DNA from: an uncultured Acidimicrobiales bacterium
Lineage (GTDB): Bacteria > Actinomycetota > Acidimicrobiia > Acidimicrobiales > SZUA-35
DNA: 54,117 bases
Direction: 5' to 3'
NCBI GenBank assembly: GCA_937922785.1
Contig: CALAJQ010000014.1
Location: forward strand, 1-54,117
Of the stretch, positions 1 to 54,117 are shown one piece after another. The translations under genes were made by a program, and so were the position numbers. The notes beneath the pieces were generated by a model. It searched no databases. It was given only the letters and a program-made list of their open reading frames with translations, and had not been told where the DNA came from. Each line of letters starts with the position of its first letter. Position 1 is the stretch's first letter.

Positions 1-15
1 CGAATACGAGCATCT

Positions 16-579
16 TTACTTCATCCGACTGTTGAGGTGTGCCCCCATTGCCGCCAGTCCAGCATCAAGCCCGCGACGGCCAGCGCCAATACGGAAACGA
101 TCGTTGGGCGTAGGGCCAAGGTCAGACGAGTAGATCGTCGACGCAACCACAATCCGGTTCCGATCTTGACCCGAGCCGAACAAGCCGTCCGAGTCCAACG
201 CGGCCAGGGCAGCTTCACAAGCCGACATCCGCAGATCACATTCGGCGAGAGCCTCTTCCTCGGATTCGCTGGCAACGTCCCGGGTATTTTCGCGGTCCAA
301 AAACAGTCGCCTAACCTCGGCAAATTCGAGGCTGCCGTAGTCCAAATATGGTGAAGAAGCGTAATCCCATTCGATGGAATCCCTACGCGCTCCGGCAGCA
401 ACAGCGGCATCGAGTGCCTCGCCAGACAAAGCGGATACGAAAGGGGGCGGAGCTTCGCCGGACATGATGAGAGTGAAGTAGTAGTAGTCGCCCGGATGTT
501 CTCGAAAGAGATCTTGCGCAACCTTGCGAGTCGCGTCTCGAATGGCCACCGTAAGTTGTTTCAGGTCTGGAACGGTCAT
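16..579 (-). CDS. DUF4303 family protein
   Basis: A 187-residue soluble protein of unknown function. The N-terminal pattern of a helix followed by a DYYYFTLIMSGE strand, and a later cluster of acidic residues (about 98-115), match what I know of the DUF4303 family. Those proteins are often immunity-like or SMI1/KNR4-neighbour proteins, but no partner toxin is visible here. No signal peptide or membrane segment is seen. The gene starts at an ATG (577-579), ends with TAA close to the window edge, and stands alone on the minus strand. The family call rests on sequence resemblance only. The role is unknown. Confidence 0.6.
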   Translation of the reverse strand: MTVPDLKQLTVAIRDATRKVAQDLFREHPGDYYYFTLIMSGEAPPPFVSALSGEALDAAVAAGARRDSIEWDYASSPYLDYGSLEFAEVRRLFLDRENTRDVASESEEEALAECDLRMSACEAALAALDSDGLFGSGQDRNRIVVASTIYSSDLGPTPNDRFRIGAGRRGLDAGLAAMGAHLNSRMK

Positions 580-717
580 CGGCTTTCGAAGGCCTCCGTT
601 TTTGTCAGTCCCATTCCTCGATGCTACTCGGCTGGCCTGTTACCGGACTCTGTCCACTTTTGACTGTACGGAGTCGATTCTCGACCTGTTGCCAGGACCG
701 AAATGGGAGTGAACTAA

Positions 718-879
718 ACGCAGTCGACCTTGCCAACGCAACCGCCCTCTACATGGAAGGCATACGGGACGGGAGCGGTGTTTGACCTGTTGCGAGTCGA
801 GGATGGCAAGATCGTAGAACACTGGGACAATATGGAGCCGCTGCCCGAAGGTCCCCAGCCCAACAGTGGCAAGTTCTAG
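718..879 (+). pseudogene. Remnant of a SnoaL/NTF2-like protein (3' end only)
   Basis: The frame ending in TAG at 877-879 reads FDLLRVEDGKIVEHWDNMEP followed by a short Pro/Asn tail. This is the usual last strand and C-terminus of SnoaL-like (NTF2-fold) proteins. The frame is closed by TAA at 715-717 and there is no start codon or N-terminal two thirds of the fold. I read it as the surviving 3' end of a decayed gene. The rest of the 580-1068 gap shows no other convincing gene except the possible small membrane ORF listed next. Confidence 0.6.
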
Positions 880-895
880 AGCAGAAACGAGAAAC

Positions 896-1058
896 ATGAT
901 GACCGTGTTCGCAATCGTCTTGGGTGCGTTCTATTTCGATCGCAATGGTGCTCGGGGCGATCTACCACCATCGACGAGTGAACCACCCACCCCAAGCAAT
1001 GGCACCGGCATTGGTAGTCCTGGCGGCATCAGCAGTTTTTGCGCTGTTGTCAGTGTGA
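896..1058 (+). pseudogene. Possible small membrane protein, frameshifted
   Basis: Two overlapping frames each read as hydrophobic membrane-protein sequence. The first runs from ATG 896 (MMTVFAIVLGAF). The second reads IAMVLGAIYHHRRV, then a hydrophobic segment rich in Ala, Leu and Val, and ends in TGA at 1056-1058. A one-base shift near 935-945 would join them into one protein of about 50 residues with two membrane helices. It may be a decayed gene, a sequencing error, or chance. The product is unknown and confidence is low. Confidence 0.25.
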
Positions 1059-1068
1059 GTCGCTCAGT

Positions 1069-1935
1069 ATGAACCTGGGCGGCCTAGCCCCGATGCACGA
1101 CCGCGAGTTCGACCCCGCTGACCCAGGTCTTCCGGTTGACATCGCAACGCTGGTCCAACTGCGGGACAGAGTCCAAAACGACCAACTCATGCAGCTCCCT
1201 GGCCGGGTCTACTTCCACGTTGTGATCATCTGCACCGGCGGCGAGGGTCTACACGAAGTGGACTTCACACCAGTGGCCCTCCATCCGGGTCGGGTTGTGC
1301 ACGTCCAACCCGGCCAGGTTCACAGATGGCGGTTCGGCAGAAACTATGAGGCAACAATCGTGTTCTTCAGAGACGACGACTGTGCACACATTGGGAGCGA
1401 CGGCTGGCCAATTGGGCCGCGCTCGTTTGATCTGGGCAAAGCCGAACAACGACGAAACAGCGATCTCATAAACCTGATGCTCGACGAATACGACATGGGA
1501 AGATCAACCGAGAGCCGGAACCGAGCACTCCGCGGAGCCCTCCAGCTGCTCATCGTCAACTTGGGGCTTGACCAAAAGAGACAGAGCAACACAACCGATC
1601 TCCCAAAGCCGTACATCGAACTCATGGATCAGCTGGAGCAGAGCCGCGGGTGGTCGAGGTCGGTGAAAGGCCGAGCTGAACTGCTTGGCTACTCAAGCCG
1701 AACACTCACCAGAGCTTGCCAGGCAGCGGTAGGCCTCAATGCCAAGGAAGTGATCGATTCACGCGTAATGCTTGAAGCACGTCGCTTACTTGTCCACTCC
1801 GACAACACGGTAGAAGGTGTCGCCAGGGAGTTGTCGTTCTCCGAAGCTTCCAACTTCGCCAAGTTCTTCTCTCGCATGACCGGCGAGAATCCAGAGAGCT
1901 GGCGAACACGCCACACACGGGCAACCGAATCGTAA
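1069..1935 (+). CDS. AraC family transcriptional regulator
   Basis: A DNA-binding regulator. Residues about 1-130 resemble a cupin-like AraC ligand domain (HPGRVVHVQPGQVHRWRF is the typical metal-free cupin edge). The last 95 residues form the double helix-turn-helix: LLGYSSRTLTRACQAAVG is the first recognition unit and GVARELSFSEASNFAKFFSR the second, followed by the usual Phe/Trp-containing tail. Starts at ATG 1069 or ATG 1093 are both possible, as neither has a clear Shine-Dalgarno. It is convergent with the following inositol phosphatase gene (3-bp gap), so its targets are not given by an operon. Confidence 0.85.
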   Translation: MNLGGLAPMHDREFDPADPGLPVDIATLVQLRDRVQNDQLMQLPGRVYFHVVIICTGGEGLHEVDFTPVALHPGRVVHVQPGQVHRWRFGRNYEATIVFFRDDDCAHIGSDGWPIGPRSFDLGKAEQRRNSDLINLMLDEYDMGRSTESRNRALRGALQLLIVNLGLDQKRQSNTTDLPKPYIELMDQLEQSRGWSRSVKGRAELLGYSSRTLTRACQAAVGLNAKEVIDSRVMLEARRLLVHSDNTVEGVARELSFSEASNFAKFFSRMTGENPESWRTRHTRATES

Positions 1936-1938
1936 TTG

Positions 1939-2802
1939 CTACCGAAGAGTTTGAATACGGCGCGCTAGGACATCGTTGGTTGCGAACAACACTCCTCGGT
2001 GGTTCATGAAGGTGGAGTCTTGCCGGTTCAGGTCGAGAGGGTCGCCGTGTATGTCTGTGGCGACAGCTCCTAACTCTTTCGCCAAACACGCAGTCGCTGC
2101 GAAGTCCCAGAGGCTGCCTCCACCAGTCGGCTTTGGGAACTTGAAGTAGCAAGCTGGCGGGTTGGCAAGCAAGCTGCAAACGTTCATGACGGCGCCTGAG
2201 ATTGTGTGCACCTGCATCCCGGCCAGGCCGAGGTCTATTGCGATCTTGTCCAACGCGTTGAATACGTCATCGTGACCGTCCATCGTCAGAAAACTGCGGT
2301 CAGCAAACACCGAAAGCATCTCTGCTCCGGCCTGCGCTTCGGCTTGCCAAGGTTGGCCGTTGCGAAATGCACCCGTTCCCTTGACGGCGTGCAACACGGC
2401 CGGCTCGATCGGGTCATAGATGACTCCGATCCGCGGTGTGCCATCACGACCGACCAGGGCAATGGACACGGCGTAACCGGGGACTCCCTCGATAAACGGG
2501 AGTGTTCCATCCAGCGGATCGATACACCAGAAATAGTCCGAGGTCAGGCGACTTTGGTTGTCATCTTGCTCTTCAGTTAACAGGCCAAGCTCGAAGCGTT
2601 TGAGGGTTGGACGGAGTGTCTCCAGAATGATGTCTTCGCTGCGCCGATCAATTTCAGTAACCACCTGGGAAGCGAGGTTTGCTGACCCGGCTTTGTGCTG
2701 AACTTCTTGGGGTCGTGACTGGGCGATCATTTGCCCCGCCTCGGTGGCGGCTGAGATCGCGAGGTTGGCCAGATCGTCTAGGTCGCCGGGTTCGAGTTTC
2801 AT
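1939..2802 (-). CDS. Inositol monophosphatase family phosphatase
   Basis: A 287-residue Mg-dependent sugar-phosphate or nucleotide phosphatase of the IMPase superfamily. The metal-binding motifs are present: the TEEQ acidic motif (about 76-79), IDPLDGT (about 93-99, the signature) and a C-terminal WDFAA (about 233-237). The substrate could be inositol phosphate, histidinol phosphate or PAP (CysQ-like) and the sequence does not decide. The start at 2802 gives an ATGA overlap with the upstream phosphotransferase gene, so the two are translationally coupled and may act on related phosphorylated compounds. A longer in-frame reading to 2925 exists but would run far into the upstream gene, so I rejected it. 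Confidence 0.88.
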
Positions 2803-3785
2803 AGTTGAGCCAGGACTTCGTGTGTGAGCCGCTCGCTGTAGCGGTGCAACTTCCAGTGCCCCGGGCTCCACCCTTGCAAGAATCGGTAGAAATCGGTCCA
2901 AGCGACCGGGTAAAGGGCCCGCCAATCTGCTTCCAGCGCAGCGAAGTCAACGGTTTGGCCGGAGCGCTCCAGCGCGTTGTCGAGCAGCTCAAAGTATCTA
3001 TCTAACAACGCTGGAGCCATCGCCTCACTTTCGTCCTCATCAAGACAACTACTAATGAAGTAGGCGACGTCCTTCATGCCGCAGCCGGCACCGACATACT
3101 GAAAATCGACCGCCGCAGCTTGGCTCCCGTCGACGCTGAAGCAAAAGTTCGCCAGCTTGGCATCTCCGTGAACGAAGGTTTGATATTGACTGTCGGCGAG
3201 CAGGCGGTCAATAGCCGCCGCGGCTGCTTTTAACGGGCCATCGTCCAACGCGGCAAGTTCGTCGGGGCGAGTATCCAGGTGCCAGTAAGTACCCGTGGCC
3301 CAGAGCCCGTCGGGTCGGTCGCCCATAAAGGTGGCGTGGAAGTTGGCCAACCAGCCCAGGCACGCGTCGAGTTCAACCTCGCTCGCTTGTTGGCGCCGCC
3401 CAGCAAAACCGGACGCGTCAAGGTCCTCCATGACCATGATGACCTGGCCGTCCCTGGTCTCCAGCGCTAGGCGACCGGGCACCCGGCAGGCCGCTGTGCA
3501 CAATCGGGCATAGCGTTCGTACCAGGCTGTCTCAACTTGGTAGGACTTCAGCTTTCGCTCGTGAGCTAGATCTGAACTCCAACCACGTGGATGATCGACC
3601 TGGTCGGGCCAGCGCACGTGCTTCACAATTACGCTGGGGTGATCGCCGCCTTCAAGCTGACACCGCAAGATCTGCCCATAGCCGCTCCAAAGGCTCTGAA
3701 CGGTCTCGGTCTCGACGATCGACCCCGCACCGCTCGCTTGAAGCACCAAATTCTCCAGGTCAACATCAAGATCAAGCGCAGCCAC
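2799..3785 (-). CDS. Aminoglycoside/choline kinase-like phosphotransferase
   Basis: A protein-kinase-like small-molecule phosphotransferase (APH/EcKL group). The catalytic loop HGDAKLANF (Asp about 208, Asn about 213 from the GTG start) and the metal-binding VDFQ (Asp about 227) are intact. An N-lobe Lys sits in VIVKHV and a hinge-like VMEDLD follows. The substrate is unknown. It is coupled by ATGA to the downstream inositol-phosphatase-like gene, a kinase-phosphatase pair. The start is uncertain: the frame is open to 3926, but that would overlap the divergent lipoprotein gene. GTG at 3783-3785 keeps the conserved region and is my choice. Confidence 0.75.
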
Positions 3786-3841
3786 GACCGAAGAATACCT
3801 GCGGTTTATCGGGTCTGTTCCTACATCGATACTCTGCGTCT

Positions 3842-4573
3842 GTGACGCCTCACCGGAGCAAGACCGCAGCCGTCGGACTTGGGCTTGCCACAGCTGCGAT
3901 CTGCCTTCTGATGGCCGCTTGCTCAAATTCAGAAACCGTCACTCAAGCCAGCGTCGGCGACCAAGTGCAGACCACGAGCACACAACCTGTCACGACAGAC
4001 CCGCCCCCAGCAACCGAAACCGAGAACCTCGACATGGACCAGAACGAAACGACCGAACCCACTTCAGAGTGCAAGCGCCTCACAGACTTCACGACCGACG
4101 CAGAGCAAAACGCATGGCAGACCGTGAACGACGACGTAATGGGCGGCCGTTCCTCCGGCGGTCCTACATTTGGTGACGGTGTCATGATCTTCTCCGGTGA
4201 TACCAACACAGATGGCGGCGGGTTCTCTTCGCTCAGACTTCCCCTCGTTCCAGATGCCCTAAGTGGATTCGACCGGGTCGTCATTCGGGCTCGTTCCGAC
4301 GACCGCCAATACATGATCACCTTTGACGACAACGTAAGCAGTCGGGATCGACGGGTCTCGCACCGGGCACCACTGAACTTCGCGCCTACAGGTGACTGGC
4401 AAGAAGTATCGGTCCATTTTGAAGAGCTGTTTCCAGCGCTGTTCGGTCGACCAGTTGACGATCTGCCGTTCGACAAGACCCTGGCCACCCGAATGGGCAT
4501 CATGATCAGTGACGGAGAGGACGGGCCGTTCCGACTGGAGGTCGACTGGGTTGACCTTTGCAAGAACACTTAG
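3842..4573 (+). CDS. Lipoprotein with CIA30 domain
   Basis: A secreted lipoprotein of 243 residues. The GTG start at 3842 gives a short basic N-terminus, a hydrophobic helix and a lipobox ending LMAAC (Cys about 25), then a Thr/Pro/Glu-rich linker. Residues about 75-240 match the CIA30 (NDUFAF1-like) carbohydrate-binding-like fold: W[15 protein letters not shown], a [10 protein letters not shown] strand and a C-terminal VDWVDL strand. In bacteria these domains occur in exported proteins of unknown role. It is divergent from the phosphotransferase gene and lies 27 bp before a GNAT gene on the same strand. Confidence 0.82.
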
Positions 4574-4600
4574 CCCATTGAGCCGGTCCACAATGGTTCT

Positions 4601-5128
4601 ATGACCGACACGGCAAAGATCGTCGAAATCTCAGGTGAACTGGTGCGCCTGCGCCTTATAACCGAAAACGACCGCGCCTCGATTGTTGCGATCCGCTCAA
4701 CCGAAGAAGTCCAACGACGCTGGCGAGGCGAAGATCTTGATGCGGAGTTCACCGAAGACCTTGATGATGACGAAGCCGTACGGCTGGCAATTGAAGATCA
4801 AACTGGCCGAGTCATCGGTCTCATCCAATTTGGCGAAGAGGAAGACCCCGACTACCGGCACGCCTCGATCGACATCTACATCGATCCCGCCGCACACCGC
4901 CAAGGTTATGCAACCGATGCTATTAGTTGTTTGGTCGACTATCTGTTCGACGAGGAAGGCCACCACCGACTCATAATCGATCCCGCTGTAGATAACGAGG
5001 CGGCAATCGGTTGTTACACAAAGGTTGGATTCAAACCGGTCGGCATCATGCGCTCATATGAACGGCAAGGCAACGGCCAGTGGGCCGATGGCCTACTGAT
5101 GGACATGTTGGCTAGTGATCGCACCTAG
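4601..5128 (+). CDS. GNAT family N-acetyltransferase
   Basis: A 175-residue acetyl-CoA-dependent acetyltransferase resembling the RimJ/RimL and AAC(6')-Ib-like branch. The acetyl-CoA-binding region reads DPAAHRQGYATDAISCLVDYL (about 97-117), a variant of the R/Q-x-x-G-x-G/A motif A. It is followed by the NEAAIGCYTKVGFKPVG motif B typical of the family. An acidic N-terminal insertion (DLDAEFTEDLDDDEA) is unusual. The substrate is unknown. It could be an antibiotic or protein N-acetyltransferase. The gene is convergent with the XRE-cupin gene that ends at 5167. Confidence 0.83.
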   Translation: MTDTAKIVEISGELVRLRLITENDRASIVAIRSTEEVQRRWRGEDLDAEFTEDLDDDEAVRLAIEDQTGRVIGLIQFGEEEDPDYRHASIDIYIDPAAHRQGYATDAISCLVDYLFDEEGHHRLIIDPAVDNEAAIGCYTKVGFKPVGIMRSYERQGNGQWADGLLMDMLASDRT

Positions 5129-5166
5129 CTGCTAGCTAAGGCACAAGCGAGAGAGGTTTGAGCCGC

Positions 5167-5709
5167 TCACTCATGGCCTTGAACAAGTAGACCCACAAAC
5201 TGCGAGACGGCCGACACCGTGATTTTCATGCCATTGATGATGTCGGCGGCATCGCCCGGGCTGAGGTTCGCAACATTGGTACCTACTGCCATCTCGCATT
5301 TTCCTTCAACCACAAACAGCATCGCCTGCCTGCGATCTAGGTCTCCGACATAACTTTCGCCGGGGCCCAACTGAATTCCGAGCACGTCGAGGTCAAGGTC
5401 TTCATGGGAAAGCGTCTCCAACGATTGATTCGTGCCGCCTAGCTTGGCCTGACGGACCCGATGACCTCCGATCTTCGGCAACAGCTCCGCCATCGGGTAT
5501 TCGAGAGCTCGACTCAGTCGCAACAACACAGGCAGCGAACAGAACGATTCACCCGTCTCGATCTCGCCTAGGTGAGCTGAAGAGATCGCTGCATCTGAAG
5601 CAGTTTGGGCCAGTGTGCGACCACGCTCGTGCCGACGGTCCCTCAGCCTGCGTCCAACCTCGGCTGACAACGAGTTCGGATTGATGTTCTTTGGCTCGGA
5701 GTCACTCAT
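5167..5709 (-). CDS. XRE family regulator with C-terminal cupin-like domain
   Basis: A 180-residue regulator with an N-terminal helix-turn-helix (about 16-70, LRDRRHERGRTLAQTASDAAISSAHLG, a slightly unusual HTH) and a C-terminal small beta-barrel of the cupin type (about 105-178, LGPGESYVGDLDRRQAMLFVVEGK). The metal-binding histidines of typical cupins are not obvious. It is the last gene of the minus-strand ABC/hydantoinase operon and overlaps the preceding XRE-cupin gene by ATGA. It is probably the local transcriptional regulator or co-regulator of that operon, sensing a pathway compound. This is inference from position. Confidence 0.78.
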   Translation of the reverse strand: MSDSEPKNINPNSLSAEVGRRLRDRRHERGRTLAQTASDAAISSAHLGEIETGESFCSLPVLLRLSRALEYPMAELLPKIGGHRVRQAKLGGTNQSLETLSHEDLDLDVLGIQLGPGESYVGDLDRRQAMLFVVEGKCEMAVGTNVANLSPGDAADIINGMKITVSAVSQFVGLLVQGHE

Positions 5710-6272
5710 AAGATCGCTGGCGATGAGATGATCAAAATCTCTGCATCTTCCTCAGAGGTGGCCGCACCTCTGTGTTCTTCGTGCGCACCGTAGTGAAGGG
5801 TCCCCATTTTTTCCACTCGATGCGTGTCATCGTCGAAGACGAATTCCAGTGACCCGTCAAGCACAAGAATGAACCGTTCGCCATAGTGGCGGTGAACCTG
5901 ACCTTCTGTGCCGATGTTTTGAACCATTGCCACAAACGGTCGCTCAGCACCAAGCGGGCCAAGCACCCTGTACCGATATCCGTCGCGTAGATGTAGCTCG
6001 TGGCCTTCGCCCACTGGAGTAACCGTGATCTCCGGTTCGGGAACGTCTTCGATAAAGGTGGCCATCTCGACCCCGAGGGCAATAGCGAGTGTTCCCATGG
6101 CGGTAAGTGATGGCACAGCCGAGCCCCGCTCAATTCGCGAGATATAGCTAGTCGTGTAGCCGGTGGCGTCGGCAAGGTCCGAGAGCCGAAGGCCTGCAGA
6201 CTTTCTCAGCTCTCCGATTCGTTTACCAACTGCTTCAAGCTCGACCTCAATGGATCCGCCCCCGCCGCTCAC
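5706..6272 (-). CDS. XRE family regulator with cupin domain
   Basis: A 188-residue regulator. Residues about 12-70 form a standard XRE helix-turn-helix (LSDLADATGYTTSYISRIER, then PSLTAMGTLAIALGV). Residues about 100-185 form a cupin with HRHYGERFILVLDG and a later EEHRGAA, so a metal site is plausible. It is coupled by ATGA at both ends, to the dipeptidase gene upstream and to the second XRE-cupin gene downstream. Two paralogous XRE-cupin regulators in tandem at an operon end are uncommon. They may form a heteromer. Regulation of the hydantoinase operon is inferred from position. Confidence 0.85.
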   Translation of the reverse strand: MSGGGGSIEVELEAVGKRIGELRKSAGLRLSDLADATGYTTSYISRIERGSAVPSLTAMGTLAIALGVEMATFIEDVPEPEITVTPVGEGHELHLRDGYRYRVLGPLGAERPFVAMVQNIGTEGQVHRHYGERFILVLDGSLEFVFDDDTHRVEKMGTLHYGAHEEHRGAATSEEDAEILIISSPAIL

Positions 6273-7291
6273 GGCTTTTGTCTCGGCAAGGCAGAAAGGA
6301 AAAAGTTGACCATGTTGTCACACGCTACCGACCGGCCCAGCTCGGTCCCCATCCGTTCGAGGATCTCGCCGCTGAGATTTACATAGTCCGGCGGGGCCTT
6401 GAAGTTCTCGATGAAGGACAGATCGGAGGGATCAACCAGTAGCTTCCGCCCCAGAATCGGATCGACCTGACGCACTAGATCTTCGACAAAGTCTGCGCCG
6501 ATGGCTGTTTTGTCCGGCCCGGCTACAGAGACTAGATATTCCAGATGGTCAACGTAGTGACTTATGGTGGGAACGCCGTTGTTGACAAAAGCGCCGAACG
6601 CGTTTGCAGCCACGAAGCCACCCGATTTTGCAACTGTCTCGATTTGCTCACGAGTTAGATTTCTCGGGTGGTCAACCAGCTCCCGACACGAGGAGTGGGA
6701 TGCCACGAAAGGTTTCGTTGCGATTTCACTAAGGTGTTGAACCCCCGGCATCGATAGGTGGCTGATATCTATCACCATGCCGAGCCGCTCCATCTCAGCG
6801 ACGGCTTCGATCCCGAGCGATGTGAGTCGACCACCGGTGTCTGTCTCGCCAACACCGTCTGCTAACAGCGTCCGACGGTTCCACGTAAGAGATGTCATTC
6901 GGATCCCGAGGCGCCACAACGTCTCGAACATCGATAGCGACGCGCCGATGGGTTCGGCCCCTTCAATAGCGAGCAGCAAAGCAATTCGTCCGCTGTTGAT
7001 TGCGTGCTGGATGTCATCTGAGGTTTCAACAATGGCTACGTCGGCTGCATGTGTCGCCGCTATCTCACGAGCATGACTGATGATCTCTAAGGTTCTTCGT
7101 AGTGCTCCTTCACCGATGAACTGCTCCTCGGTAAAGATAGGAAGCACCTGGAATACGACTCCACCAGCGCGAAGTCCCGGCAGCCAATCATCGCCGAAGG
7201 GATCCGCTACGCCCCGCTCGTAACGATGTTGGCAGGCAAGGAGCAGATCGTTGTGAGAGTCTGCAATCGGCAACGGGTCACTGGCTCGCAC
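6269..7291 (-). CDS. Membrane dipeptidase family protein (peptidase M19)
   Basis: A 340-residue binuclear zinc hydrolase of the renal dipeptidase family, which cleaves dipeptides (often with a D-residue at the C-terminus) and beta-lactams. The metal ligands line up: His13-x-Asp15 in ADSHND, the bridging Glu110 in LLLAIEGAEPIG, His178 in VIDISHLS and His199 in VASHSS. HPRNLT and SLTWN are also conserved. There is no signal peptide, so it acts in the cytoplasm. Its place between the ABM and XRE-cupin genes of the hydantoinase operon suggests it hydrolyses an amide product made upstream. The substrate is unknown. Confidence 0.87.
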   Translation of the reverse strand: MRASDPLPIADSHNDLLLACQHRYERGVADPFGDDWLPGLRAGGVVFQVLPIFTEEQFIGEGALRRTLEIISHAREIAATHAADVAIVETSDDIQHAINSGRIALLLAIEGAEPIGASLSMFETLWRLGIRMTSLTWNRRTLLADGVGETDTGGRLTSLGIEAVAEMERLGMVIDISHLSMPGVQHLSEIATKPFVASHSSCRELVDHPRNLTREQIETVAKSGGFVAANAFGAFVNNGVPTISHYVDHLEYLVSVAGPDKTAIGADFVEDLVRQVDPILGRKLLVDPSDLSFIENFKAPPDYVNLSGEILERMGTELGRSVACDNMVNFFLSALPRQKP

Positions 7292-7296
7292 TTGGC

Positions 7297-7611
7297 TTAG
7301 GGTCCTCCCGTCAGCGCAACGCTAAACACTCGGCCAACTGTTTCTGCGGTCACAGGCTGGCTCAGGAATGAACTAAGTTCGTCCGCGTTTTCGGAGCGAT
7401 CACTTCTTGCGACCCAGCGATCGTATGCCTCTGGCCCCTCCCAAACCGCAGTAACAACCGCAACCTCACCATCGGCCGAGAACGTCAACTCGGCCGACAG
7501 GCAGCCTTCCTGAGCCACCGAGTTTCGTAAGATGTTTTCGCGGTCGAAGAAGTCGGCGAGCCCTTGGGCTGCTCCAGCCCGGACCTCTAATTCCAGATAC
7601 GTGCGAATCAT
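7297..7611 (-). CDS. Antibiotic biosynthesis monooxygenase (ABM) domain protein
   Basis: A 104-residue ferredoxin-like alpha+beta barrel protein of the ABM family. The start MIRTYLELEVRAGAAQGLADFFDRE and the middle strand VAVVTAVWEGPEAYDRWVAR are typical. Family members include cofactor-free monooxygenases, heme-degrading proteins and simple dimeric ligand binders, so the activity is open. The gene sits 12 bp after the HyuB-like gene and 5 bp before the dipeptidase gene, inside the operon. It may oxidise or bind a pathway intermediate. Confidence 0.7.
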   Translation of the reverse strand: MIRTYLELEVRAGAAQGLADFFDRENILRNSVAQEGCLSAELTFSADGEVAVVTAVWEGPEAYDRWVARSDRSENADELSSFLSQPVTAETVGRVFSVALTGGP

Positions 7612-7623
7612 GATGACGCCGAT

Positions 7624-9285
7624 CTACGCGCCGTACACCGCAGCAGCACGGTCGGCGTCGATTAGGCCGTTACGAATGTCCTGTTCGACCAGCTTTGGAT
7701 CACGGTCTTTCGGATCACCAACTCCACCGCCGATTCCGGTGACGATACGAATGACGTCTCCAGGTTGGGTCGGGAGCCCTGACGCAAACGAGTAGCGACT
7801 ACTGGAACCGTCTTCGGCCTTGATCACTTCGCAGTAGTTAGGCGATCCTTCGACTCCCCCATCCACGGCCCATGGCGGAAACTTTGATCGAGTAAACGCC
7901 AGGGTTGCGTGCCCATCGTCGGCTCGGAGTTCGTACTCCATGACTATGCCTCGTCCGCCGGTGAAGCGACCCTCACCACCCGGCTCGGTGTTGAGTTCCA
8001 TCCTCTTTACGAACAATCCGTTTCGGGCTTCGTTAATTTCGGCCGGACAGTTGAACGTGTCGCCGTGGACTCCACTGAACATGGCCGAGTTGCCATCGCG
8101 CTGGCCGCTCGCTCCCCAACCACCTATCTGCGGTTCGATAATCGAATAGGGTCGCCCGGTATCTGGGTGGGTTCCACCAATGAACGTTGCGCACACCGAG
8201 GCAAAGTGACCCGCTCCCAGAATGTCGGGAACCTCCTTGGCGAGGCACCGCCAGATTAAGTCATAAATCGGCAACATCAGGTCGTAGTAGAAGCCCATGG
8301 GCGCCGGCTCGACCGGGTCAAAGACCGTGCCCGGAGTGGTCAATAACTGGATTGGCCGGAACGTCCCGCTGTTGGCCGTGATGCTGGAATCAGTAAGCGA
8401 CTTAAAGATCATCTGTACAGGGATCATCGCTCCGTCGCGGCTGACGTTTGTCGGCGCGGTCGACTGCTCGGGATTGTTGGTCAAGTCGACAATAAAGGCG
8501 TCGTCACTAATGGTTATGGCGACGTGCAGAACCCGACCATCGTCGATTTCTTCGCTCAGTTCAAACGTGCCTTTGGGCAGGGTCTTGAGCGCTTGGCGGG
8601 AGACCCGTTCGCCGTAGTCCATGAAGTCTCTTGAGGCCGCCCGGAAAGCGTCAACACCATAACGGGCAGCCACTTCGCGAAGCCGTCGTTCACCGGTGCG
8701 CACTGACGCAATCGCGGCCCAGAGATCCCCCGATGAAATATCAGGCAAGCGAGAGTTCAGCCGGATGATGTCCATAACGGCGCGAACTGTTTCACCTTTG
8801 GCGATGGCCTTCACCGGAGGAAGCCGTAGTCCCTCCTGGTAGATCTCGGTTGCATCACCGCTGGCCGATCCTGGGGCCATTCCTCCGACGTCAGAGTTGT
8901 GTGCGATGTTCGCAGTCCATGCAATCAACTCGCCATCTTGGAAGACCGGCATGGTCACAACAATGTCGTTGAGGTGTGTTACCGCTCCCCAGTAGGGGTC
9001 GTTGGTGAGGAACACGTCACCTTCGTTGATGTCGTCAAGCCCGATGGTGTCAATCACAACCTTGCAGGTTTTGTCGAGAACACCAACAAAGGCGGGGATG
9101 CCAGCACCAGAGGAGGCCAGCTCGCCGTATTGGTCAAGCACCGCAGTGCCCATGTCGAGCACTTCATAGATGATCGAGCTCATCGCCGTCTTTTGCATTG
9201 CGACAAACATCTCATCAGCAGCAGCTTGGAAGGAGTTCTGGATGATTTCGAGAGTGATGGGATCGTATGTGTTAGTTGTTGACAT
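7624..9285 (-). CDS. Hydantoinase B/oxoprolinase family protein (HyuB-like)
   Basis: A 553-residue subunit of the HyuB type, which with HyuA forms ATP-dependent N-methylhydantoinase, 5-oxoprolinase, acetophenone carboxylase and related enzymes. Recognisable blocks are TYDPITLEIIQNSFQAAADEM at the start, DVFLTNDPYWGAVTHLNDI (about 90-108), NIAHNSDVGG (about 126-135, a conserved His/Asp block) and a C-terminal GGGVGDP. It lies 2 bp downstream of the HyuA-like gene, so the pair is probably one complex. The substrate cannot be told from sequence. The ribose-type importer upstream suggests an imported small cyclic amide. Confidence 0.88.
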   Translation of the reverse strand: MSTTNTYDPITLEIIQNSFQAAADEMFVAMQKTAMSSIIYEVLDMGTAVLDQYGELASSGAGIPAFVGVLDKTCKVVIDTIGLDDINEGDVFLTNDPYWGAVTHLNDIVVTMPVFQDGELIAWTANIAHNSDVGGMAPGSASGDATEIYQEGLRLPPVKAIAKGETVRAVMDIIRLNSRLPDISSGDLWAAIASVRTGERRLREVAARYGVDAFRAASRDFMDYGERVSRQALKTLPKGTFELSEEIDDGRVLHVAITISDDAFIVDLTNNPEQSTAPTNVSRDGAMIPVQMIFKSLTDSSITANSGTFRPIQLLTTPGTVFDPVEPAPMGFYYDLMLPIYDLIWRCLAKEVPDILGAGHFASVCATFIGGTHPDTGRPYSIIEPQIGGWGASGQRDGNSAMFSGVHGDTFNCPAEINEARNGLFVKRMELNTEPGGEGRFTGGRGIVMEYELRADDGHATLAFTRSKFPPWAVDGGVEGSPNYCEVIKAEDGSSSRYSFASGLPTQPGDVIRIVTGIGGGVGDPKDRDPKLVEQDIRNGLIDADRAAAVYGA

Positions 9286-9287
9286 GA

Positions 9288-11378
9288 TTACTCCGTATCT
9301 GTCGCCTGGTGTTCAAGAATAAGGTTTCGGTAGGGGTCTACTGCGGCTCGCCAACCCGGATGGACTAGCACTGATGTTCCTGCGCCCTCAACTACTGCAG
9401 GACCAGCGAACACCATCCCAGGGTTCAAAAGCTCAGCGTCAAAAACGTCGGCGTCGTGTACCCCGTCCAGGGCATAGTCGATCGACCGAACGCTGCGCTT
9501 GGCACCGGTCGAGTCCTCGGGGCCCAGGTCGGCAGCCTTTGGTGAATGCCCAGCACTTTTGACCTTGGCGACAAGATGGAGGCCAACCATTTCAACCGGC
9601 ACATCCAATCGGTAGGTGTACTCGGCTTCATACACAGCTCGGAAACGTTCGGCCAGTCTTTCGGTTCCGCCGGGGAGCAAATCGTCGTCCTCTAGCAACA
9701 CCTCAACGGTGTGCTCTTGGCCCTGGTAACGGAAGTTACCGAACCGCTCGGTGGTGACCGTGGCCGGATCGATGCCCTCGTCGGCAAATTCGTCGCGCCC
9801 TCGCTGTTCGGTCTCGCTGAAAGCTGCAGAAATGGTCGAGGCCGACTCCTCATCCACATCAGCCAGTGTTGTCACAAAGTAATCTCGGCGAAGGTCAGAA
9901 GAGATCATTCCCCAAGCCGAGAAAACAGATGCTGCCGCGGGTATCACAACCTTTTGCACACCCAGCTCGGTGGCCAACGCCAGGGCGTGCATGGGTCCGC
10001 CACCGCCGAAAGCAACTAGAGCGAAGTCCCGAGGGTCATAACCCCGGTTAAGCGAGATGAGCTTTAGTGCGTTGACCATATTGTTGTTGGCGATGCGAAC
10101 GATGCCACGCGCGGCCTCGTCCACGCTGACCCCCATACGATCCCCAACCTCACGAAGTGCCTTCTCCGTCATCTTCATGTCGGGAGTGATTTCGCCACCG
10201 CAGAAGTCATCCTGGCTAATTCGGCCAAGCCAGAGGTTGGCATCGGTTGTTGTGGCCTCGATCCCGCCCTGCCCATAGGACGCTGGTCCGGGGATGGCAC
10301 CCGCCGATTGGGGACCCACGTGTAGCTTTTGGAAGTCGTCAACCCAGGCAATTGACCCACCACCGTTGCCGATCTCAACCAGATCCACTACCGGAACCAT
10401 GGCCGGATACCCGGCAGAGGAGCGATCACGTTCGAGCCAATAGTCAGTCATCACGCGCACGCGGCCGTCTTCAATAAGCGAGCACTTTGCTGTGGTTCCG
10501 CCGATGTCGAGGGCAAGCACGTTCGGCTCGCCAATCTGGCGACCAAGCTCGGCAGCACCCATGAATCCTGACGCCGGCCCAGATTCAACCATCGCAATCG
10601 GGGTCGCAGCCACGGCTTCCACCGATCCAACGCCACAGTTGGACTGCATGACCAGCGTGGGCCCACCAAGTGATTTCGCCTCAAGTTGAGACTCGAGTTG
10701 CCGCAGGTAACGCTGAGCAGTTGGTTGAACGTAGGCCGACAATACAGCGGTGCTGGTTCGCTCGTACTCTCGCCACTCTCGTGTGATGTCATTGGACGCT
10801 ACTACCGAAACTTCAGGCCACAGGCGACGAACCTCGTCGACAACCTGAGCTTCGTGAGCTGCGTTGGCCCACGAATGTAAGAGGCACACTGCGATGGCCT
10901 CAACGCCGTCTGACCGGAAGTCATCAACAATCTGGCCAAGCCCTGAAAGATCGACCGGTTCGCGTTCTTCGCCTTGGTACGTCAGCCGACCGGGCACTTC
11001 CTGGCGCAAGTATCGCGGCACAAACGGCGCGGGCTTCTTGTAGTCGAGATTAAAGAAGTCTGGTCGGTTTCCTCGGGCGATCTCCAGAGTGTCCCGAAAA
11101 CCTTCGGTTGTGATAAGCCCGACCTTGGCCCCTTTGCGCTCGGTGATTGCGTTGATGACCACTGTTGTGCCGTGAACGTGAGAAGCAATCTCAGGAAATG
11201 AGACGTTCGCTCGATCAAAGACTTCGAGGACACCTTTGTCGAAGTCAGGAGGTGTTGTAGCGGCTTTTGCCGTACGGATGCTGGTTTCTCCGGTGTCTGC
11301 GTCAACCTCGAACAGCACCAAATCGGTGAAGGTCCCACCGACATCGGTGGCAACTCGGGATGTGTTATCGGTGCTCAT
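9288..11378 (-). CDS. Hydantoinase A/oxoprolinase family protein (HyuA-like)
   Basis: A 696-residue ATP-dependent subunit. The ASKHA-type phosphate loops are clear: VATDVGGTFTDLVLFE at the N-terminus and VLALDIGGTTAKCSLIEDG near residue 295. The adjacent GGGGPMHALALATELG (about 460-475) and the C-terminal SxVFSAWGM block also match HyuA proteins. With the HyuB-like partner it should use ATP to open a cyclic imide or amide, or to carboxylate a ketone. It overlaps the short HyuA-like gene by ATGA. The length is normal for the family. Confidence 0.9.
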   Translation of the reverse strand: MSTDNTSRVATDVGGTFTDLVLFEVDADTGETSIRTAKAATTPPDFDKGVLEVFDRANVSFPEIASHVHGTTVVINAITERKGAKVGLITTEGFRDTLEIARGNRPDFFNLDYKKPAPFVPRYLRQEVPGRLTYQGEEREPVDLSGLGQIVDDFRSDGVEAIAVCLLHSWANAAHEAQVVDEVRRLWPEVSVVASNDITREWREYERTSTAVLSAYVQPTAQRYLRQLESQLEAKSLGGPTLVMQSNCGVGSVEAVAATPIAMVESGPASGFMGAAELGRQIGEPNVLALDIGGTTAKCSLIEDGRVRVMTDYWLERDRSSAGYPAMVPVVDLVEIGNGGGSIAWVDDFQKLHVGPQSAGAIPGPASYGQGGIEATTTDANLWLGRISQDDFCGGEITPDMKMTEKALREVGDRMGVSVDEAARGIVRIANNNMVNALKLISLNRGYDPRDFALVAFGGGGPMHALALATELGVQKVVIPAAASVFSAWGMISSDLRRDYFVTTLADVDEESASTISAAFSETEQRGRDEFADEGIDPATVTTERFGNFRYQGQEHTVEVLLEDDDLLPGGTERLAERFRAVYEAEYTYRLDVPVEMVGLHLVAKVKSAGHSPKAADLGPEDSTGAKRSVRSIDYALDGVHDADVFDAELLNPGMVFAGPAVVEGAGTSVLVHPGWRAAVDPYRNLILEHQATDTE

Positions 11379-12940
11379 CGCAACGGTCCTACCGCTTTAA
11401 CGACCACTCGGCATCCGCCACCTGGTACGTATGTCATTGGGATCTCGGACACGCTGGTGATGCGAGTGTCTTCGGGGTCAGCTCCAGATTCAACCGCTAG
11501 TGCCGCCGCAGCCTTGCGAGCGTCCTCAATGCACTCCTCGCGGCCGTCGATGTCATAGCTATAGACCTTGTCAACCGAACCTGAGGCCTCGGCGATGCAG
11601 GCTCCATAGGCATTGGCGACACCGAAGTGTGATGGTCGGGCTACTTCGGTGATTCCATCAATAGCGTTGGGAACCAGGTGAGCACCTCCACCAACGGCAA
11701 GCAGCGGAACGGGGTCCCGGCTCGATTTCATTCGGTCGGCCAGTATCGAAATTTGGTCATCAACCCATCCAGTGGAACGCGAAACTAGGTCACCATCTAG
11801 GCCGGCAACCAGGGCTGCGTCGCCAAACCCTTCAAGCCGGCCCGCCGCTAGTGAGATATCGGACAACGTGAGGGTGTTTCCCCCCACACACAACGCCTCG
11901 GTGGACACCGCATAACCCACGGAGTCGGGTCCAATCTTGAGACCGTCGGGTCCGTCGCGCACAATTGTTCCGCCACCCAGGCCAATCGAAATCAGGTCTG
12001 GCATCCGGAAGTTGGTTCGCACTCCCCCGACCTCAACAGCCGCGGTCGATTCGCGGGGGAAGCCGTTGACGAGGATGCCCGCGTCGGCCGAAGTTCCACC
12101 CACATCGACCACAATCGCGTCGTCCACTCCGGCCAGCGCGCAAGCGCCGCGCATCGAGTTTGTTGGCCCCGAAGCCAGCGTGAGAACAGGGTTCTTCGCT
12201 GCCTGCTCGGCAGTCATCAGCGTGCCGTCGTTTTGGGTGAGGTATGCCTTCACGTCCAGCGAGTTGGCCGCTAACGCAGTTTGAAATCCGTAGACAACAG
12301 CGTGAGAAACGGTAAGCAGCGAGGCGTTAAGGATGGTCGCGTTTTCTCGCTCGAGCAGTCCCAGGGCACCAACTTGGTGGCTCAGCGAAATGCTAAGCGC
12401 ATCGCCGACTTCATCACCGATGATGTCGGCTGTCCTAAGTTCGTGATCTGGCGACGCTGGGCTGAACGCACCCGACACGGCGACGGCCTTACACCCAGCG
12501 GCTACCGCCTCATTCGCTAGCCGCCGAATGGCGTCTTCATCTAGGGGCGCAATCTCTGCACCCGTGTACTCGTGCCCACCATGGATTATCGCAGTCGGGC
12601 CCAGAACTACATCGCGGATGTCCTGGGGCCACGCCGCGCCTACGTCAACTGCTGTTGAGGAAGGAAGAGCAAGCCGGAGCACACCGACCTTGTCCAGTCC
12701 TTGCCTCTGAATGATGGCGTTGGCTGGGTGAGTGGTGCCGAGCATCGCTCTTGAAACCAGAGAGGCATCCTGGCCTTCAAGCACTGCGCGAAGTGCATCG
12801 CGGATGCCATCAAGGGGATCAACTGTGGTTGCCACTTTGATTGAACTTAGGACTGCACCTTGGTCATCGATGAGAACTGCGTCGGTGTTGGTTCCTCCGA
12901 CGTCGATTCCGATTCTTCTCTGATTCTTTGGGTTAGTCAC
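11375..12940 (-). CDS. Short hydantoinase/oxoprolinase A-like protein
   Basis: A 521-residue paralogue of the HyuA N-terminal and ATPase parts: RIGIDVGGTNTDAVLIDDQG at the start, AMLGTTHPANAIIQRQGL (about 67-84) and IVVDVGGTSADAGILVNGFPR (about 270-290), with GLGGGTIV afterwards. It is shorter than HyuA and lacks its C-terminal domain. Such proteins are commonly found next to DUF917 genes, as here, where it overlaps DUF917 by ATGA and HyuA by ATGA. It is probably the ATPase partner of the DUF917 protein rather than of HyuB. This is inference from neighbourhood patterns. Confidence 0.87.
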   Translation of the reverse strand: MTNPKNQRRIGIDVGGTNTDAVLIDDQGAVLSSIKVATTVDPLDGIRDALRAVLEGQDASLVSRAMLGTTHPANAIIQRQGLDKVGVLRLALPSSTAVDVGAAWPQDIRDVVLGPTAIIHGGHEYTGAEIAPLDEDAIRRLANEAVAAGCKAVAVSGAFSPASPDHELRTADIIGDEVGDALSISLSHQVGALGLLERENATILNASLLTVSHAVVYGFQTALAANSLDVKAYLTQNDGTLMTAEQAAKNPVLTLASGPTNSMRGACALAGVDDAIVVDVGGTSADAGILVNGFPRESTAAVEVGGVRTNFRMPDLISIGLGGGTIVRDGPDGLKIGPDSVGYAVSTEALCVGGNTLTLSDISLAAGRLEGFGDAALVAGLDGDLVSRSTGWVDDQISILADRMKSSRDPVPLLAVGGGAHLVPNAIDGITEVARPSHFGVANAYGACIAEASGSVDKVYSYDIDGREECIEDARKAAAALAVESGADPEDTRITSVSEIPMTYVPGGGCRVVVKAVGPLR

Positions 12941-14010
12941 GATGGCATCTCCACGTAGTCGACGTCGTAACCAAAGGCTTCTGGCCCGACAAGCTCCATA
13001 ACTCCTTCACGTTGCCATTCCGGCGCGCACGGCATTCCAACGACATGGCAACGGTTTCCATAAGCGATTGCCTCGGTCGTGAGTGGTTCATAGGTTTCGT
13101 GGTCGAGCAGGCAGATTAGATTTGGCGTCGTGATAACCGGCTCGTCATCTACAAATGCGATCAGATTCTCGTTCTGCACTTCGATGCGCATTACCTGATC
13201 TGAGCCGTGCAAGTCATGGAGAATGAGGGTTGACCGCGCGAATCCGTCGGTCGTGCGTCGATCGAGGTCGACGATTTTGCCTTCGAAGAATCGGTGAGAG
13301 TCAGTTTCGGAAAGGAAACGATCCCATGCCCCTTCCTCGTTTCGCTGCACTGACTCAAGCATTCGCCCGATATCGCGACAGTATGTGAGCGAATCCGCAA
13401 TCGCGTGTTCGGCTACCTGGCCGGCAGTCATCGGATAGCAGCTAATGGCGTTGGCCAGCCCCAGCTGGATAACCGCCGTCCGGGCGAGGGTCTCGGCCAT
13501 CTGGTTAGACGTGGTCTCAAAGACGCATAGGTTGCCCTTCTCATCCGCTACCGACATTGGCCCTGCAGGTATGCCGCCCAGCGTGAAGACCGTCATTTCG
13601 ATCTGAGGAAAAGCCCGCCGCATGCCATCGGCGTTCAGGACGGGCAGGCCCATCTCGGCGGCGGTCGCAATTGGCAACAACGTGTTCAAGCCGCCCACCT
13701 CGATTGGCATTATGGCCGCCGGTGCCTCCCCGAGGTAGTCGCTGAGTGCCTTCACCGCGGTGGTGAACTCGGTGCCGGCCGGGATCTTCTCGAGGATCAC
13801 CGTCGGAGCGCCAATTATTGCGATCGTCAGGACCTGTGCATCGGGCGGAAGGTCCTCCGCTGTGATTACTTTTACCGGGCCATGTTTTTCGAGCGCCTGC
13901 CGGGCTACGAGCTTGGCGATGTAAGGATCGCCGCCCCCGCCGGTGCCAAGCAAAGTCGCGCCGACGCAAAGCGATTCGATGTCATCGGCTGAGAGTTCGG
14001 TAATTGTCAT
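12937..14010 (-). CDS. DUF917 family protein (S-methyl-thiohydantoin desulfurase-like fold)
   Basis: A 357-residue protein with the DUF917 hallmarks: LCVGATLLGTGGGGDPYIAK near the N-terminus, a PIEVGGLNTLLPIATAAEMGLPVLNADGMRRAFPQ block (about 100-135) and a C-terminal CLLDHETYEPLTTEAI. I recall that the Pfam family was renamed after a thiohydantoin desulfurase. If so, this member may act on a hydantoin or thiohydantoin ring, which agrees with the HyuA/HyuB neighbours, but that is not proven. It is coupled by ATGA to the permease gene upstream and to the short HyuA gene downstream. Confidence 0.86.
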   Translation of the reverse strand: MTITELSADDIESLCVGATLLGTGGGGDPYIAKLVARQALEKHGPVKVITAEDLPPDAQVLTIAIIGAPTVILEKIPAGTEFTTAVKALSDYLGEAPAAIMPIEVGGLNTLLPIATAAEMGLPVLNADGMRRAFPQIEMTVFTLGGIPAGPMSVADEKGNLCVFETTSNQMAETLARTAVIQLGLANAISCYPMTAGQVAEHAIADSLTYCRDIGRMLESVQRNEEGAWDRFLSETDSHRFFEGKIVDLDRRTTDGFARSTLILHDLHGSDQVMRIEVQNENLIAFVDDEPVITTPNLICLLDHETYEPLTTEAIAYGNRCHVVGMPCAPEWQREGVMELVGPEAFGYDVDYVEMPS

Positions 14011-14984
14011 GCAGCTCTCCTATTTCGGGTCCAGTTGTCGGCAGCGACTGCGGCAAGAATGACCGAGCCTTGGATCAGACGCTGAATAATTGGGTCAATT
14101 TGGTGCAAGTTAAAGCCATTGGTGAGTAGAGCAATGAACAATGCGCCTAACACTGTTCGCCACACCGCCCCCTCCCCGCCAGCAATCGATGTTCCACCGA
14201 TAATGACGGCGGTCAACACGCCAAACACAAACGAGAAATCGTCGCTGGGTTGTGCCGACAGTGTGCGAGAAGCCAGCAGCGAACCGGCCAGACCTGCGGC
14301 GGCGCCGGTTAGAACAAAAGAAGCAGCAACGACGCTCTCCACTCGAATGCCAGCCAGTCTCGCCGCTTCGGGGTTTCCGCCAGCAGCAAAGAGGTGCCGG
14401 CCAAATCTTGAGCGTTCAAGAATGATGGAAAAGACCACGACAACAACCAGTGCAATCCAAGTTGCGTTTGTCAGGCCCAGGTCGCGCCCGCGGGCGATGC
14501 TGGAGAAGTCACGGTCCTCTACTCGAACAATGCTCCGGTCGCTTAACAGAAAACCTATTCCGTAGAAGACGAAAGAGGTTGCCAGCGTCGCTATGAACGA
14601 GTTGATCCGGACCCATGCCACCACCAGGCCATTAACAAGCCCGTAGATGGCGCCCAGCAGAATTCCGGCCCCCAATGCAATTACTGCGGAGCCTGTGTCG
14701 TTCATAACCAGGGCAGTGACGATGGTCGAGTTGATGAAGATGGCCGAAAGCGAAATGTCGAAGTTGCCGCTGATTAGTGTGAGCGTCAAAGCCGAGCCCG
14801 CTATCAATATCAAGCTCTGCTGGTCTAGAACGTTGCGTAGGTTGGCCGTGGTCATGAAGCTGGCGTGGCTCTGCCACAGGCCGAAGAACAACAGCAACGT
14901 CACCCAGATGATGCCGTAGTCACTGAACTTGGCCCGCTTCACCCAAGACGTTCCTGTGGATCCGGCGGTAAGAGTTTCGGTCAC
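14007..14984 (-). CDS. ABC transporter permease, ribose/monosaccharide (RbsC) type
   Basis: A 325-residue inner-membrane permease with about eight to ten hydrophobic helices. The NFDISLSAIF segment and the IIGGTSIAGGEGAVWRTVLGALFIALLTNGF segment (about 265-295) are the conserved loops of RbsC/BPD_transp_2 permeases. It pairs with the double ATPase encoded just upstream (ATGA overlap) and the binding lipoprotein. RbsC-type systems import sugars but also autoinducer-2, nucleosides, purines and other small polar compounds. The catabolic genes downstream suggest a cyclic nitrogen compound. Confidence 0.92.
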   Translation of the reverse strand: MTETLTAGSTGTSWVKRAKFSDYGIIWVTLLLFFGLWQSHASFMTTANLRNVLDQQSLILIAGSALTLTLISGNFDISLSAIFINSTIVTALVMNDTGSAVIALGAGILLGAIYGLVNGLVVAWVRINSFIATLATSFVFYGIGFLLSDRSIVRVEDRDFSSIARGRDLGLTNATWIALVVVVVFSIILERSRFGRHLFAAGGNPEAARLAGIRVESVVAASFVLTGAAAGLAGSLLASRTLSAQPSDDFSFVFGVLTAVIIGGTSIAGGEGAVWRTVLGALFIALLTNGFNLHQIDPIIQRLIQGSVILAAVAADNWTRNRRAA

Positions 14985-16498
14985 GCGGCCTCCAGACCAA
15001 AGGCAAGTTCCATCACATCGGTGTCGGTAGCGTTCGCCCCGTCCAACTCACCGACTAGCCGCCCTTGACGCATTACAAGCACTCGGTGAGCAATACCCAG
15101 AACCTCTTCGATCTCAGAAGAGACAATCAACATCGCTAGGCCTTCCTCGGCGAGCCGGACAATAAGTTCATAAATTCCAAGCTTTGCCCCGACGTCAACC
15201 CCTCGCGTCGGTTCGTCAGCGATGAGAAGCTTCGGTGTTGATATAAGCCAGCGGGCAAAGATTGACTTCTGTTGGTTTCCACCCGACAACTCGTTCATCA
15301 TCGAGGTGATGGTCCCGCCCGTGAGGCTGACGTCAGCGGCAGCACCGGCGGCCGCAGCACTCTCGGTGCCCCCACGAACGATTCCGGTTGAGGTGTATTT
15401 GTCTAGGTGGGCAAGACTGATGTTGTCGCCCACGGTGCGCTGCATAAACAACGCCTGGTCTCGACGCGCTTCGGGGATCATGCCAATTCCGCTAGCGATT
15501 GCTTGTTTTGGCGATCTCGGTGAATGGTTCACACCGTTAAGTTTCATGGATCCTGACGTCGGACGGTCGGCGCCGAAGACGGCTCGGGCAATCTCGCTGC
15601 GTCCTGACCCGACAAGACCAGCAAGTACGACAATTTCGCCGGCTCGAATGGTGAACGACACGTCTTCGAAAGCACCTTCCCGACTGAGGCGGTCAAGCTC
15701 TAGGACTGGGGCCGCTGACTCAGGCACACCTCGTCGCGGCGGGAAGGCTGAATCGAGACTTCGGCCAACCATTCCCTCTATCAATGACGCCTTTGATTCG
15801 AGTGCTGCGGGTCCAGTGCGGATGACCTGACCGTTCCTCATGACGGTGATGTTGTCAGCGACCTCAAGCACCTCATCGAGGAAATGTGAAACGAAAACGA
15901 CCGTGACGCCTCGTTTTGATAGGTGACGAACAGTTGTGACGAGCGACTTTGCTTCATCGGAGGAAAGCCGCGCCGTAGGTTCGTCCATGATGATGATTTG
16001 AGCGTCTCGAGCAAGTGCTCTGAGGATTTCAACCTTCTGTTGTTCGGCGACTGACAAGTTGCCGACCTGGGCGTTCGGGTCAAGACTCAGACCGTGTTGT
16101 TCAACGAGGTCGTGGTAGCGCCTTAAATCTTCGGCAGCATTTAGGAACGGTCCCCGGCCAGCCTCGATTCCCAGATATACGTTTTCCAGGACCGATCTAC
16201 CGGGCAGCAAAGAAAGCTCTTGGGCCACCATGGTGATCGAGTGCTTGAGGGCAATATGGGGCGACTTCAGATCGACTTCGACTCCATCAAGCCGGATAGA
16301 CCCTTCATCGGGAGCGTGGACGCCAGCAATCGCTTTCCCCAGCGTGGACTTGCCAGCGCCATTCTCGCCGACGATGGCATGCACTGTCCCCCGTTCGATC
16401 TTGACACTCACCTCATCGAGGGCAACGGTGCCACCAAATCGTTTGGTGACACCGATGCACTCAATCTGAGGGGAATCAGTTGACTCGCCTTGCTTCAA
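14981..16498 (-). CDS. ABC transporter ATP-binding protein, RbsA/MglA type (two ABC domains)
   Basis: A 505-residue energising subunit with two nucleotide-binding domains. The first has Walker A GENGAGKSTLGK (about 45), signature LSVAEQQKVEILRAL and Walker B IIIMDEPTARL. The second has a degenerate P-loop GLVGSGRSEIAR (about 290), signature LSGGNQQKSIFARWL and LLIADEPTRGVDVGAK. A degenerate second site is normal for the RbsA/MglA group. It is coupled by ATGA to the permease gene and lies 4 bp from the end of the binding-protein gene. Confidence 0.94.
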   Translation of the reverse strand: MKQGESTDSPQIECIGVTKRFGGTVALDEVSVKIERGTVHAIVGENGAGKSTLGKAIAGVHAPDEGSIRLDGVEVDLKSPHIALKHSITMVAQELSLLPGRSVLENVYLGIEAGRGPFLNAAEDLRRYHDLVEQHGLSLDPNAQVGNLSVAEQQKVEILRALARDAQIIIMDEPTARLSSDEAKSLVTTVRHLSKRGVTVVFVSHFLDEVLEVADNITVMRNGQVIRTGPAALESKASLIEGMVGRSLDSAFPPRRGVPESAAPVLELDRLSREGAFEDVSFTIRAGEIVVLAGLVGSGRSEIARAVFGADRPTSGSMKLNGVNHSPRSPKQAIASGIGMIPEARRDQALFMQRTVGDNISLAHLDKYTSTGIVRGGTESAAAAGAAADVSLTGGTITSMMNELSGGNQQKSIFARWLISTPKLLIADEPTRGVDVGAKLGIYELIVRLAEEGLAMLIVSSEIEEVLGIAHRVLVMRQGRLVGELDGANATDTDVMELAFGLEAA

Positions 16499-16502
16499 TT
16501 TC

Positions 16503-17591
16503 CTAGCCGTCCCATTCGGCGGTGAAGTCTCCGATGTTGTCTGGAAGCATCAAGCCTCGGTTCGGTACCGACTGGGCTGGATCAACGCCACCGGAGTCGG
16601 TTCCGTCGAGGGCAGCAACCATGGCATCCATAGCCAGACGTCCTTCGGTGAACGGTGCTCCGAAGATTCCGCCCCACCAACGCCCTTCGGCGATTGCTTC
16701 AAGCGCAAAGGAGCTTCCACCGAATCCGATGATGCGAACATCGGTCAGATCGGTGTCATCCAGAGCGAGTTCGACACCTTGCATTGACTGATCAGCTCCG
16801 ACAACTACGTTGATGTCGCTGGTGCTCACGAGGATGTCCTGCATAGCGGACAGTCCTACGTCGGGGCCGAGGTATTGGCCTTCAGCTTCGGCTACGACGT
16901 TCACTGTAGAGCCAGCAACTGTTGCATCCCAGCCAGCTCGCACAGCTTCATCGAGGGGAATGCCGCGGATGCCATAGAAGTAGACAACGTTGCAAGGATC
17001 AATGCCCTCACACGCTGCGAGAGTGACCTCACCGAGGCGCTCACCACGTGGCTGTGGCGGCTCGAACACAGCCGCTGCCATGCCTTCGACCTGCGGATCA
17101 ACCGTGGTTAGATCATCGCCAACGACCTGGTTGAGAATGACAACTTCGATTCCAGCAGCCAATGCATCCTCGATGTCAGGAATTGATCCTGAACCAGCGA
17201 GCGATACCAACACGATGCCGGCGTACTGGCCCGAAGAGATGGCGTCCTGGAACTGTGTCTGTTGCAGCGCTGGGTCGAATTGGGCGTCAAACTCGACAAC
17301 CTTAATATTGTTTGCGGCCGCGACCTCTTCCATTGCTTTACGAGATTCCAGTAGCCATGTATTCGCGGAGCTCGCGCTTAGGTAGGCGATCTGTACCGCC
17401 TCATCGGGCTCATCGGCCGGGGCCTCGGTTGTTTCCGCCGGTTCATCTGCCGGAGCTTCGGTAGTTTCGGCCGCTGCGGCAGTTGTTGTTGGATCGTCCC
17501 CGGCTTCATCGGAGTCGCCGCACGAAGCGGCAACCAGCGAAAAGACAAGAAGTAGGCCAACGAGGCGTCGGCTAAATGATGACGAAGTCAT
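16503..17591 (-). CDS. Sugar-type ABC transporter substrate-binding lipoprotein
   Basis: A periplasmic-binding-protein family 4 (RbsB-like) receptor. The ATG at 17589-17591 follows a strong GGAGG Shine-Dalgarno at the right spacing, so I use it instead of the longer reading to 17609. The N-terminus has RR, a hydrophobic core and a lipobox VAASC (Cys24). A low-complexity linker follows with a twice-repeated ETTEAPADEP block, then the two-lobed domain starting IAYLSASSANTWLLE. It is the first gene of the twelve-kilobase operon and defines what is imported. The ligand is unknown. Confidence 0.92.
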   Translation of the reverse strand: MTSSSFSRRLVGLLLVFSLVAASCGDSDEAGDDPTTTAAAAETTEAPADEPAETTEAPADEPDEAVQIAYLSASSANTWLLESRKAMEEVAAANNIKVVEFDAQFDPALQQTQFQDAISSGQYAGIVLVSLAGSGSIPDIEDALAAGIEVVILNQVVGDDLTTVDPQVEGMAAAVFEPPQPRGERLGEVTLAACEGIDPCNVVYFYGIRGIPLDEAVRAGWDATVAGSTVNVVAEAEGQYLGPDVGLSAMQDILVSTSDINVVVGADQSMQGVELALDDTDLTDVRIIGFGGSSFALEAIAEGRWWGGIFGAPFTEGRLAMDAMVAALDGTDSGGVDPAQSVPNRGLMLPDNIGDFTAEWDG

Positions 17592-17669
17592 GTGGTGGTT
17601 TCCTCCCAATAATGAAGCTGAACCGCTTCGGCTCAGCTACTTGCGTGAACCCTAGGCGCGATTCCGGTA

Positions 17670-17679
17670 TTTGTACAAA
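17670..17679. promoter_or_regulatory. Perfect palindrome in divergent promoter region
   Basis: TTTGTACAAA is a perfect 10-bp palindrome inside the 153-bp space between the binding-protein gene (minus) and the reductase gene (plus). It is a plausible operator for a dimeric regulator (GntR- or XRE-like) controlling the hydantoinase operon. No binding data exist here, and short palindromes occur by chance. Confidence 0.35.
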
Positions 17680-17744
17680 CGATTGTCACCGCGCGATGCT
17701 GCCTATTAAACCAGTTCCTGACCGGGCTGATATTGGAGGTTTTA

Positions 17745-18749
17745 ATGCCACGTGAGTGGGTGATCAATTCTTACGACGGATTCGAGAGTCTTCAGCTTCA
17801 AGACTGCGATCGGCAAGAACCAGGTGAAGGCGAAGTCCGATTACGGATCGAGGCGTTTTCGCTGAATTGGGGCGACATGGACCTGATGCTTGATCACTAT
17901 TCGTTTAGTTTCTCTTCATTCCCCGCCAGGGTTGGTATAGAAGCCGCCGGCACTGTCGAAGCGATTGGACCGGCGGTGCAGGGCATCGAGGTTGGTCAGA
18001 GATACTGCACCCTGCCGTACTTCTACGACCGACGAGGCGTAAGCGCTGAAACTGTGCTGATCGACCAGCGCTACCTGGCACTGGCCCCGGCGGGGCTGAC
18101 CCACATCGAATCAGCATCGATCTGGATGCAATATATGACCGCCTACTTCCCGATCATCGAGATTGCGAAAGCTAACCCAGCAACCAACATTCTGGTCCCA
18201 GCGGGCACGAGTACGGCGGGCAACTCTGCGCTCCAGATCGGGAGGTCCACGGGGGCGAACTTGATAGCCACAACCCGACACGCTCGAAACCGGGAATACC
18301 TGACTGCATCGGGTGCGTCCCACGTTTACGTTGACGACGGGGAGACCGATCTGGCCGAGTTCCTGCTGGAGGTGACCAATGGGGAGGGCATCCACGCCTC
18401 GTTTGATCCGGTCGGGGGCGATTTTATGAACCGCTACGGTCCCGCGCTCGCTCCTAATGCGATCCTCGTGATGTATGGGCTGCTATCTGGAACATTCCCC
18501 GAAGTTCCCTTCGTACCGATGCTCCAGAGCAACGCATGGCTGCACCCATACTCGCTCTTTAACTACGTCCAAGACCCCGAGTCGTGTGCTCGTGGGGTTG
18601 CCTTCGTGCACTCTGGGATCGAACACGGTGATCTAGTTCCAAGAATCGACAGGGTCTTTGCGATGGAGGAATACATCGATGCTTGGCGCTATCTAGGCAA
18701 CGATCGCACGACCTACGGAAAGGTCGTAGTGGATGTTTTGGGTGACTAA
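17745..18749 (+). CDS. Medium-chain reductase/quinone oxidoreductase-like protein
   Basis: A 334-residue NAD(P)H-dependent reductase of the medium-chain (MDR) superfamily. The ATG at 17745 is preceded by GGAGG, so the TTG at 17733 is discarded. The catalytic-domain strand FSLNWGDMDLM and GVEAAGTVEAIGPAV, then the Rossmann segment NILVPAGTSTAGNSALQIGRSTGANLIATT (about 155-185), are typical. The nucleotide loop lacks the classical GxGxxG, and the structural-zinc cysteines are absent, so a quinone oxidoreductase or enoyl reductase is more likely than a zinc alcohol dehydrogenase. It is divergent from the ABC operon and may be co-regulated. Confidence 0.85.
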   Translation: MPREWVINSYDGFESLQLQDCDRQEPGEGEVRLRIEAFSLNWGDMDLMLDHYSFSFSSFPARVGIEAAGTVEAIGPAVQGIEVGQRYCTLPYFYDRRGVSAETVLIDQRYLALAPAGLTHIESASIWMQYMTAYFPIIEIAKANPATNILVPAGTSTAGNSALQIGRSTGANLIATTRHARNREYLTASGASHVYVDDGETDLAEFLLEVTNGEGIHASFDPVGGDFMNRYGPALAPNAILVMYGLLSGTFPEVPFVPMLQSNAWLHPYSLFNYVQDPESCARGVAFVHSGIEHGDLVPRIDRVFAMEEYIDAWRYLGNDRTTYGKVVVDVLGD

Positions 18750-19105
18750 CTAGCGGTTCTGCGTTCACCTAGGACACAGAATTCATTACCTTCTGGGTCG
18801 GCCAGGACAACCCACGGAACATCGCCTTGCCCTACGTCAACTCGTGTCGCCCCCAACGCGGTTAGCCGCTCTACCTCGGCTGCTTGATCGTCAGGGCGGA
18901 AGTCCAGGTGTAGGCGGTTCTTGGCGTCCTTCGAATCGCCAACCGGCAAGAACATCATGCCGGGAAGCCGATCAACCTCGGGCTGTATCTCAAACACCGG
19001 CTCAGTGTCGTCAACAACAACCCAGCCCAGTGCATCACACCACCACTTACCTAATGCCGCCGGATCCTTTGCGGCGACTACAACTTGTTCCCACTCAAGG
19101 CCCAT
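18746..19105 (-). CDS. VOC superfamily protein (glyoxalase-like domain)
   Basis: A 119-residue single vicinal-oxygen-chelate module of the glyoxalase-6 kind, in two beta-alpha-beta-beta-beta repeats: WEQVVVAAKDPAALGKWWCDALGW at the start, LHLDFRPDD in the middle and WVVLADPEGNEFCVLG at the end. It may bind or isomerise small molecules or give resistance. The metal residues are only partly conserved, so the function is open. The 3' end overlaps the convergent reductase gene by 4 bp. Confidence 0.85.
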   Translation of the reverse strand: MGLEWEQVVVAAKDPAALGKWWCDALGWVVVDDTEPVFEIQPEVDRLPGMMFLPVGDSKDAKNRLHLDFRPDDQAAEVERLTALGATRVDVGQGDVPWVVLADPEGNEFCVLGERRTAS

Positions 19106-19170
19106 GACGTCACGCTAGCCCGACAACGATTACGCGCCGCCGGATATTCGAACCTCCGTCGATGAAACCC

Positions 19171-19935
19171 CTATTGGGTCAGTGAACGCATTGCCGCTGC
19201 CACCGGTTCATAGTGTGAATCGTCAGTTGCGACGAACCGATCCAGCCCAGCCAGCCGAAGCTCACGTTGCATCTTCGGATCCGCGTTGGACTCCAACAGT
19301 TGGGACCTAACACTGGCGACCAGTTCGGGAGCGAGGTCCGAGCGCGCAATTAACGGCTGAGTCGGCCACGGTCCCATCCGCTGGATTCGAGTGAACCGAT
19401 CCTTTAGTTCCGAGGTGCTGTAGACAACCGAGTCGATCACTGCTGCGTCGAGTTTGCCTTCGGCGAGCCATTCCAATGATGTTCGATGGCCGCCGGTAAA
19501 GGTGAGCTGAAACCGCTCGGGGTCCAAGTTCTGCCTAGCGATTTCGAACCTCAACGATTGGTATCCGCTCAGACTTACAGGATCGTTACACCCAATCCTT
19601 AAGCCGGCGAGGTCTTCCAGATGCCGAGCCTCAACGCCTTCGGCCACTACGAGATCTCCGAAATACTGAGGCCGACCGTTGCTATCGGGGTCAAGCGGCG
19701 CCCAACCCACACCAACAAGTTGCACCGATGGCCTAACGCTGCGGAGCGACAAATCCACAAACGAGGTGGAGCACACCCAGCCGAGATCAAAGCTTCGGTC
19801 TGCGAACGGATCGGTACCCGGCAGTGGCCCCGACGCGCCTGACTCCAAGGTCAGATCCGCACCTAAGGCGCTGGCGATTGCGTCGAACAACGAAACCCGA
19901 AAACCCGGCGTCATGTAGGAGATAAATCGCAGCAC
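19171..19935 (-). CDS. PhnD-like substrate-binding-fold protein without signal peptide
   Basis: A 254-residue protein of the phosphate/phosphonate-type periplasmic-binding fold. LAGLRIGCNDPVSLSGYQSLRFE (about 125-147) and the later GKLDAAVIDSVVYSTSELKD match PhnD-type proteins. There is no signal peptide or lipobox, and no ABC permease or ATPase gene is adjacent, so it appears to be a cytoplasmic orphan. It could be a sensor or enzyme built on this fold. The start ATG at 19935 reads directly into the first beta strand. Confidence 0.75.
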   Translation of the reverse strand: MLRFISYMTPGFRVSLFDAIASALGADLTLESGASGPLPGTDPFADRSFDLGWVCSTSFVDLSLRSVRPSVQLVGVGWAPLDPDSNGRPQYFGDLVVAEGVEARHLEDLAGLRIGCNDPVSLSGYQSLRFEIARQNLDPERFQLTFTGGHRTSLEWLAEGKLDAAVIDSVVYSTSELKDRFTRIQRMGPWPTQPLIARSDLAPELVASVRSQLLESNADPKMQRELRLAGLDRFVATDDSHYEPVAAAMRSLTQ

Positions 19936-19985
19936 GATCCGAATAACCGTACCAGTGCGCCAACTATTCCGAAGCTGGAGAGACG

Positions 19986-22136
19986 TTACCCGGTTGGTTC
20001 AGGGTTGGACTCGGCCCGGGCCAGCTCGGCATAACGAGCCTCGAACGGATCTAAGCCTTCGTTGAGCAACTCGATGTCATCGGGTTCGCCAATAATGGCG
20101 ACGCCATCGAAAGCCAGCAGGATGACGTCAGGGGTTGGGATCACCAGTTCGCCGTCGCGCTCAATGAGGGCCAAGATGCACGAGCTTGGCAGTTCTAGTT
20201 CGGCGACAGTTCGGCCGAGCTGTTCAACCAGGAACGGCATTGTCTCCACCGGACCGTGGTAGAAGTGATCGTCTCGCATCAAGATCGCATTAAGCGCCTT
20301 GTCGTCCGATGCCCTCAGCCAGCGGTCGGTGAAGTGATCACTTTGCACAACTTCGGCGAGATGACCAGCGAGACGCAAGTCGAGACCCACCGGCTGATTG
20401 GGCGCAACCAGAATCAAGAGCGTGTGGGCGTCGTCAAGATCGTCAACTTCGACGTCGACATCAACAATTGACAGATGGACCTCGGGGCCAAAACGACATA
20501 CCAGAAGCTCGGGTTGTTCGATGTCACTCGATAACGCAATCGACAGGTAGACCCCTTCGCCGACCGGGCGGAAAGCTAACGAGTCGGTAAGTTTCTCGGC
20601 GATGTCGTCGCCAGATTCGAAACGGTCTCTTGCTGTTTCGGTGAGCAGAACACTAAGCCCCGCGTTGTCAAACGACCCGGCCTGAACATCGACCACAGCC
20701 GAACGTGCAATCAGTGCTTCATATGTGAGGTTCTCATCTTCGGTGCGGTCGTGAATGATTGTCATCAGCTCACGTTCAAGCCCTTCGTACACCTGCTCGC
20801 CAAGGCGTTGGTGTACGTGGAAGATGGCGCCTCGGCGCACAACATTGGCCGACGCGTACGTGCGATACCAGGCCACACACCCAAACAGCAGTGCGGCGGT
20901 GAACGCTATTGCGAGAGCGCCCATTTCACTAATCAGCCACAAGGCAATCAGGATTCCGGCGATCTGAAGCCACGGATAGAGCGGGGCTCGGAAACCGGGC
21001 TTGTAGCTATCAATTCGACTTTCGCGCATAACAATCACAGCGATGCAGATCAGAGCGAAGAGCACCAGCTGGAAGGCCGAGGCCAGTTTTGCCACCGCTT
21101 CGACGTCGAACACAAGCAGTACTGCAATCATCGAAACAACGGTCATGATGACCGACTTTGTCGGCGTCCCGAAACGGCCAAGCTCAGCGAGGCTGGCCGG
21201 GATCAGTTTGTCTTTTGCCATCGCGTACGGATAACGAGAGGCCGACAGGATGCCGGCATTACCCGTCGACGCAAATGCCGCAATGGCTGCGACCACGATC
21301 AGCACGACTCCGAGATCAGCAGGGACCCAATCAAGGAAGACCTCGCCCGCGTCGGCTACTGGCGTGAGGCTTTCTTCTAGCACTGCCTGATCTAAGGCGT
21401 TGATCAAGATGAGCGTGCCGAGCGTGTAGATGATGGTGGCGGTCACCAGTGAAAGCGTCATGCCGAGCGGAATGTTTCTGTCTGGGTTCTCGATCTCCTC
21501 GGCCACGCTGGCCACCTTGGTCAGTCCGGCGTAGGAAACGAACACGAGGCCGATGGTCGAGACAAATCCAACCAGCCCCGAACGGAAGAATTCTTGTTCT
21601 GCACTATTGGGGGTGAAGGCCGATCCACCATCAACTTCGGACATTCCAAAAATGATGAAGGCAGTAAGAATGACGACGAGCGACGCAACGAGGACCCTCT
21701 GAAGCAGCGTGGTCTCCTTGGCGCCCACGATGTTCAACACACCAAAGGCGACCGTCAAAATGATGGCCAGCATCGTGAATGAGATATCGAGGTAAAGACT
21801 GAGGTAGGCGCCCATACCCACCAACGCAAAGGCACTCTTGAAGACAACTGCAACCCATGAGCCGAGCCCACCGATCGTTCCCATGAGCGGGCCCATGGCT
21901 CTATCTAGGAAGTAATAGGTGCCACCGGCTTTAGGCATGGCGGTGGAAAGTTCGGCCATGCTGTACATCGCCGGCAATATCAAGATGCCAGCCACGAAAT
22001 AGGCGAGGTAGACACTGTCGCCGGTCAGCCCAGCCGCTAGGCCGGGCAACAAGAACAGCCCAGAGCTGAACATCGCTCCGGTCGACATCGCATAGACATC
22101 GAATAGAGAGAGATTCTTTTTCAGCGAATCAGCCAT
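19986..22136 (-). CDS. APC family amino acid permease with EIIA-like and RCK_C-like regulatory tail
   Basis: A 716-residue membrane protein. Residues about 10-430 are an APC-superfamily transporter with about twelve helices (start SLFDVYAMSTGAMFSSGLFLLPG, then EEIENPDRNIPLGM). The cytoplasmic tail has a PTS EIIA type-2-like region (about 510-605, HLAEVVQSDHFTDRWLRA) whose phosphorylatable His is not visible. It ends with a TrkA-C/RCK_C-like domain (about 620-700, ELELPSSCILALIERDGELVIPTPD). A tail of this kind suggests gating by a ligand. The substrate is unknown. Shine-Dalgarno GAAAGG lies before the ATG. Confidence 0.85.
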   Translation of the reverse strand: MADSLKKNLSLFDVYAMSTGAMFSSGLFLLPGLAAGLTGDSVYLAYFVAGILILPAMYSMAELSTAMPKAGGTYYFLDRAMGPLMGTIGGLGSWVAVVFKSAFALVGMGAYLSLYLDISFTMLAIILTVAFGVLNIVGAKETTLLQRVLVASLVVILTAFIIFGMSEVDGGSAFTPNSAEQEFFRSGLVGFVSTIGLVFVSYAGLTKVASVAEEIENPDRNIPLGMTLSLVTATIIYTLGTLILINALDQAVLEESLTPVADAGEVFLDWVPADLGVVLIVVAAIAAFASTGNAGILSASRYPYAMAKDKLIPASLAELGRFGTPTKSVIMTVVSMIAVLLVFDVEAVAKLASAFQLVLFALICIAVIVMRESRIDSYKPGFRAPLYPWLQIAGILIALWLISEMGALAIAFTAALLFGCVAWYRTYASANVVRRGAIFHVHQRLGEQVYEGLERELMTIIHDRTEDENLTYEALIARSAVVDVQAGSFDNAGLSVLLTETARDRFESGDDIAEKLTDSLAFRPVGEGVYLSIALSSDIEQPELLVCRFGPEVHLSIVDVDVEVDDLDDAHTLLILVAPNQPVGLDLRLAGHLAEVVQSDHFTDRWLRASDDKALNAILMRDDHFYHGPVETMPFLVEQLGRTVAELELPSSCILALIERDGELVIPTPDVILLAFDGVAIIGEPDDIELLNEGLDPFEARYAELARAESNPEPTG

Positions 22137-22205
22137 GTCTGCCTTTCGAAAGGTGTATTAAATAGTACCTTATTATTATTATCTATGCGCAATCCGGCGA
22201 CCAAC

Positions 22206-22853
22206 CTAACCCAGTTCGGGAAATAGCCGCTTAGTGGTCTTGACCTTGGAGCGGCTAGTGCGGTTCCGCTTCAGCTCAAAAAAGTCTGGATAGGTGGCAA
22301 GGGTGTGGATGCTGTCCCACAGCTCCAAACCCCGCTCGGGAGTAGGCAAACGGCGAAGCACCGGACCGAAATACCCAACCCGTTGCTTATCCTCAGTTTC
22401 GAAAATGATCAGCGGCACGCCCACATCGCCGCCGGCGATTTCCACGGCCTCATCAACATGGCGCTGCAGCTGGGCGTCGTGGTCGGTGTTGTCCAGCTCG
22501 TCTAGGTAGCTCACCGGCAGGTCCATTCGCTCCAAAACAGCTCCGAAGAAGTCTTCGTCGCCCAGTTTCGGGTCGATGAAGTAGGACTTGCCAAACTGTG
22601 TAAACAGTTCGCCCCGGTCGATGCCCTCGGCGCTGTGAATCGCTTCCACCACCCGCAGAACCTTGTGAGCAATGGTGTGGGTATCTAAATGTCCGGTGAC
22701 ATCGTCGCCGCCAAGCTCGCCATTCTTGATGGCCAGGCTGAAGGGCAACCAGTCGATCTCAACGTCACGAGCAGACTGCACTTCGGTAAGCCAACGGCTC
22801 GTGATCCAGCACCATGGACAGCTGGGGTCGTAGTAGAACGAGATACATGTCAT
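22206..22853 (-). CDS. DsbA-fold mycothiol-dependent nitroreductase-like protein
   Basis: A 215-residue thioredoxin-fold (DsbA/FrnE) protein with the active site SCPWCWITSRW (Cys12, Cys15). The sequence around it, and the end block GYFGPVLRRLPTPERGLELWDS plus YPDFFELKRNRT, closely resemble what I know of Mycobacterium Rv2466c, a mycothiol-dependent nitroreductase. This supports an actinobacterial host using mycothiol. It stands alone on the minus strand, divergent from the MBL hydrolase gene. Confidence 0.85.
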   Translation of the reverse strand: MTCISFYYDPSCPWCWITSRWLTEVQSARDVEIDWLPFSLAIKNGELGGDDVTGHLDTHTIAHKVLRVVEAIHSAEGIDRGELFTQFGKSYFIDPKLGDEDFFGAVLERMDLPVSYLDELDNTDHDAQLQRHVDEAVEIAGGDVGVPLIIFETEDKQRVGYFGPVLRRLPTPERGLELWDSIHTLATYPDFFELKRNRTSRSKVKTTKRLFPELG

Positions 22854-22935
22854 TAGGTGACGACTTTAGTCCTGGGACCGAACTTGAACTTGCCTTAACC
22901 GGGTCAAGTGTCCAGCAGCAACAGCACCGAAGATC

Positions 22936-22986
22936 TATTGCGAGTCTAACTTGCATATGTTTGGCTGAATCTCTAGGTTCTGAAGC
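22936..22986 (+). promoter_or_regulatory. Promoter with shared operator upstream of MBL hydrolase (leaderless)
   Basis: The block TATTGCGAGTCTAACTTGCA (22936-22955) contains an imperfect inverted repeat TGCGAGT/ACTTGCA. It runs into a -35 TTGCAT (22951-22956), a 17-bp spacer, -10 TAGGTT (22974-22979) and the ATG only 7 nt later. No Shine-Dalgarno is visible, so the mRNA is probably leaderless. The same layout recurs at 34416-34467. Confidence 0.65.
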
Positions 22987-23889
22987 ATGAAGTCCGACGA
23001 ACAAATGGACGGGCGACGGACAGGGAAACTAGCCGTAACCCTGCTCGGTACGGGCAGCCCCATGCCCGACCCCAACCGTGCCGGACCCGCCACCCTTATC
23101 TCGGCTGGTGAAGGACCAGAAGCCGAGCACTACTTGGTAGACGCAGGCCGTGGTGTTCTGATGCGCCTAGCCGCAGTCGGGCTCGGAGCGCCGAACCTCA
23201 CCGCGGTGCTCATCACCCACCTGCATTCAGATCACATCACCGACCTAAACGACGTCATCACAACACGTTGGGTCATGACGTTCGAGAAAACGCCGCTGAC
23301 CATCGTGGGGCCGGTCGGCACTCAGTCAGTTGTTGACCACCTATTGGCCTCGTTGGAGCCCGATATCGGCTACCGCATCGCCCACCATGAAGATCTTGAC
23401 CATCGCCCGCCAGTGACGGTGATTGAAGTGTCAGAAGGGGTCATCGAGCTGCCCGATGGACAAGGCGGCAAGGTTGAGATCAGCTGTGCCCAAACCGACC
23501 ACAAACCGGTTGAACCGAGCGTTGGGTTCCGGTTCGAATTCGGTGGAGCTTCAGTAGTGACCGCGGGCGACACCGTGCCTTGTGCGGGCCTCGACACTCT
23601 TTGCGCTGGTGCCGATGCGCTTGTGCACACTGTGATTCGCAAGGACATCATCGCCAACGTGCCCTTCCAACGTATGCAGGACACGCTTGACTATCACTCC
23701 TCCCCCGCCGAGGCCGCCCAAACCGCGGCCAAGGCAGATCTGGCAACTCTGATACTCACCCATTATGTGCCCGCTATGCCGATGAGCGGCACCGAAGCCG
23801 ACTGGCGAGCTCTCGCCGCCGAACACTTTGGTGGCGTAGTGGAAGTCGGCGACGACTTACACCGAGTCGTTGTTCAACCCCGCAGCTAA
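22987..23889 (+). CDS. MBL-fold metal-dependent hydrolase (RNase Z-like)
   Basis: A 300-residue metallo-beta-lactamase-fold hydrolase. The metal motif [11 protein letters not shown] (about 77-87), the TDHKP block (about 172) with a following AGDTVPC, and the C-terminal LTHYVPAM are in order. It resembles the RNase Z-like/arylsulfatase-like branch of small-molecule hydrolases more than true tRNase Z. No signal peptide is present. It is first in a run with haloalkane dehalogenase and AraC genes and has its own leaderless promoter. The substrate is unknown. An ester or lactone produced after dehalogenation is one possibility. Confidence 0.86.
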
Positions 23890-23925
23890 CTCTCTCAGTT
23901 CAATTGCCCAGAAAGCAGAACCACT

Positions 23926-24834
23926 ATGCAATCACTCCGCACCCCTGACGATCGTTTCGCCAATCTTCCCGACTACCCCTTCGCGCCCAACTACGTCGAC
24001 ATCGACGATCAAGACGGCGGAACCCTTCGTGTGCACTACCTCGATGAGGGTCCAGCCGATGGCCCGGTCGTGTTATGTATGCACGGCGAGCCATCGTGGA
24101 GTTACCTCTACCGCAAGATGATTCCGCCAATGGTCGAGGCCGGTCTTCGGGTCATCGCTCCGGACCTTGTTGGTTTCGGCAAGAGCGACAAGCCGTCAGA
24201 AAAGTCCGACTACACCTACGCCCGCCACGTGGCCTGGATGCAAGAAGCAATCGTCGATCATCTGGACTTGACCGACGCAACATTCTTTGGCCAGGACTGG
24301 GGTGGCCTTGTTGGTTTGCGACTGGTGGCGGAAAACCCAGAGCGGTTCGCCCGCGTCATCATTGGAAACACGGGCCTGCCCACCGGCGAGCATCCGCCGA
24401 GTGACGCCTTTATGCAGTGGCAGAAGTTCAGCCAGACCACGCCTGTGTTCGACATTGGATTCCTGCTAAACAGCGCAACCGTTACCGAACTGAGCGAGGG
24501 TGAGATTGCCGCATATGACGCACCGTTCCCCGACGACACCTACAAAGAAGGCGCCCGCATCTTTCCTTCACTAGTTCCAACTTCGGTAGAGGACCCAGCG
24601 GTCCCTGCAAACAAGGCGGCGTGGGAAGTGTTCAAAAAATGGGACAAGCCATTGATCTGCTGCTTCAGCGACAGCGACCCCGTGACCGCTGGCGGCGACA
24701 AGCCGTTCTTGGCGTTGGTGCCCGGTGCTGCTGGCCAACCGCATGTAACGGTGCAGAACGCACACCACTTTTTCCAAGAAGATGCCGCACCACAACTAGC
24801 GCAGATAATCATTGACGCGGTAACGATCGGCTGA
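23926..24834 (+). CDS. Haloalkane dehalogenase (HLD-I type)
   Basis: A 302-residue alpha/beta-hydrolase that should replace halide by water on alkyl halides. The nucleophile is Asp124 in FGQDWGG, the same residue number as in Xanthobacter DhlA as I remember it. Trp125 follows as a halide-binding residue, the oxyanion motif is HGEPSWSY (about 53-60), the acid Asp is in CCFSDSDPVTAG (about 249-251), and the His is His281 in NAHHFFQED. It lies 36 bp after the MBL hydrolase gene, and its stop overlaps the AraC start (TGATG). Confidence 0.9.
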   Translation: MQSLRTPDDRFANLPDYPFAPNYVDIDDQDGGTLRVHYLDEGPADGPVVLCMHGEPSWSYLYRKMIPPMVEAGLRVIAPDLVGFGKSDKPSEKSDYTYARHVAWMQEAIVDHLDLTDATFFGQDWGGLVGLRLVAENPERFARVIIGNTGLPTGEHPPSDAFMQWQKFSQTTPVFDIGFLLNSATVTELSEGEIAAYDAPFPDDTYKEGARIFPSLVPTSVEDPAVPANKAAWEVFKKWDKPLICCFSDSDPVTAGGDKPFLALVPGAAGQPHVTVQNAHHFFQEDAAPQLAQIIIDAVTIG

Positions 24835-25574
24835 TGTATGACCCGGTGCGCGATGGCGTAGCCAAGACTGTCGAGTTTGTGGTCTATCGCGAAGTGCCAC
24901 CACCACCGGCTTTGAGCGAATTGGTGCACTGTTTCTGGGAGTTGCGCACTGAGCGCGAGCTTGCAGACAACTTCACACTGCACGCCATGCCTGACGCCTG
25001 CGTCAACCTGCTGTTCAATCAGGACGATCCGCGCATCGCCGGGGTCACCCAGTTGCAGACAACCCACACAACTCTCGAACTCGGCCGGTCATTCAACTTC
25101 GCTGGCGTGCAGTTCTTCCCTGGCGCCTGGCGGGGCAACCGCGAAGACTCCTTCGACCATTACGTCGGCGAACCCTACGTGGGCGACTTGCCCCTGGTTG
25201 AGGCGGGCACGGCGGCGGCCGAATTCGACTTTGAGGGCAAAACTGTGGTCTTCAGCGAGCTGGTCGAAAGCCTCGGCGACGCTGGCCTCGTGGCCCCGAA
25301 CCCGGTGACGGCTGCGATCCTCACGAACTTGGATGAGATCACAAGTGTTGGCGACATGGCCGAAGTGGCGGCGCTGTCGCCGCGACAGCTCCAGCGTGCT
25401 CTAAAGACCACCACAGGTTTCACTCCGCATGACTTATTGAAGGTGCTTCGGCTTCAACATTCGTTCCGACAGAACTATCTGCTGATGTTCAGCGACCAGT
25501 CCCACTACACCCACTCGTTCCGAAGTCTGACCGGCTACACGCCCGGCCAGTTCAAGAAAACGTTCGATGTCTGA
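24834..25574 (+). CDS. AraC family regulator with DUF6597-like N-terminus
   Basis: A 246-residue regulator. The first part (VPPPPALSELVHCFWELRTE) matches the DUF6597-type sensor domain. The C-terminal about 85 residues carry an AraC helix-turn-helix pair (MAEVAALSPRQLQRALKTTTGFTPHDLLKVLRL, then HYTHSFRSLTGYTPGQFKKTF). Its ATG overlaps the dehalogenase stop codon, so it is coupled with that gene and probably senses a substrate or product of the cluster. Confidence 0.86.
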   Translation: MYDPVRDGVAKTVEFVVYREVPPPPALSELVHCFWELRTERELADNFTLHAMPDACVNLLFNQDDPRIAGVTQLQTTHTTLELGRSFNFAGVQFFPGAWRGNREDSFDHYVGEPYVGDLPLVEAGTAAAEFDFEGKTVVFSELVESLGDAGLVAPNPVTAAILTNLDEITSVGDMAEVAALSPRQLQRALKTTTGFTPHDLLKVLRLQHSFRQNYLLMFSDQSHYTHSFRSLTGYTPGQFKKTFDV

Positions 25575-25660
25575 TATCTACAATATTTGCTGAGCTGTGG
25601 ATGGTTAGGTAATTCAAGAAGGCAAACGGCCTTCATCACCTACCGAAGGAACACACTCTC

Positions 25661-26038
25661 ATGCGCAAAATTGGCTTCTTTGACATCTACGTCGACGACA
25701 TGGAACGGGCCCAGAAATTCTACGAAACGATGCTTAACACCAAGCTGACCCCGATGGGTGACCCGAACGACCCGACGGTCGAGATGCGGGGTTTCGGTGA
25801 TGACTTCAGCTCCCACGGCGCTGGCGGTGCCCTCGTCAAGCTGGCCCACGCAAAACCCGGCCCCGGCGGATCGATGGTTTACTTCTCTTGCGATGACTGT
25901 GCGGTCGAAGCGGGCCGAGTTGAGGCCGCGGGAGGCGCAATCGTGGCGCCCAAATACTCGATTGGAGAGCACGGCTTCGTGACCATCATTTCTGACACCG
26001 AAGGCAACATGATCGGACTCCACTCCATGGCCGGCTAG
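25661..26038 (+). CDS. VOC family protein
   Basis: A 125-residue glyoxalase/bleomycin-resistance-fold protein: IGFFDIYVDDMERAQKFYETMLN at the start, a middle MVYFSCDDCAVEAGRVEAAGG and an end HGFVTIISDTEGNMIGLHSM. It is 86 bp after the AraC gene and may be transcribed separately. The AAGGAACAC stretch before the ATG could serve as a Shine-Dalgarno. The function is unknown. It is convergent, with a 3-bp gap, to the anti-sigma-like gene. Confidence 0.85.
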   Translation: MRKIGFFDIYVDDMERAQKFYETMLNTKLTPMGDPNDPTVEMRGFGDDFSSHGAGGALVKLAHAKPGPGGSMVYFSCDDCAVEAGRVEAAGGAIVAPKYSIGEHGFVTIISDTEGNMIGLHSMAG

Positions 26039-26041
26039 ATC

Positions 26042-27472
26042 TCATGACCCCAGATCTATGAACTCCAGAGTCGAAATAATCTGCTCTGAAAGTGCGAAGT
26101 GCTCCTCATTGCCAGCCTGAACCGGCGTTTGGCTGGCGATTAGGAGAAGACCTCGGTCCGGATGGTCAAGAAGCCAAACTCTGGCGAGTCCGCCAAGCTG
26201 TGGTGGACTCCAACCGTGTTCGGCTGCGGCATCGGTCAGAACCAGACCGAGCTCTGAACTACCCGGGAGATCAAACACACGAGCCTCGATTCCGTCCACA
26301 ACAGTGGAATCAAGCTCAACAAAGTCGTCGTTGTTGGTTGAAAGCAAAGTAACGATTTCATCAGCTGCGGCTGGCTCGTTGTCGTCGTTCAACGGGTTCG
26401 TCACAAAGATCGTGGATTCACCATCGGAGCTAAGACCGAACAGTTGCTCCACGTTCGTCTGGTCTTGGACACTGAAGCTTTGTTCGGGTAGCTCAACGCT
26501 AATTCCTCCGAGCGCCAACAGGTCAACCGACTCAGCAGGTAACTCGGAATTGAGACCCACAAGCCAAGGCGCAGTGTCGCCGTCCAGGGGGTTCTCCTCA
26601 ACTTCCCCGAAGGCAAGTGAGGCCAGCATCTCGTCGACGGTAGTGAACCAATCACTGTCCGGGTCCAATGCTGCGGCACTGATAAGAACCGGGTCTTGAT
26701 CACCTTGATCAACAACCCACACCTTGTGGGGTACGCCGGGCAGTAGTTCAAAAACGGTGGCGAAGTGGTTGGTTGCCATAGCAGCGCACGGTCTGTTCTG
26801 CGCAGCACATTGTGGCACCGAGACCAGGCGCAACTCAGCCGACTGTGCTGGCCGGCCACCAATCCGGGTGTCGTCGTTTCGGTTCGTCACCACTATCTCT
26901 TGGGGGGCAGCGTCCAGCCATCCGGCGAGGTCGCCAGGCGGCCACGGCTCATCATCAGCGCCAAACTCAATCGGCAGCGGCGTCGGATCGGAGAGCTGCG
27001 AGATTCGATAGATACTCAGACCTCGATCACCTGGGCGAGCACTATCTAGAGCTGACACAGCGAACCATGTTCCCCGGTTTTTCTGAATGAACACCGACTC
27101 TGGTAGTTCTAGCGAGAATGGCGTGCCGAGCGTGTCAACTCGATATGCCCCCGGTTCGGGTTCGACAAACTGATGGGTTAGCTCGGTGGCCAGCGGGTCG
27201 AACACGCTTGGTTCTCCAGCCTCGATCTTGCCGTCGCCGGCGACGTCATGGTCGCCACCCATCACGAGTAGGGCCGACACTGCGCCAATAAGTAGTACCG
27301 CTGCTGCGATCGCTAGTCGTTGCACCTTGCTCATTTGTGTCTCCTGTTTCTCGGTAACGACAGGCACGCCGAGGTCCACCAACTCAGGAACGGCACCAGG
27401 CACGCTGGCGATGTCATCCATCGCGCGGCGTAGCTCCTGGTCGACCTCGTCACCAATGGGCCGCCTAGGCAT
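26042..27472 (-). CDS. Membrane protein partner of ECF sigma factor (anti-sigma-like)
   Basis: A 476-residue protein with an N-terminal cytoplasmic segment (about 1-48, DEVDQELRRAMDDIASVP), one membrane helix (about 50-72) and a large Ser/Asp/Glu-rich extracytoplasmic domain of unknown fold. It overlaps the sigma factor gene by 8 bp, the usual arrangement for a sigma/anti-sigma pair. The classical zinc anti-sigma motif (HxxxCxxC) is not seen, so it belongs to another type. The exported domain may sense an outside signal. The function is inferred from position. Confidence 0.65.
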   Translation of the reverse strand: MPRRPIGDEVDQELRRAMDDIASVPGAVPELVDLGVPVVTEKQETQMSKVQRLAIAAAVLLIGAVSALLVMGGDHDVAGDGKIEAGEPSVFDPLATELTHQFVEPEPGAYRVDTLGTPFSLELPESVFIQKNRGTWFAVSALDSARPGDRGLSIYRISQLSDPTPLPIEFGADDEPWPPGDLAGWLDAAPQEIVVTNRNDDTRIGGRPAQSAELRLVSVPQCAAQNRPCAAMATNHFATVFELLPGVPHKVWVVDQGDQDPVLISAAALDPDSDWFTTVDEMLASLAFGEVEENPLDGDTAPWLVGLNSELPAESVDLLALGGISVELPEQSFSVQDQTNVEQLFGLSSDGESTIFVTNPLNDDNEPAAADEIVTLLSTNNDDFVELDSTVVDGIEARVFDLPGSSELGLVLTDAAAEHGWSPPQLGGLARVWLLDHPDRGLLLIASQTPVQAGNEEHFALSEQIISTLEFIDLGS

Positions 27473-27935
27473 CGATCTTCCTCCGGAGTGCTTTGCGGGC
27501 TCGGTCGAGGTGCTTGTAAACAGATCCTTCGGAGATCCCGAGCGTCTCGGCCACTGTTCTTGTATCGAGATCCTCCCAATACGTCAGAAAAACCACCGCT
27601 CGTTGACGAACGCTCAGCGAACTCACGACTTCCCAGGTTGCGTCAGGCATCTCTACTGTTGGCGAACCCACAACGTCCCGGAGCGAGAAAATCGCTTCGA
27701 TCTGACCTCTCTTACCCTCTCGACGCCCCCACCGCCGGGCCTGATTGACCATCGTTCGATAGAGATATTTCCGTTTGGCTTCATCATCAAGTTGATTCCA
27801 CCGTTGAGTTCCCAGCACGCTAAGAATCGCGGCGGAGAAGACGTCCTCGGCCGCATGCGGACCGACCAGTGCGTAGGACGCCTGGAGAAAGCTGTACGCA
27901 TGCTTTCGATAGAACTCTTCGTCTCCTGAACTCAT
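27465..27935 (-). CDS. ECF RNA polymerase sigma factor
   Basis: A 156-residue sigma-70 family factor with region 2 (about 1-65, FYRKHAYSFLQASYALVGPHAAEDVFSAAILSVL, ending in a KRKYLYRTMVNQARRWGRR helix) and region 4 (about 100-155). Region 4 has RQRAVVFLTYWEDLDTRTVAETLGISEGSVYKHLDRARKAL, a clear helix-turn-helix. It resembles the SigE-type and related ECF factors with a membrane partner. It is followed by the anti-sigma-like gene (8-bp overlap). It may autoregulate, but I saw no clear ECF-type promoter. Confidence 0.88.
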   Translation of the reverse strand: MSSGDEEFYRKHAYSFLQASYALVGPHAAEDVFSAAILSVLGTQRWNQLDDEAKRKYLYRTMVNQARRWGRREGKRGQIEAIFSLRDVVGSPTVEMPDATWEVVSSLSVRQRAVVFLTYWEDLDTRTVAETLGISEGSVYKHLDRARKALRRKIDA

Positions 27936-28004
27936 TACCTAATCAAGTCACGACCGACTGATCTCCATGACACGTTTGCAAAAGAATCCTCATCTTCGGT
28001 AAAT

Positions 28005-28018
28005 CAGTTTAAAAACTG
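28005..28018. promoter_or_regulatory. Palindrome upstream of MscS gene
   Basis: CAGTTTAAAAACTG is a palindrome of two 6-bp arms separated by AA, 12 bp before the MscS ATG and inside the space divergent from the sigma factor. It may be an operator or just AT-rich promoter sequence. Confidence 0.3.
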
Positions 28019-28029
28019 CCTATCTGGGT

Positions 28030-28929
28030 ATGAACTCAATAGTGGGCGCGATCACACAGGCACAAGCTCCAGTTGAGGTTCCTGAACCCAGCGTTGAGGA
28101 ACTAACCCGCACACTGGCCGGCGTCGAGGTTAGGCAGTGGATAACTGCCGCGGCCATATTCCTACTTTCGATCGTCGCCGCCTCCTTGGTCAGACGTAGC
28201 ACGAGCAATCTGGTCACTCGCTCTCAAGCAGGACACGGAGTCCTGCTAGCCGGGCGCTTGGCCAGCTATCTGATTGTGGCACTGGGTGTTGTGTACGCAA
28301 TGGACGCAATCGGTGTTGCGGTTACTCCCCTGCTTGGGGCACTCGGTCTTGTGGGCGTGGCGCTTGCGTTCGCGATGCAGGACGTTCTAGAGAACTTTGT
28401 GGCTGGGATCTTGCTGCAGTTCCGAAGGCCGTTTCGCCGGGGTGACGAAGTTGAATCCGACGACTTTGAGGGCGTAGTTCGAGGCATAGATTCTCGAACC
28501 GTCACCATGGTTACGCCCGACGGAGAGACAGTGCGTCTCCCAAGTGCTGATGTGATCAAATCGCCGATCGTAAACCACACATCAGTCGGGCGAAGGCGCT
28601 CAACATTGGACGTGTCAGTTGGATACGACTCGAACCTGGACGAGGTCGTAGAAATCCTGGCTGAAGCCGTACAGGTAGAGGGCGTTCTGGACACGCCTCC
28701 ACCCCAAGCCTACGTTCACACCTTCAGCGACTCCGGTGTTGATATCTCAATTCACTTCTGGCATCTGCCATCTATTGCAGATAAATGGAGGGTGACCGAT
28801 GAAGCTGCTCGCAGCGTGCATCGAACCCTGCGCGAGCGAAACATCGAGATCCCTTTCCCTCAACGCGTGATTCGCTTCGCCAGCGACGAAGAGCGGACAT
28901 CATCCCCGAGACCCAGCGATGTCAGTTAG
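28030..28929 (+). CDS. MscS family mechanosensitive ion channel
   Basis: A 299-residue membrane channel. Three helices occupy about 38-125, and the pore helix region reads PLLGALGLVGVALAFAMQDVLENFVAGILLQFRRPFRRGDEVE, the conserved TM3-beta domain junction of MscS. A soluble beta domain and a C-terminal alpha/beta domain follow. It protects against osmotic downshock. The gene overlaps the convergent hydrolase gene by 30 bp. Confidence 0.9.
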   Translation: MNSIVGAITQAQAPVEVPEPSVEELTRTLAGVEVRQWITAAAIFLLSIVAASLVRRSTSNLVTRSQAGHGVLLAGRLASYLIVALGVVYAMDAIGVAVTPLLGALGLVGVALAFAMQDVLENFVAGILLQFRRPFRRGDEVESDDFEGVVRGIDSRTVTMVTPDGETVRLPSADVIKSPIVNHTSVGRRRSTLDVSVGYDSNLDEVVEILAEAVQVEGVLDTPPPQAYVHTFSDSGVDISIHFWHLPSIADKWRVTDEAARSVHRTLRERNIEIPFPQRVIRFASDEERTSSPRPSDVS

Positions 28930-29736
28930 AAGGTTGGCCAATCGTTCGGGCTGATCGTATTGCACGAGGTGCCCAGAGTCAGCGATTTCGATGAGCTCGA
29001 TGCCGAGCAACTCGGCGAGGCGACGGCCAGTGCCAATCGGCAGCCACACGTCTTCGACGCCCCACGCAACGACTGTTTCGCATCTCATCTGCCCTAATAA
29101 CGGTTCAAGGTCATCGGTGTGTCGTCGATGAACGTCGCGTATTTGACGGTAGAACGCAGCCTGCCCTTCGGCCCCGATCCAAGACCCGGCGATCTGGGCC
29201 TGTTCATCGACGGTCAGATCGCGCAGCGTCGCTCCAGTGAGATACTGACCTAGCAGCGCTTCGTGCATGTTGGCTGGCAGCTGCATAAACACCTCCGAGT
29301 GCTCCTGCGCCAGGTTCCAAAATGGCGACCCCCACGGCTGGACGACTACTGCGTCGAGCAACAAGAGTCGGCTGTAATCTACGCCGTGCACAAGATGGGC
29401 GCGAGTGGTCACTGCGCCGGCAATGTCGTGACCAACAGCTGCCGGACGATCCAGACCCCAATGGTCGATGAGCATCTTCAAGACCTTGGACTGTGAGTCG
29501 AGATCGACAGGAACCCGCTCCCCCCGAGATGAAGCGCCATATCCGGGCATGTCCCACCGGTACACCTCAAACACATCACCTAGGTGAGCAACGACCGGAT
29601 CCCACACTGAAGAGCTGAACGGAGTGCCGTGACACAAGATCAGGGACGGTCCGGTGCCGGTCACACTCGTCGCGATTTCTCGCCCCTGCCACTTCAGAGT
29701 TTCTCGGTACGTTTCTCGGTCGGTTTTTTGGCACAT
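28900..29736 (-). CDS. Alpha/beta hydrolase with Asp nucleophile (dehalogenase/epoxide hydrolase-like)
   Basis: A 278-residue alpha/beta-hydrolase. The nucleophile elbow is GHDIAGA (Asp, not Ser), the oxyanion segment is CHGTPFSSSVW, the acid is probably Asp in WGVEDVWLP, and the His is in DSGHLVQYDQP. An Asp nucleophile points to haloalkane or haloacetate dehalogenase or epoxide hydrolase chemistry. I use ATG 29736, 7 nt downstream of a MerR-type -10, instead of the ATG at 29778, which lies upstream of the promoter. The mRNA is then leaderless and under control of the divergent MerR regulator. Confidence 0.85.
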   Translation of the reverse strand: MCQKTDRETYRETLKWQGREIATSVTGTGPSLILCHGTPFSSSVWDPVVAHLGDVFEVYRWDMPGYGASSRGERVPVDLDSQSKVLKMLIDHWGLDRPAAVGHDIAGAVTTRAHLVHGVDYSRLLLLDAVVVQPWGSPFWNLAQEHSEVFMQLPANMHEALLGQYLTGATLRDLTVDEQAQIAGSWIGAEGQAAFYRQIRDVHRRHTDDLEPLLGQMRCETVVAWGVEDVWLPIGTGRRLAELLGIELIEIADSGHLVQYDQPERLANLLTDIAGSRG

Positions 29737-29742
29737 GCCAGG

Positions 29743-29790
29743 ATCGTAAACCTTCAGGTTGACCTGAAGGCAAGGCATTGTTCATACTCT
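29743..29790. promoter_or_regulatory. MerR-type operator-promoter between hydrolase and merR genes
   Basis: CCTTCAGG-TTGA-CCTGAAGG (29751-29770) is a perfect inverted repeat with a 4-bp centre. On the minus strand it sits between TTGCCT and TACGAT with a 19-bp spacer, the hallmark of MerR-activated promoters. The hydrolase ATG follows 7 nt after TACGAT. On the plus strand TTGACC lies at the palindrome centre, 18 bp before CATACT, with the MerR ATG 7 nt later, so the regulator should repress itself. Confidence 0.75.
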
Positions 29791-29795
29791 CAGCT

Positions 29796-30230
29796 ATGAC
29801 AACAGAGGCAACTATGAGGATCGGAGAAGTTGCGGAGCACCTCGGTGTCGAGACTCACGTTCTGCGCCATTGGGAAGACGTGGGCGTGATCCAGCCCGAA
29901 CGAACCGCAGCCGGCTACCGAAACTACGACAATGAGATGCTGGCGAGACTACAGATCGTCGTTGCTTGCAAGGGAGCGGGACTTTCATTGGAGGAGATCC
30001 GAGTAGTGCTGCACAGCAGGGAGGCTGGGCGTAGGGCGGCCATACGCCGACGGCGCCAAATAGTGGACAGCGACATCAAGAAACTACGCAATACCCGAAG
30101 ATTCCTAGACCACGTCATCGACTGCCGCCATTCGCTCGTCACCCGCTGTCCGGCATGCTCGGAGTTCGCTGAAACTTCACACAGAAACTCCGGAGGGCCC
30201 TCGTTCAGCGTCGGACATTTAGCTCACTAA
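29796..30230 (+). CDS. MerR family transcriptional regulator
   Basis: A 144-residue regulator. The winged helix-turn-helix starts MRIGEVAEHLGVETHVLRHWEDVGVI and continues RTAAGYRNYDNEMLARL, with a dimerisation helix (about 85-120). The tail RCPACSEF carries two Cys that could bind a metal or sense redox state or a ligand. Start ATG 29796 fits a leaderless transcript, and ATG 29814 is a second option. It is divergent from the Asp-nucleophile hydrolase gene and shares the operator. Confidence 0.88.
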   Translation: MTTEATMRIGEVAEHLGVETHVLRHWEDVGVIQPERTAAGYRNYDNEMLARLQIVVACKGAGLSLEEIRVVLHSREAGRRAAIRRRRQIVDSDIKKLRNTRRFLDHVIDCRHSLVTRCPACSEFAETSHRNSGGPSFSVGHLAH

Positions 30231-30333
30231 GTTGTGGCGGCGATGCGTCGGTCTAGATGTCGAATTTCGGCCGGGTTACGGGCAAGTCGGCGAGCGGTGG
30301 CCATCTCTACGGTGGACACTTGCCAGTGCTCGA

Positions 30334-30693
30334 TCAGACCTCGGGCCTGAAGGCAATCGGTCGGACTTCGAATGAGCCGTATGGGATCGGAACCCGGGCG
30401 GCGATGTCCAGTGCCTCGTCGAGGTCGGCAGCTTCGACAACATAATATCCGCCAAGCTGTTCCTTGGTCTCGGCGTATGGCCCGTCTGTGGTGGTGTTGC
30501 CTTCGGGTGACTTATGCAGTGTGGTGGCCGTGCCGGTGGGGGCAAGGCTGGCGCCACCAATAAGGTGACCGCCCTTGGCGAGCTCGGCGTTAAACGCCAT
30601 CCACTCGCCCATCATTGCGTCGAATTCTGGCGTTCCCGGCGCGAAGTCTGGAGCTGCGCTCTCGTCTGAGTTGAGAAGGATCATGTATTCCAT
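30334..30693 (-). CDS. YciI-like (DGPF) protein
   Basis: A 119-residue protein of the YCII/DGPF family: MEYMILLNSDESA at the start, the GNTTTDGPYAETKEQLGGYYVVEAADLDEALD block and a C-terminal VRPI. These proteins have a ferredoxin-like fold and often stand next to ECF sigma or SRPBCC genes. The exact role is unknown. It lies 21 bp after the SRPBCC gene with GAAAG as a possible Shine-Dalgarno. Confidence 0.85.
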   Translation of the reverse strand: MEYMILLNSDESAAPDFAPGTPEFDAMMGEWMAFNAELAKGGHLIGGASLAPTGTATTLHKSPEGNTTTDGPYAETKEQLGGYYVVEAADLDEALDIAARVPIPYGSFEVRPIAFRPEV

Positions 30694-30714
30694 TGTTTTG
30701 CTTTCTGATTGTAG

Positions 30715-31011
30715 TTAGTGGTTGAAAATTGTTGGGCCAAAGCCCATCGGCACCTTGAATTCAAAGACCTGGCCCCGCTGGGCGGCTGTGACCGTTGGCT
30801 TGGTGTTCCATTTGTTTTTACCGAGTTCATTCTTGCCCTTGAACCGTGCGCCGACGTCGGGGCCGTCGGTCTTTCCGACCCATTCGGCTGCCCGACACTC
30901 GGGGCTCATTTCGCCAATCCGACCAACGTCAGTGACGATGTCATAGAGGGTCTCGGGCGGGGCGGGGATAGTCCGCTCGACGGTAACGCTGATTGGCTGA
31001 TGCTTAGTCAT
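30715..31011 (-). CDS. SRPBCC family protein, probably C-terminally truncated
   Basis: A 98-residue polyketide cyclase/dehydrase-type (SRPBCC) protein: SVTVERTIPAPPETLYDIVTDVGRIGEMSPECRAAEW is the standard start. Family members are usually near 150 residues with a final helix, but this frame stops with TAA just after VPMGFGPTIFNH. The last strands and the C-terminal helix are missing. It may be a decayed gene or a short variant. It probably shares a transcript with the YciI gene. Confidence 0.7.
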   Translation of the reverse strand: MTKHQPISVTVERTIPAPPETLYDIVTDVGRIGEMSPECRAAEWVGKTDGPDVGARFKGKNELGKNKWNTKPTVTAAQRGQVFEFKVPMGFGPTIFNH

Positions 31012-31034
31012 GACTGGCGCCTAGTTGGCTACAT

Positions 31035-31055
31035 GGAACCGACTGTTTCGGTTCC
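31035..31055. promoter_or_regulatory. Inverted repeat upstream of SRPBCC gene
   Basis: GGAACCG-actgttt-CGGTTCC is a perfect 7-bp inverted repeat. It lies about 24 bp upstream of the SRPBCC start, in the region expected for the -35. A repressor of the TetR or MarR kind could act there. The regulator is not identified. Confidence 0.4.
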
Positions 31056-31119
31056 TTTGCCTACATGTCGCAGCACTCGCCAAAATTCGACACAAAAAAC
31101 TCAAATTTCTTTTCTGGGA

Positions 31120-32898
31120 TCAAGTCCCCCCACGGGCGTCGGCCACGAGGGTTTTGAGTTCGTCGAGGTGATTGTCGTGGACCTGGCGGGGAGTTGCCCC
31201 GTGTTTGATTGCAACTGCGGCCGCAGCAGCGGTGGCGATGGCGTGCTGAGCGCCGTTGCCCATGAACTTGCAGACCGAGCCGGCCACATGGGTGACACTG
31301 ATATGTTTGCCCGCCATCATCAGGTTCGAAACGTGTGCCGAGTACAAACAGCGAAACGGGATGTCGAACGGTTCTTCATCGCGGGTATCCCACGTCCAGT
31401 CCTTCAGCCGGAAGTCGTAGTCTTCGTGGATGGGGTGATGCAAACAAAATGCTCCCGAGTTCTCAACCACGGCGTCGGGGAACTCAACGTGGTTGACGAT
31501 GTCATTCTCGCTAAGCACATGGTCACCTATGTAACGACGGAACTCGCCTTGTCCAGCAACGTTGCCGACCCAGTCGAACTCTAGGTTCGCCCACTTGTCG
31601 GGTTCCATCGACTTCACGTTCGACATAGTCCCGTAGACCGCCCGGAGAAGATGGTCACGAATGTGCTCGGCCTCGGTGTAGGGGTCACACCATTGGCCGT
31701 ACTCCCAGTAGTGGGTCAGCCGCCGCGTGAGGTTGGCGAAGTTGTCGTCGGTGGGTGGCCGGAACGCCTCCACGACAGGACCGTCCCCGTTGTCTTCGCC
31801 GGGCTTTTTCGCTTGGCCGCCGAGGTCGGCAAAATCCTTTGCCACCTCCGTCGCCCACGGCACTTCGGGGAACTCCACGGGTTCGTCTGCCATCCGGGTG
31901 CGGAAGAAGATCGTATTCCCGTGATGTTGATCGAGGCGTTCTGGAGGTGCGTGACTTTCGCCGTATTCATCAGCGGCCTCTATGCCGAACATCGTGGGCA
32001 CACCGGCGAGAATACCGAGGATGGCAGTGCCGGTGCAGTCGATGAACTGCGATGCGGAGATCCTGATCTCGCGACCGGAGACAGCCTCGCGGGCGTCAAT
32101 GGACTCGATGGCATCGCCGGCCATTACGACATCGAAGACCTGGTGATGGAGAATCACCGTTGCGTTCGGCTCGGACTCGAGGAGCCGGCCAACTTGCAGG
32201 TCACCATCGGGAGTGCGGGCAATGGCTTCGGCCACAGTGGCCCCCTTCTCACCCCGAGGACCGATTCCGATTTCGACACTGGCATTGCCGCCTAGCACCG
32301 GCCGGTTTTGCACAACCGCCACCCGCAAACCGAGACGAGCGGCCACCAGCGCACCAACCGAGCCCGTCACCCCACCCCCGACAACCACCAAGTCAAAAGG
32401 CCCCTCAGGCTCAGGCTGTTCGGGTAGGCCTCGGAGCCGACGCCGCCAGTCGCGGGCGTCGGGACCAGCACCTTCAACCGGTTCGTTGCCGTTAAGGCTC
32501 AGGAAGATTGCGTCGCAGCGACCGGCGAACCCGGTCAGGTCGTGCAAGCTCACCTCCAGAGGGCCAGCGTCGAGATCTACATCGCCAGCTGACTGCCAGC
32601 CCCAGTCTTGCCCGTTTGCGCCGAACTCCGTGTCCAGCCTCACGTTCCCAAGCGATACCTCGAAGCGGCCGGGATGATGGGCCGGAACCCAGTCCTTGGC
32701 CCGAACCCAAACCGAGTACGTGCCACCTTTGGCGATATCGACACTGGTTTGAGCGTCGTCAACGGGCCGACCATTACCGTGAGCCAGCAAGTAGGGCGAG
32801 CCCATTTCGGGAGCGAATTGGGACTCAAGTGTCCAGCCGCCGTAGTCGTCGAACTCCTCCGCCTCGATCAGCACCTCTCCGACTTGGGACTCACTCAT
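31120..32898 (-). CDS. FAD-dependent oxidoreductase with N-terminal jelly-roll-like module
   Basis: A 592-residue protein. Residues about 1-150 form a beta-rich module like golvesin or CBM-type domains (GGTYSVWVRAKDWVPAHHPGRF). Residues about 165-590 are an FAD_oxidored-family flavoprotein: the dinucleotide motif DLVVVGGGVTGSVGALVAARLGLRVAVVQNRPVLGGNASVEIG and the C-terminal LMMAGKHISVTHVAGSVCKFMGNGAQHAIATA block that closes the flavin site. Relatives often sit in polysaccharide-degradation loci. No export signal is seen. Shine-Dalgarno GGAGAAGG precedes the ATG. Confidence 0.85.
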   Translation of the reverse strand: MSESQVGEVLIEAEEFDDYGGWTLESQFAPEMGSPYLLAHGNGRPVDDAQTSVDIAKGGTYSVWVRAKDWVPAHHPGRFEVSLGNVRLDTEFGANGQDWGWQSAGDVDLDAGPLEVSLHDLTGFAGRCDAIFLSLNGNEPVEGAGPDARDWRRRLRGLPEQPEPEGPFDLVVVGGGVTGSVGALVAARLGLRVAVVQNRPVLGGNASVEIGIGPRGEKGATVAEAIARTPDGDLQVGRLLESEPNATVILHHQVFDVVMAGDAIESIDAREAVSGREIRISASQFIDCTGTAILGILAGVPTMFGIEAADEYGESHAPPERLDQHHGNTIFFRTRMADEPVEFPEVPWATEVAKDFADLGGQAKKPGEDNGDGPVVEAFRPPTDDNFANLTRRLTHYWEYGQWCDPYTEAEHIRDHLLRAVYGTMSNVKSMEPDKWANLEFDWVGNVAGQGEFRRYIGDHVLSENDIVNHVEFPDAVVENSGAFCLHHPIHEDYDFRLKDWTWDTRDEEPFDIPFRCLYSAHVSNLMMAGKHISVTHVAGSVCKFMGNGAQHAIATAAAAAVAIKHGATPRQVHDNHLDELKTLVADARGGT

Positions 32899-33032
32899 CT
32901 TCTACCTTCTCCATCTCGATGCAACGTGCCGACACCGCACACTAACTTTGAGTGGGAACTGGGGTCGAATAGCTCGTATGCCACCACAAGCATCTACCCA
33001 TGCGCGCCCGCGGACGCGCCGTCCCAGAGAAG

Positions 33033-33668
33033 TCAGTACAGGCTGTCGCGGTAGTTCTCTTCGAGACTGGCAGCGACCACCTCTACGAACTTTTTGTCGC
33101 CCATCATTCCGCCGATCTGCTCAGCGATGGGTCGGCGGTCAGCTTCAGCCTCGTCGGACGAGGTCCACAGCTTCGAGCGAATCATCGCTTTGCCACAATG
33201 GAAGAATGCCTCCTCCACCTCAACAACTGTGGCCATCAACGCAGGCTTGTCCGACACGGAGAGCCGATCGAGCAGCTCCGGATCACGAGTCAAATGAGCA
33301 GTCCCGTTGACCCGATAGGTCTCACGCTGCCCTGGCACCATAAAGATCAGCCCGATGCGGCCGGTAGACAAAATGTTGCGAGGTCCAAAGCCGAGCGCGT
33401 TTCCTTTCCGTTCGGGAATCGCAAGCGTTGTGGAATCGATCACGTGAACAAATCCCGGTGGATCACCCTTAGGGGATGCGTCTTGGCGGCCTTCGGAATC
33501 ACACGTGGCCACCACAACAAACGGAGAGCGCTCGATGAAATCTCGGGCCGTGTCATCAATCTCGGCAAGGAGCTTCATCTTGACTCGCTCATCAGGTGAG
33601 CCGATCAGTGCCTCCAATTCAGCATCGGTTGTCACAGCGTGCGGTCCGGAATGTTGTGTTGGAGACAT
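33033..33668 (-). CDS. PPOX-type FMN-binding flavoprotein (MSMEG_1061-like)
   Basis: A 211-residue split-barrel flavoprotein related to pyridoxamine 5'-phosphate oxidase, resembling the DR_2398/MSMEG_1061 subgroup: FIERSPFVVVATCDSEGRQDASPKGDPPGFV is the flavin-binding barrel, and CGKAMIRSKLW is the typical C-terminal block. Members often use FMN or F420 in redox reactions. The start is uncertain because the frame extends to 33752. ATG 33668 keeps the conserved part and avoids overlapping the divergent GNAT gene at 33757. Confidence 0.85.
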   Translation of the reverse strand: MSPTQHSGPHAVTTDAELEALIGSPDERVKMKLLAEIDDTARDFIERSPFVVVATCDSEGRQDASPKGDPPGFVHVIDSTTLAIPERKGNALGFGPRNILSTGRIGLIFMVPGQRETYRVNGTAHLTRDPELLDRLSVSDKPALMATVVEVEEAFFHCGKAMIRSKLWTSSDEAEADRRPIAEQIGGMMGDKKFVEVVAASLEENYRDSLY

Positions 33669-33756
33669 GTTCAAAGATTGCCACATTTCTGGATCCGTGC
33701 TGGTCGCTGCGATTAATCTCGCTGCGGCCAAGGCTACGCAAAGTAGTGTCACAGCT

Positions 33757-34413
33757 ATGTCGCCATACCCACCCCTGAACGTGCGGATCGTTACCCCTCG
33801 GCTCGAACTGCACGGAGCTACCGACGATCTGCTTGAGCGGCTCGCCCCACTGGTTCATGCCGGCAAGGCCAACGATGACCCACCACCATACGACGATCCG
33901 TTTTGGGCTTATGAGCCAGACCCGGACCTACGGGTGAACAAATGGCTACAAGGGATATGGCGGGGCCGAGGCACCGTAACTCCAGATCGCTGGCGTTTGC
34001 ACTTCGTGGTGATGGTCGACGGCGAACCTGTCGGTATGCAAGATCTGATTGGCGACGAGTTCGAGACGTTCGGCACGGTCGAGACTTTCTCCTGGCTCTC
34101 GTCAGATGTTCGCTCCCGTGGAATCGGTACCGAGATAAGGTCAGCGATCTTGCATCTTGCGTTCGAGGGACTGAACGCTGCCGAAGCGTGCAGCGAAGCC
34201 GGCTTGACCAACGCCGGTTCCAACGGCGTATCGGAGCGACTCGGGTACGAGCGCAACGGAACGGCATGGGCGACATGCGACGGAAAGCCAGATCTTGGGC
34301 AACGCTGGCGGTTGCTGCGCTCGACCTGGGAGGCGAATCGTCGCGATGACATATTGATGCATGGCATCGAAGAGTGTCGTTCCGCTTTCGGCATAGCCCG
34401 CAGCGACTCCTAA
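33757..34413 (+). CDS. GNAT family N-acetyltransferase
   Basis: A 218-residue acetyltransferase: RIVTPRLELHGATDDLLERL at the start is typical of the RimJ/RimL group. The acetyl-CoA motif is WLSSDVRSRGIGTEIRSAILHLAFEG, followed by AEACSEAGLTNAGSNGVSERLGYERNG. ATG 33757 follows a TAGTGT hexamer (33744-33749) by 7 nt without a Shine-Dalgarno, so this is also a possible leaderless mRNA, though no good -35 is seen. The longer reading from 33505 is rejected because it runs through the divergent PPOX gene. Confidence 0.85.
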   Translation: MSPYPPLNVRIVTPRLELHGATDDLLERLAPLVHAGKANDDPPPYDDPFWAYEPDPDLRVNKWLQGIWRGRGTVTPDRWRLHFVVMVDGEPVGMQDLIGDEFETFGTVETFSWLSSDVRSRGIGTEIRSAILHLAFEGLNAAEACSEAGLTNAGSNGVSERLGYERNGTAWATCDGKPDLGQRWRLLRSTWEANRRDDILMHGIEECRSAFGIARSDS

Positions 34414-34415
34414 AG

Positions 34416-34467
34416 TATTGCGAGTCGGACTTGCACTTGATTCATGTGTTCTCTAGGTTCTGCTGAC
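34416..34467 (+). promoter_or_regulatory. Second copy of the shared operator-promoter, before the sulfatase operon
   Basis: TATTGCGAGTCGGACTTGCA (34416-34435), then -35 TTGCAC (34431-34436), a 17-bp spacer, -10 TAGGTT (34454-34459), and ATG at 34468 after 8 nt. All elements match the promoter at 22936 in sequence and spacing, while the 15 bp between them differ, so the match is not a simple recent duplication. Confidence 0.65.
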
Positions 34468-34500
34468 ATGGACTTGGCAGACGCAGCAGAGAAAGGCTGA
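34468..34500 (+). CDS. Candidate leaderless leader peptide (MDLADAAEKG)
   Basis: The predicted transcript start lies at or next to this ATG. It opens a 10-codon frame ending in TGA at 34498-34500, just before the SRPBCC start. Its 3' end also carries AGAAAGG, a Shine-Dalgarno for the next gene. Translation of the short frame could influence ribosome access to that site. No evidence beyond the layout. Confidence 0.4.
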   Translation: MDLADAAEKG

Positions 34501-34506
34501 CCCGGC

Positions 34507-34950
34507 ATGGCGGTTGTGGAGCGCACAGTGTCGGTCAACGCAACACCCAGCGAAGTCTGGGCCATACTGGCGAACTTCGCTGCCATTAGCGGCTGGGCGT
34601 CCAACGTTGACCACTCCTGCCTGATGACCAAACAAACCAGCGATGTTGGCACGGTTCGACGGATTCAAAGCGGCGGCACAACCGTGCTGGAAACGGTCAA
34701 GGTGTGGGAGCCCGAGCAGCAACTCGCTTATGAGATCACGGGACTGCCGCCTGCCATCAAGAGGGTGACCAATACCTGGCGCCTGAGCCCAAATGGCCAC
34801 CAGACAGAGGTGACGCTTACCTCCGATGTGGATGCCGGCCCTCGCCCACCGCAGCAGTTGATAGCGAAGGTTGTAGGCAAGAAACTCGGTGAGGCTTCGG
34901 ACCAAATGCTGGCCGGGCTAACCGCTGCACTGTGGGGTACTCGTGTCTGA
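34507..34950 (+). CDS. SRPBCC family protein
   Basis: A 147-residue START-like/polyketide cyclase-fold protein of normal length: AVVERTVSVNATPSEVWAILANFAAISGWASNVDHS at the start, the ETVKVWEPEQQLAYEITGLPPAI strand region, and a long C-terminal helix (KVVGKKLGEASDQMLAGLTAAL). It should bind a hydrophobic ligand. The role is unknown. It has Shine-Dalgarno AGAAAGG in the leader and overlaps the sulfatase gene by 8 bp, so the two are coupled. Confidence 0.85.
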   Translation: MAVVERTVSVNATPSEVWAILANFAAISGWASNVDHSCLMTKQTSDVGTVRRIQSGGTTVLETVKVWEPEQQLAYEITGLPPAIKRVTNTWRLSPNGHQTEVTLTSDVDAGPRPPQQLIAKVVGKKLGEASDQMLAGLTAALWGTRV

Positions 34951-37531
34951 ACCCAAGCCCGACGTCATCGTCATCATGACCGACGAGGAACGAGCCGCGC
35001 CTTGGTACGAAAGCGCCGACGTCACCGCTTGGCGCCGCAAGACCCTCGCCGGCGCAACCTGGTTCGAGGACAACGCCGTCAACTTCGGTCGCCACTACAC
35101 CGGATCGCTAGCATGTGTACCCAGCCGACCGACGATCTTTACCGGCCAGTATCCCCAAGTGCACGGCGTCACCCAGACCGACGGGCTTGGGAAAAGCCAC
35201 GACGACACCCGCATGCGCTGGCTGCGTCAAGGCGAACTGCCAACACTTGGGCACTGGTTCCGAGCTGCTGGTTATGACACTCACTACGACGGCAAGTGGC
35301 ACATCAGCCACGCCGACCTCCACGATGAAGACGGGAACCGGATCGACACTAACGACGACGATGGCAACGTCCTGGCCGACGGCGTGAAGAAATACCGTGA
35401 GGCCGACGCGCTTGACGCCTTTGGCTTCTCGGGTTGGGTTGGACCCGAGCCCCATGGTGGTCGGTTGCGTGATACTGGTGTTCGTCGAGATCCGCTGATC
35501 GCGGATCGAGTCGTGGCCTGGCTTGAAGATCGTTACCAGCGGCGAGCCGCCGGAGACCCAGCCGCACTGCGACCTTTCCTACTGGTCGCCAGTTTTGTAA
35601 ATCCGCACGACATCGTGTTGTTTCCGGCCTGGGCGCGACGGGGTAATCCCCTCGACGCTTCACCGCTTGATCCCCCGACAATTGCAGAGGCCCCAACTGC
35701 GAACGAAGACCTAGCCACCAAACCGGCAGCGCAGATCGCCTTCCGCGAGACCTATGCCAGCGGGTACGGCCCACAACGAGCAGTGAATGCTGCCTACCAC
35801 AAACGATCACAGGAATATCGCGATCTGTACTACCGACTTCACGCCGAGGTCGATGCCCCGATTGACCGCGTCCGGCGGGCCGCCACCAACAACGCCCGTG
35901 ACGCAGTAATTGTGAGGACATCGGATCATGGCGATCTGTTAGGTGCCCACGGCGGCCTGCACCAAAAGTGGTTCAACCTCTACGACGAAGCCACTCGTGT
36001 GCCGTTCGCTATTGCCCGGGTGGGTACGAAACCAACTACCGGAGTCACCCTCGACAACGCCCCAACGTCACATGTTGACATCATCCCGACCTTGTTGGCG
36101 GCTGCTGGCATCAACGAAACCGAAACCGCTGCGGTGCTTTCCGAAACATTCACCGAAGTCCACCCGCTACCTGGCCGCAACTTGATGCCGGTTGTCGCCG
36201 ACCCAACCAAAGCGGACCCGCAGCGAGTCGTCTACATGATGACGTGTGACAACATGCTCGAAGGAGACAGTGGCGCGTCTGGGTTGGCTCGCCGAATCGG
36301 CCGTGAGTCGGCGCCTCCGCTGCCGTTGCGCATCAGCACCCCAGCTCATGTTGCCTCCAACTTTGAGGGTCTGGTCTATCGGGTCGATGGTGTGCTCTGG
36401 AAGTTGGTTCGGGTATTTGATGACCCCGCAACCTGGACTGAACCCGGGGTAAAGCACCTTGCCGCCAGTGGTGGCCCCGGTACGGATCAGTATCGCACTT
36501 CTCCCCTGCCCGACCAGTGGGAGCTTTATGACCTCGATAGTGACCCGTCCGAAGCAAACAACCGGTGGAACGACATCGCCGATGATGCCGCCATTGCCGG
36601 TGTGTTCTCCCAGATGCAGTCGGCTCTAAAGGCCGAGCGCGCCCGAGCTGTTCCTGAACGCAACAATCCTTGGCCGTATGAAGTTCGCCAACCCATTGGA
36701 GGCCCTTTGACCAAGTCCGTACCACCACCCGCCCGTGCCCTGCGCCGGCTCGTGCAGAAACTCGGTATGCATCCGGCCGACGAAGATGCCACCAGCTTCA
36801 ACCTTGCCGGTCGCCGAGCGCTGGTTGTGGCAACCAACGTTGGGGTGCTCGACATCGGTGAGCCCACCGGAGTGTTCGCCAGCGAGATGACTGTTCCGTA
36901 TTACGCATTCTTAGATGCAGGCATGAGCGTTGATGTGGCCAGTCCGCTCGGGGGCGTAATCCCTGTTGACCCGAAGTCGATCAAACCCGTGATCCGGACG
37001 GCCGAGGATGATCGTTTCCTGGCCGATGATGAGTTCAAAGCCAAGGTCACCGAGTCCCTGGCAATCGGTGAGCTCGATATGACCGACTACGACTTGGTCT
37101 TCCTCGCCGGCGGCTGGGGCGCAGCCTTCGACTTCGGCTTTTCCGAAGCGCTTGGCAACAAGATGACCGAGGCCAATGCCAACGGGCTTGTTATTGGTGG
37201 TGTGTGTCACGGACCGCTTGGCCTGCTTAACGCCAAGGCAACCGACGGTTCGATACTGGTAGCTGGGCGCAAGATCTCTGCTGTGACTAACAAGCAGGTC
37301 GAAGAGCTCGGGATCTCACTAACTCCCCACCATCCCGAGCGCGAACTTCGAAAGGCCGGGGCCGAGTTCGAATCCGAGACCAGACGACGAGACCCGTTAG
37401 CCAACCACTGGGTCGTAGACGGGAATTTGGTGACCGGGCAGAACCAGAACGCCGCTCCCATGGTGGCCAGAGAAATGATGGAGTTGCTAACCCATTCTGG
37501 GCGAGCAGAGATGACAGGACAACGAACATGA
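34943..37531 (+). CDS. Sulfatase fused to a DJ-1/PfpI-like domain
   Basis: An 862-residue fusion protein. The first about 570 residues are an alkaline-phosphatase-superfamily sulfatase. CVPSRPTIFTG (Cys58-Val-Pro-Ser-Arg62 to Thr67-Gly68) fits the C-x-P-S-R-x4-T-G signature where Cys becomes formylglycine, and RTSDHGDLLGAHGGLHQKW is the second metal site. Residues about 628-855 are a DJ-1/PfpI (class I amidotransferase-like) domain: RALVVATNVGVLD at the start, LVFLAGGWGAAFD and the nucleophile elbow GGVCHGP (Cys755). No signal peptide, so it is cytoplasmic. The domains are in one unbroken frame. Confidence 0.88.
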   Translation: MSEPKPDVIVIMTDEERAAPWYESADVTAWRRKTLAGATWFEDNAVNFGRHYTGSLACVPSRPTIFTGQYPQVHGVTQTDGLGKSHDDTRMRWLRQGELPTLGHWFRAAGYDTHYDGKWHISHADLHDEDGNRIDTNDDDGNVLADGVKKYREADALDAFGFSGWVGPEPHGGRLRDTGVRRDPLIADRVVAWLEDRYQRRAAGDPAALRPFLLVASFVNPHDIVLFPAWARRGNPLDASPLDPPTIAEAPTANEDLATKPAAQIAFRETYASGYGPQRAVNAAYHKRSQEYRDLYYRLHAEVDAPIDRVRRAATNNARDAVIVRTSDHGDLLGAHGGLHQKWFNLYDEATRVPFAIARVGTKPTTGVTLDNAPTSHVDIIPTLLAAAGINETETAAVLSETFTEVHPLPGRNLMPVVADPTKADPQRVVYMMTCDNMLEGDSGASGLARRIGRESAPPLPLRISTPAHVASNFEGLVYRVDGVLWKLVRVFDDPATWTEPGVKHLAASGGPGTDQYRTSPLPDQWELYDLDSDPSEANNRWNDIADDAAIAGVFSQMQSALKAERARAVPERNNPWPYEVRQPIGGPLTKSVPPPARALRRLVQKLGMHPADEDATSFNLAGRRALVVATNVGVLDIGEPTGVFASEMTVPYYAFLDAGMSVDVASPLGGVIPVDPKSIKPVIRTAEDDRFLADDEFKAKVTESLAIGELDMTDYDLVFLAGGWGAAFDFGFSEALGNKMTEANANGLVIGGVCHGPLGLLNAKATDGSILVAGRKISAVTNKQVEELGISLTPHHPERELRKAGAEFESETRRRDPLANHWVVDGNLVTGQNQNAAPMVAREMMELLTHSGRAEMTGQRT

Positions 37532-37950
37532 ACGTAACCAACGAAGTAATGCCAACTAGCAGCGACCGTATCCAAGAGATGATGCAGCCAGGTCCCGAGG
37601 GCCCGATCTCTATGGTGAACCTGCTCAAATTCAAAGAGCACGCCGAATATGAAGATGGCCGTGAGACCACGCTGACCGGGCGCGAGGCCTACCAAATCTA
37701 CGGACGAGGCGTCAGCAAGTTGATCGGCGAGTACGGGGGCACAGTCACCTTCGCTGGCGACGTGACCTTCCTGGCCCTTGGTCAGGTGGATGACCTTTGG
37801 GACGAAGTTGCTATTGCCCAATATCCGTCTCGGGTCGAACTTTGGGAGATGTCGACTTCAGCCGAATGGCAGGAGCTAGCCGTGCACCGCACCGCGGGCC
37901 TGGCTGGGCAGCTCAACATAGAGACTGTGCCGACCAAGTTCGGCAGCTAA
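37528..37950 (+). CDS. DUF1330 family protein
   Basis: A 140-residue ferredoxin-like-fold protein. The pattern PISMVNLLKFKEHAEY followed by REAYQIYGRGVSKLIGEYGGTVTFAGDV and IAQYPSRVELWEM is characteristic of DUF1330. The function is unknown. It overlaps the sulfatase gene by ATGA and completes the SRPBCC-sulfatase-DUF1330 operon. Confidence 0.85.
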   Translation: MNVTNEVMPTSSDRIQEMMQPGPEGPISMVNLLKFKEHAEYEDGRETTLTGREAYQIYGRGVSKLIGEYGGTVTFAGDVTFLALGQVDDLWDEVAIAQYPSRVELWEMSTSAEWQELAVHRTAGLAGQLNIETVPTKFGS

Positions 37951-37955
37951 CAGCG

Positions 37956-38159
37956 ATGAACGTTGTAGATGTTGCCAAGGTGGCGTACATGGAATGTCAT
38001 CTAGGGAGTATGCCTACCGATGATTCGAGCCATTCACGAACGGTACGACTGTTCTGGCCCGCACCGCAGACCGGTCAAGGCCTAGGGTCGTCCTTATCCG
38101 CAATCACCCGGGCCAACAGCGACTTGACCTCGTCGCCAAGACCAACCTGCATCGCATAG
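37956..38159 (+). pseudogene. Possible decayed copy of the MKIVDVAKV protein start
   Basis: ATG 37956 opens MNVVDVAKVAYME, which resembles the start MKIVDVAKVLGSM of the gene at 42631, and the DNA of the two starts is also similar. After about 12 codons the similarity stops and the frame becomes non-descript, ending at 38159. I read it as a fragment left by rearrangement, with low confidence. It overlaps the end of the methyltransferase remnant. Confidence 0.25.
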
Positions 38160-38626
38160 TGGGATCCAACGGCTGGTTGGCCGGTGTAGTTCGGCCCGGC
38201 CTCGGCGTCGGCTCCCAAGTAACGAAACGGCAAGGAGAGCAACGCGTGACCCTTGCCTCGAAGGAGCTTGCGACGAGCGTCATATTCCAACCCAGCCCCA
38301 GTGAGCACGCTGGCGATACGAGCTGAGCTCCAGCCCTCGACCAGCACTCCAGCAGCGTCGAAACTTGCGGCAAATAACCCGGTTGGCTTGAGCCAACTGA
38401 TACAACGTGTGACGAGTCCAAGCTTGTCACCCACGTAGTGCAAACCGTGAACGCTGGTGATCAGATCGAACTGCCGATCCGGCTCCCACGACGAAACACT
38501 CGCTTCGATCAGATCGAGATTGAGTGTTGATCGGGCCGCGAAAGCATCGACCAAATCAATACCGGTGATAAGCACATCGATTCCTGCATCGGCCAACTCT
38601 GCCGCCGCCTCAGCTCCCTTTTGTCG
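38075..38626 (-). pseudogene. Class I methyltransferase, N-terminally truncated
   Basis: The frame reads GIDLVDAF (motif post I), FDLITSVHGLHYVGDKLGLVTRCISWLKPTGLFAASFD (the motif II/III region) and a C-terminal helix, which is the second half of a class I SAM-dependent methyltransferase. The frame is closed by a TAG at 38627-38629. The GxGxG motif I and the N-terminus are missing, and the only start is a TTG at 38596. I therefore call it a remnant. The neighbouring 38.6-39.0 kb also looks decayed. Confidence 0.65.
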
Positions 38627-38644
38627 CTAACTATCGGTCACTCA

Positions 38645-38911
38645 TCAACCGATCGCCAGTTCTTGTGCAGCATGTCTGAAAACAACGCCATGACCGACAC
38701 GTGATTGCCGTTGTCTCAGGCAAGAAACCCTCGTACCCCTCGGCCGGCCCCAAGTGATTTCAAACTCGAAACCCCGGGCGACACCGGGCACCCAGTCACC
38801 CTTAATGCCACCAACAACCCAGTGGTGCTTCTCTCCCGGGCTGAGCGACCCGTACACGGCCAACGCAGTTACTTCTCCGGTCACGATGAAGAAAGTAGCG
38901 CCGTTGGGCAC
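38645..38911 (-). pseudogene. Possible hypothetical protein fragment
   Basis: A GTG-started frame reads GATFFIVTGEVTALAVYGSLSPGEKHHWVVGG then GDWVPGVARGFEFEITWGRP, which looks like real protein of an unidentified family. Upstream, a different frame reads DGEVFVHT and would join by a frameshift near 38925, so the gene may be broken. A similar short stretch (GDWVPGVAR) occurs by chance or as a repeat near 50550 on the minus strand. The rest of the 38.6-39.0 kb gap shows nothing else. Confidence 0.3.
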
Positions 38912-39031
38912 GCCGACCGAAGTATGTATGGACGAACACCTCTCCGTCTTGCGTTACGCGATGAATGACCATCACGGGTATCGACGAGAGCTACAGCGAG
39001 TGACTTCGATCTAAAAGTAGCATTGCAAATT

Positions 39032-39436
39032 GTGACCGGACTGTTCAATCTGAGCCAGCTCAGCGCAGCGATAGATAAGGCGCGGGCGGATTGCGACTTA
39101 ACGTGGGCGCAGCTCTCAAGAGAAGTTGGTGTAGCGGCATCGACAATTCGGCGCTTCGCCGATGCATCTGACGCTGAGGCCGATGGAGTCCTCCAATTAG
39201 TCGGCTGGTTGGCTGTTGCCCCCGAGCAGTTCGTTGCCGATTCCACCGTGGTTGGCGAGCTACTTCCACCAGCCGGTAACGGAGTCATCAGAGTCGACAT
39301 GGAGCGGCTTGGCAACTTGATGCGATCGCCTCGGCCAAACAAAGTGAGTACTCGCACGACAATCCAACGACTGGTAGCGGCAGCTCAGTCATCAGGAGTA
39401 ACAGTCGCATCGGTTACCCGCAGCAGTCCGAGTTGA
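39032..39436 (+). CDS. Helix-turn-helix (XRE-like) protein
   Basis: A 134-residue protein starting at GTG 39032 (TTG 39023 is an alternative). Residues about 5-70 form a Cro/XRE-like helix-turn-helix: FNLSQLSAAIDKARADCDLTWAQLSREVGVAASTIRRFAD, then DAEADGVLQLVGWLAVAPEQFV. The C-terminal half is polar and unrecognised. It stands alone on the plus strand beside decayed sequence. Targets are unknown. Confidence 0.65.
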   Translation: MTGLFNLSQLSAAIDKARADCDLTWAQLSREVGVAASTIRRFADASDAEADGVLQLVGWLAVAPEQFVADSTVVGELLPPAGNGVIRVDMERLGNLMRSPRPNKVSTRTTIQRLVAAAQSSGVTVASVTRSSPS

Positions 39437-39594
39437 ATGGCCAGAGCTTGCGGCCCTTCTGACCTCGGCAAGGGGCAGCGCGATGAAGCGGTTACGGCCG
39501 TACTTGTTCGCCGCAACACCGGATTTCGTGGATCAAGCACGACGTGGACAGCCCGTGCCTCATCGGCGGTGGGCGTCAAAGGCATCGTCGGCTT

Positions 39595-39639
39595 TGCTAG
39601 TGTCAGAACCATACGCCATAACGTCGTTTCTGACACTAG
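39595..39639. repeat. Long inverted repeat (13-bp arms)
   Basis: GCTAGTGTCAGAA (39595-39607) and TTCTGACACTAGC (39627-39639) are perfect inverted arms with a 19-bp spacer, 14 bp past the 3' end of the TetR gene (minus strand). No T-run follows on either strand, so it is not a standard terminator. An operator or an mRNA 3' stabilising hairpin are both possible. The surrounding 39437-39652 gap has no convincing gene. Confidence 0.55.
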
Positions 39640-39652
39640 CGAGTATGCGGGT

Positions 39653-40315
39653 TCAGGGAGATCTTCGGTCCGGATCGGGAGCCAGTAGAACGGTCAGCGA
39701 ATCGCTTAGAACGACTTTTGTTTTGGCGACCGAGAGGTTGCGAACGCGACGCAGCAGGTCGATCGAGTCGAGTTGAGTCAACGTGTTGCCTGCTTCGATT
39801 GCCGAAGAACGTGCTCGCGGCGACATCTCTTTCAACTCGGGACCGAACTGAAGTTCGAACTGTTCACGCAGCCACTGTCGGTTCTTATCAAGCTCGTCAC
39901 GGACCCTGGAATTGTGGGCCGCGTTGTGGACTGTCGCCCGGAACATTGAGCCGTTGGTTTCATACAGTCGCAGTCGCATCGCAACGAAGTCGTCGAGTCT
40001 TTGTTTGAACGGACCCTGACCGATCTGGGCGAGGTGGGTCAACTCGGAGGCCTGAGCCTGACTGCGCTTGATTGCCGCTTCAACCAACTCACCAGGGTCT
40101 GCGAAGTATCGATACAGCGACCGCAACGACAGTCCGGAACGCTTCGAAGCTTGCTCGATCGACGGAAACATCATGTCCTCGGCGAACATTTCAAGAACAA
40201 CATCTAGCACGGCGTCGAGGTTGCGCTGCCGGCGGGCGGACCGTCCATCCACGGGTTCGGAATCAGACGGAGGGCGGAGTGCCGTCGGTGACTTGAAGTT
40301 GCGCATAGGAATCAT
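39653..40315 (-). CDS. TetR/AcrR family transcriptional regulator
   Basis: A 220-residue regulator. The helix-turn-helix lies at about 30-72: ARRQRNLDAVLDVVLEMFAEDMMFPSIEQASKRSGLSLRSLYRYFADPGELVEAAI, which is typical TetR. The all-helical remainder binds an unknown effector. I start at ATG 40315, which overlaps the stop of the upstream GST-like gene as ATGA, so the regulator is co-translated with the gene it probably controls. It should act on the symmetrical divergent promoter at 41512-41566. Confidence 0.87.
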   Translation of the reverse strand: MIPMRNFKSPTALRPPSDSEPVDGRSARRQRNLDAVLDVVLEMFAEDMMFPSIEQASKRSGLSLRSLYRYFADPGELVEAAIKRSQAQASELTHLAQIGQGPFKQRLDDFVAMRLRLYETNGSMFRATVHNAAHNSRVRDELDKNRQWLREQFELQFGPELKEMSPRARSSAIEAGNTLTQLDSIDLLRRVRNLSVAKTKVVLSDSLTVLLAPDPDRRSP

Positions 40316-41508
40316 AGGAGTGGACCCCACACTTCTAGATGGCCAGAACGCTCCACTCGACGAATGGTTCGCAAATCGAGCAGTGCGTCAATGCCAGCCT
40401 CGGCGAACACCTCACGGACTTTGACGACTTGACCGTCAGAGGCTGTGGCGAGGTCGTCTTGGAGGCGTTGCATAAGCCAGAACCGGTACGGCATGACGCT
40501 TGTAGTCAGTTCGATGCTTCGCCACGCAAAGGTTGCCGCACCCCCGGCAATTAGACCTCGACCACCGGTTAGACCCCGTGTCGCCGGATCATCTAGCCCG
40601 TTAGTTCCAGCCTCAATCTCGGGATGTTCTGCTAGCCACTGGTTGGCCACTTCAACATGGGCTGAGATCTCAGGGAGGTATTCCTCCGAGACGTATCTCA
40701 TCATGGCTACCAACGTCGCCGGCAGCTTGTCATCGGAAATGAGTTCATCGTCATCGCCGACGTACTCGTGCTGGTAACGCTCGGTGGTGGTCATCCGCTC
40801 GACCCACCGACCTACACGCGGCGCCCTCTGCTTTATGAGCATGGACGGAGCCGGATCTCGGTAAAGGTGGGCCCACATGGCAGCAATCAGACCGTAGTCA
40901 CCAATGGTCGGACGGTTGCCAAGCAGGTAGGGATGGTTGACGAGGTGCGCATTGAACAAATCGAGCCACTCGTGGAATGCGGTTTCGATTAGCGGCTGCG
41001 ATTCGGGGGTGACTCCGAACACCGTGGCTGCCTTGCGCATCCGCCCGCTGCTGTGGAGGAACATTTTCTCGGCTTGTTCGGCGGAGAGCTCTTGGGGCAT
41101 GGTGAGGGCGAATTCTGATGCGATGAAGGCCAAGTTCTGTTCATCGAAGTTCCAGCGGTAGTGCATGGCGGGGCGCAGCAGACCTTCGCCGCCGAACAGT
41201 TCGAAGACGTGAGCGACTGCCAGTAGCAGCGGCGACTCTGGATATGCGCTGGACTTTCGCAGGTGCTGGCCCGGGCCACGCTCGAAATGGTCGATGATGT
41301 CGGCGCCGTCTTGGATGATCGTGCCGTCAGGCGTCTCCATGCACGGGATGATCCAGCGGCCAACCGTGGGCACAATCTCGTTGAGGTAGCGATCGCTGCC
41401 CGGCGACACCTCAACAAAGGGGATGCCCTGAGAGCGCAGATAGGAGCGGGCTTTGCCGGTATACAACGACACGGGAGCGCCATACAGGGTGTAGTGATCG
41501 TTCATCAT
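40312..41508 (-). CDS. Glutathione S-transferase-like protein
   Basis: A 398-residue protein with an N-terminal thioredoxin-like GST domain (YTLYGAPVSLYTGKARSYLRSQGIPFVEVSP, then GRWIIPCMETPDGTIIQDGADIIDHFER) and an all-helical C-terminal part with LLGNRPTIGDYGLIAAMW (about 202-219), the GST helix-6 N-capping region. It is longer than usual. Actinobacteria make mycothiol rather than glutathione, so the thiol partner is uncertain. ATG at 41508 or 41505 lies 4-7 nt after a -10 TAGGGT, so it may be leaderless. It is coupled to the TetR gene by ATGA. Confidence 0.83.
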   Translation of the reverse strand: MMNDHYTLYGAPVSLYTGKARSYLRSQGIPFVEVSPGSDRYLNEIVPTVGRWIIPCMETPDGTIIQDGADIIDHFERGPGQHLRKSSAYPESPLLLAVAHVFELFGGEGLLRPAMHYRWNFDEQNLAFIASEFALTMPQELSAEQAEKMFLHSSGRMRKAATVFGVTPESQPLIETAFHEWLDLFNAHLVNHPYLLGNRPTIGDYGLIAAMWAHLYRDPAPSMLIKQRAPRVGRWVERMTTTERYQHEYVGDDDELISDDKLPATLVAMMRYVSEEYLPEISAHVEVANQWLAEHPEIEAGTNGLDDPATRGLTGGRGLIAGGAATFAWRSIELTTSVMPYRFWLMQRLQDDLATASDGQVVKVREVFAEAGIDALLDLRTIRRVERSGHLEVWGPLL

Positions 41509-41573
41509 TGCGACCCTAATGTATTGCGCCTTCAACTGGCAATTGGTTGAAATGAGAATTAGGGTCCACAGCA
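41505..41573. promoter_or_regulatory. Symmetrical divergent promoters with operator arms
   Basis: GACCCTAAT (41512-41520) and ATTAGGGTC (41558-41566) are perfect inverted arms 37 bp apart. Each contains a TAGGGT -10 read outward. On the minus strand TTGCCA (from 41537-41542) is 18 bp upstream of its -10, and on the plus strand CTGGCA (41536-41541) is 18 bp from its -10, so the two -35 elements overlap. The ATGs lie 4 or 7 nt (minus) and 7 nt (plus) after the -10. The adjacent TetR is the likely regulator. Confidence 0.6.
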
Positions 41574-42634
41574 TGCCTCCCCTCGTTTTGGCCGGCCAGT
41601 ACTGGTCTCCCTACACCCGCAAGATGCGCGCCGTGCTGCGTTACCGCCAAATCCCGTTCAAATGGGTATTGCGCGATTCCAAATGGGATGACCTGCCGAC
41701 TCCCCCAGTGCCGATCATCCCCGTCATCGCATACCCCAACGAAATCGGCGGCGGCTATAGCGACATCACCGTCGACTCCTCACCACAAATCATGCGACTC
41801 GAAACCGAGTACTCCGACCGCAGCGTCGTGCCGACTGACCCGGCGCTTGCTTTCATCGACATGCTCCTTGAAGACTTCGGCGACGAGTGGGTCACCAAGA
41901 TGATGTATCACTACCGATGGGCGTATGAGCCCGACATAGACAAAGCCGGCAAGCTGCTACCCCTTGGCCGTAACCTCCAACTCGATTCGGACCAGGCACA
42001 ACAGGGCTATGACTTCGTGACGAATCGACAGATCACCCGCCGGGCCCTTGTCGGCTCGACCGAATGGAACACCCCGCTAATCGAAGACTCCTACCGTCGA
42101 GTGCTGGCCATCTTGCAAGCACGGATCTCACGTGGCGACTTCCTGCTGGGCGACCGCCCCGGACGCGGCGACTTCGGAATCTTCGGCCAACTCACACAAC
42201 TCGTCCAGTTCGACCCGACATCGATGCAAGTTGCAGTCGATGAAGCTCCTAAAGTCATTCACTGGGTGGAACGAACCGACGATCTCTCATGGTTGCCAGT
42301 TGATGGCGACGACGGTTGGGCGACTATCGATAACCTCGACCCCGCAATCAATGATCTGCTTACCGAGTGTGGGCGAACCTATGCCCCGTTCCTGGTAGCG
42401 AACGCTCAAGCGCTGATGTCAGGAGCCGAAGAGGTCGTGTGTGAAATCACGGGGCTCGACGGGGAATCCCGTGAGTATCGTCAGGCGCCGTTCGGCTATC
42501 AGGGCAAGTGCCTGCGCTGGTTGCGCGACGCATACGCCGGGCTTGGCGACGCCGACCAGGCCCGCGTTGACGGCGTGCTCAAAGGAACAGGCTGCGAGCA
42601 GATAGTCCACCCAAACTTGGAACTGACGACATGA
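41573..42634 (+). CDS. Glutathione S-transferase-like protein
   Basis: A 353-residue protein. The N-terminal part (LAGQYWSPYTRKMRAVLRYRQIPFKWVLRD) is a GST/glutaredoxin-type thioredoxin fold, and LLGDRPGRGDFGIFGQLTQLVQFDP is the GST C-terminal domain block. It is a distant paralogue of the divergent gene ending at 40312. The ATG at 41573 lies 7 nt after the -10, with no Shine-Dalgarno. It overlaps the next gene by ATGA. Confidence 0.8.
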   Translation: MPPLVLAGQYWSPYTRKMRAVLRYRQIPFKWVLRDSKWDDLPTPPVPIIPVIAYPNEIGGGYSDITVDSSPQIMRLETEYSDRSVVPTDPALAFIDMLLEDFGDEWVTKMMYHYRWAYEPDIDKAGKLLPLGRNLQLDSDQAQQGYDFVTNRQITRRALVGSTEWNTPLIEDSYRRVLAILQARISRGDFLLGDRPGRGDFGIFGQLTQLVQFDPTSMQVAVDEAPKVIHWVERTDDLSWLPVDGDDGWATIDNLDPAINDLLTECGRTYAPFLVANAQALMSGAEEVVCEITGLDGESREYRQAPFGYQGKCLRWLRDAYAGLGDADQARVDGVLKGTGCEQIVHPNLELTT

Positions 42635-43212
42635 AAATTGTCGACGTTGCCAAGGTTCTCGGGTCGATGGTGTTCGCACCGCTGCGGATTCGCCGCAACC
42701 CGCCGACACCGCCGACCGGGTCAGAGCACTATGAGCCCACCCCTTTTGCCGCCAGCCGTTCATCGGCCACCAAACTGGCTCGTGATGTTGCGGTTGCAAA
42801 GACCCCGCCCGGTGGTTGGCAGAGCTGGCCTCCCCCAGTTTTGGCTTGCTGTGACGAGCCGCTAGCCGACGGGGCCGCTGACCTTCGTGGAGTGTGGAAG
42901 GCGCACAGCGGACCAATGAAGGGCCACATCGAAAGAGTGGAACAAGCGGGCGAACGGGTAGTAATTACCGCGGGCGGAGTAATTCACGACATGTTCGCCG
43001 ACGGAACACTTGCCGGCGGCGTGAACGACGTTGGCGAGGGCGGCGCCCAGGTTTCAGTTGCGGCCCGATTCGAAGATGGCCGTCTAAACCTGTACCCCAA
43101 CGACCGAGGCGTAGTCGTCGTAACCCGCTATCTCGACGGAGACGAAATGGTCTGGCGTTGGGGCCCCTACACCAGCCGCCTGCGGCAACTTAAGACACCT
43201 CCTATGCCATAG
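42631..43212 (+). CDS. Unidentified protein with beta-barrel-like C-terminus
   Basis: A 193-residue protein I do not recognise. The first about 90 residues are Pro- and Arg-rich (FAPLRIRRNPPTPPTG), and the last about 95 alternate short strands, including GHIERVEQAGERVVITAGGVIHDMFADG and LNLYPNDRGVVVVTRYLDGDEMVWRWG, like a small lipocalin-type barrel. It is coupled to the GST-like gene by ATGA and may bind a ligand for it. The function is unknown. Confidence 0.75.
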   Translation: MKIVDVAKVLGSMVFAPLRIRRNPPTPPTGSEHYEPTPFAASRSSATKLARDVAVAKTPPGGWQSWPPPVLACCDEPLADGAADLRGVWKAHSGPMKGHIERVEQAGERVVITAGGVIHDMFADGTLAGGVNDVGEGGAQVSVAARFEDGRLNLYPNDRGVVVVTRYLDGDEMVWRWGPYTSRLRQLKTPPMP

Positions 43213-43220
43213 TTGGGCCG

Positions 43221-43886
43221 GTGAACTGGAGAGCGCTGCGCCTGTTTGCGGTTGCGACAGCAGCCCTTGCCTCGGTGGCTGCGATCTTATGGTTCTTGTG
43301 GTTACCGAATTACCGTCCAGAGCTACTTCCCGGCGAGCGGTTGGGAATTGATGTCTCGCATCACCAAGGCATGATCGACTGGCAAGCCGTTGCCGACGAC
43401 GGGATTGACTTCGCGTTCATAAAGGCAACCGAAGGCGGCGACTGGATCGATCCGCTCTTTAGTGAAAACTGGGTTCAAGCAAGAGAAGCAGGGCTCGAAG
43501 TCTCTGCATACCACTTCTTCCGAACCTGCACCGATGGGGTCCTCCAGGCCGAGAACTTTCTCGCAACTGTGCCCGCCGATGCCGATCTCCCACTGGCCAT
43601 TGACATTGAGGGTCACGGACAGTGCTCCCAGGCAGTATCTCAGGAGCAGGTCCGGTCTGAGGTTCTCAAGATGATTGACCTGATTGAGGCTGAACGAGGC
43701 CCCATCATTTTCTATGTGTTGTCGGGATTTGAGTATCTGGAAGACATCACCAACTCAAGACAGCAGTGGCAACGTTCACTTTGGAACCGCCCGGATAACG
43801 ACGAGTGGCTCGTGTGGCAATACTCGTTCCGCCAAAACGTCGATGGGGTGCAAGGTGGCGTCGACTCCAACGTCATCTCGAGCTAG
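43221..43886 (+). CDS. GH25 family lysozyme-like protein, membrane-anchored
   Basis: A 221-residue protein starting with GTG 43221. An N-terminal helix (about 8-28, LFAVATAALASVAAILWFLWL) anchors or exports it. The GH25 barrel begins LGIDVSHHQGMIDWQAV (Asp is part of the active site) and has FAFIKATEGGDWIDP, YHFFRTC and LAIDIEGHGQC with the Asp-x-Glu catalytic pair. It should cleave the peptidoglycan beta-1,4 bond, which suggests wall remodelling. It lies 8 bp after the unidentified gene. Confidence 0.88.
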   Translation: MNWRALRLFAVATAALASVAAILWFLWLPNYRPELLPGERLGIDVSHHQGMIDWQAVADDGIDFAFIKATEGGDWIDPLFSENWVQAREAGLEVSAYHFFRTCTDGVLQAENFLATVPADADLPLAIDIEGHGQCSQAVSQEQVRSEVLKMIDLIEAERGPIIFYVLSGFEYLEDITNSRQQWQRSLWNRPDNDEWLVWQYSFRQNVDGVQGGVDSNVISS

Positions 43887-43916
43887 GTCCGAGCAAGAGC
43901 TAAGCGGTTCTTTTGA

Positions 43917-43932
43917 TGATCTAATTGTGGCC
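43917..43932 (+). promoter_or_regulatory. Extended -10 promoter of the UGSC gene
   Basis: TGATCTAAT (43917-43925) fits the extended -10 TGnTATAAT with one mismatch, followed 7 nt later by ATG 43933. There is no Shine-Dalgarno, so the mRNA may be leaderless. No good -35 is visible. This supports 43933 as the start. Confidence 0.45.
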
Positions 43933-45678
43933 ATGGAACCTATCTATGACGTTGTGTGGCCACGATCCCCGAGGGGTATCCAGCAGCGGCGCCGCGCAGC
44001 ACGCCTCGACACCTTGGCTGGCAAACGGGTGGCATTCTTATGGGACTATCTATTTCGTGGTGACGAACTGTTCCCGGTTTTGGCCGAACAGTTAGAGGCG
44101 CGGTTTTTAGATGTGGAGATCGTCGACTACACCGAGTTCGGCAACTTGCATGGAGCCGACGAAAAGGAGCGGGTCGCTTGCCTTGGAGACGACCTCCGAA
44201 AACGCCACGTGGATGCGGTTGTGTCCGGGATGGGCTGTTGAGGTAGCTGCACGCCCGCCGTGATGCGGGCATCCATAGCTTCTGAATCAGCCGGCATCCC
44301 GTCGGTGTCGATCGTCTGTGAAGGCTTCGCCGGCCAAGCAGCCGCCACTGCCCGCGGGCTGGGTTATGACGGCCTTCCCCTCGCAGTCACCGTCGGCCAT
44401 GTCGACGCCCAGTCAGCCGACACAATGATTGCCAACTTCATACAGAGGACGGTCGACGACATCATCGCAGGGCTCACCGACGACGAGACCCTCGATGCCG
44501 CTAACAGCACCGAGCCTGCAGCGCTTGACATCGCCGCATCCGGGACCATCGATGAAATCAACGAACACTTCACCACTGCCGGGTGGAGTGATGGCAACGC
44601 GATCATCCCGCCGACTAGAGACAAGGTCGAGCGTTACCTCGACGGTTCAGGTCACGACCCGTGGAAGACACTTGGTGTCGCTCCATCGTCGGGCCGCGAT
44701 CTTACGATTTGGTCAATCGCCGTGAACGCGGTCATGGCTGGGTGCAAACCAGAACACCTTCCGATTCTCATTGCAATAACCGAGATCCTTGCCGACCCGA
44801 ACTACGGCTCGGAGCACTCCGGCAATACTACTGGGGCCGACGCTTTGGTTATTCTCGACGGCCCCAACTCCGAGGCGCTTGGATTCAATGCCGGCCCAGG
44901 AGCACAAAGAGAAGGAAGGCACGCAAACACCAGCGTTGGCCGTTGGCTCCGCCTATACCTTCGCAACGTTTGCGGCTTCACCGCCGAAGAGCACGACAAG
45001 GCAACCTTCGGCAATCCGGCACGCCCGGTGTTGGCCGAAGACCACGACTACCTCCGATCACTTGCCCAGACGGTCACGTGGCCGTCGGTTGCCCAACAGC
45101 TCGGCTTCGGTTGGAGCGAAGACGTTGTGTCAATGGCACGCATGAACAGTGGAGTCCTAATTGGAAGCGTCTTCGGATCGACGCCAGAAGAGATCACTCC
45201 TTACTTGGCCAACGGGATCACTCGGGTTGCGTCATGGGACCTAACCCATGTGCATGGTCTCGGCACCGACCAATTCCAGCCGCTACTTGTGATCTCTCCC
45301 CTGCTGGCGCGAACGTTTGCCACCGCAGGCTGGGGACTAGCTGACGTGCAGGCCGCCTTGTTTGAACATGCCCGTATTCCGGCCCGAACGTTCGAGAACT
45401 TCATTGGCGAATGGACGAACCTCAGCGCAGGGAAACCGAAACTCGCCGATGTCGTGGCGGCTGGAATACTGCCTGGAGTGTTTGCAGAATCGGACGACCC
45501 AGAGCGTCTGGTGCCAATCGTGACCCGAGCCGAACGTCTACTAGTCGCAGTTGCTGAAGATCCGAACCGTGCGAACGCCTACGCGTTCGGCAATGACGGA
45601 CCACATGGGTGGTGGACGGCCAAACGCATTGACCACACGCCTGCCAGCGACCTCATCTGCAACATCGACCGCTCGTAG
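43933..45678 (+). CDS. UGSC family selenoprotein (in-frame UGA = Sec103)
   Basis: A 581-residue protein read through one UGA (44239-44241). The residues around it are VVSGMGC-U-GSCTPAVMRASI, so the motif is Sec103-Gly-Ser-Cys106. The sequence on both sides reads as one family protein: LAGKRVAFLWDYLFRGDELFPVLAEQLEARF before it, and ESAGIPSVSIVCEGFAGQAAATARGLGYDGLPLAVTVGHV after it. A SECIS-like hairpin starts 11 nt after UGA. Residues about 210-550 form an uncharacterised domain (NAVMAGCKPEHLPILIAITEIL, then TGADALVILDGPNSEALGFNAG). The Sec/Cys pair suggests thiol redox chemistry. The exact role is unknown. A stop at UGA would leave a 102-residue fragment. Confidence 0.85.
44242..44280 (+). 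promoter_or_regulatory. Bacterial SECIS-like hairpin after the in-frame UGA
   Basis: After UGA, 11 nt (GGTAGCTGCAC) precede a perfect 6-bp stem GCCCGC (44253-44258)/GCGGGC (44265-44270) with a 6-nt loop CGTGAT containing a G-U. A lower stem AGCT (44245-44248)/AGCT (44277-44280) can form around an internal loop. The 11-nt spacing and G/U loop match the E. coli fdhF-type SECIS bound by SelB, as I recall it. Confidence 0.7.
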
Positions 45679-45704
45679 AGAAGAAACCTCAAGAAACTCT
45701 CGAC

Positions 45705-45749
45705 AAGACGGAGTAAGTCCCACCCAGTGAGACTTACTCCGTCTTTTCT
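45705..45749 (+). terminator. Rho-independent terminator
   Basis: A perfect 15-bp stem: AAGACGGAGTAAGTC (45705-45719) and GACTTACTCCGTCTT (45731-45745), with an 11-nt loop, followed by TTCTC. It ends the UGSC transcript and insulates it from the amine oxidase operon. The stem is nearly symmetrical, so it may also work for the opposite strand. Confidence 0.9.
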
Positions 45750-45822
45750 CAGGGATAACACGTCAGCTCCGGCCACGCGAGCCGAACGGATTGCCCCTCC
45801 AATCGGCCTGTTCCAATCGCAA

Positions 45823-45860
45823 CATGTCATATGACATGCTTACATGTCATATGACATGTA
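45823..45860. promoter_or_regulatory. Tandem perfect operators (TetR-type)
   Basis: CATGTCATATGACATG occurs twice (45823-45838 and 45843-45858). Both are perfect palindromes with centres 20 bp apart, about two helical turns, and the second extends to a 20-bp palindrome. They lie 18 bp before the membrane protein start. The TetR encoded at 48010 in the same operon is the likely ligand-responsive repressor, perhaps binding as two dimers on one DNA face. Confidence 0.75.
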
Positions 45861-45878
45861 CGAGGACTTCACAACCAT

Positions 45879-46550
45879 ATGGATGAGGTCCTCGGGCGAG
45901 TGTTGGCACTGGGCGTCGTGGGCTTTGACCCAACTGGTGCGGTGCTGTTGGTTGGCGCTATCGCTGCTAAGACGAATCGGACCAAGGTATTTGCCTTCAC
46001 CGCTGCGGTCCTGATCACATCGGTTGTGGTTGGCACTGCGCTTGCGGTCGTTGGCAATCGCGTGTTCGGAGACTACGAATTCATAACGTCGGGGCCTGCC
46101 CGCGCCTATGTAGAAGTGGCGACGGCTCTGGTTCTAGTTGCCTGGCTTGCTAGCAATCTGAAGGCCACTAGCGCCGATGCTTCACCGCGTCGCAACCTCG
46201 CACAATCCACCACTGCAATGACGCTCGGCGGTGTGGCGTTCGCATTGACGACAGTGCTCGATCCGTCGTTTCCTGCTACCGCCGTCATTGTCGGACCTTC
46301 GGGATTCGTCGTGGCTTTGACATCATTTGTTATCAGAGCGGTGCTAGTCCACCTTGCCCTCATCGCACTGGTCGTTGCGTTTGTGTTCGGCGTTCACGAG
46401 CGGCCAGTAGAAGCAACCCGACGTTGGTACGAACGACACAAGAAACTCCTCATCCGAATCCTCAACGCAATCCTCGTACTCAGCATCGCCGTGCTGCTGG
46501 CCGACGCCATCAAGTACTTCGCAACTGGCGAGTACGTCTTCAAGTTGTAG
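45879..46550 (+). CDS. GAP/LysE-like multi-pass membrane protein
   Basis: A 223-residue membrane protein with about six hydrophobic segments (first VLGRVLALGVVGFDPTGAVLLVGAIAA, last ILNAILVLSIAVLLADAIKYF). The architecture and the N-terminal Pro/Gly turn resemble the GAP (SLAP/Sap, sulfolipid-addressing) and LysE-type transporter groups, so it is a candidate exporter or importer of an amine or lipid. It leads the operon of amine oxidases under the tandem operators, and may transport their substrate. Inference. Confidence 0.65.
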   Translation: MDEVLGRVLALGVVGFDPTGAVLLVGAIAAKTNRTKVFAFTAAVLITSVVVGTALAVVGNRVFGDYEFITSGPARAYVEVATALVLVAWLASNLKATSADASPRRNLAQSTTAMTLGGVAFALTTVLDPSFPATAVIVGPSGFVVALTSFVIRAVLVHLALIALVVAFVFGVHERPVEATRRWYERHKKLLIRILNAILVLSIAVLLADAIKYFATGEYVFKL

Positions 46551-46572
46551 GCACCTAAGGAACTTCTCAAGC

Positions 46573-47997
46573 ATGCAGACGCAATTCAAACGAAATAGGA
46601 CAAAAGCGAAACCATTCATTGAAGGTGTTGAAGGTGGCCTGGGCCGTGTGAACCTCGACGCAAACAATCAAAAGGTGTTAGTCATTGGCGCTGGCGCCGC
46701 CGGACTCACAGCGGCTCGCATCTTGGCTGACGAGGGTCTTGAAGTGGTTGTTCTCGAAGGGCGAAATCGCCCCGGTGGCCGGTTGAACACAATGACTGTT
46801 GGTGGTGGCGTCATAGATGAAGGCGGCAATTGGATTCACGGCGGGCAGGCCAACCCGCTTTGTCAACTCGCAAAAGACGCGGGGCTAGACGTCGGCGAAG
46901 ACAGCTTCATTAGCCCCCGGCACCTACGCTCATTCGACAAATTGACTGGCCGACGCATCAACCCGCTGAAAGTTCTCTACTTCCTTTTCCGAGCCGATCG
47001 ATTAGCTACCAAGCTCGCGTCCGAGAGTTTGGATGCCACACACTCCGAGCCCAACCTTGGGGCCCGGCTCGAACACGACGTCGCCCGTATTCGTGGGGCG
47101 ACGAACCAGAGGCAATATCGCTCGTTCATGCGAACGGTAATCGACATGCCTTTTGCCAAAGAGTCTCAGAATCTGCACCCAAACGCGATTGTCCTCAATC
47201 CCGACTATCACAACGAGCCGGACTACGTAATCGCTGGCGGCTATAGGAAGCTCATTGACCGCCTCGCTGCCGGGCTAGACATTCGCCTAGGCGAAACAGT
47301 TGAGACCATTCGTTATGACAGCGAGGGCGTCGAAGTGGTGACAGCTACAGGAACTCATAGCGCAGCAACGGTCATCGTCACGGTTCCGATCGGCGTCCTC
47401 AAAGCACAAACGATCGAGTTCGACCCGCCACTCCCCGACCGCAAGCTCCGGGCAATCCAGAACGTCGGCGCCGGTGTTGTAGAGAAAGTGATCCTCGCGT
47501 TCGACACGCCGTTCTGGCGACAGTCGCCTCACAAACCAAGCTCCATCTTTTACGTGTCTGATGTTCTTGGAGATTTTCCGGCCTTCGTCGATTCCACAAG
47601 TTCGGCCGGCCGCCCGATGTTGGTGGCGTTTCTAACCGGCGAACAAGTGCAACGCTACGCCCGTGATTCACAACCTCTGGCCACCCAAGCTCAAGCGGTG
47701 CTGAAAGCCATCTTCCCCGACACCTACGAAGCGCCAACCGCTACCCATGTGACTAGTTGGGCAACCGACCCATTTTCGCTGTGCAGTTATTCGACACCAA
47801 CGATTGGCGTATCAGCGGAAGACTACGACCATCTCGCCGAACCCGTCGGTGGCCGTGTTCTGTTTGCCGGTGAAGCCACTTATCGAGAACGAGCAGGCTT
47901 TGTGGAAGGCGCTATGGGTTCTGGCATACGTGAAGCCCGCCGCATATTGGGTCGTGACGTTGACCTGATTCTCAAACCCCAACACGATCAAAAGTAA
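46573..47997 (+). CDS. Flavin-containing amine oxidase
   Basis: A 474-residue FAD enzyme of the monoamine/polyamine oxidase family. The dinucleotide motif KVLVIGAGAAGLTAARILADEGLEVVVLEGRNRPGGRLNT starts near residue 35, after a basic extension. GGVIDEGGNWIHGG and the C-terminal GGRVLFAGEATYRERAGFVEGAMGSGIREARRIL complete the flavin site. It oxidises an amine to an imine with H2O2. The first 30 residues are unusual and a later GTG start is possible. It has AAGGAA before ATG 46573 and lies 22 bp after the membrane protein gene. Confidence 0.9.
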   Translation: MQTQFKRNRTKAKPFIEGVEGGLGRVNLDANNQKVLVIGAGAAGLTAARILADEGLEVVVLEGRNRPGGRLNTMTVGGGVIDEGGNWIHGGQANPLCQLAKDAGLDVGEDSFISPRHLRSFDKLTGRRINPLKVLYFLFRADRLATKLASESLDATHSEPNLGARLEHDVARIRGATNQRQYRSFMRTVIDMPFAKESQNLHPNAIVLNPDYHNEPDYVIAGGYRKLIDRLAAGLDIRLGETVETIRYDSEGVEVVTATGTHSAATVIVTVPIGVLKAQTIEFDPPLPDRKLRAIQNVGAGVVEKVILAFDTPFWRQSPHKPSSIFYVSDVLGDFPAFVDSTSSAGRPMLVAFLTGEQVQRYARDSQPLATQAQAVLKAIFPDTYEAPTATHVTSWATDPFSLCSYSTPTIGVSAEDYDHLAEPVGGRVLFAGEATYRERAGFVEGAMGSGIREARRILGRDVDLILKPQHDQK

Positions 47998-48009
47998 GGA
48001 AGCACTGCA

Positions 48010-48603
48010 ATGGGAAAAGCCTCAAACCCGACCTTCAGCCCGAGACAACAGCAGGTCCTGCAAGACGCTATTGAGCTGATCGCTACCGACGGTTATGACA
48101 ACCTGACGATGCGCGCTGTCGCCCGAGCAACCGGCATAAAGCTGGGAGCGCTGCAATACCACTTCCCCACCCGGGACGACTTGTTGCGGGCACTCGCCAC
48201 CTACATCGCCGACACCTACCGCGCCTCGTTCGATGAATACAAGGCAACCCTCGACGGAAGCTCACCCCACCTTCGGCTGGTCGTTCAGTTCTTAATGGAA
48301 GACGATGCCGGAAGCGGCCTGCACTCGGACCGCCTATTCCCCCAGCTATGGGCACTTGCGTTGGTCGAACCGATCATGGAAGACCTCATGGACAACATCT
48401 ATGACGAGTACCTGCAACTTCTTGAGACGATATTGGCCGATCGTGGAATGGCTGCCCCCAAGGCCGAAGCACTTGCCATCATGGCGCTGATCGAAGGGCT
48501 GACGTTATTTGTTGGGCAGGGCCGACGCTGGGCTAAGAGCGACCCAGCCGCAACCAAGGTCGTCTATGACCTCATTAGCCAACGGTACGGGAGCGAGGCA
48601 TGA
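48010..48603 (+). CDS. TetR family transcriptional regulator
   Basis: A 197-residue repressor with the helix-turn-helix at about 15-60 (VLQDAIELIATDGYDNLTMRAVARATGIKLGALQYHFPTRDDLLRALA) and a helical ligand domain. It lies between two amine oxidase genes (12 bp after the first, ATGA-coupled to the second) and is probably the regulator binding the tandem palindromes at 45823-45860. The ligand is probably an amine. Inferred. Confidence 0.88.
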   Translation: MGKASNPTFSPRQQQVLQDAIELIATDGYDNLTMRAVARATGIKLGALQYHFPTRDDLLRALATYIADTYRASFDEYKATLDGSSPHLRLVVQFLMEDDAGSGLHSDRLFPQLWALALVEPIMEDLMDNIYDEYLQLLETILADRGMAAPKAEALAIMALIEGLTLFVGQGRRWAKSDPAATKVVYDLISQRYGSEA

Positions 48604-49970
48604 CCGGCGACCGAACCAACGTGAAGCCGGGCACGGTAATCATCATCGGAGGCGGGGTGTCTGGACTGACTGCAGCCAACCGCCTGAAACGCGCGGGAGT
48701 TCCCGTATTGGTGCTGGAGGGAAGAGACCGGCTAGGTGGCCGAATTCACACCGTGGATCTGGCGGGAGACGAAACATCGTGGACCGACATGGGCGCAGCT
48801 TGGATCGATGACCATCTGACTAACAAGGTCTACCACCTGCTGAACGACGCTGGAATAGGGGTCGAGTCAACCAAGATGGGCTTGTTCGGGCACCAGATTT
48901 TCGACCAGAAGTCTTCTCGCTGGAAGAACACGGCCGCTACTGCTTGGACTACGGCAAAGTTCGGCTGGAGGCTTGGCAAGTTGCAAAAGGAGTCGACGGA
49001 GTTCTCGAGTTTGGACGAGCGATTCGCAGCGATGCTTGGCGACAAGCCAGAGCGAGCGGATGAGTACCTGCTCAAGTATTTTCCCGAGTTGCTCAACGGG
49101 GGCCCAGGCAGCGACGTCCACCCAAATGCGAGCGCCAAGGACTACTGGGAATACAAGATCTACGAAGAGAAAACCAGCGTGATGATCACTGGCGGCTATC
49201 GACACCTGGTGGACGAACTGGCTAAGCCTCTTGCCGACGGCGAAGTGTTGCTCAATCACCCGGTCACCAAAGTCTCTGTCGACGGTTCATCGGTAGTCGT
49301 AGAAACCGCCCAAGGCCAGACCTTCGAAGGGTCACATGTAATCGTGACCGTGCCGCTAGGCGTGTTGAAGGCCGGAACCATTACCTTCGACCCACCGCTA
49401 CCGGCGGCCAAACAAGACGTGATCGAACGAATCGGTTTCGGCACTGTAGAGAAAGTCACAATGGCGTTCAAGACAGCTTTCTGGCGTCGCAACTCCAACA
49501 AAGCAAACCACGTCTTCGCCATTCCCGACCCACTGGACGCGCACGGCATGTTCGTAGATGTCACCGACGTAGCTGGAGCGTCACCGGGTATGCCTGCATC
49601 ACCGTGCCTCGCCTACGTTTGCGGTTCCGACACAGCAACACGGGCCGCAAAGAACCCCGAAGAGGCAGCTAAGCGCGTGGCGGCCGAACTCGAGCTTGTA
49701 TTTCCCGACACGTTTGAACCGCCAGTGGCAACCGCCACCTCCACATGGAGTTCCAGCCCTTTTTCGAGGGGCTGCTACCCCTATGCCAGCGTCGACACAA
49801 GACCAGGCGACTTCATCACCCTTGGCCAGCCAATCCACGGCGGCCGCGTCCTCTTCGCCGGAGATGCCTGCGCCGACGGGACGTTCCTAAGCAACGTCGA
49901 AGGAGCCCTAGTTTCAGGCGAACGAGCCGCCGAAGCAGTTCTAGAAGCTCAGCTCGCCGAGAGGCTGTAA
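48600..49970 (+). CDS. Flavin-containing amine oxidase
   Basis: A 456-residue FAD enzyme and paralogue of the one ending at 47997. The flavin motif GTVIIIGGGVSGLTAANRLKRAGVPVLVLEGRDRLGGRIHT starts near residue 11, TDMGAAWIDDH follows, and the C-terminal GGRVLFAGDACADGTFLSNVEGALVSGERAAEAVL closes the site. The substrate probably differs from that of the first oxidase, as the middle domain diverges. It is the last gene of the operon. Confidence 0.9.
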   Translation: MTGDRTNVKPGTVIIIGGGVSGLTAANRLKRAGVPVLVLEGRDRLGGRIHTVDLAGDETSWTDMGAAWIDDHLTNKVYHLLNDAGIGVESTKMGLFGHQIFDQKSSRWKNTAATAWTTAKFGWRLGKLQKESTEFSSLDERFAAMLGDKPERADEYLLKYFPELLNGGPGSDVHPNASAKDYWEYKIYEEKTSVMITGGYRHLVDELAKPLADGEVLLNHPVTKVSVDGSSVVVETAQGQTFEGSHVIVTVPLGVLKAGTITFDPPLPAAKQDVIERIGFGTVEKVTMAFKTAFWRRNSNKANHVFAIPDPLDAHGMFVDVTDVAGASPGMPASPCLAYVCGSDTATRAAKNPEEAAKRVAAELELVFPDTFEPPVATATSTWSSSPFSRGCYPYASVDTRPGDFITLGQPIHGGRVLFAGDACADGTFLSNVEGALVSGERAAEAVLEAQLAERL

Positions 49971-49985
49971 CCACCGATTTTGGCC

Positions 49986-50006
49986 AACTGTCGTAGAACT
50001 GTCGTA
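49986..50006. repeat. Tandem 10-bp direct repeat
   Basis: AACTGTCGTA occurs at 49986-49995 and 49997-50006, with an 11-bp period (one helical turn), about 90 bp before the XRE gene. It may be a regulator site or chance. Confidence 0.35.
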
Positions 50007-50094
50007 TGTTTGACGGGCACAAGTCGTTTGTTGGCCGTGGCGCTTTCTACCTCGGCAGCTCATTCTGTTGTCACAACCTGTCCGGAGTAGCGAA

Positions 50095-50520
50095 ATGAAA
50101 ATTGATGCCGACCTGATCCTCAAGTTGCGGACCGAGCGTGGCTGGTCACAAGAAGAGCTAGCCGAAGGCTCTGACCTCAACTTGAGAACGATCCAACGAA
50201 TCGAGACCACAGGTGTTGGCTCACTTCGATCGAAACGATCGCTGGCATCCGTATTCGACCTCGATATTCAGGACCTCGACAGCAAGGAATCACCAATGTC
50301 ACCGTGCCCCGAATGTAAATCAGAAGAGGTCTATGAGTCCACAACGCTCAGCGACACAACGACCATCGGCGGAGAGCTGCTACCAAAGTTGGCAACAAGA
50401 AAGTTCTCGTCCGCCAAGATGAGGCCGGTTATCTGTAGCGACTGCGGGCTACTTAGGTTCTTCGTCGACCCCGAAGCGGTCAACAAGATGAAGACATCGA
50501 AGCATTGGAACCGCGTCTGA
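50095..50520 (+). CDS. XRE helix-turn-helix protein with zinc-ribbon-like tail
   Basis: A 141-residue protein. ATG 50095 has GGAG nine nt upstream. Residues about 5-55 are an XRE helix-turn-helix (LILKLRTERGWSQEELAEGSDLNLRTIQRIE). The C-terminal part has CPECKSEE and CSDCGLLRF, four cysteines that can form a zinc ribbon. It is probably a transcription factor that senses a partner or redox state. Its targets are unknown. Confidence 0.83.
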   Translation: MKIDADLILKLRTERGWSQEELAEGSDLNLRTIQRIETTGVGSLRSKRSLASVFDLDIQDLDSKESPMSPCPECKSEEVYESTTLSDTTTIGGELLPKLATRKFSSAKMRPVICSDCGLLRFFVDPEAVNKMKTSKHWNRV

Positions 50521-50615
50521 CAGGGTCGAGCGACGCCCGGCACCCAATCGCCCATCTGGACCATACTTTGTTCCCTGCGTAGAGTTGGAACACTACCCAC
50601 ACCAAGGAAACAGCG

Positions 50616-51620
50616 ATGAGCGAAGTCCAATTAGTGCCTGAATACGTTCATGTGCCCCGCTTGCCCGCTGGGTCCCAGGAGAGTCTCGACCATCTCGAAT
50701 CCGAGGGTTATGTGGTGATCGCCAACGCGCTTTCAGTCACCGACGTCAGCCATGCGCTTGACCTCACCTGGGACTACCTCGAGAAGCTCGGCACCGGGGT
50801 CGATCGCAACAACGTCGACACGTGGGGCGACGATCGATGGCCGATTAACGTGCACGGCGGCATCATTCCGAGTCAGGGAATCGGCCAAAGCGCAGCTCAG
50901 TGGTTCATCCGTTCAGCGCCCGATGTGAAGAAGGCATTTGCCGCGGTCTGGGATGATGAGGACCTCTTAGTCAGCTTTGACGGAATGGCGCTGTGGCGCC
51001 CTACCGATATCAACCCGGATTGGTTAACCGACCGGGGCGGAGCTTGGCTACACATCGATCAACATCCCATAAGCCGTCCCGGGCGCCAGTGTGTGCAAGG
51101 TGCCGTCACGTTAACTCCCACCTCGTCAGATATCGGCGGCAACATCATGGTTCCCGGATCACATAAGTGGTTCGCCGATATCCCAACTCGGTATACCAAG
51201 CGCCTTGCCGCAATTCCCGAAATGCAGGACCATTTCCGCTTCCCGATGGATGACCCGCAGCTGCGGGAAACACCGCCACTGATGGCGCACATGGAGGCCG
51301 GCGACATGATGTTGTGGGACTCCCGCACAGTGCACTGCTCAAGCCCCGGCCCCCAGACCGCCTTGGCAACGGACCGTTCTGCGCCCGAGCTCACCCGAGT
51401 CGCCAGCCTCGTTTGTATGATGCCCCGGGCCCATTCCAACCCTGAAGTAATTGAGCGTCGGCGGACCGCGGTTGAGAACCGCACCTCCACCACGAACTGG
51501 AGCGATCGCTGGATTAACGCCGACAAGTTCCCGATGGTTCTCAAAGAGGGCGACCCCAACAAGTATCGGCTTCCACCGGTCCCTGAGTTGAACGAGTACC
51601 AACGCGCCCTCGTCGGCTGA
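50616..51620 (+). CDS. Phytanoyl-CoA dioxygenase (PhyH) family protein
   Basis: A 334-residue Fe(II)/2-oxoglutarate dioxygenase. The metal triad is His146-x-Asp148 in WLHIDQHP and His240 in DSRTVHCSS. GGNIMVPGSHKWFADIP (about 174-190) is typical of the family. It probably hydroxylates a fatty acyl or other small molecule. It is followed by a paralogue with a 1-bp stop-start overlap (TGATG). Confidence 0.88.
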   Translation: MSEVQLVPEYVHVPRLPAGSQESLDHLESEGYVVIANALSVTDVSHALDLTWDYLEKLGTGVDRNNVDTWGDDRWPINVHGGIIPSQGIGQSAAQWFIRSAPDVKKAFAAVWDDEDLLVSFDGMALWRPTDINPDWLTDRGGAWLHIDQHPISRPGRQCVQGAVTLTPTSSDIGGNIMVPGSHKWFADIPTRYTKRLAAIPEMQDHFRFPMDDPQLRETPPLMAHMEAGDMMLWDSRTVHCSSPGPQTALATDRSAPELTRVASLVCMMPRAHSNPEVIERRRTAVENRTSTTNWSDRWINADKFPMVLKEGDPNKYRLPPVPELNEYQRALVG

Positions 51621-52642
51621 TGAGCAGCGAGAACACAATGGAACATCAGCAGCTCACCCCAACCTATACCCACGTTCCGCGCTTGGAAGCGGGGTCACAG
51701 GCGAGTCTCGACCATCTCAAATCCGAAGGTTATGTGGTCATTGCCAATGCCCTAACGCCGGCCGAAGCGCAGCATTCGCTCGACCTGACTTGGGACTACC
51801 TCGAACAACTCGGCACCGGCATCGACCGCACCGATACCAGCACATGGGGAGATGATCGCTGGCCCGTCGTGACCTCAGGCGGCATCGTCCCCGCATTAGG
51901 AATCGGCCACAGCTCGGCCCAGTGGTTTGTCCGCTCCATCCCCTCCATCAAGAAGGCGTTCTCCGCCATATGGGACGACGATGATTTGCTAGTGAGCTTC
52001 GATGGTATGGCGCTGTGGCGCCCGACCGCTATCGACCCCAAATGGGAAACAACCCGTGGTGGGTCTTGGATGCACGTCGATCAGCATCCGATCACAAGGC
52101 CGGGCTTCCATTGTGTTCAGGGTGCAGTCTCTCTATTGCCCAGTTCGCCTTCGACCGGCGGGAACATTCTGATCCCCGGATCTCACAAGTGGTTCGCCGA
52201 CATCCCCGAACTCTACGGCGAACGACTTGGGCGTCTCCCCGAATCGCTTGACCACTTTCGATTTCCGGCTGATGACCCGCGTTTGCAGACCACACCGCCG
52301 ATCATGTGTCACCTAGAAGTTGGAGACATGATGCTTTGGGATTCGCGCACCGTGCACTGTTCCAGCCCCGGCATCGAACCAGCCACTGCGACCGAGCTAG
52401 CTCAGCCGTCGCTGACTCGGGCCGCCAGCTTGGTTTGCATGATGCCCAAGTCGAAAGCCAGCGACGAAGTGCTAGCCCAACGTCGAGCGGCCATCAAAAC
52501 TCAGACGTCGACGACGAACTGGAGTGATCGGTTCATCAACACCGATAGCTACACCGAGATGCAACAAGCCGAGAACAGCGACAGGTTCCGCCTGCCGCCC
52601 GCGCCTCAGCTGTCCGACTACCAAATGGATCTCGTCGGGTAG
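51620..52642 (+). CDS. Phytanoyl-CoA dioxygenase (PhyH) family protein, tandem paralogue
   Basis: A 340-residue paralogue of the preceding gene, sharing most of its sequence (THVPRLEAGSQASLDHLKSEGYVVIANAL, SWMHVDQHPITRPG, GGNILIPGSHKWFADIPELYGERL, DSRTVHCSSPG). The Fe ligands are conserved. It has its own ATG, with an alternative ATG at 51638. The pair is a recent tandem duplication with divergent N-termini and presumably related substrates. Confidence 0.88.
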   Translation: MSSENTMEHQQLTPTYTHVPRLEAGSQASLDHLKSEGYVVIANALTPAEAQHSLDLTWDYLEQLGTGIDRTDTSTWGDDRWPVVTSGGIVPALGIGHSSAQWFVRSIPSIKKAFSAIWDDDDLLVSFDGMALWRPTAIDPKWETTRGGSWMHVDQHPITRPGFHCVQGAVSLLPSSPSTGGNILIPGSHKWFADIPELYGERLGRLPESLDHFRFPADDPRLQTTPPIMCHLEVGDMMLWDSRTVHCSSPGIEPATATELAQPSLTRAASLVCMMPKSKASDEVLAQRRAAIKTQTSTTNWSDRFINTDSYTEMQQAENSDRFRLPPAPQLSDYQMDLVG

Positions 52643-52697
52643 TAAGCACTCGCTACCAAATTGGGACTACAGACAGTCCGTTCAGAATCAGCAGAAC

Positions 52698-54117
52698 TTA
52701 ACTGTTACGGAACTCCGCTGAATCGCTGAAGAACAGCAGCAATTCGGCCCTGCTCATGCCGCCATCCATAAGAGTTGCCCAGTAATCAAAGCCCGCCTGA
52801 TCGGGCTGACGGCTTAGGACGTTTCGGTACATTCGATCGATGAAAGCTCGGTTGTCGAGTGCCCCGTAGCGGTTGTAGAACTCTTCGCTGATCGTAAAGA
52901 GGTAGGCGACATCAACAAGCGGGGCGTTTGTTCCTACCCAATATTCAAGGCCGGTCTTGTCTGCCGCACGCAGGAAGGCAGCCGAATAAAGTCGCCTGAT
53001 CGCATCAGATCGAGGGCTTTGAGGTACGCCCGGGTCTGGCTCTTCCGATTCGGGCTCAGGTTGCGGTTCGGGCTCAGGTTGCGGTTCAGGCTCAGGTTGG
53101 GGCTCGGGCTGAGGCGTCGGCTCAGGTTGTGGTTGGGGCTCGGGCTGAGGTTGAGGCGCCGGTTGGGGCTGAGGCGTCGGCTCGGGTTGCGGCTCAGGCT
53201 GAGGCGTCGGCTGCGGCTGCGGTTGTGGTCCCGGGCCGACGCCTCCTGGGCCCACCAGTGGACGGCTCCAAGGCCAATTCGACGCCATCGAATCGCGTTC
53301 TAGGGCCCCCGCATCAGGGTGAGAACCAGCCCAACGGTAGTTCCCTGCGAAATCGACACTAAGCACTCCCTTTGTGTGAGTTGCCGATCCAAAATCAACC
53401 GCTGGGCTGTCGGCTCTAGGTGTGAAGTTTGCCGCCGTCAACACAGTGGTCGAGGCGTTCTCGACTACCGCTGTTCCGTGAGCGAGATGACGGTCAGTAG
53501 ATGCGTTACTTCCATCACGATTACCCACTGTCAGATTTCTATCGAACGAGTCTTCGGTAGTAGCCAAAACACCAAGTGGCAGGACCCCGGGCCGAGAGAT
53601 GATCAGATTGTTTGCGTACTTAACTCGGGCCGACTCAAAGGCCATGACCTCAGAGCCATTTGGCGCCATATCTGGCGTGTGCATGTTGTAGTAGAAGGTG
53701 TTGTTGATCACGTCAACATTGGCACTCTTGAAGACTTGTACGCCGCGCCCTCCGTTGTTCACACAAATGTTGGACCCAAACAACGTCTTGCCCGTGTAGT
53801 TAGACGCGCGAGAAACATCAACGATGAAGCAGTTTCCGTCGGTGATTCGGTACCCGCCGCCATATTGGTCGGTCTTCACCTTCACCTCGTTGGCGTACAC
53901 AAGGTTGCCAATCACATAGTTGTTGTAAGGACCGGCATTGCCGGTCCCATCGTTCTTCAACCCACCCAAAGAGATCCCCGAATGCTGATCGGGACTCCAA
54001 TTGGCGTTGTTGTGCACAGTGTTGTGATAGATCTCCAGGTGATCACCGGACTGGTGTGCAACGATGCCTCCAGCCCCGAAATGGTGAACATTGTTCTGGA
54101 CCAAGCGGATGTGGTGA
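52698..54117 (-). CDS. Partial secreted beta-helix protein with DUF4214 domain
   Basis: The 3' portion of a gene that continues past the window edge (its true start is outside; the frame is open to 54117). The visible order is a right-handed parallel beta-helix (about 1-270, with [28 protein letters not shown] rungs), a Pro/Gln/Glu repeat linker and a C-terminal DUF4214-like domain ([22 protein letters not shown], then [25 protein letters not shown]). Secretion is inferred from the fold. DUF4214 is common in exported and polysaccharide-related proteins. Confidence 0.85.
53034..53235 (-). repeat. Low-complexity (PQPEPQ)n linker repeat
   Basis: A GC-rich tract of repeated hexamer units coding a PQPEPQPEP-type linker between the beta-helix and DUF4214 domains. 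It is in frame with the gene and contains no stops. Such tracts are prone to slippage. Confidence 0.75.

Follow-up and report, generated by a model that had tools for sequence, protein, structure and literature searches.

The window analysed here, a stretch of 54,117 nucleotides from an uncultured Acidimicrobiales bacterium, carries on its forward strand a long reading frame that starts at ATG 43933 and has one in-frame interruption, TGA 44239-44241, which is codon 103 of 581. That the frame from 43933 to 45678 is open save for this one UGA had been proposed from the letters alone, and translation bears it out. Standard gene calling splits the gene, as had also been foreseen: under translation table 11 one open reading frame ends at 44241 and another begins at GTG 44260. 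The features of the locus are as follows.

43933..45678, + strand: gene of the UGSC-U1 fusion selenoprotein (581 aa, Sec103, stop codon TAG 45676-45678)
43951..44478, + strand: UGSC domain, residues 7-182 (Pfam PF24696, E 1.1e-28; a profile search of the genome returns the same span)
44239..44241, + strand: UGA codon 103, read as selenocysteine, in the motif C-U-G-S-C
44253..44270, + strand: bacterial SECIS-like hairpin GCCCGC-CGUGAU-GCGGGC, 11 nt 3' of the UGA, from fold and constraint
44545..45627, + strand: U1 (Unknown_1-type) domain, about residues 205-565, with the conserved C271; homologous to a gene that in other places stands by itself beside UGSC
45705..45745, + strand: likely transcription terminator, a 15-bp hairpin followed by TTTTC, shortly 3' of the stop codon

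The terminator hairpin is exceptionally stable for its composition (dG -29.4, z -7.3), with 0 of 200 shuffles folding equally well; it does not appear in the list from our consensus scan, which admits loops of 3-8 only. Upstream, a gene of the glycosyl hydrolase family 25 (lysozyme-type; 43221-43886, + strand) ends 46 nt before the start of the selenoprotein gene.

Residues 7-182, the first part of the protein, match Pfam PF24696 at 100.9 bits, the cut-off being 25, and the U/C-G-S-C that defines this family is present as UGSC at residues 103-106, in the context VSGMGC-U-GSCTPAV. The NCBIfam equivalog model NF041046 scores 57.7 bits for the fused protein and 61.5 bits for the domain alone, below its cut-off of 125; this model would therefore not name the protein, which is filed under the Pfam family only. 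Outside the UGSC domain, the remainder of the protein has no Pfam match even at E 10. Judged by these comparisons, the window gene encodes a genuine UGSC selenoprotein of the Pfam family, and the assignment made in the original prediction holds on four counts: the PF24696 match, a Sec placed in a UxxC motif, a SECIS-like hairpin and the presence of Sec machinery. With other UGSC selenoproteins (PF24696, NF041046) the window protein has in common the Sec-Gly-Ser-Cys motif and the Pfam profile, whereas it differs from them in its place on a branch of the fused subfamily alone, in an extra Cys before the Sec and in falling below the NF041046 cut-off. For annotation this is a warning, since the fused form is both missed by the NCBIfam model and split under the standard code.

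Neither the family nor the fusion is new in kind. The GOS survey reported 255 Sec-containing and 21 Cys-containing UGSC sequences, which puts UGSC among its most abundant selenoprotein families, and described it as one of the major ones in aquatic samples (PMC2398784); the original prediction had likewise placed UGSC proteins in metagenome selenoproteome surveys. A UGSC/Unknown_1 fusion has been in print since 2008 (Figure S1A of PMC2398784); its description, UGSC joined to a conserved domain without assigned function, matches, and judged by this it very likely has the same architecture as the window protein. The family is also listed in PMC13188914, PMC9312934 and PMC7539508. The passages of the GOS survey available to us give no function for UGSC, and its authors expected a thioredoxin-like fold (PMC2398784). 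In the parts of PMC2398784, PMC13188914, PMC9312934, PMC7539508 and PMC1088965 that were accessible, there is no statement on a pairing of UGSC and U1 genes or on kinship to GrdB. What the present analysis adds is U1 as the regular partner of UGSC, a link to thioredoxin and a distant kinship of UGSC to GrdB.

The UGA codon is kept throughout the fused subfamily. It occupies the Sec site in each of the 28 full-length sequences from the order (that of the window among them; pairwise identity 45-95%) and in every one of 80 named loci from a scan of GTDB genomes, an agreement well beyond what chance would give; the two sets overlap, so that the counts are not additive. The scan used two peptides from the C-terminal half as queries and is hence independent of the Sec site; the 80 loci are the best of 183 relatives, and the UGA was read by translation in 79 of them and from the DNA in L123, where an upstream TAG breaks the frame. 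By record title, these best 80 of 183 come mostly from Acidimicrobiia, together with other Actinomycetota, Binatia/Binatota, a Desulfurellaceae, Alphaproteobacteria and a Chloroflexi bacterium. Alignment A2 holds 73 of the named loci (L063, L072, L087, L107, L122, L123 and L133 are omitted). Within the order, the window protein finds a match in 149 of 298 genomes, in most cases via U1. Compared with five relatives, dN/dS lies between 0.04 and 0.21 on either side of the UGA; synonymous sites are close to saturation in these comparisons. Beyond the fused subfamily, Sec is frequent and not universal: 23 of 27 UGSC domains in a set drawn from the phylum have Sec and four have Cys, and of the UGSC units beside U1 in 19 loci picked by their U1 similarity, 18 have Sec and one (L214) has Cys, while in L169 Met stands in place of Sec.

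A hairpin with the 11-nt spacing typical of E. coli had been proposed downstream of the UGA, and both its position and its fold are confirmed. Its folding energy is unexceptional: the 52-nt stretch has a z of -1.1, and 30 of 200 shuffles equal or exceed its stability. The evidence for the element comes from constraint. Among 131 invariant columns of the 28 order sequences (UGA column included, Met and Trp excluded), only five use a single codon, namely the UGA and codons 108, 109, 110 and 112; these four lie inside the hairpin and are the only invariant sense codons that lack synonymous variation. A sliding scan of synonymous variation likewise ranks the hairpin windows at the top, once the artefact at residue 185, where the columns consist largely of gaps, is set aside. 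Across 74 distinct sequences of the fused gene the five inner pairs are unchanged; three sequences differ in the outermost pair, one with A-U there and two with a combination that is not a standard pair. The fused-gene hairpin is thus constrained yet hardly covarying; in Rfam, no SECIS family is found among the four matches obtained up to E 10. Separate UGSC genes have a hairpin in roughly this position whose sequence differs, GUCGUGC/GCACGAC with a loop that mostly reads AGUNU. In 22 distinct sequences of this second hairpin 96.8% of the cells are paired and three of the seven pairs show changes on both sides; its covariation score is reached by 0 of 500 shuffles and its count of both-sided pair changes by 3 of 500. 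When the partners are slid by +2 columns, the covariation score is still 0.122, compared with 0.142 in register, yet only 52.6% of the cells are then paired.

The machinery for Sec insertion, whose presence the original prediction had suggested checking, is complete in the genome of the window: SelA, SelB, SelD and tRNA-Sec are all present above their family cut-offs, tRNA-Sec with 66.7 bits against 47, and SelA immediately precedes SelB. The SelD match of this genome (C16:164748-165671) itself contains one in-frame TGA, and this SelD is probably also a selenoprotein. Among 27 other genomes bearing the fusion, tRNA-Sec exceeds the cut-off in 26, including 22 of the 22 near-complete ones. It is found in seven of 20 genomes of the order that have no match to the window protein (five of 18 near-complete ones), these 20 being the ones listed out of 149.

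Could the UGA nevertheless be a true stop or a sequencing error, leaving two separate genes or a pseudogene? The two open reading frames obtained under table 11 are what such an account would predict. However, every sequence of the fused subfamily that we examined has UGA at this site, in what are several phyla by record title; purifying selection flanks the codon on both sides, the hairpin is under constraint and the genome encodes the Sec machinery. We consider a stop or an error highly improbable on these grounds, and insertion of Sec at UGA 103 is, from comparison of the sequences, nearly certain. None of the contrary outcomes that the original prediction had named, such as homologues ending at this codon or a genome devoid of Sec machinery, was found: the UGA site is kept in relatives and the machinery is there.

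The second half of the protein had been described as an uncharacterised C-terminal domain. With respect to function this description stands; the domain can now be placed, as it corresponds to a separate gene that accompanies UGSC elsewhere. A search of 396 genomes of the phylum with PF24696 gave matches in 29 genomes, 27 of them over the cut-off, with 44 places over the cut-off in total. In the 28 of these 44 places that were turned into loci, U1 adjoins UGSC every time, as a separate gene in 26 and within one open reading frame in two (L168 and L169). None of 28 control loci, all taken from the window's genome, has U1 in this position. Two places under the PF24696 cut-off (L170 and L171) lack U1; by eye they resemble FAD-type proteins, and they are not counted as UGSC. 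The pairing also holds in the reverse direction: among 20 U1 loci hand-picked from the list of matches in the order by similarity to the C-terminal half, UGSC lies beside U1 in 19, the exception stopping at a contig edge, although in L216 about 1.15 kb separate the two genes. This comparison identifies U1 as the regular gene partner of UGSC, and the window gene unites in one chain two units that in other genomes are mostly encoded by separate neighbours. Very probably UGSC and U1 work together as a single enzyme.

The genome of the window contains both arrangements. On contig C9 (L020:5734-7676) lies a second UGSC gene with a UGA, in the motif ADUGSCTSC, and its start codon overlaps the stop codon of a gene encoding a thioredoxin-U1 protein, which resembles the C-terminal half of the fused protein with 31% identity. 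This pair is the unfused counterpart of the window protein within the same genome. An N-terminal CxxC domain precedes U1 in 14 of the 20 hand-picked loci; single members give weak Pfam matches, and a profile built from eight of these domains of separate U1 proteins finds thioredoxins in the PDB with E 3.4e-6. The fused protein of the window has no detected thioredoxin domain. In U1 itself, one cysteine, C271 of the window protein, is kept in at least 97% of 16 fused and 21 separate sequences.

One-frame UGSC-U1 genes also exist beyond the window's subfamily: L168 and L169, as well as L214, the last judged from the order of its parts and its open frame. Of these, L168 has Sec and lacks C271. 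A quick tree places 20 rows of the window's subfamily on one side of a branch with an SH-aLRT of 100; L168 was counted there as "separate" despite being a one-frame fusion, and its branch is very long. Given that other one-frame genes exist, the fusion of UGSC and U1 may have arisen more than once.

Structure prediction offers a view of both halves. AlphaFold2 models the whole protein with high confidence (pLDDT 90.5, pTM 0.91) and predicts for UGSC a parallel alpha/beta, Rossmann-like domain in which Sec103 would sit directly before helix 106-119. Ranked against solved structures, this domain comes out highest with a de novo design (Z 11.3); PurE (about 10) is near the top as well, along with further Rossmann-like proteins, and the arrangement is a common one. 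U1 modelled alone (residues 194-570) reaches a pLDDT of 92.9 and a pTM of 0.92. For this domain Foldseek returns no match at E 1e-3 or below, the best being a class I fumarase at 2.1e-3, followed by orotic acid hydrolase; a comparison of U1 alone with 720 chains gives a best Z of 4.5, which does not in itself establish a novel fold. Two assignments for U1 were rejected. As a class I fumarate hydratase, the whole model obtains a Foldseek E of 2.4e-4, but with a probability of 0.60 and a TM of 0.15. As a GrdE- or GrdB-like subunit, U1 scores no better than 26 and 29 of 60 shuffles, respectively. PDB sequence searches begun from the protein and from its alignment yielded nothing useful.

A relationship between UGSC and the Sec domain of GrdB, the selenoprotein B of glycine, betaine and sarcosine reductase, emerges from profile comparison. 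A UGSC profile of 46 domains (19 of the 74 fused rows and 27 domains of the separate set, L168 included) aligns with a profile of 12 GrdB sequences with a score of 34.9 and a P of 3.3e-4, placing Sec on Sec and covering GrdB columns 196-416; the hhalign probability is just 38.5%. None of 149 column shuffles reaches this score (maximum 26.8), and the reversed profile scores 15.1. A further alignment joins UGSC to the C-terminal part of the gene preceding GrdB (E 0.002, 0 of 60 shuffles), which by its position we take to be GrdE. Searched singly, the second UGSC of the window's own genome gives weak matches to GrdB or to PrdB of D-proline reductase at the Sec site, and so do seven of ten UGSC domains in a search in which unrelated families appear with similar E-values, for example argininosuccinate lyase with 0.0015 for one domain. 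Of the curated GrdB and PrdB families, the window's UGSC domain matches only PrdB TIGR04483, with 11.8 bits against a cut-off of 300 and an E of 0.12, and TIGR01918 has no match at E 1e-10 in the window's genome. UGSC belongs neither to GrdB nor to PrdB; its scores fall far short of both family cut-offs. A remote relationship to the GrdB Sec domain is nonetheless probable from the profiles, the likeness being that of Sec on Sec along the C-terminal domain of GrdB. UGSC is shorter than GrdB, and by profile comparison U1, its partner, has no kinship to GrdE; the UGSC-U1 pair is thus not a simple copy of the protein B of glycine reductase. Full-length GrdB genes with a UGA occur in genomes of the same phylum (L193-L204 and further places), and many shorter matches, to the Sec region of GrdB alone and with one TGA each, are found as well, this order included.

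How might such a protein work? The reading towards which we lean, by analogy with GrdB and PrdB, is a selenol reductase that is fed by thioredoxin and binds its substrate with the assistance of U1. With the hairpin 11 nt downstream as its guide, SelB would bring the Sec-tRNA to UGA 103, a step that sequence comparison indicates. In the resting state, the selenolate of Sec could be held as a selenosulfide with C106 or C102; thioredoxin would reduce this bond and keep the selenolate in its reduced form, and Sec would then reductively attack a small substrate that U1 helps to bind, after the fashion of GrdB or PrdB. The fusion would serve to hold both subunits together. Feeding by thioredoxin is, to our minds, somewhat better than an even bet, and a GrdB-like cleavage of a bond in an amino-acid-like substrate is a more tentative proposal. 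Equally speculative is the broadest form of the idea, in which UGSC and U1 constitute an unrecognised two-subunit selenoenzyme, thioredoxin-fed and with a Sec domain of the GrdB type, that performs Stickland-type reductive cleavage outside the anaerobic amino-acid fermenters. If true, this enzyme would be widespread in the order, the window would hold the version with both subunits in one chain, and its substrate subunit, U1, would be one without a clear match among solved structures.

Two other explanations deserve consideration. UGSC might be a selenol oxidoreductase of the thioredoxin fold, such as a peroxidase, a disulfide reductase or a repair enzyme, with U1 as a module that binds a protein or small-molecule target. 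The UxxC motif would fit this idea, as would the thioredoxin domains fused to many separate U1 genes. However, the AlphaFold2 model of UGSC is of the parallel alpha/beta type, with a design, PurE and Rossmann proteins as its highest-ranked structures, though a ranking of this kind does not in itself argue against a thioredoxin fold, and UGSC itself compares with a thioredoxin profile at chance level (score 13.3, E 0.21), the yardstick being shuffled GrdB profiles with a mean of 14.3; we regard this possibility as unlikely. A little less likely still is a scheme in which U1 catalyses alone and the Sec domain serves chiefly for structure or for binding metal, or else detoxifies electrophiles or metals. 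U1 does have conserved residues of its own, C271 among them, and at the Sec site some UGSC units have Cys, and one (L169) has Met; against this stands the retention of Sec in the fused genes (80/80 and 28/28) and in the other sets (23/27 and 18/19), which suggests a role in catalysis. Taken together, the pairing with U1, the frequent thioredoxin domain and the resemblance to GrdB recast this orphan selenoprotein as part of an enzyme with two components, amenable to expression and assay.

The surroundings of the fused gene vary. A comparison of the neighbourhoods of 80 loci found no conserved operon. A regulator of the Lrp/AsnC type, recognised by eye, adjoins the fused gene in eight of these 80 loci, the window not being one of them, and gives a faint hint of amino-acid metabolism. 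Another lead, a transporter gene at two loci of one genome (L176 and L177) that we presumed to be of the betaine type, was dropped because its cluster mixes different ABC ATPases. In the window itself, two divergent open reading frames that overlap as listed (40312-41574 on the - strand and 41519-42634 on the + strand) both match the N- and C-domains of glutathione S-transferase. Further away, at 35114-35158 on the - strand, Rfam places the mycobacterial sRNA Ms_AS-5 above its gathering score, antisense within the long open reading frame 34943-37531.
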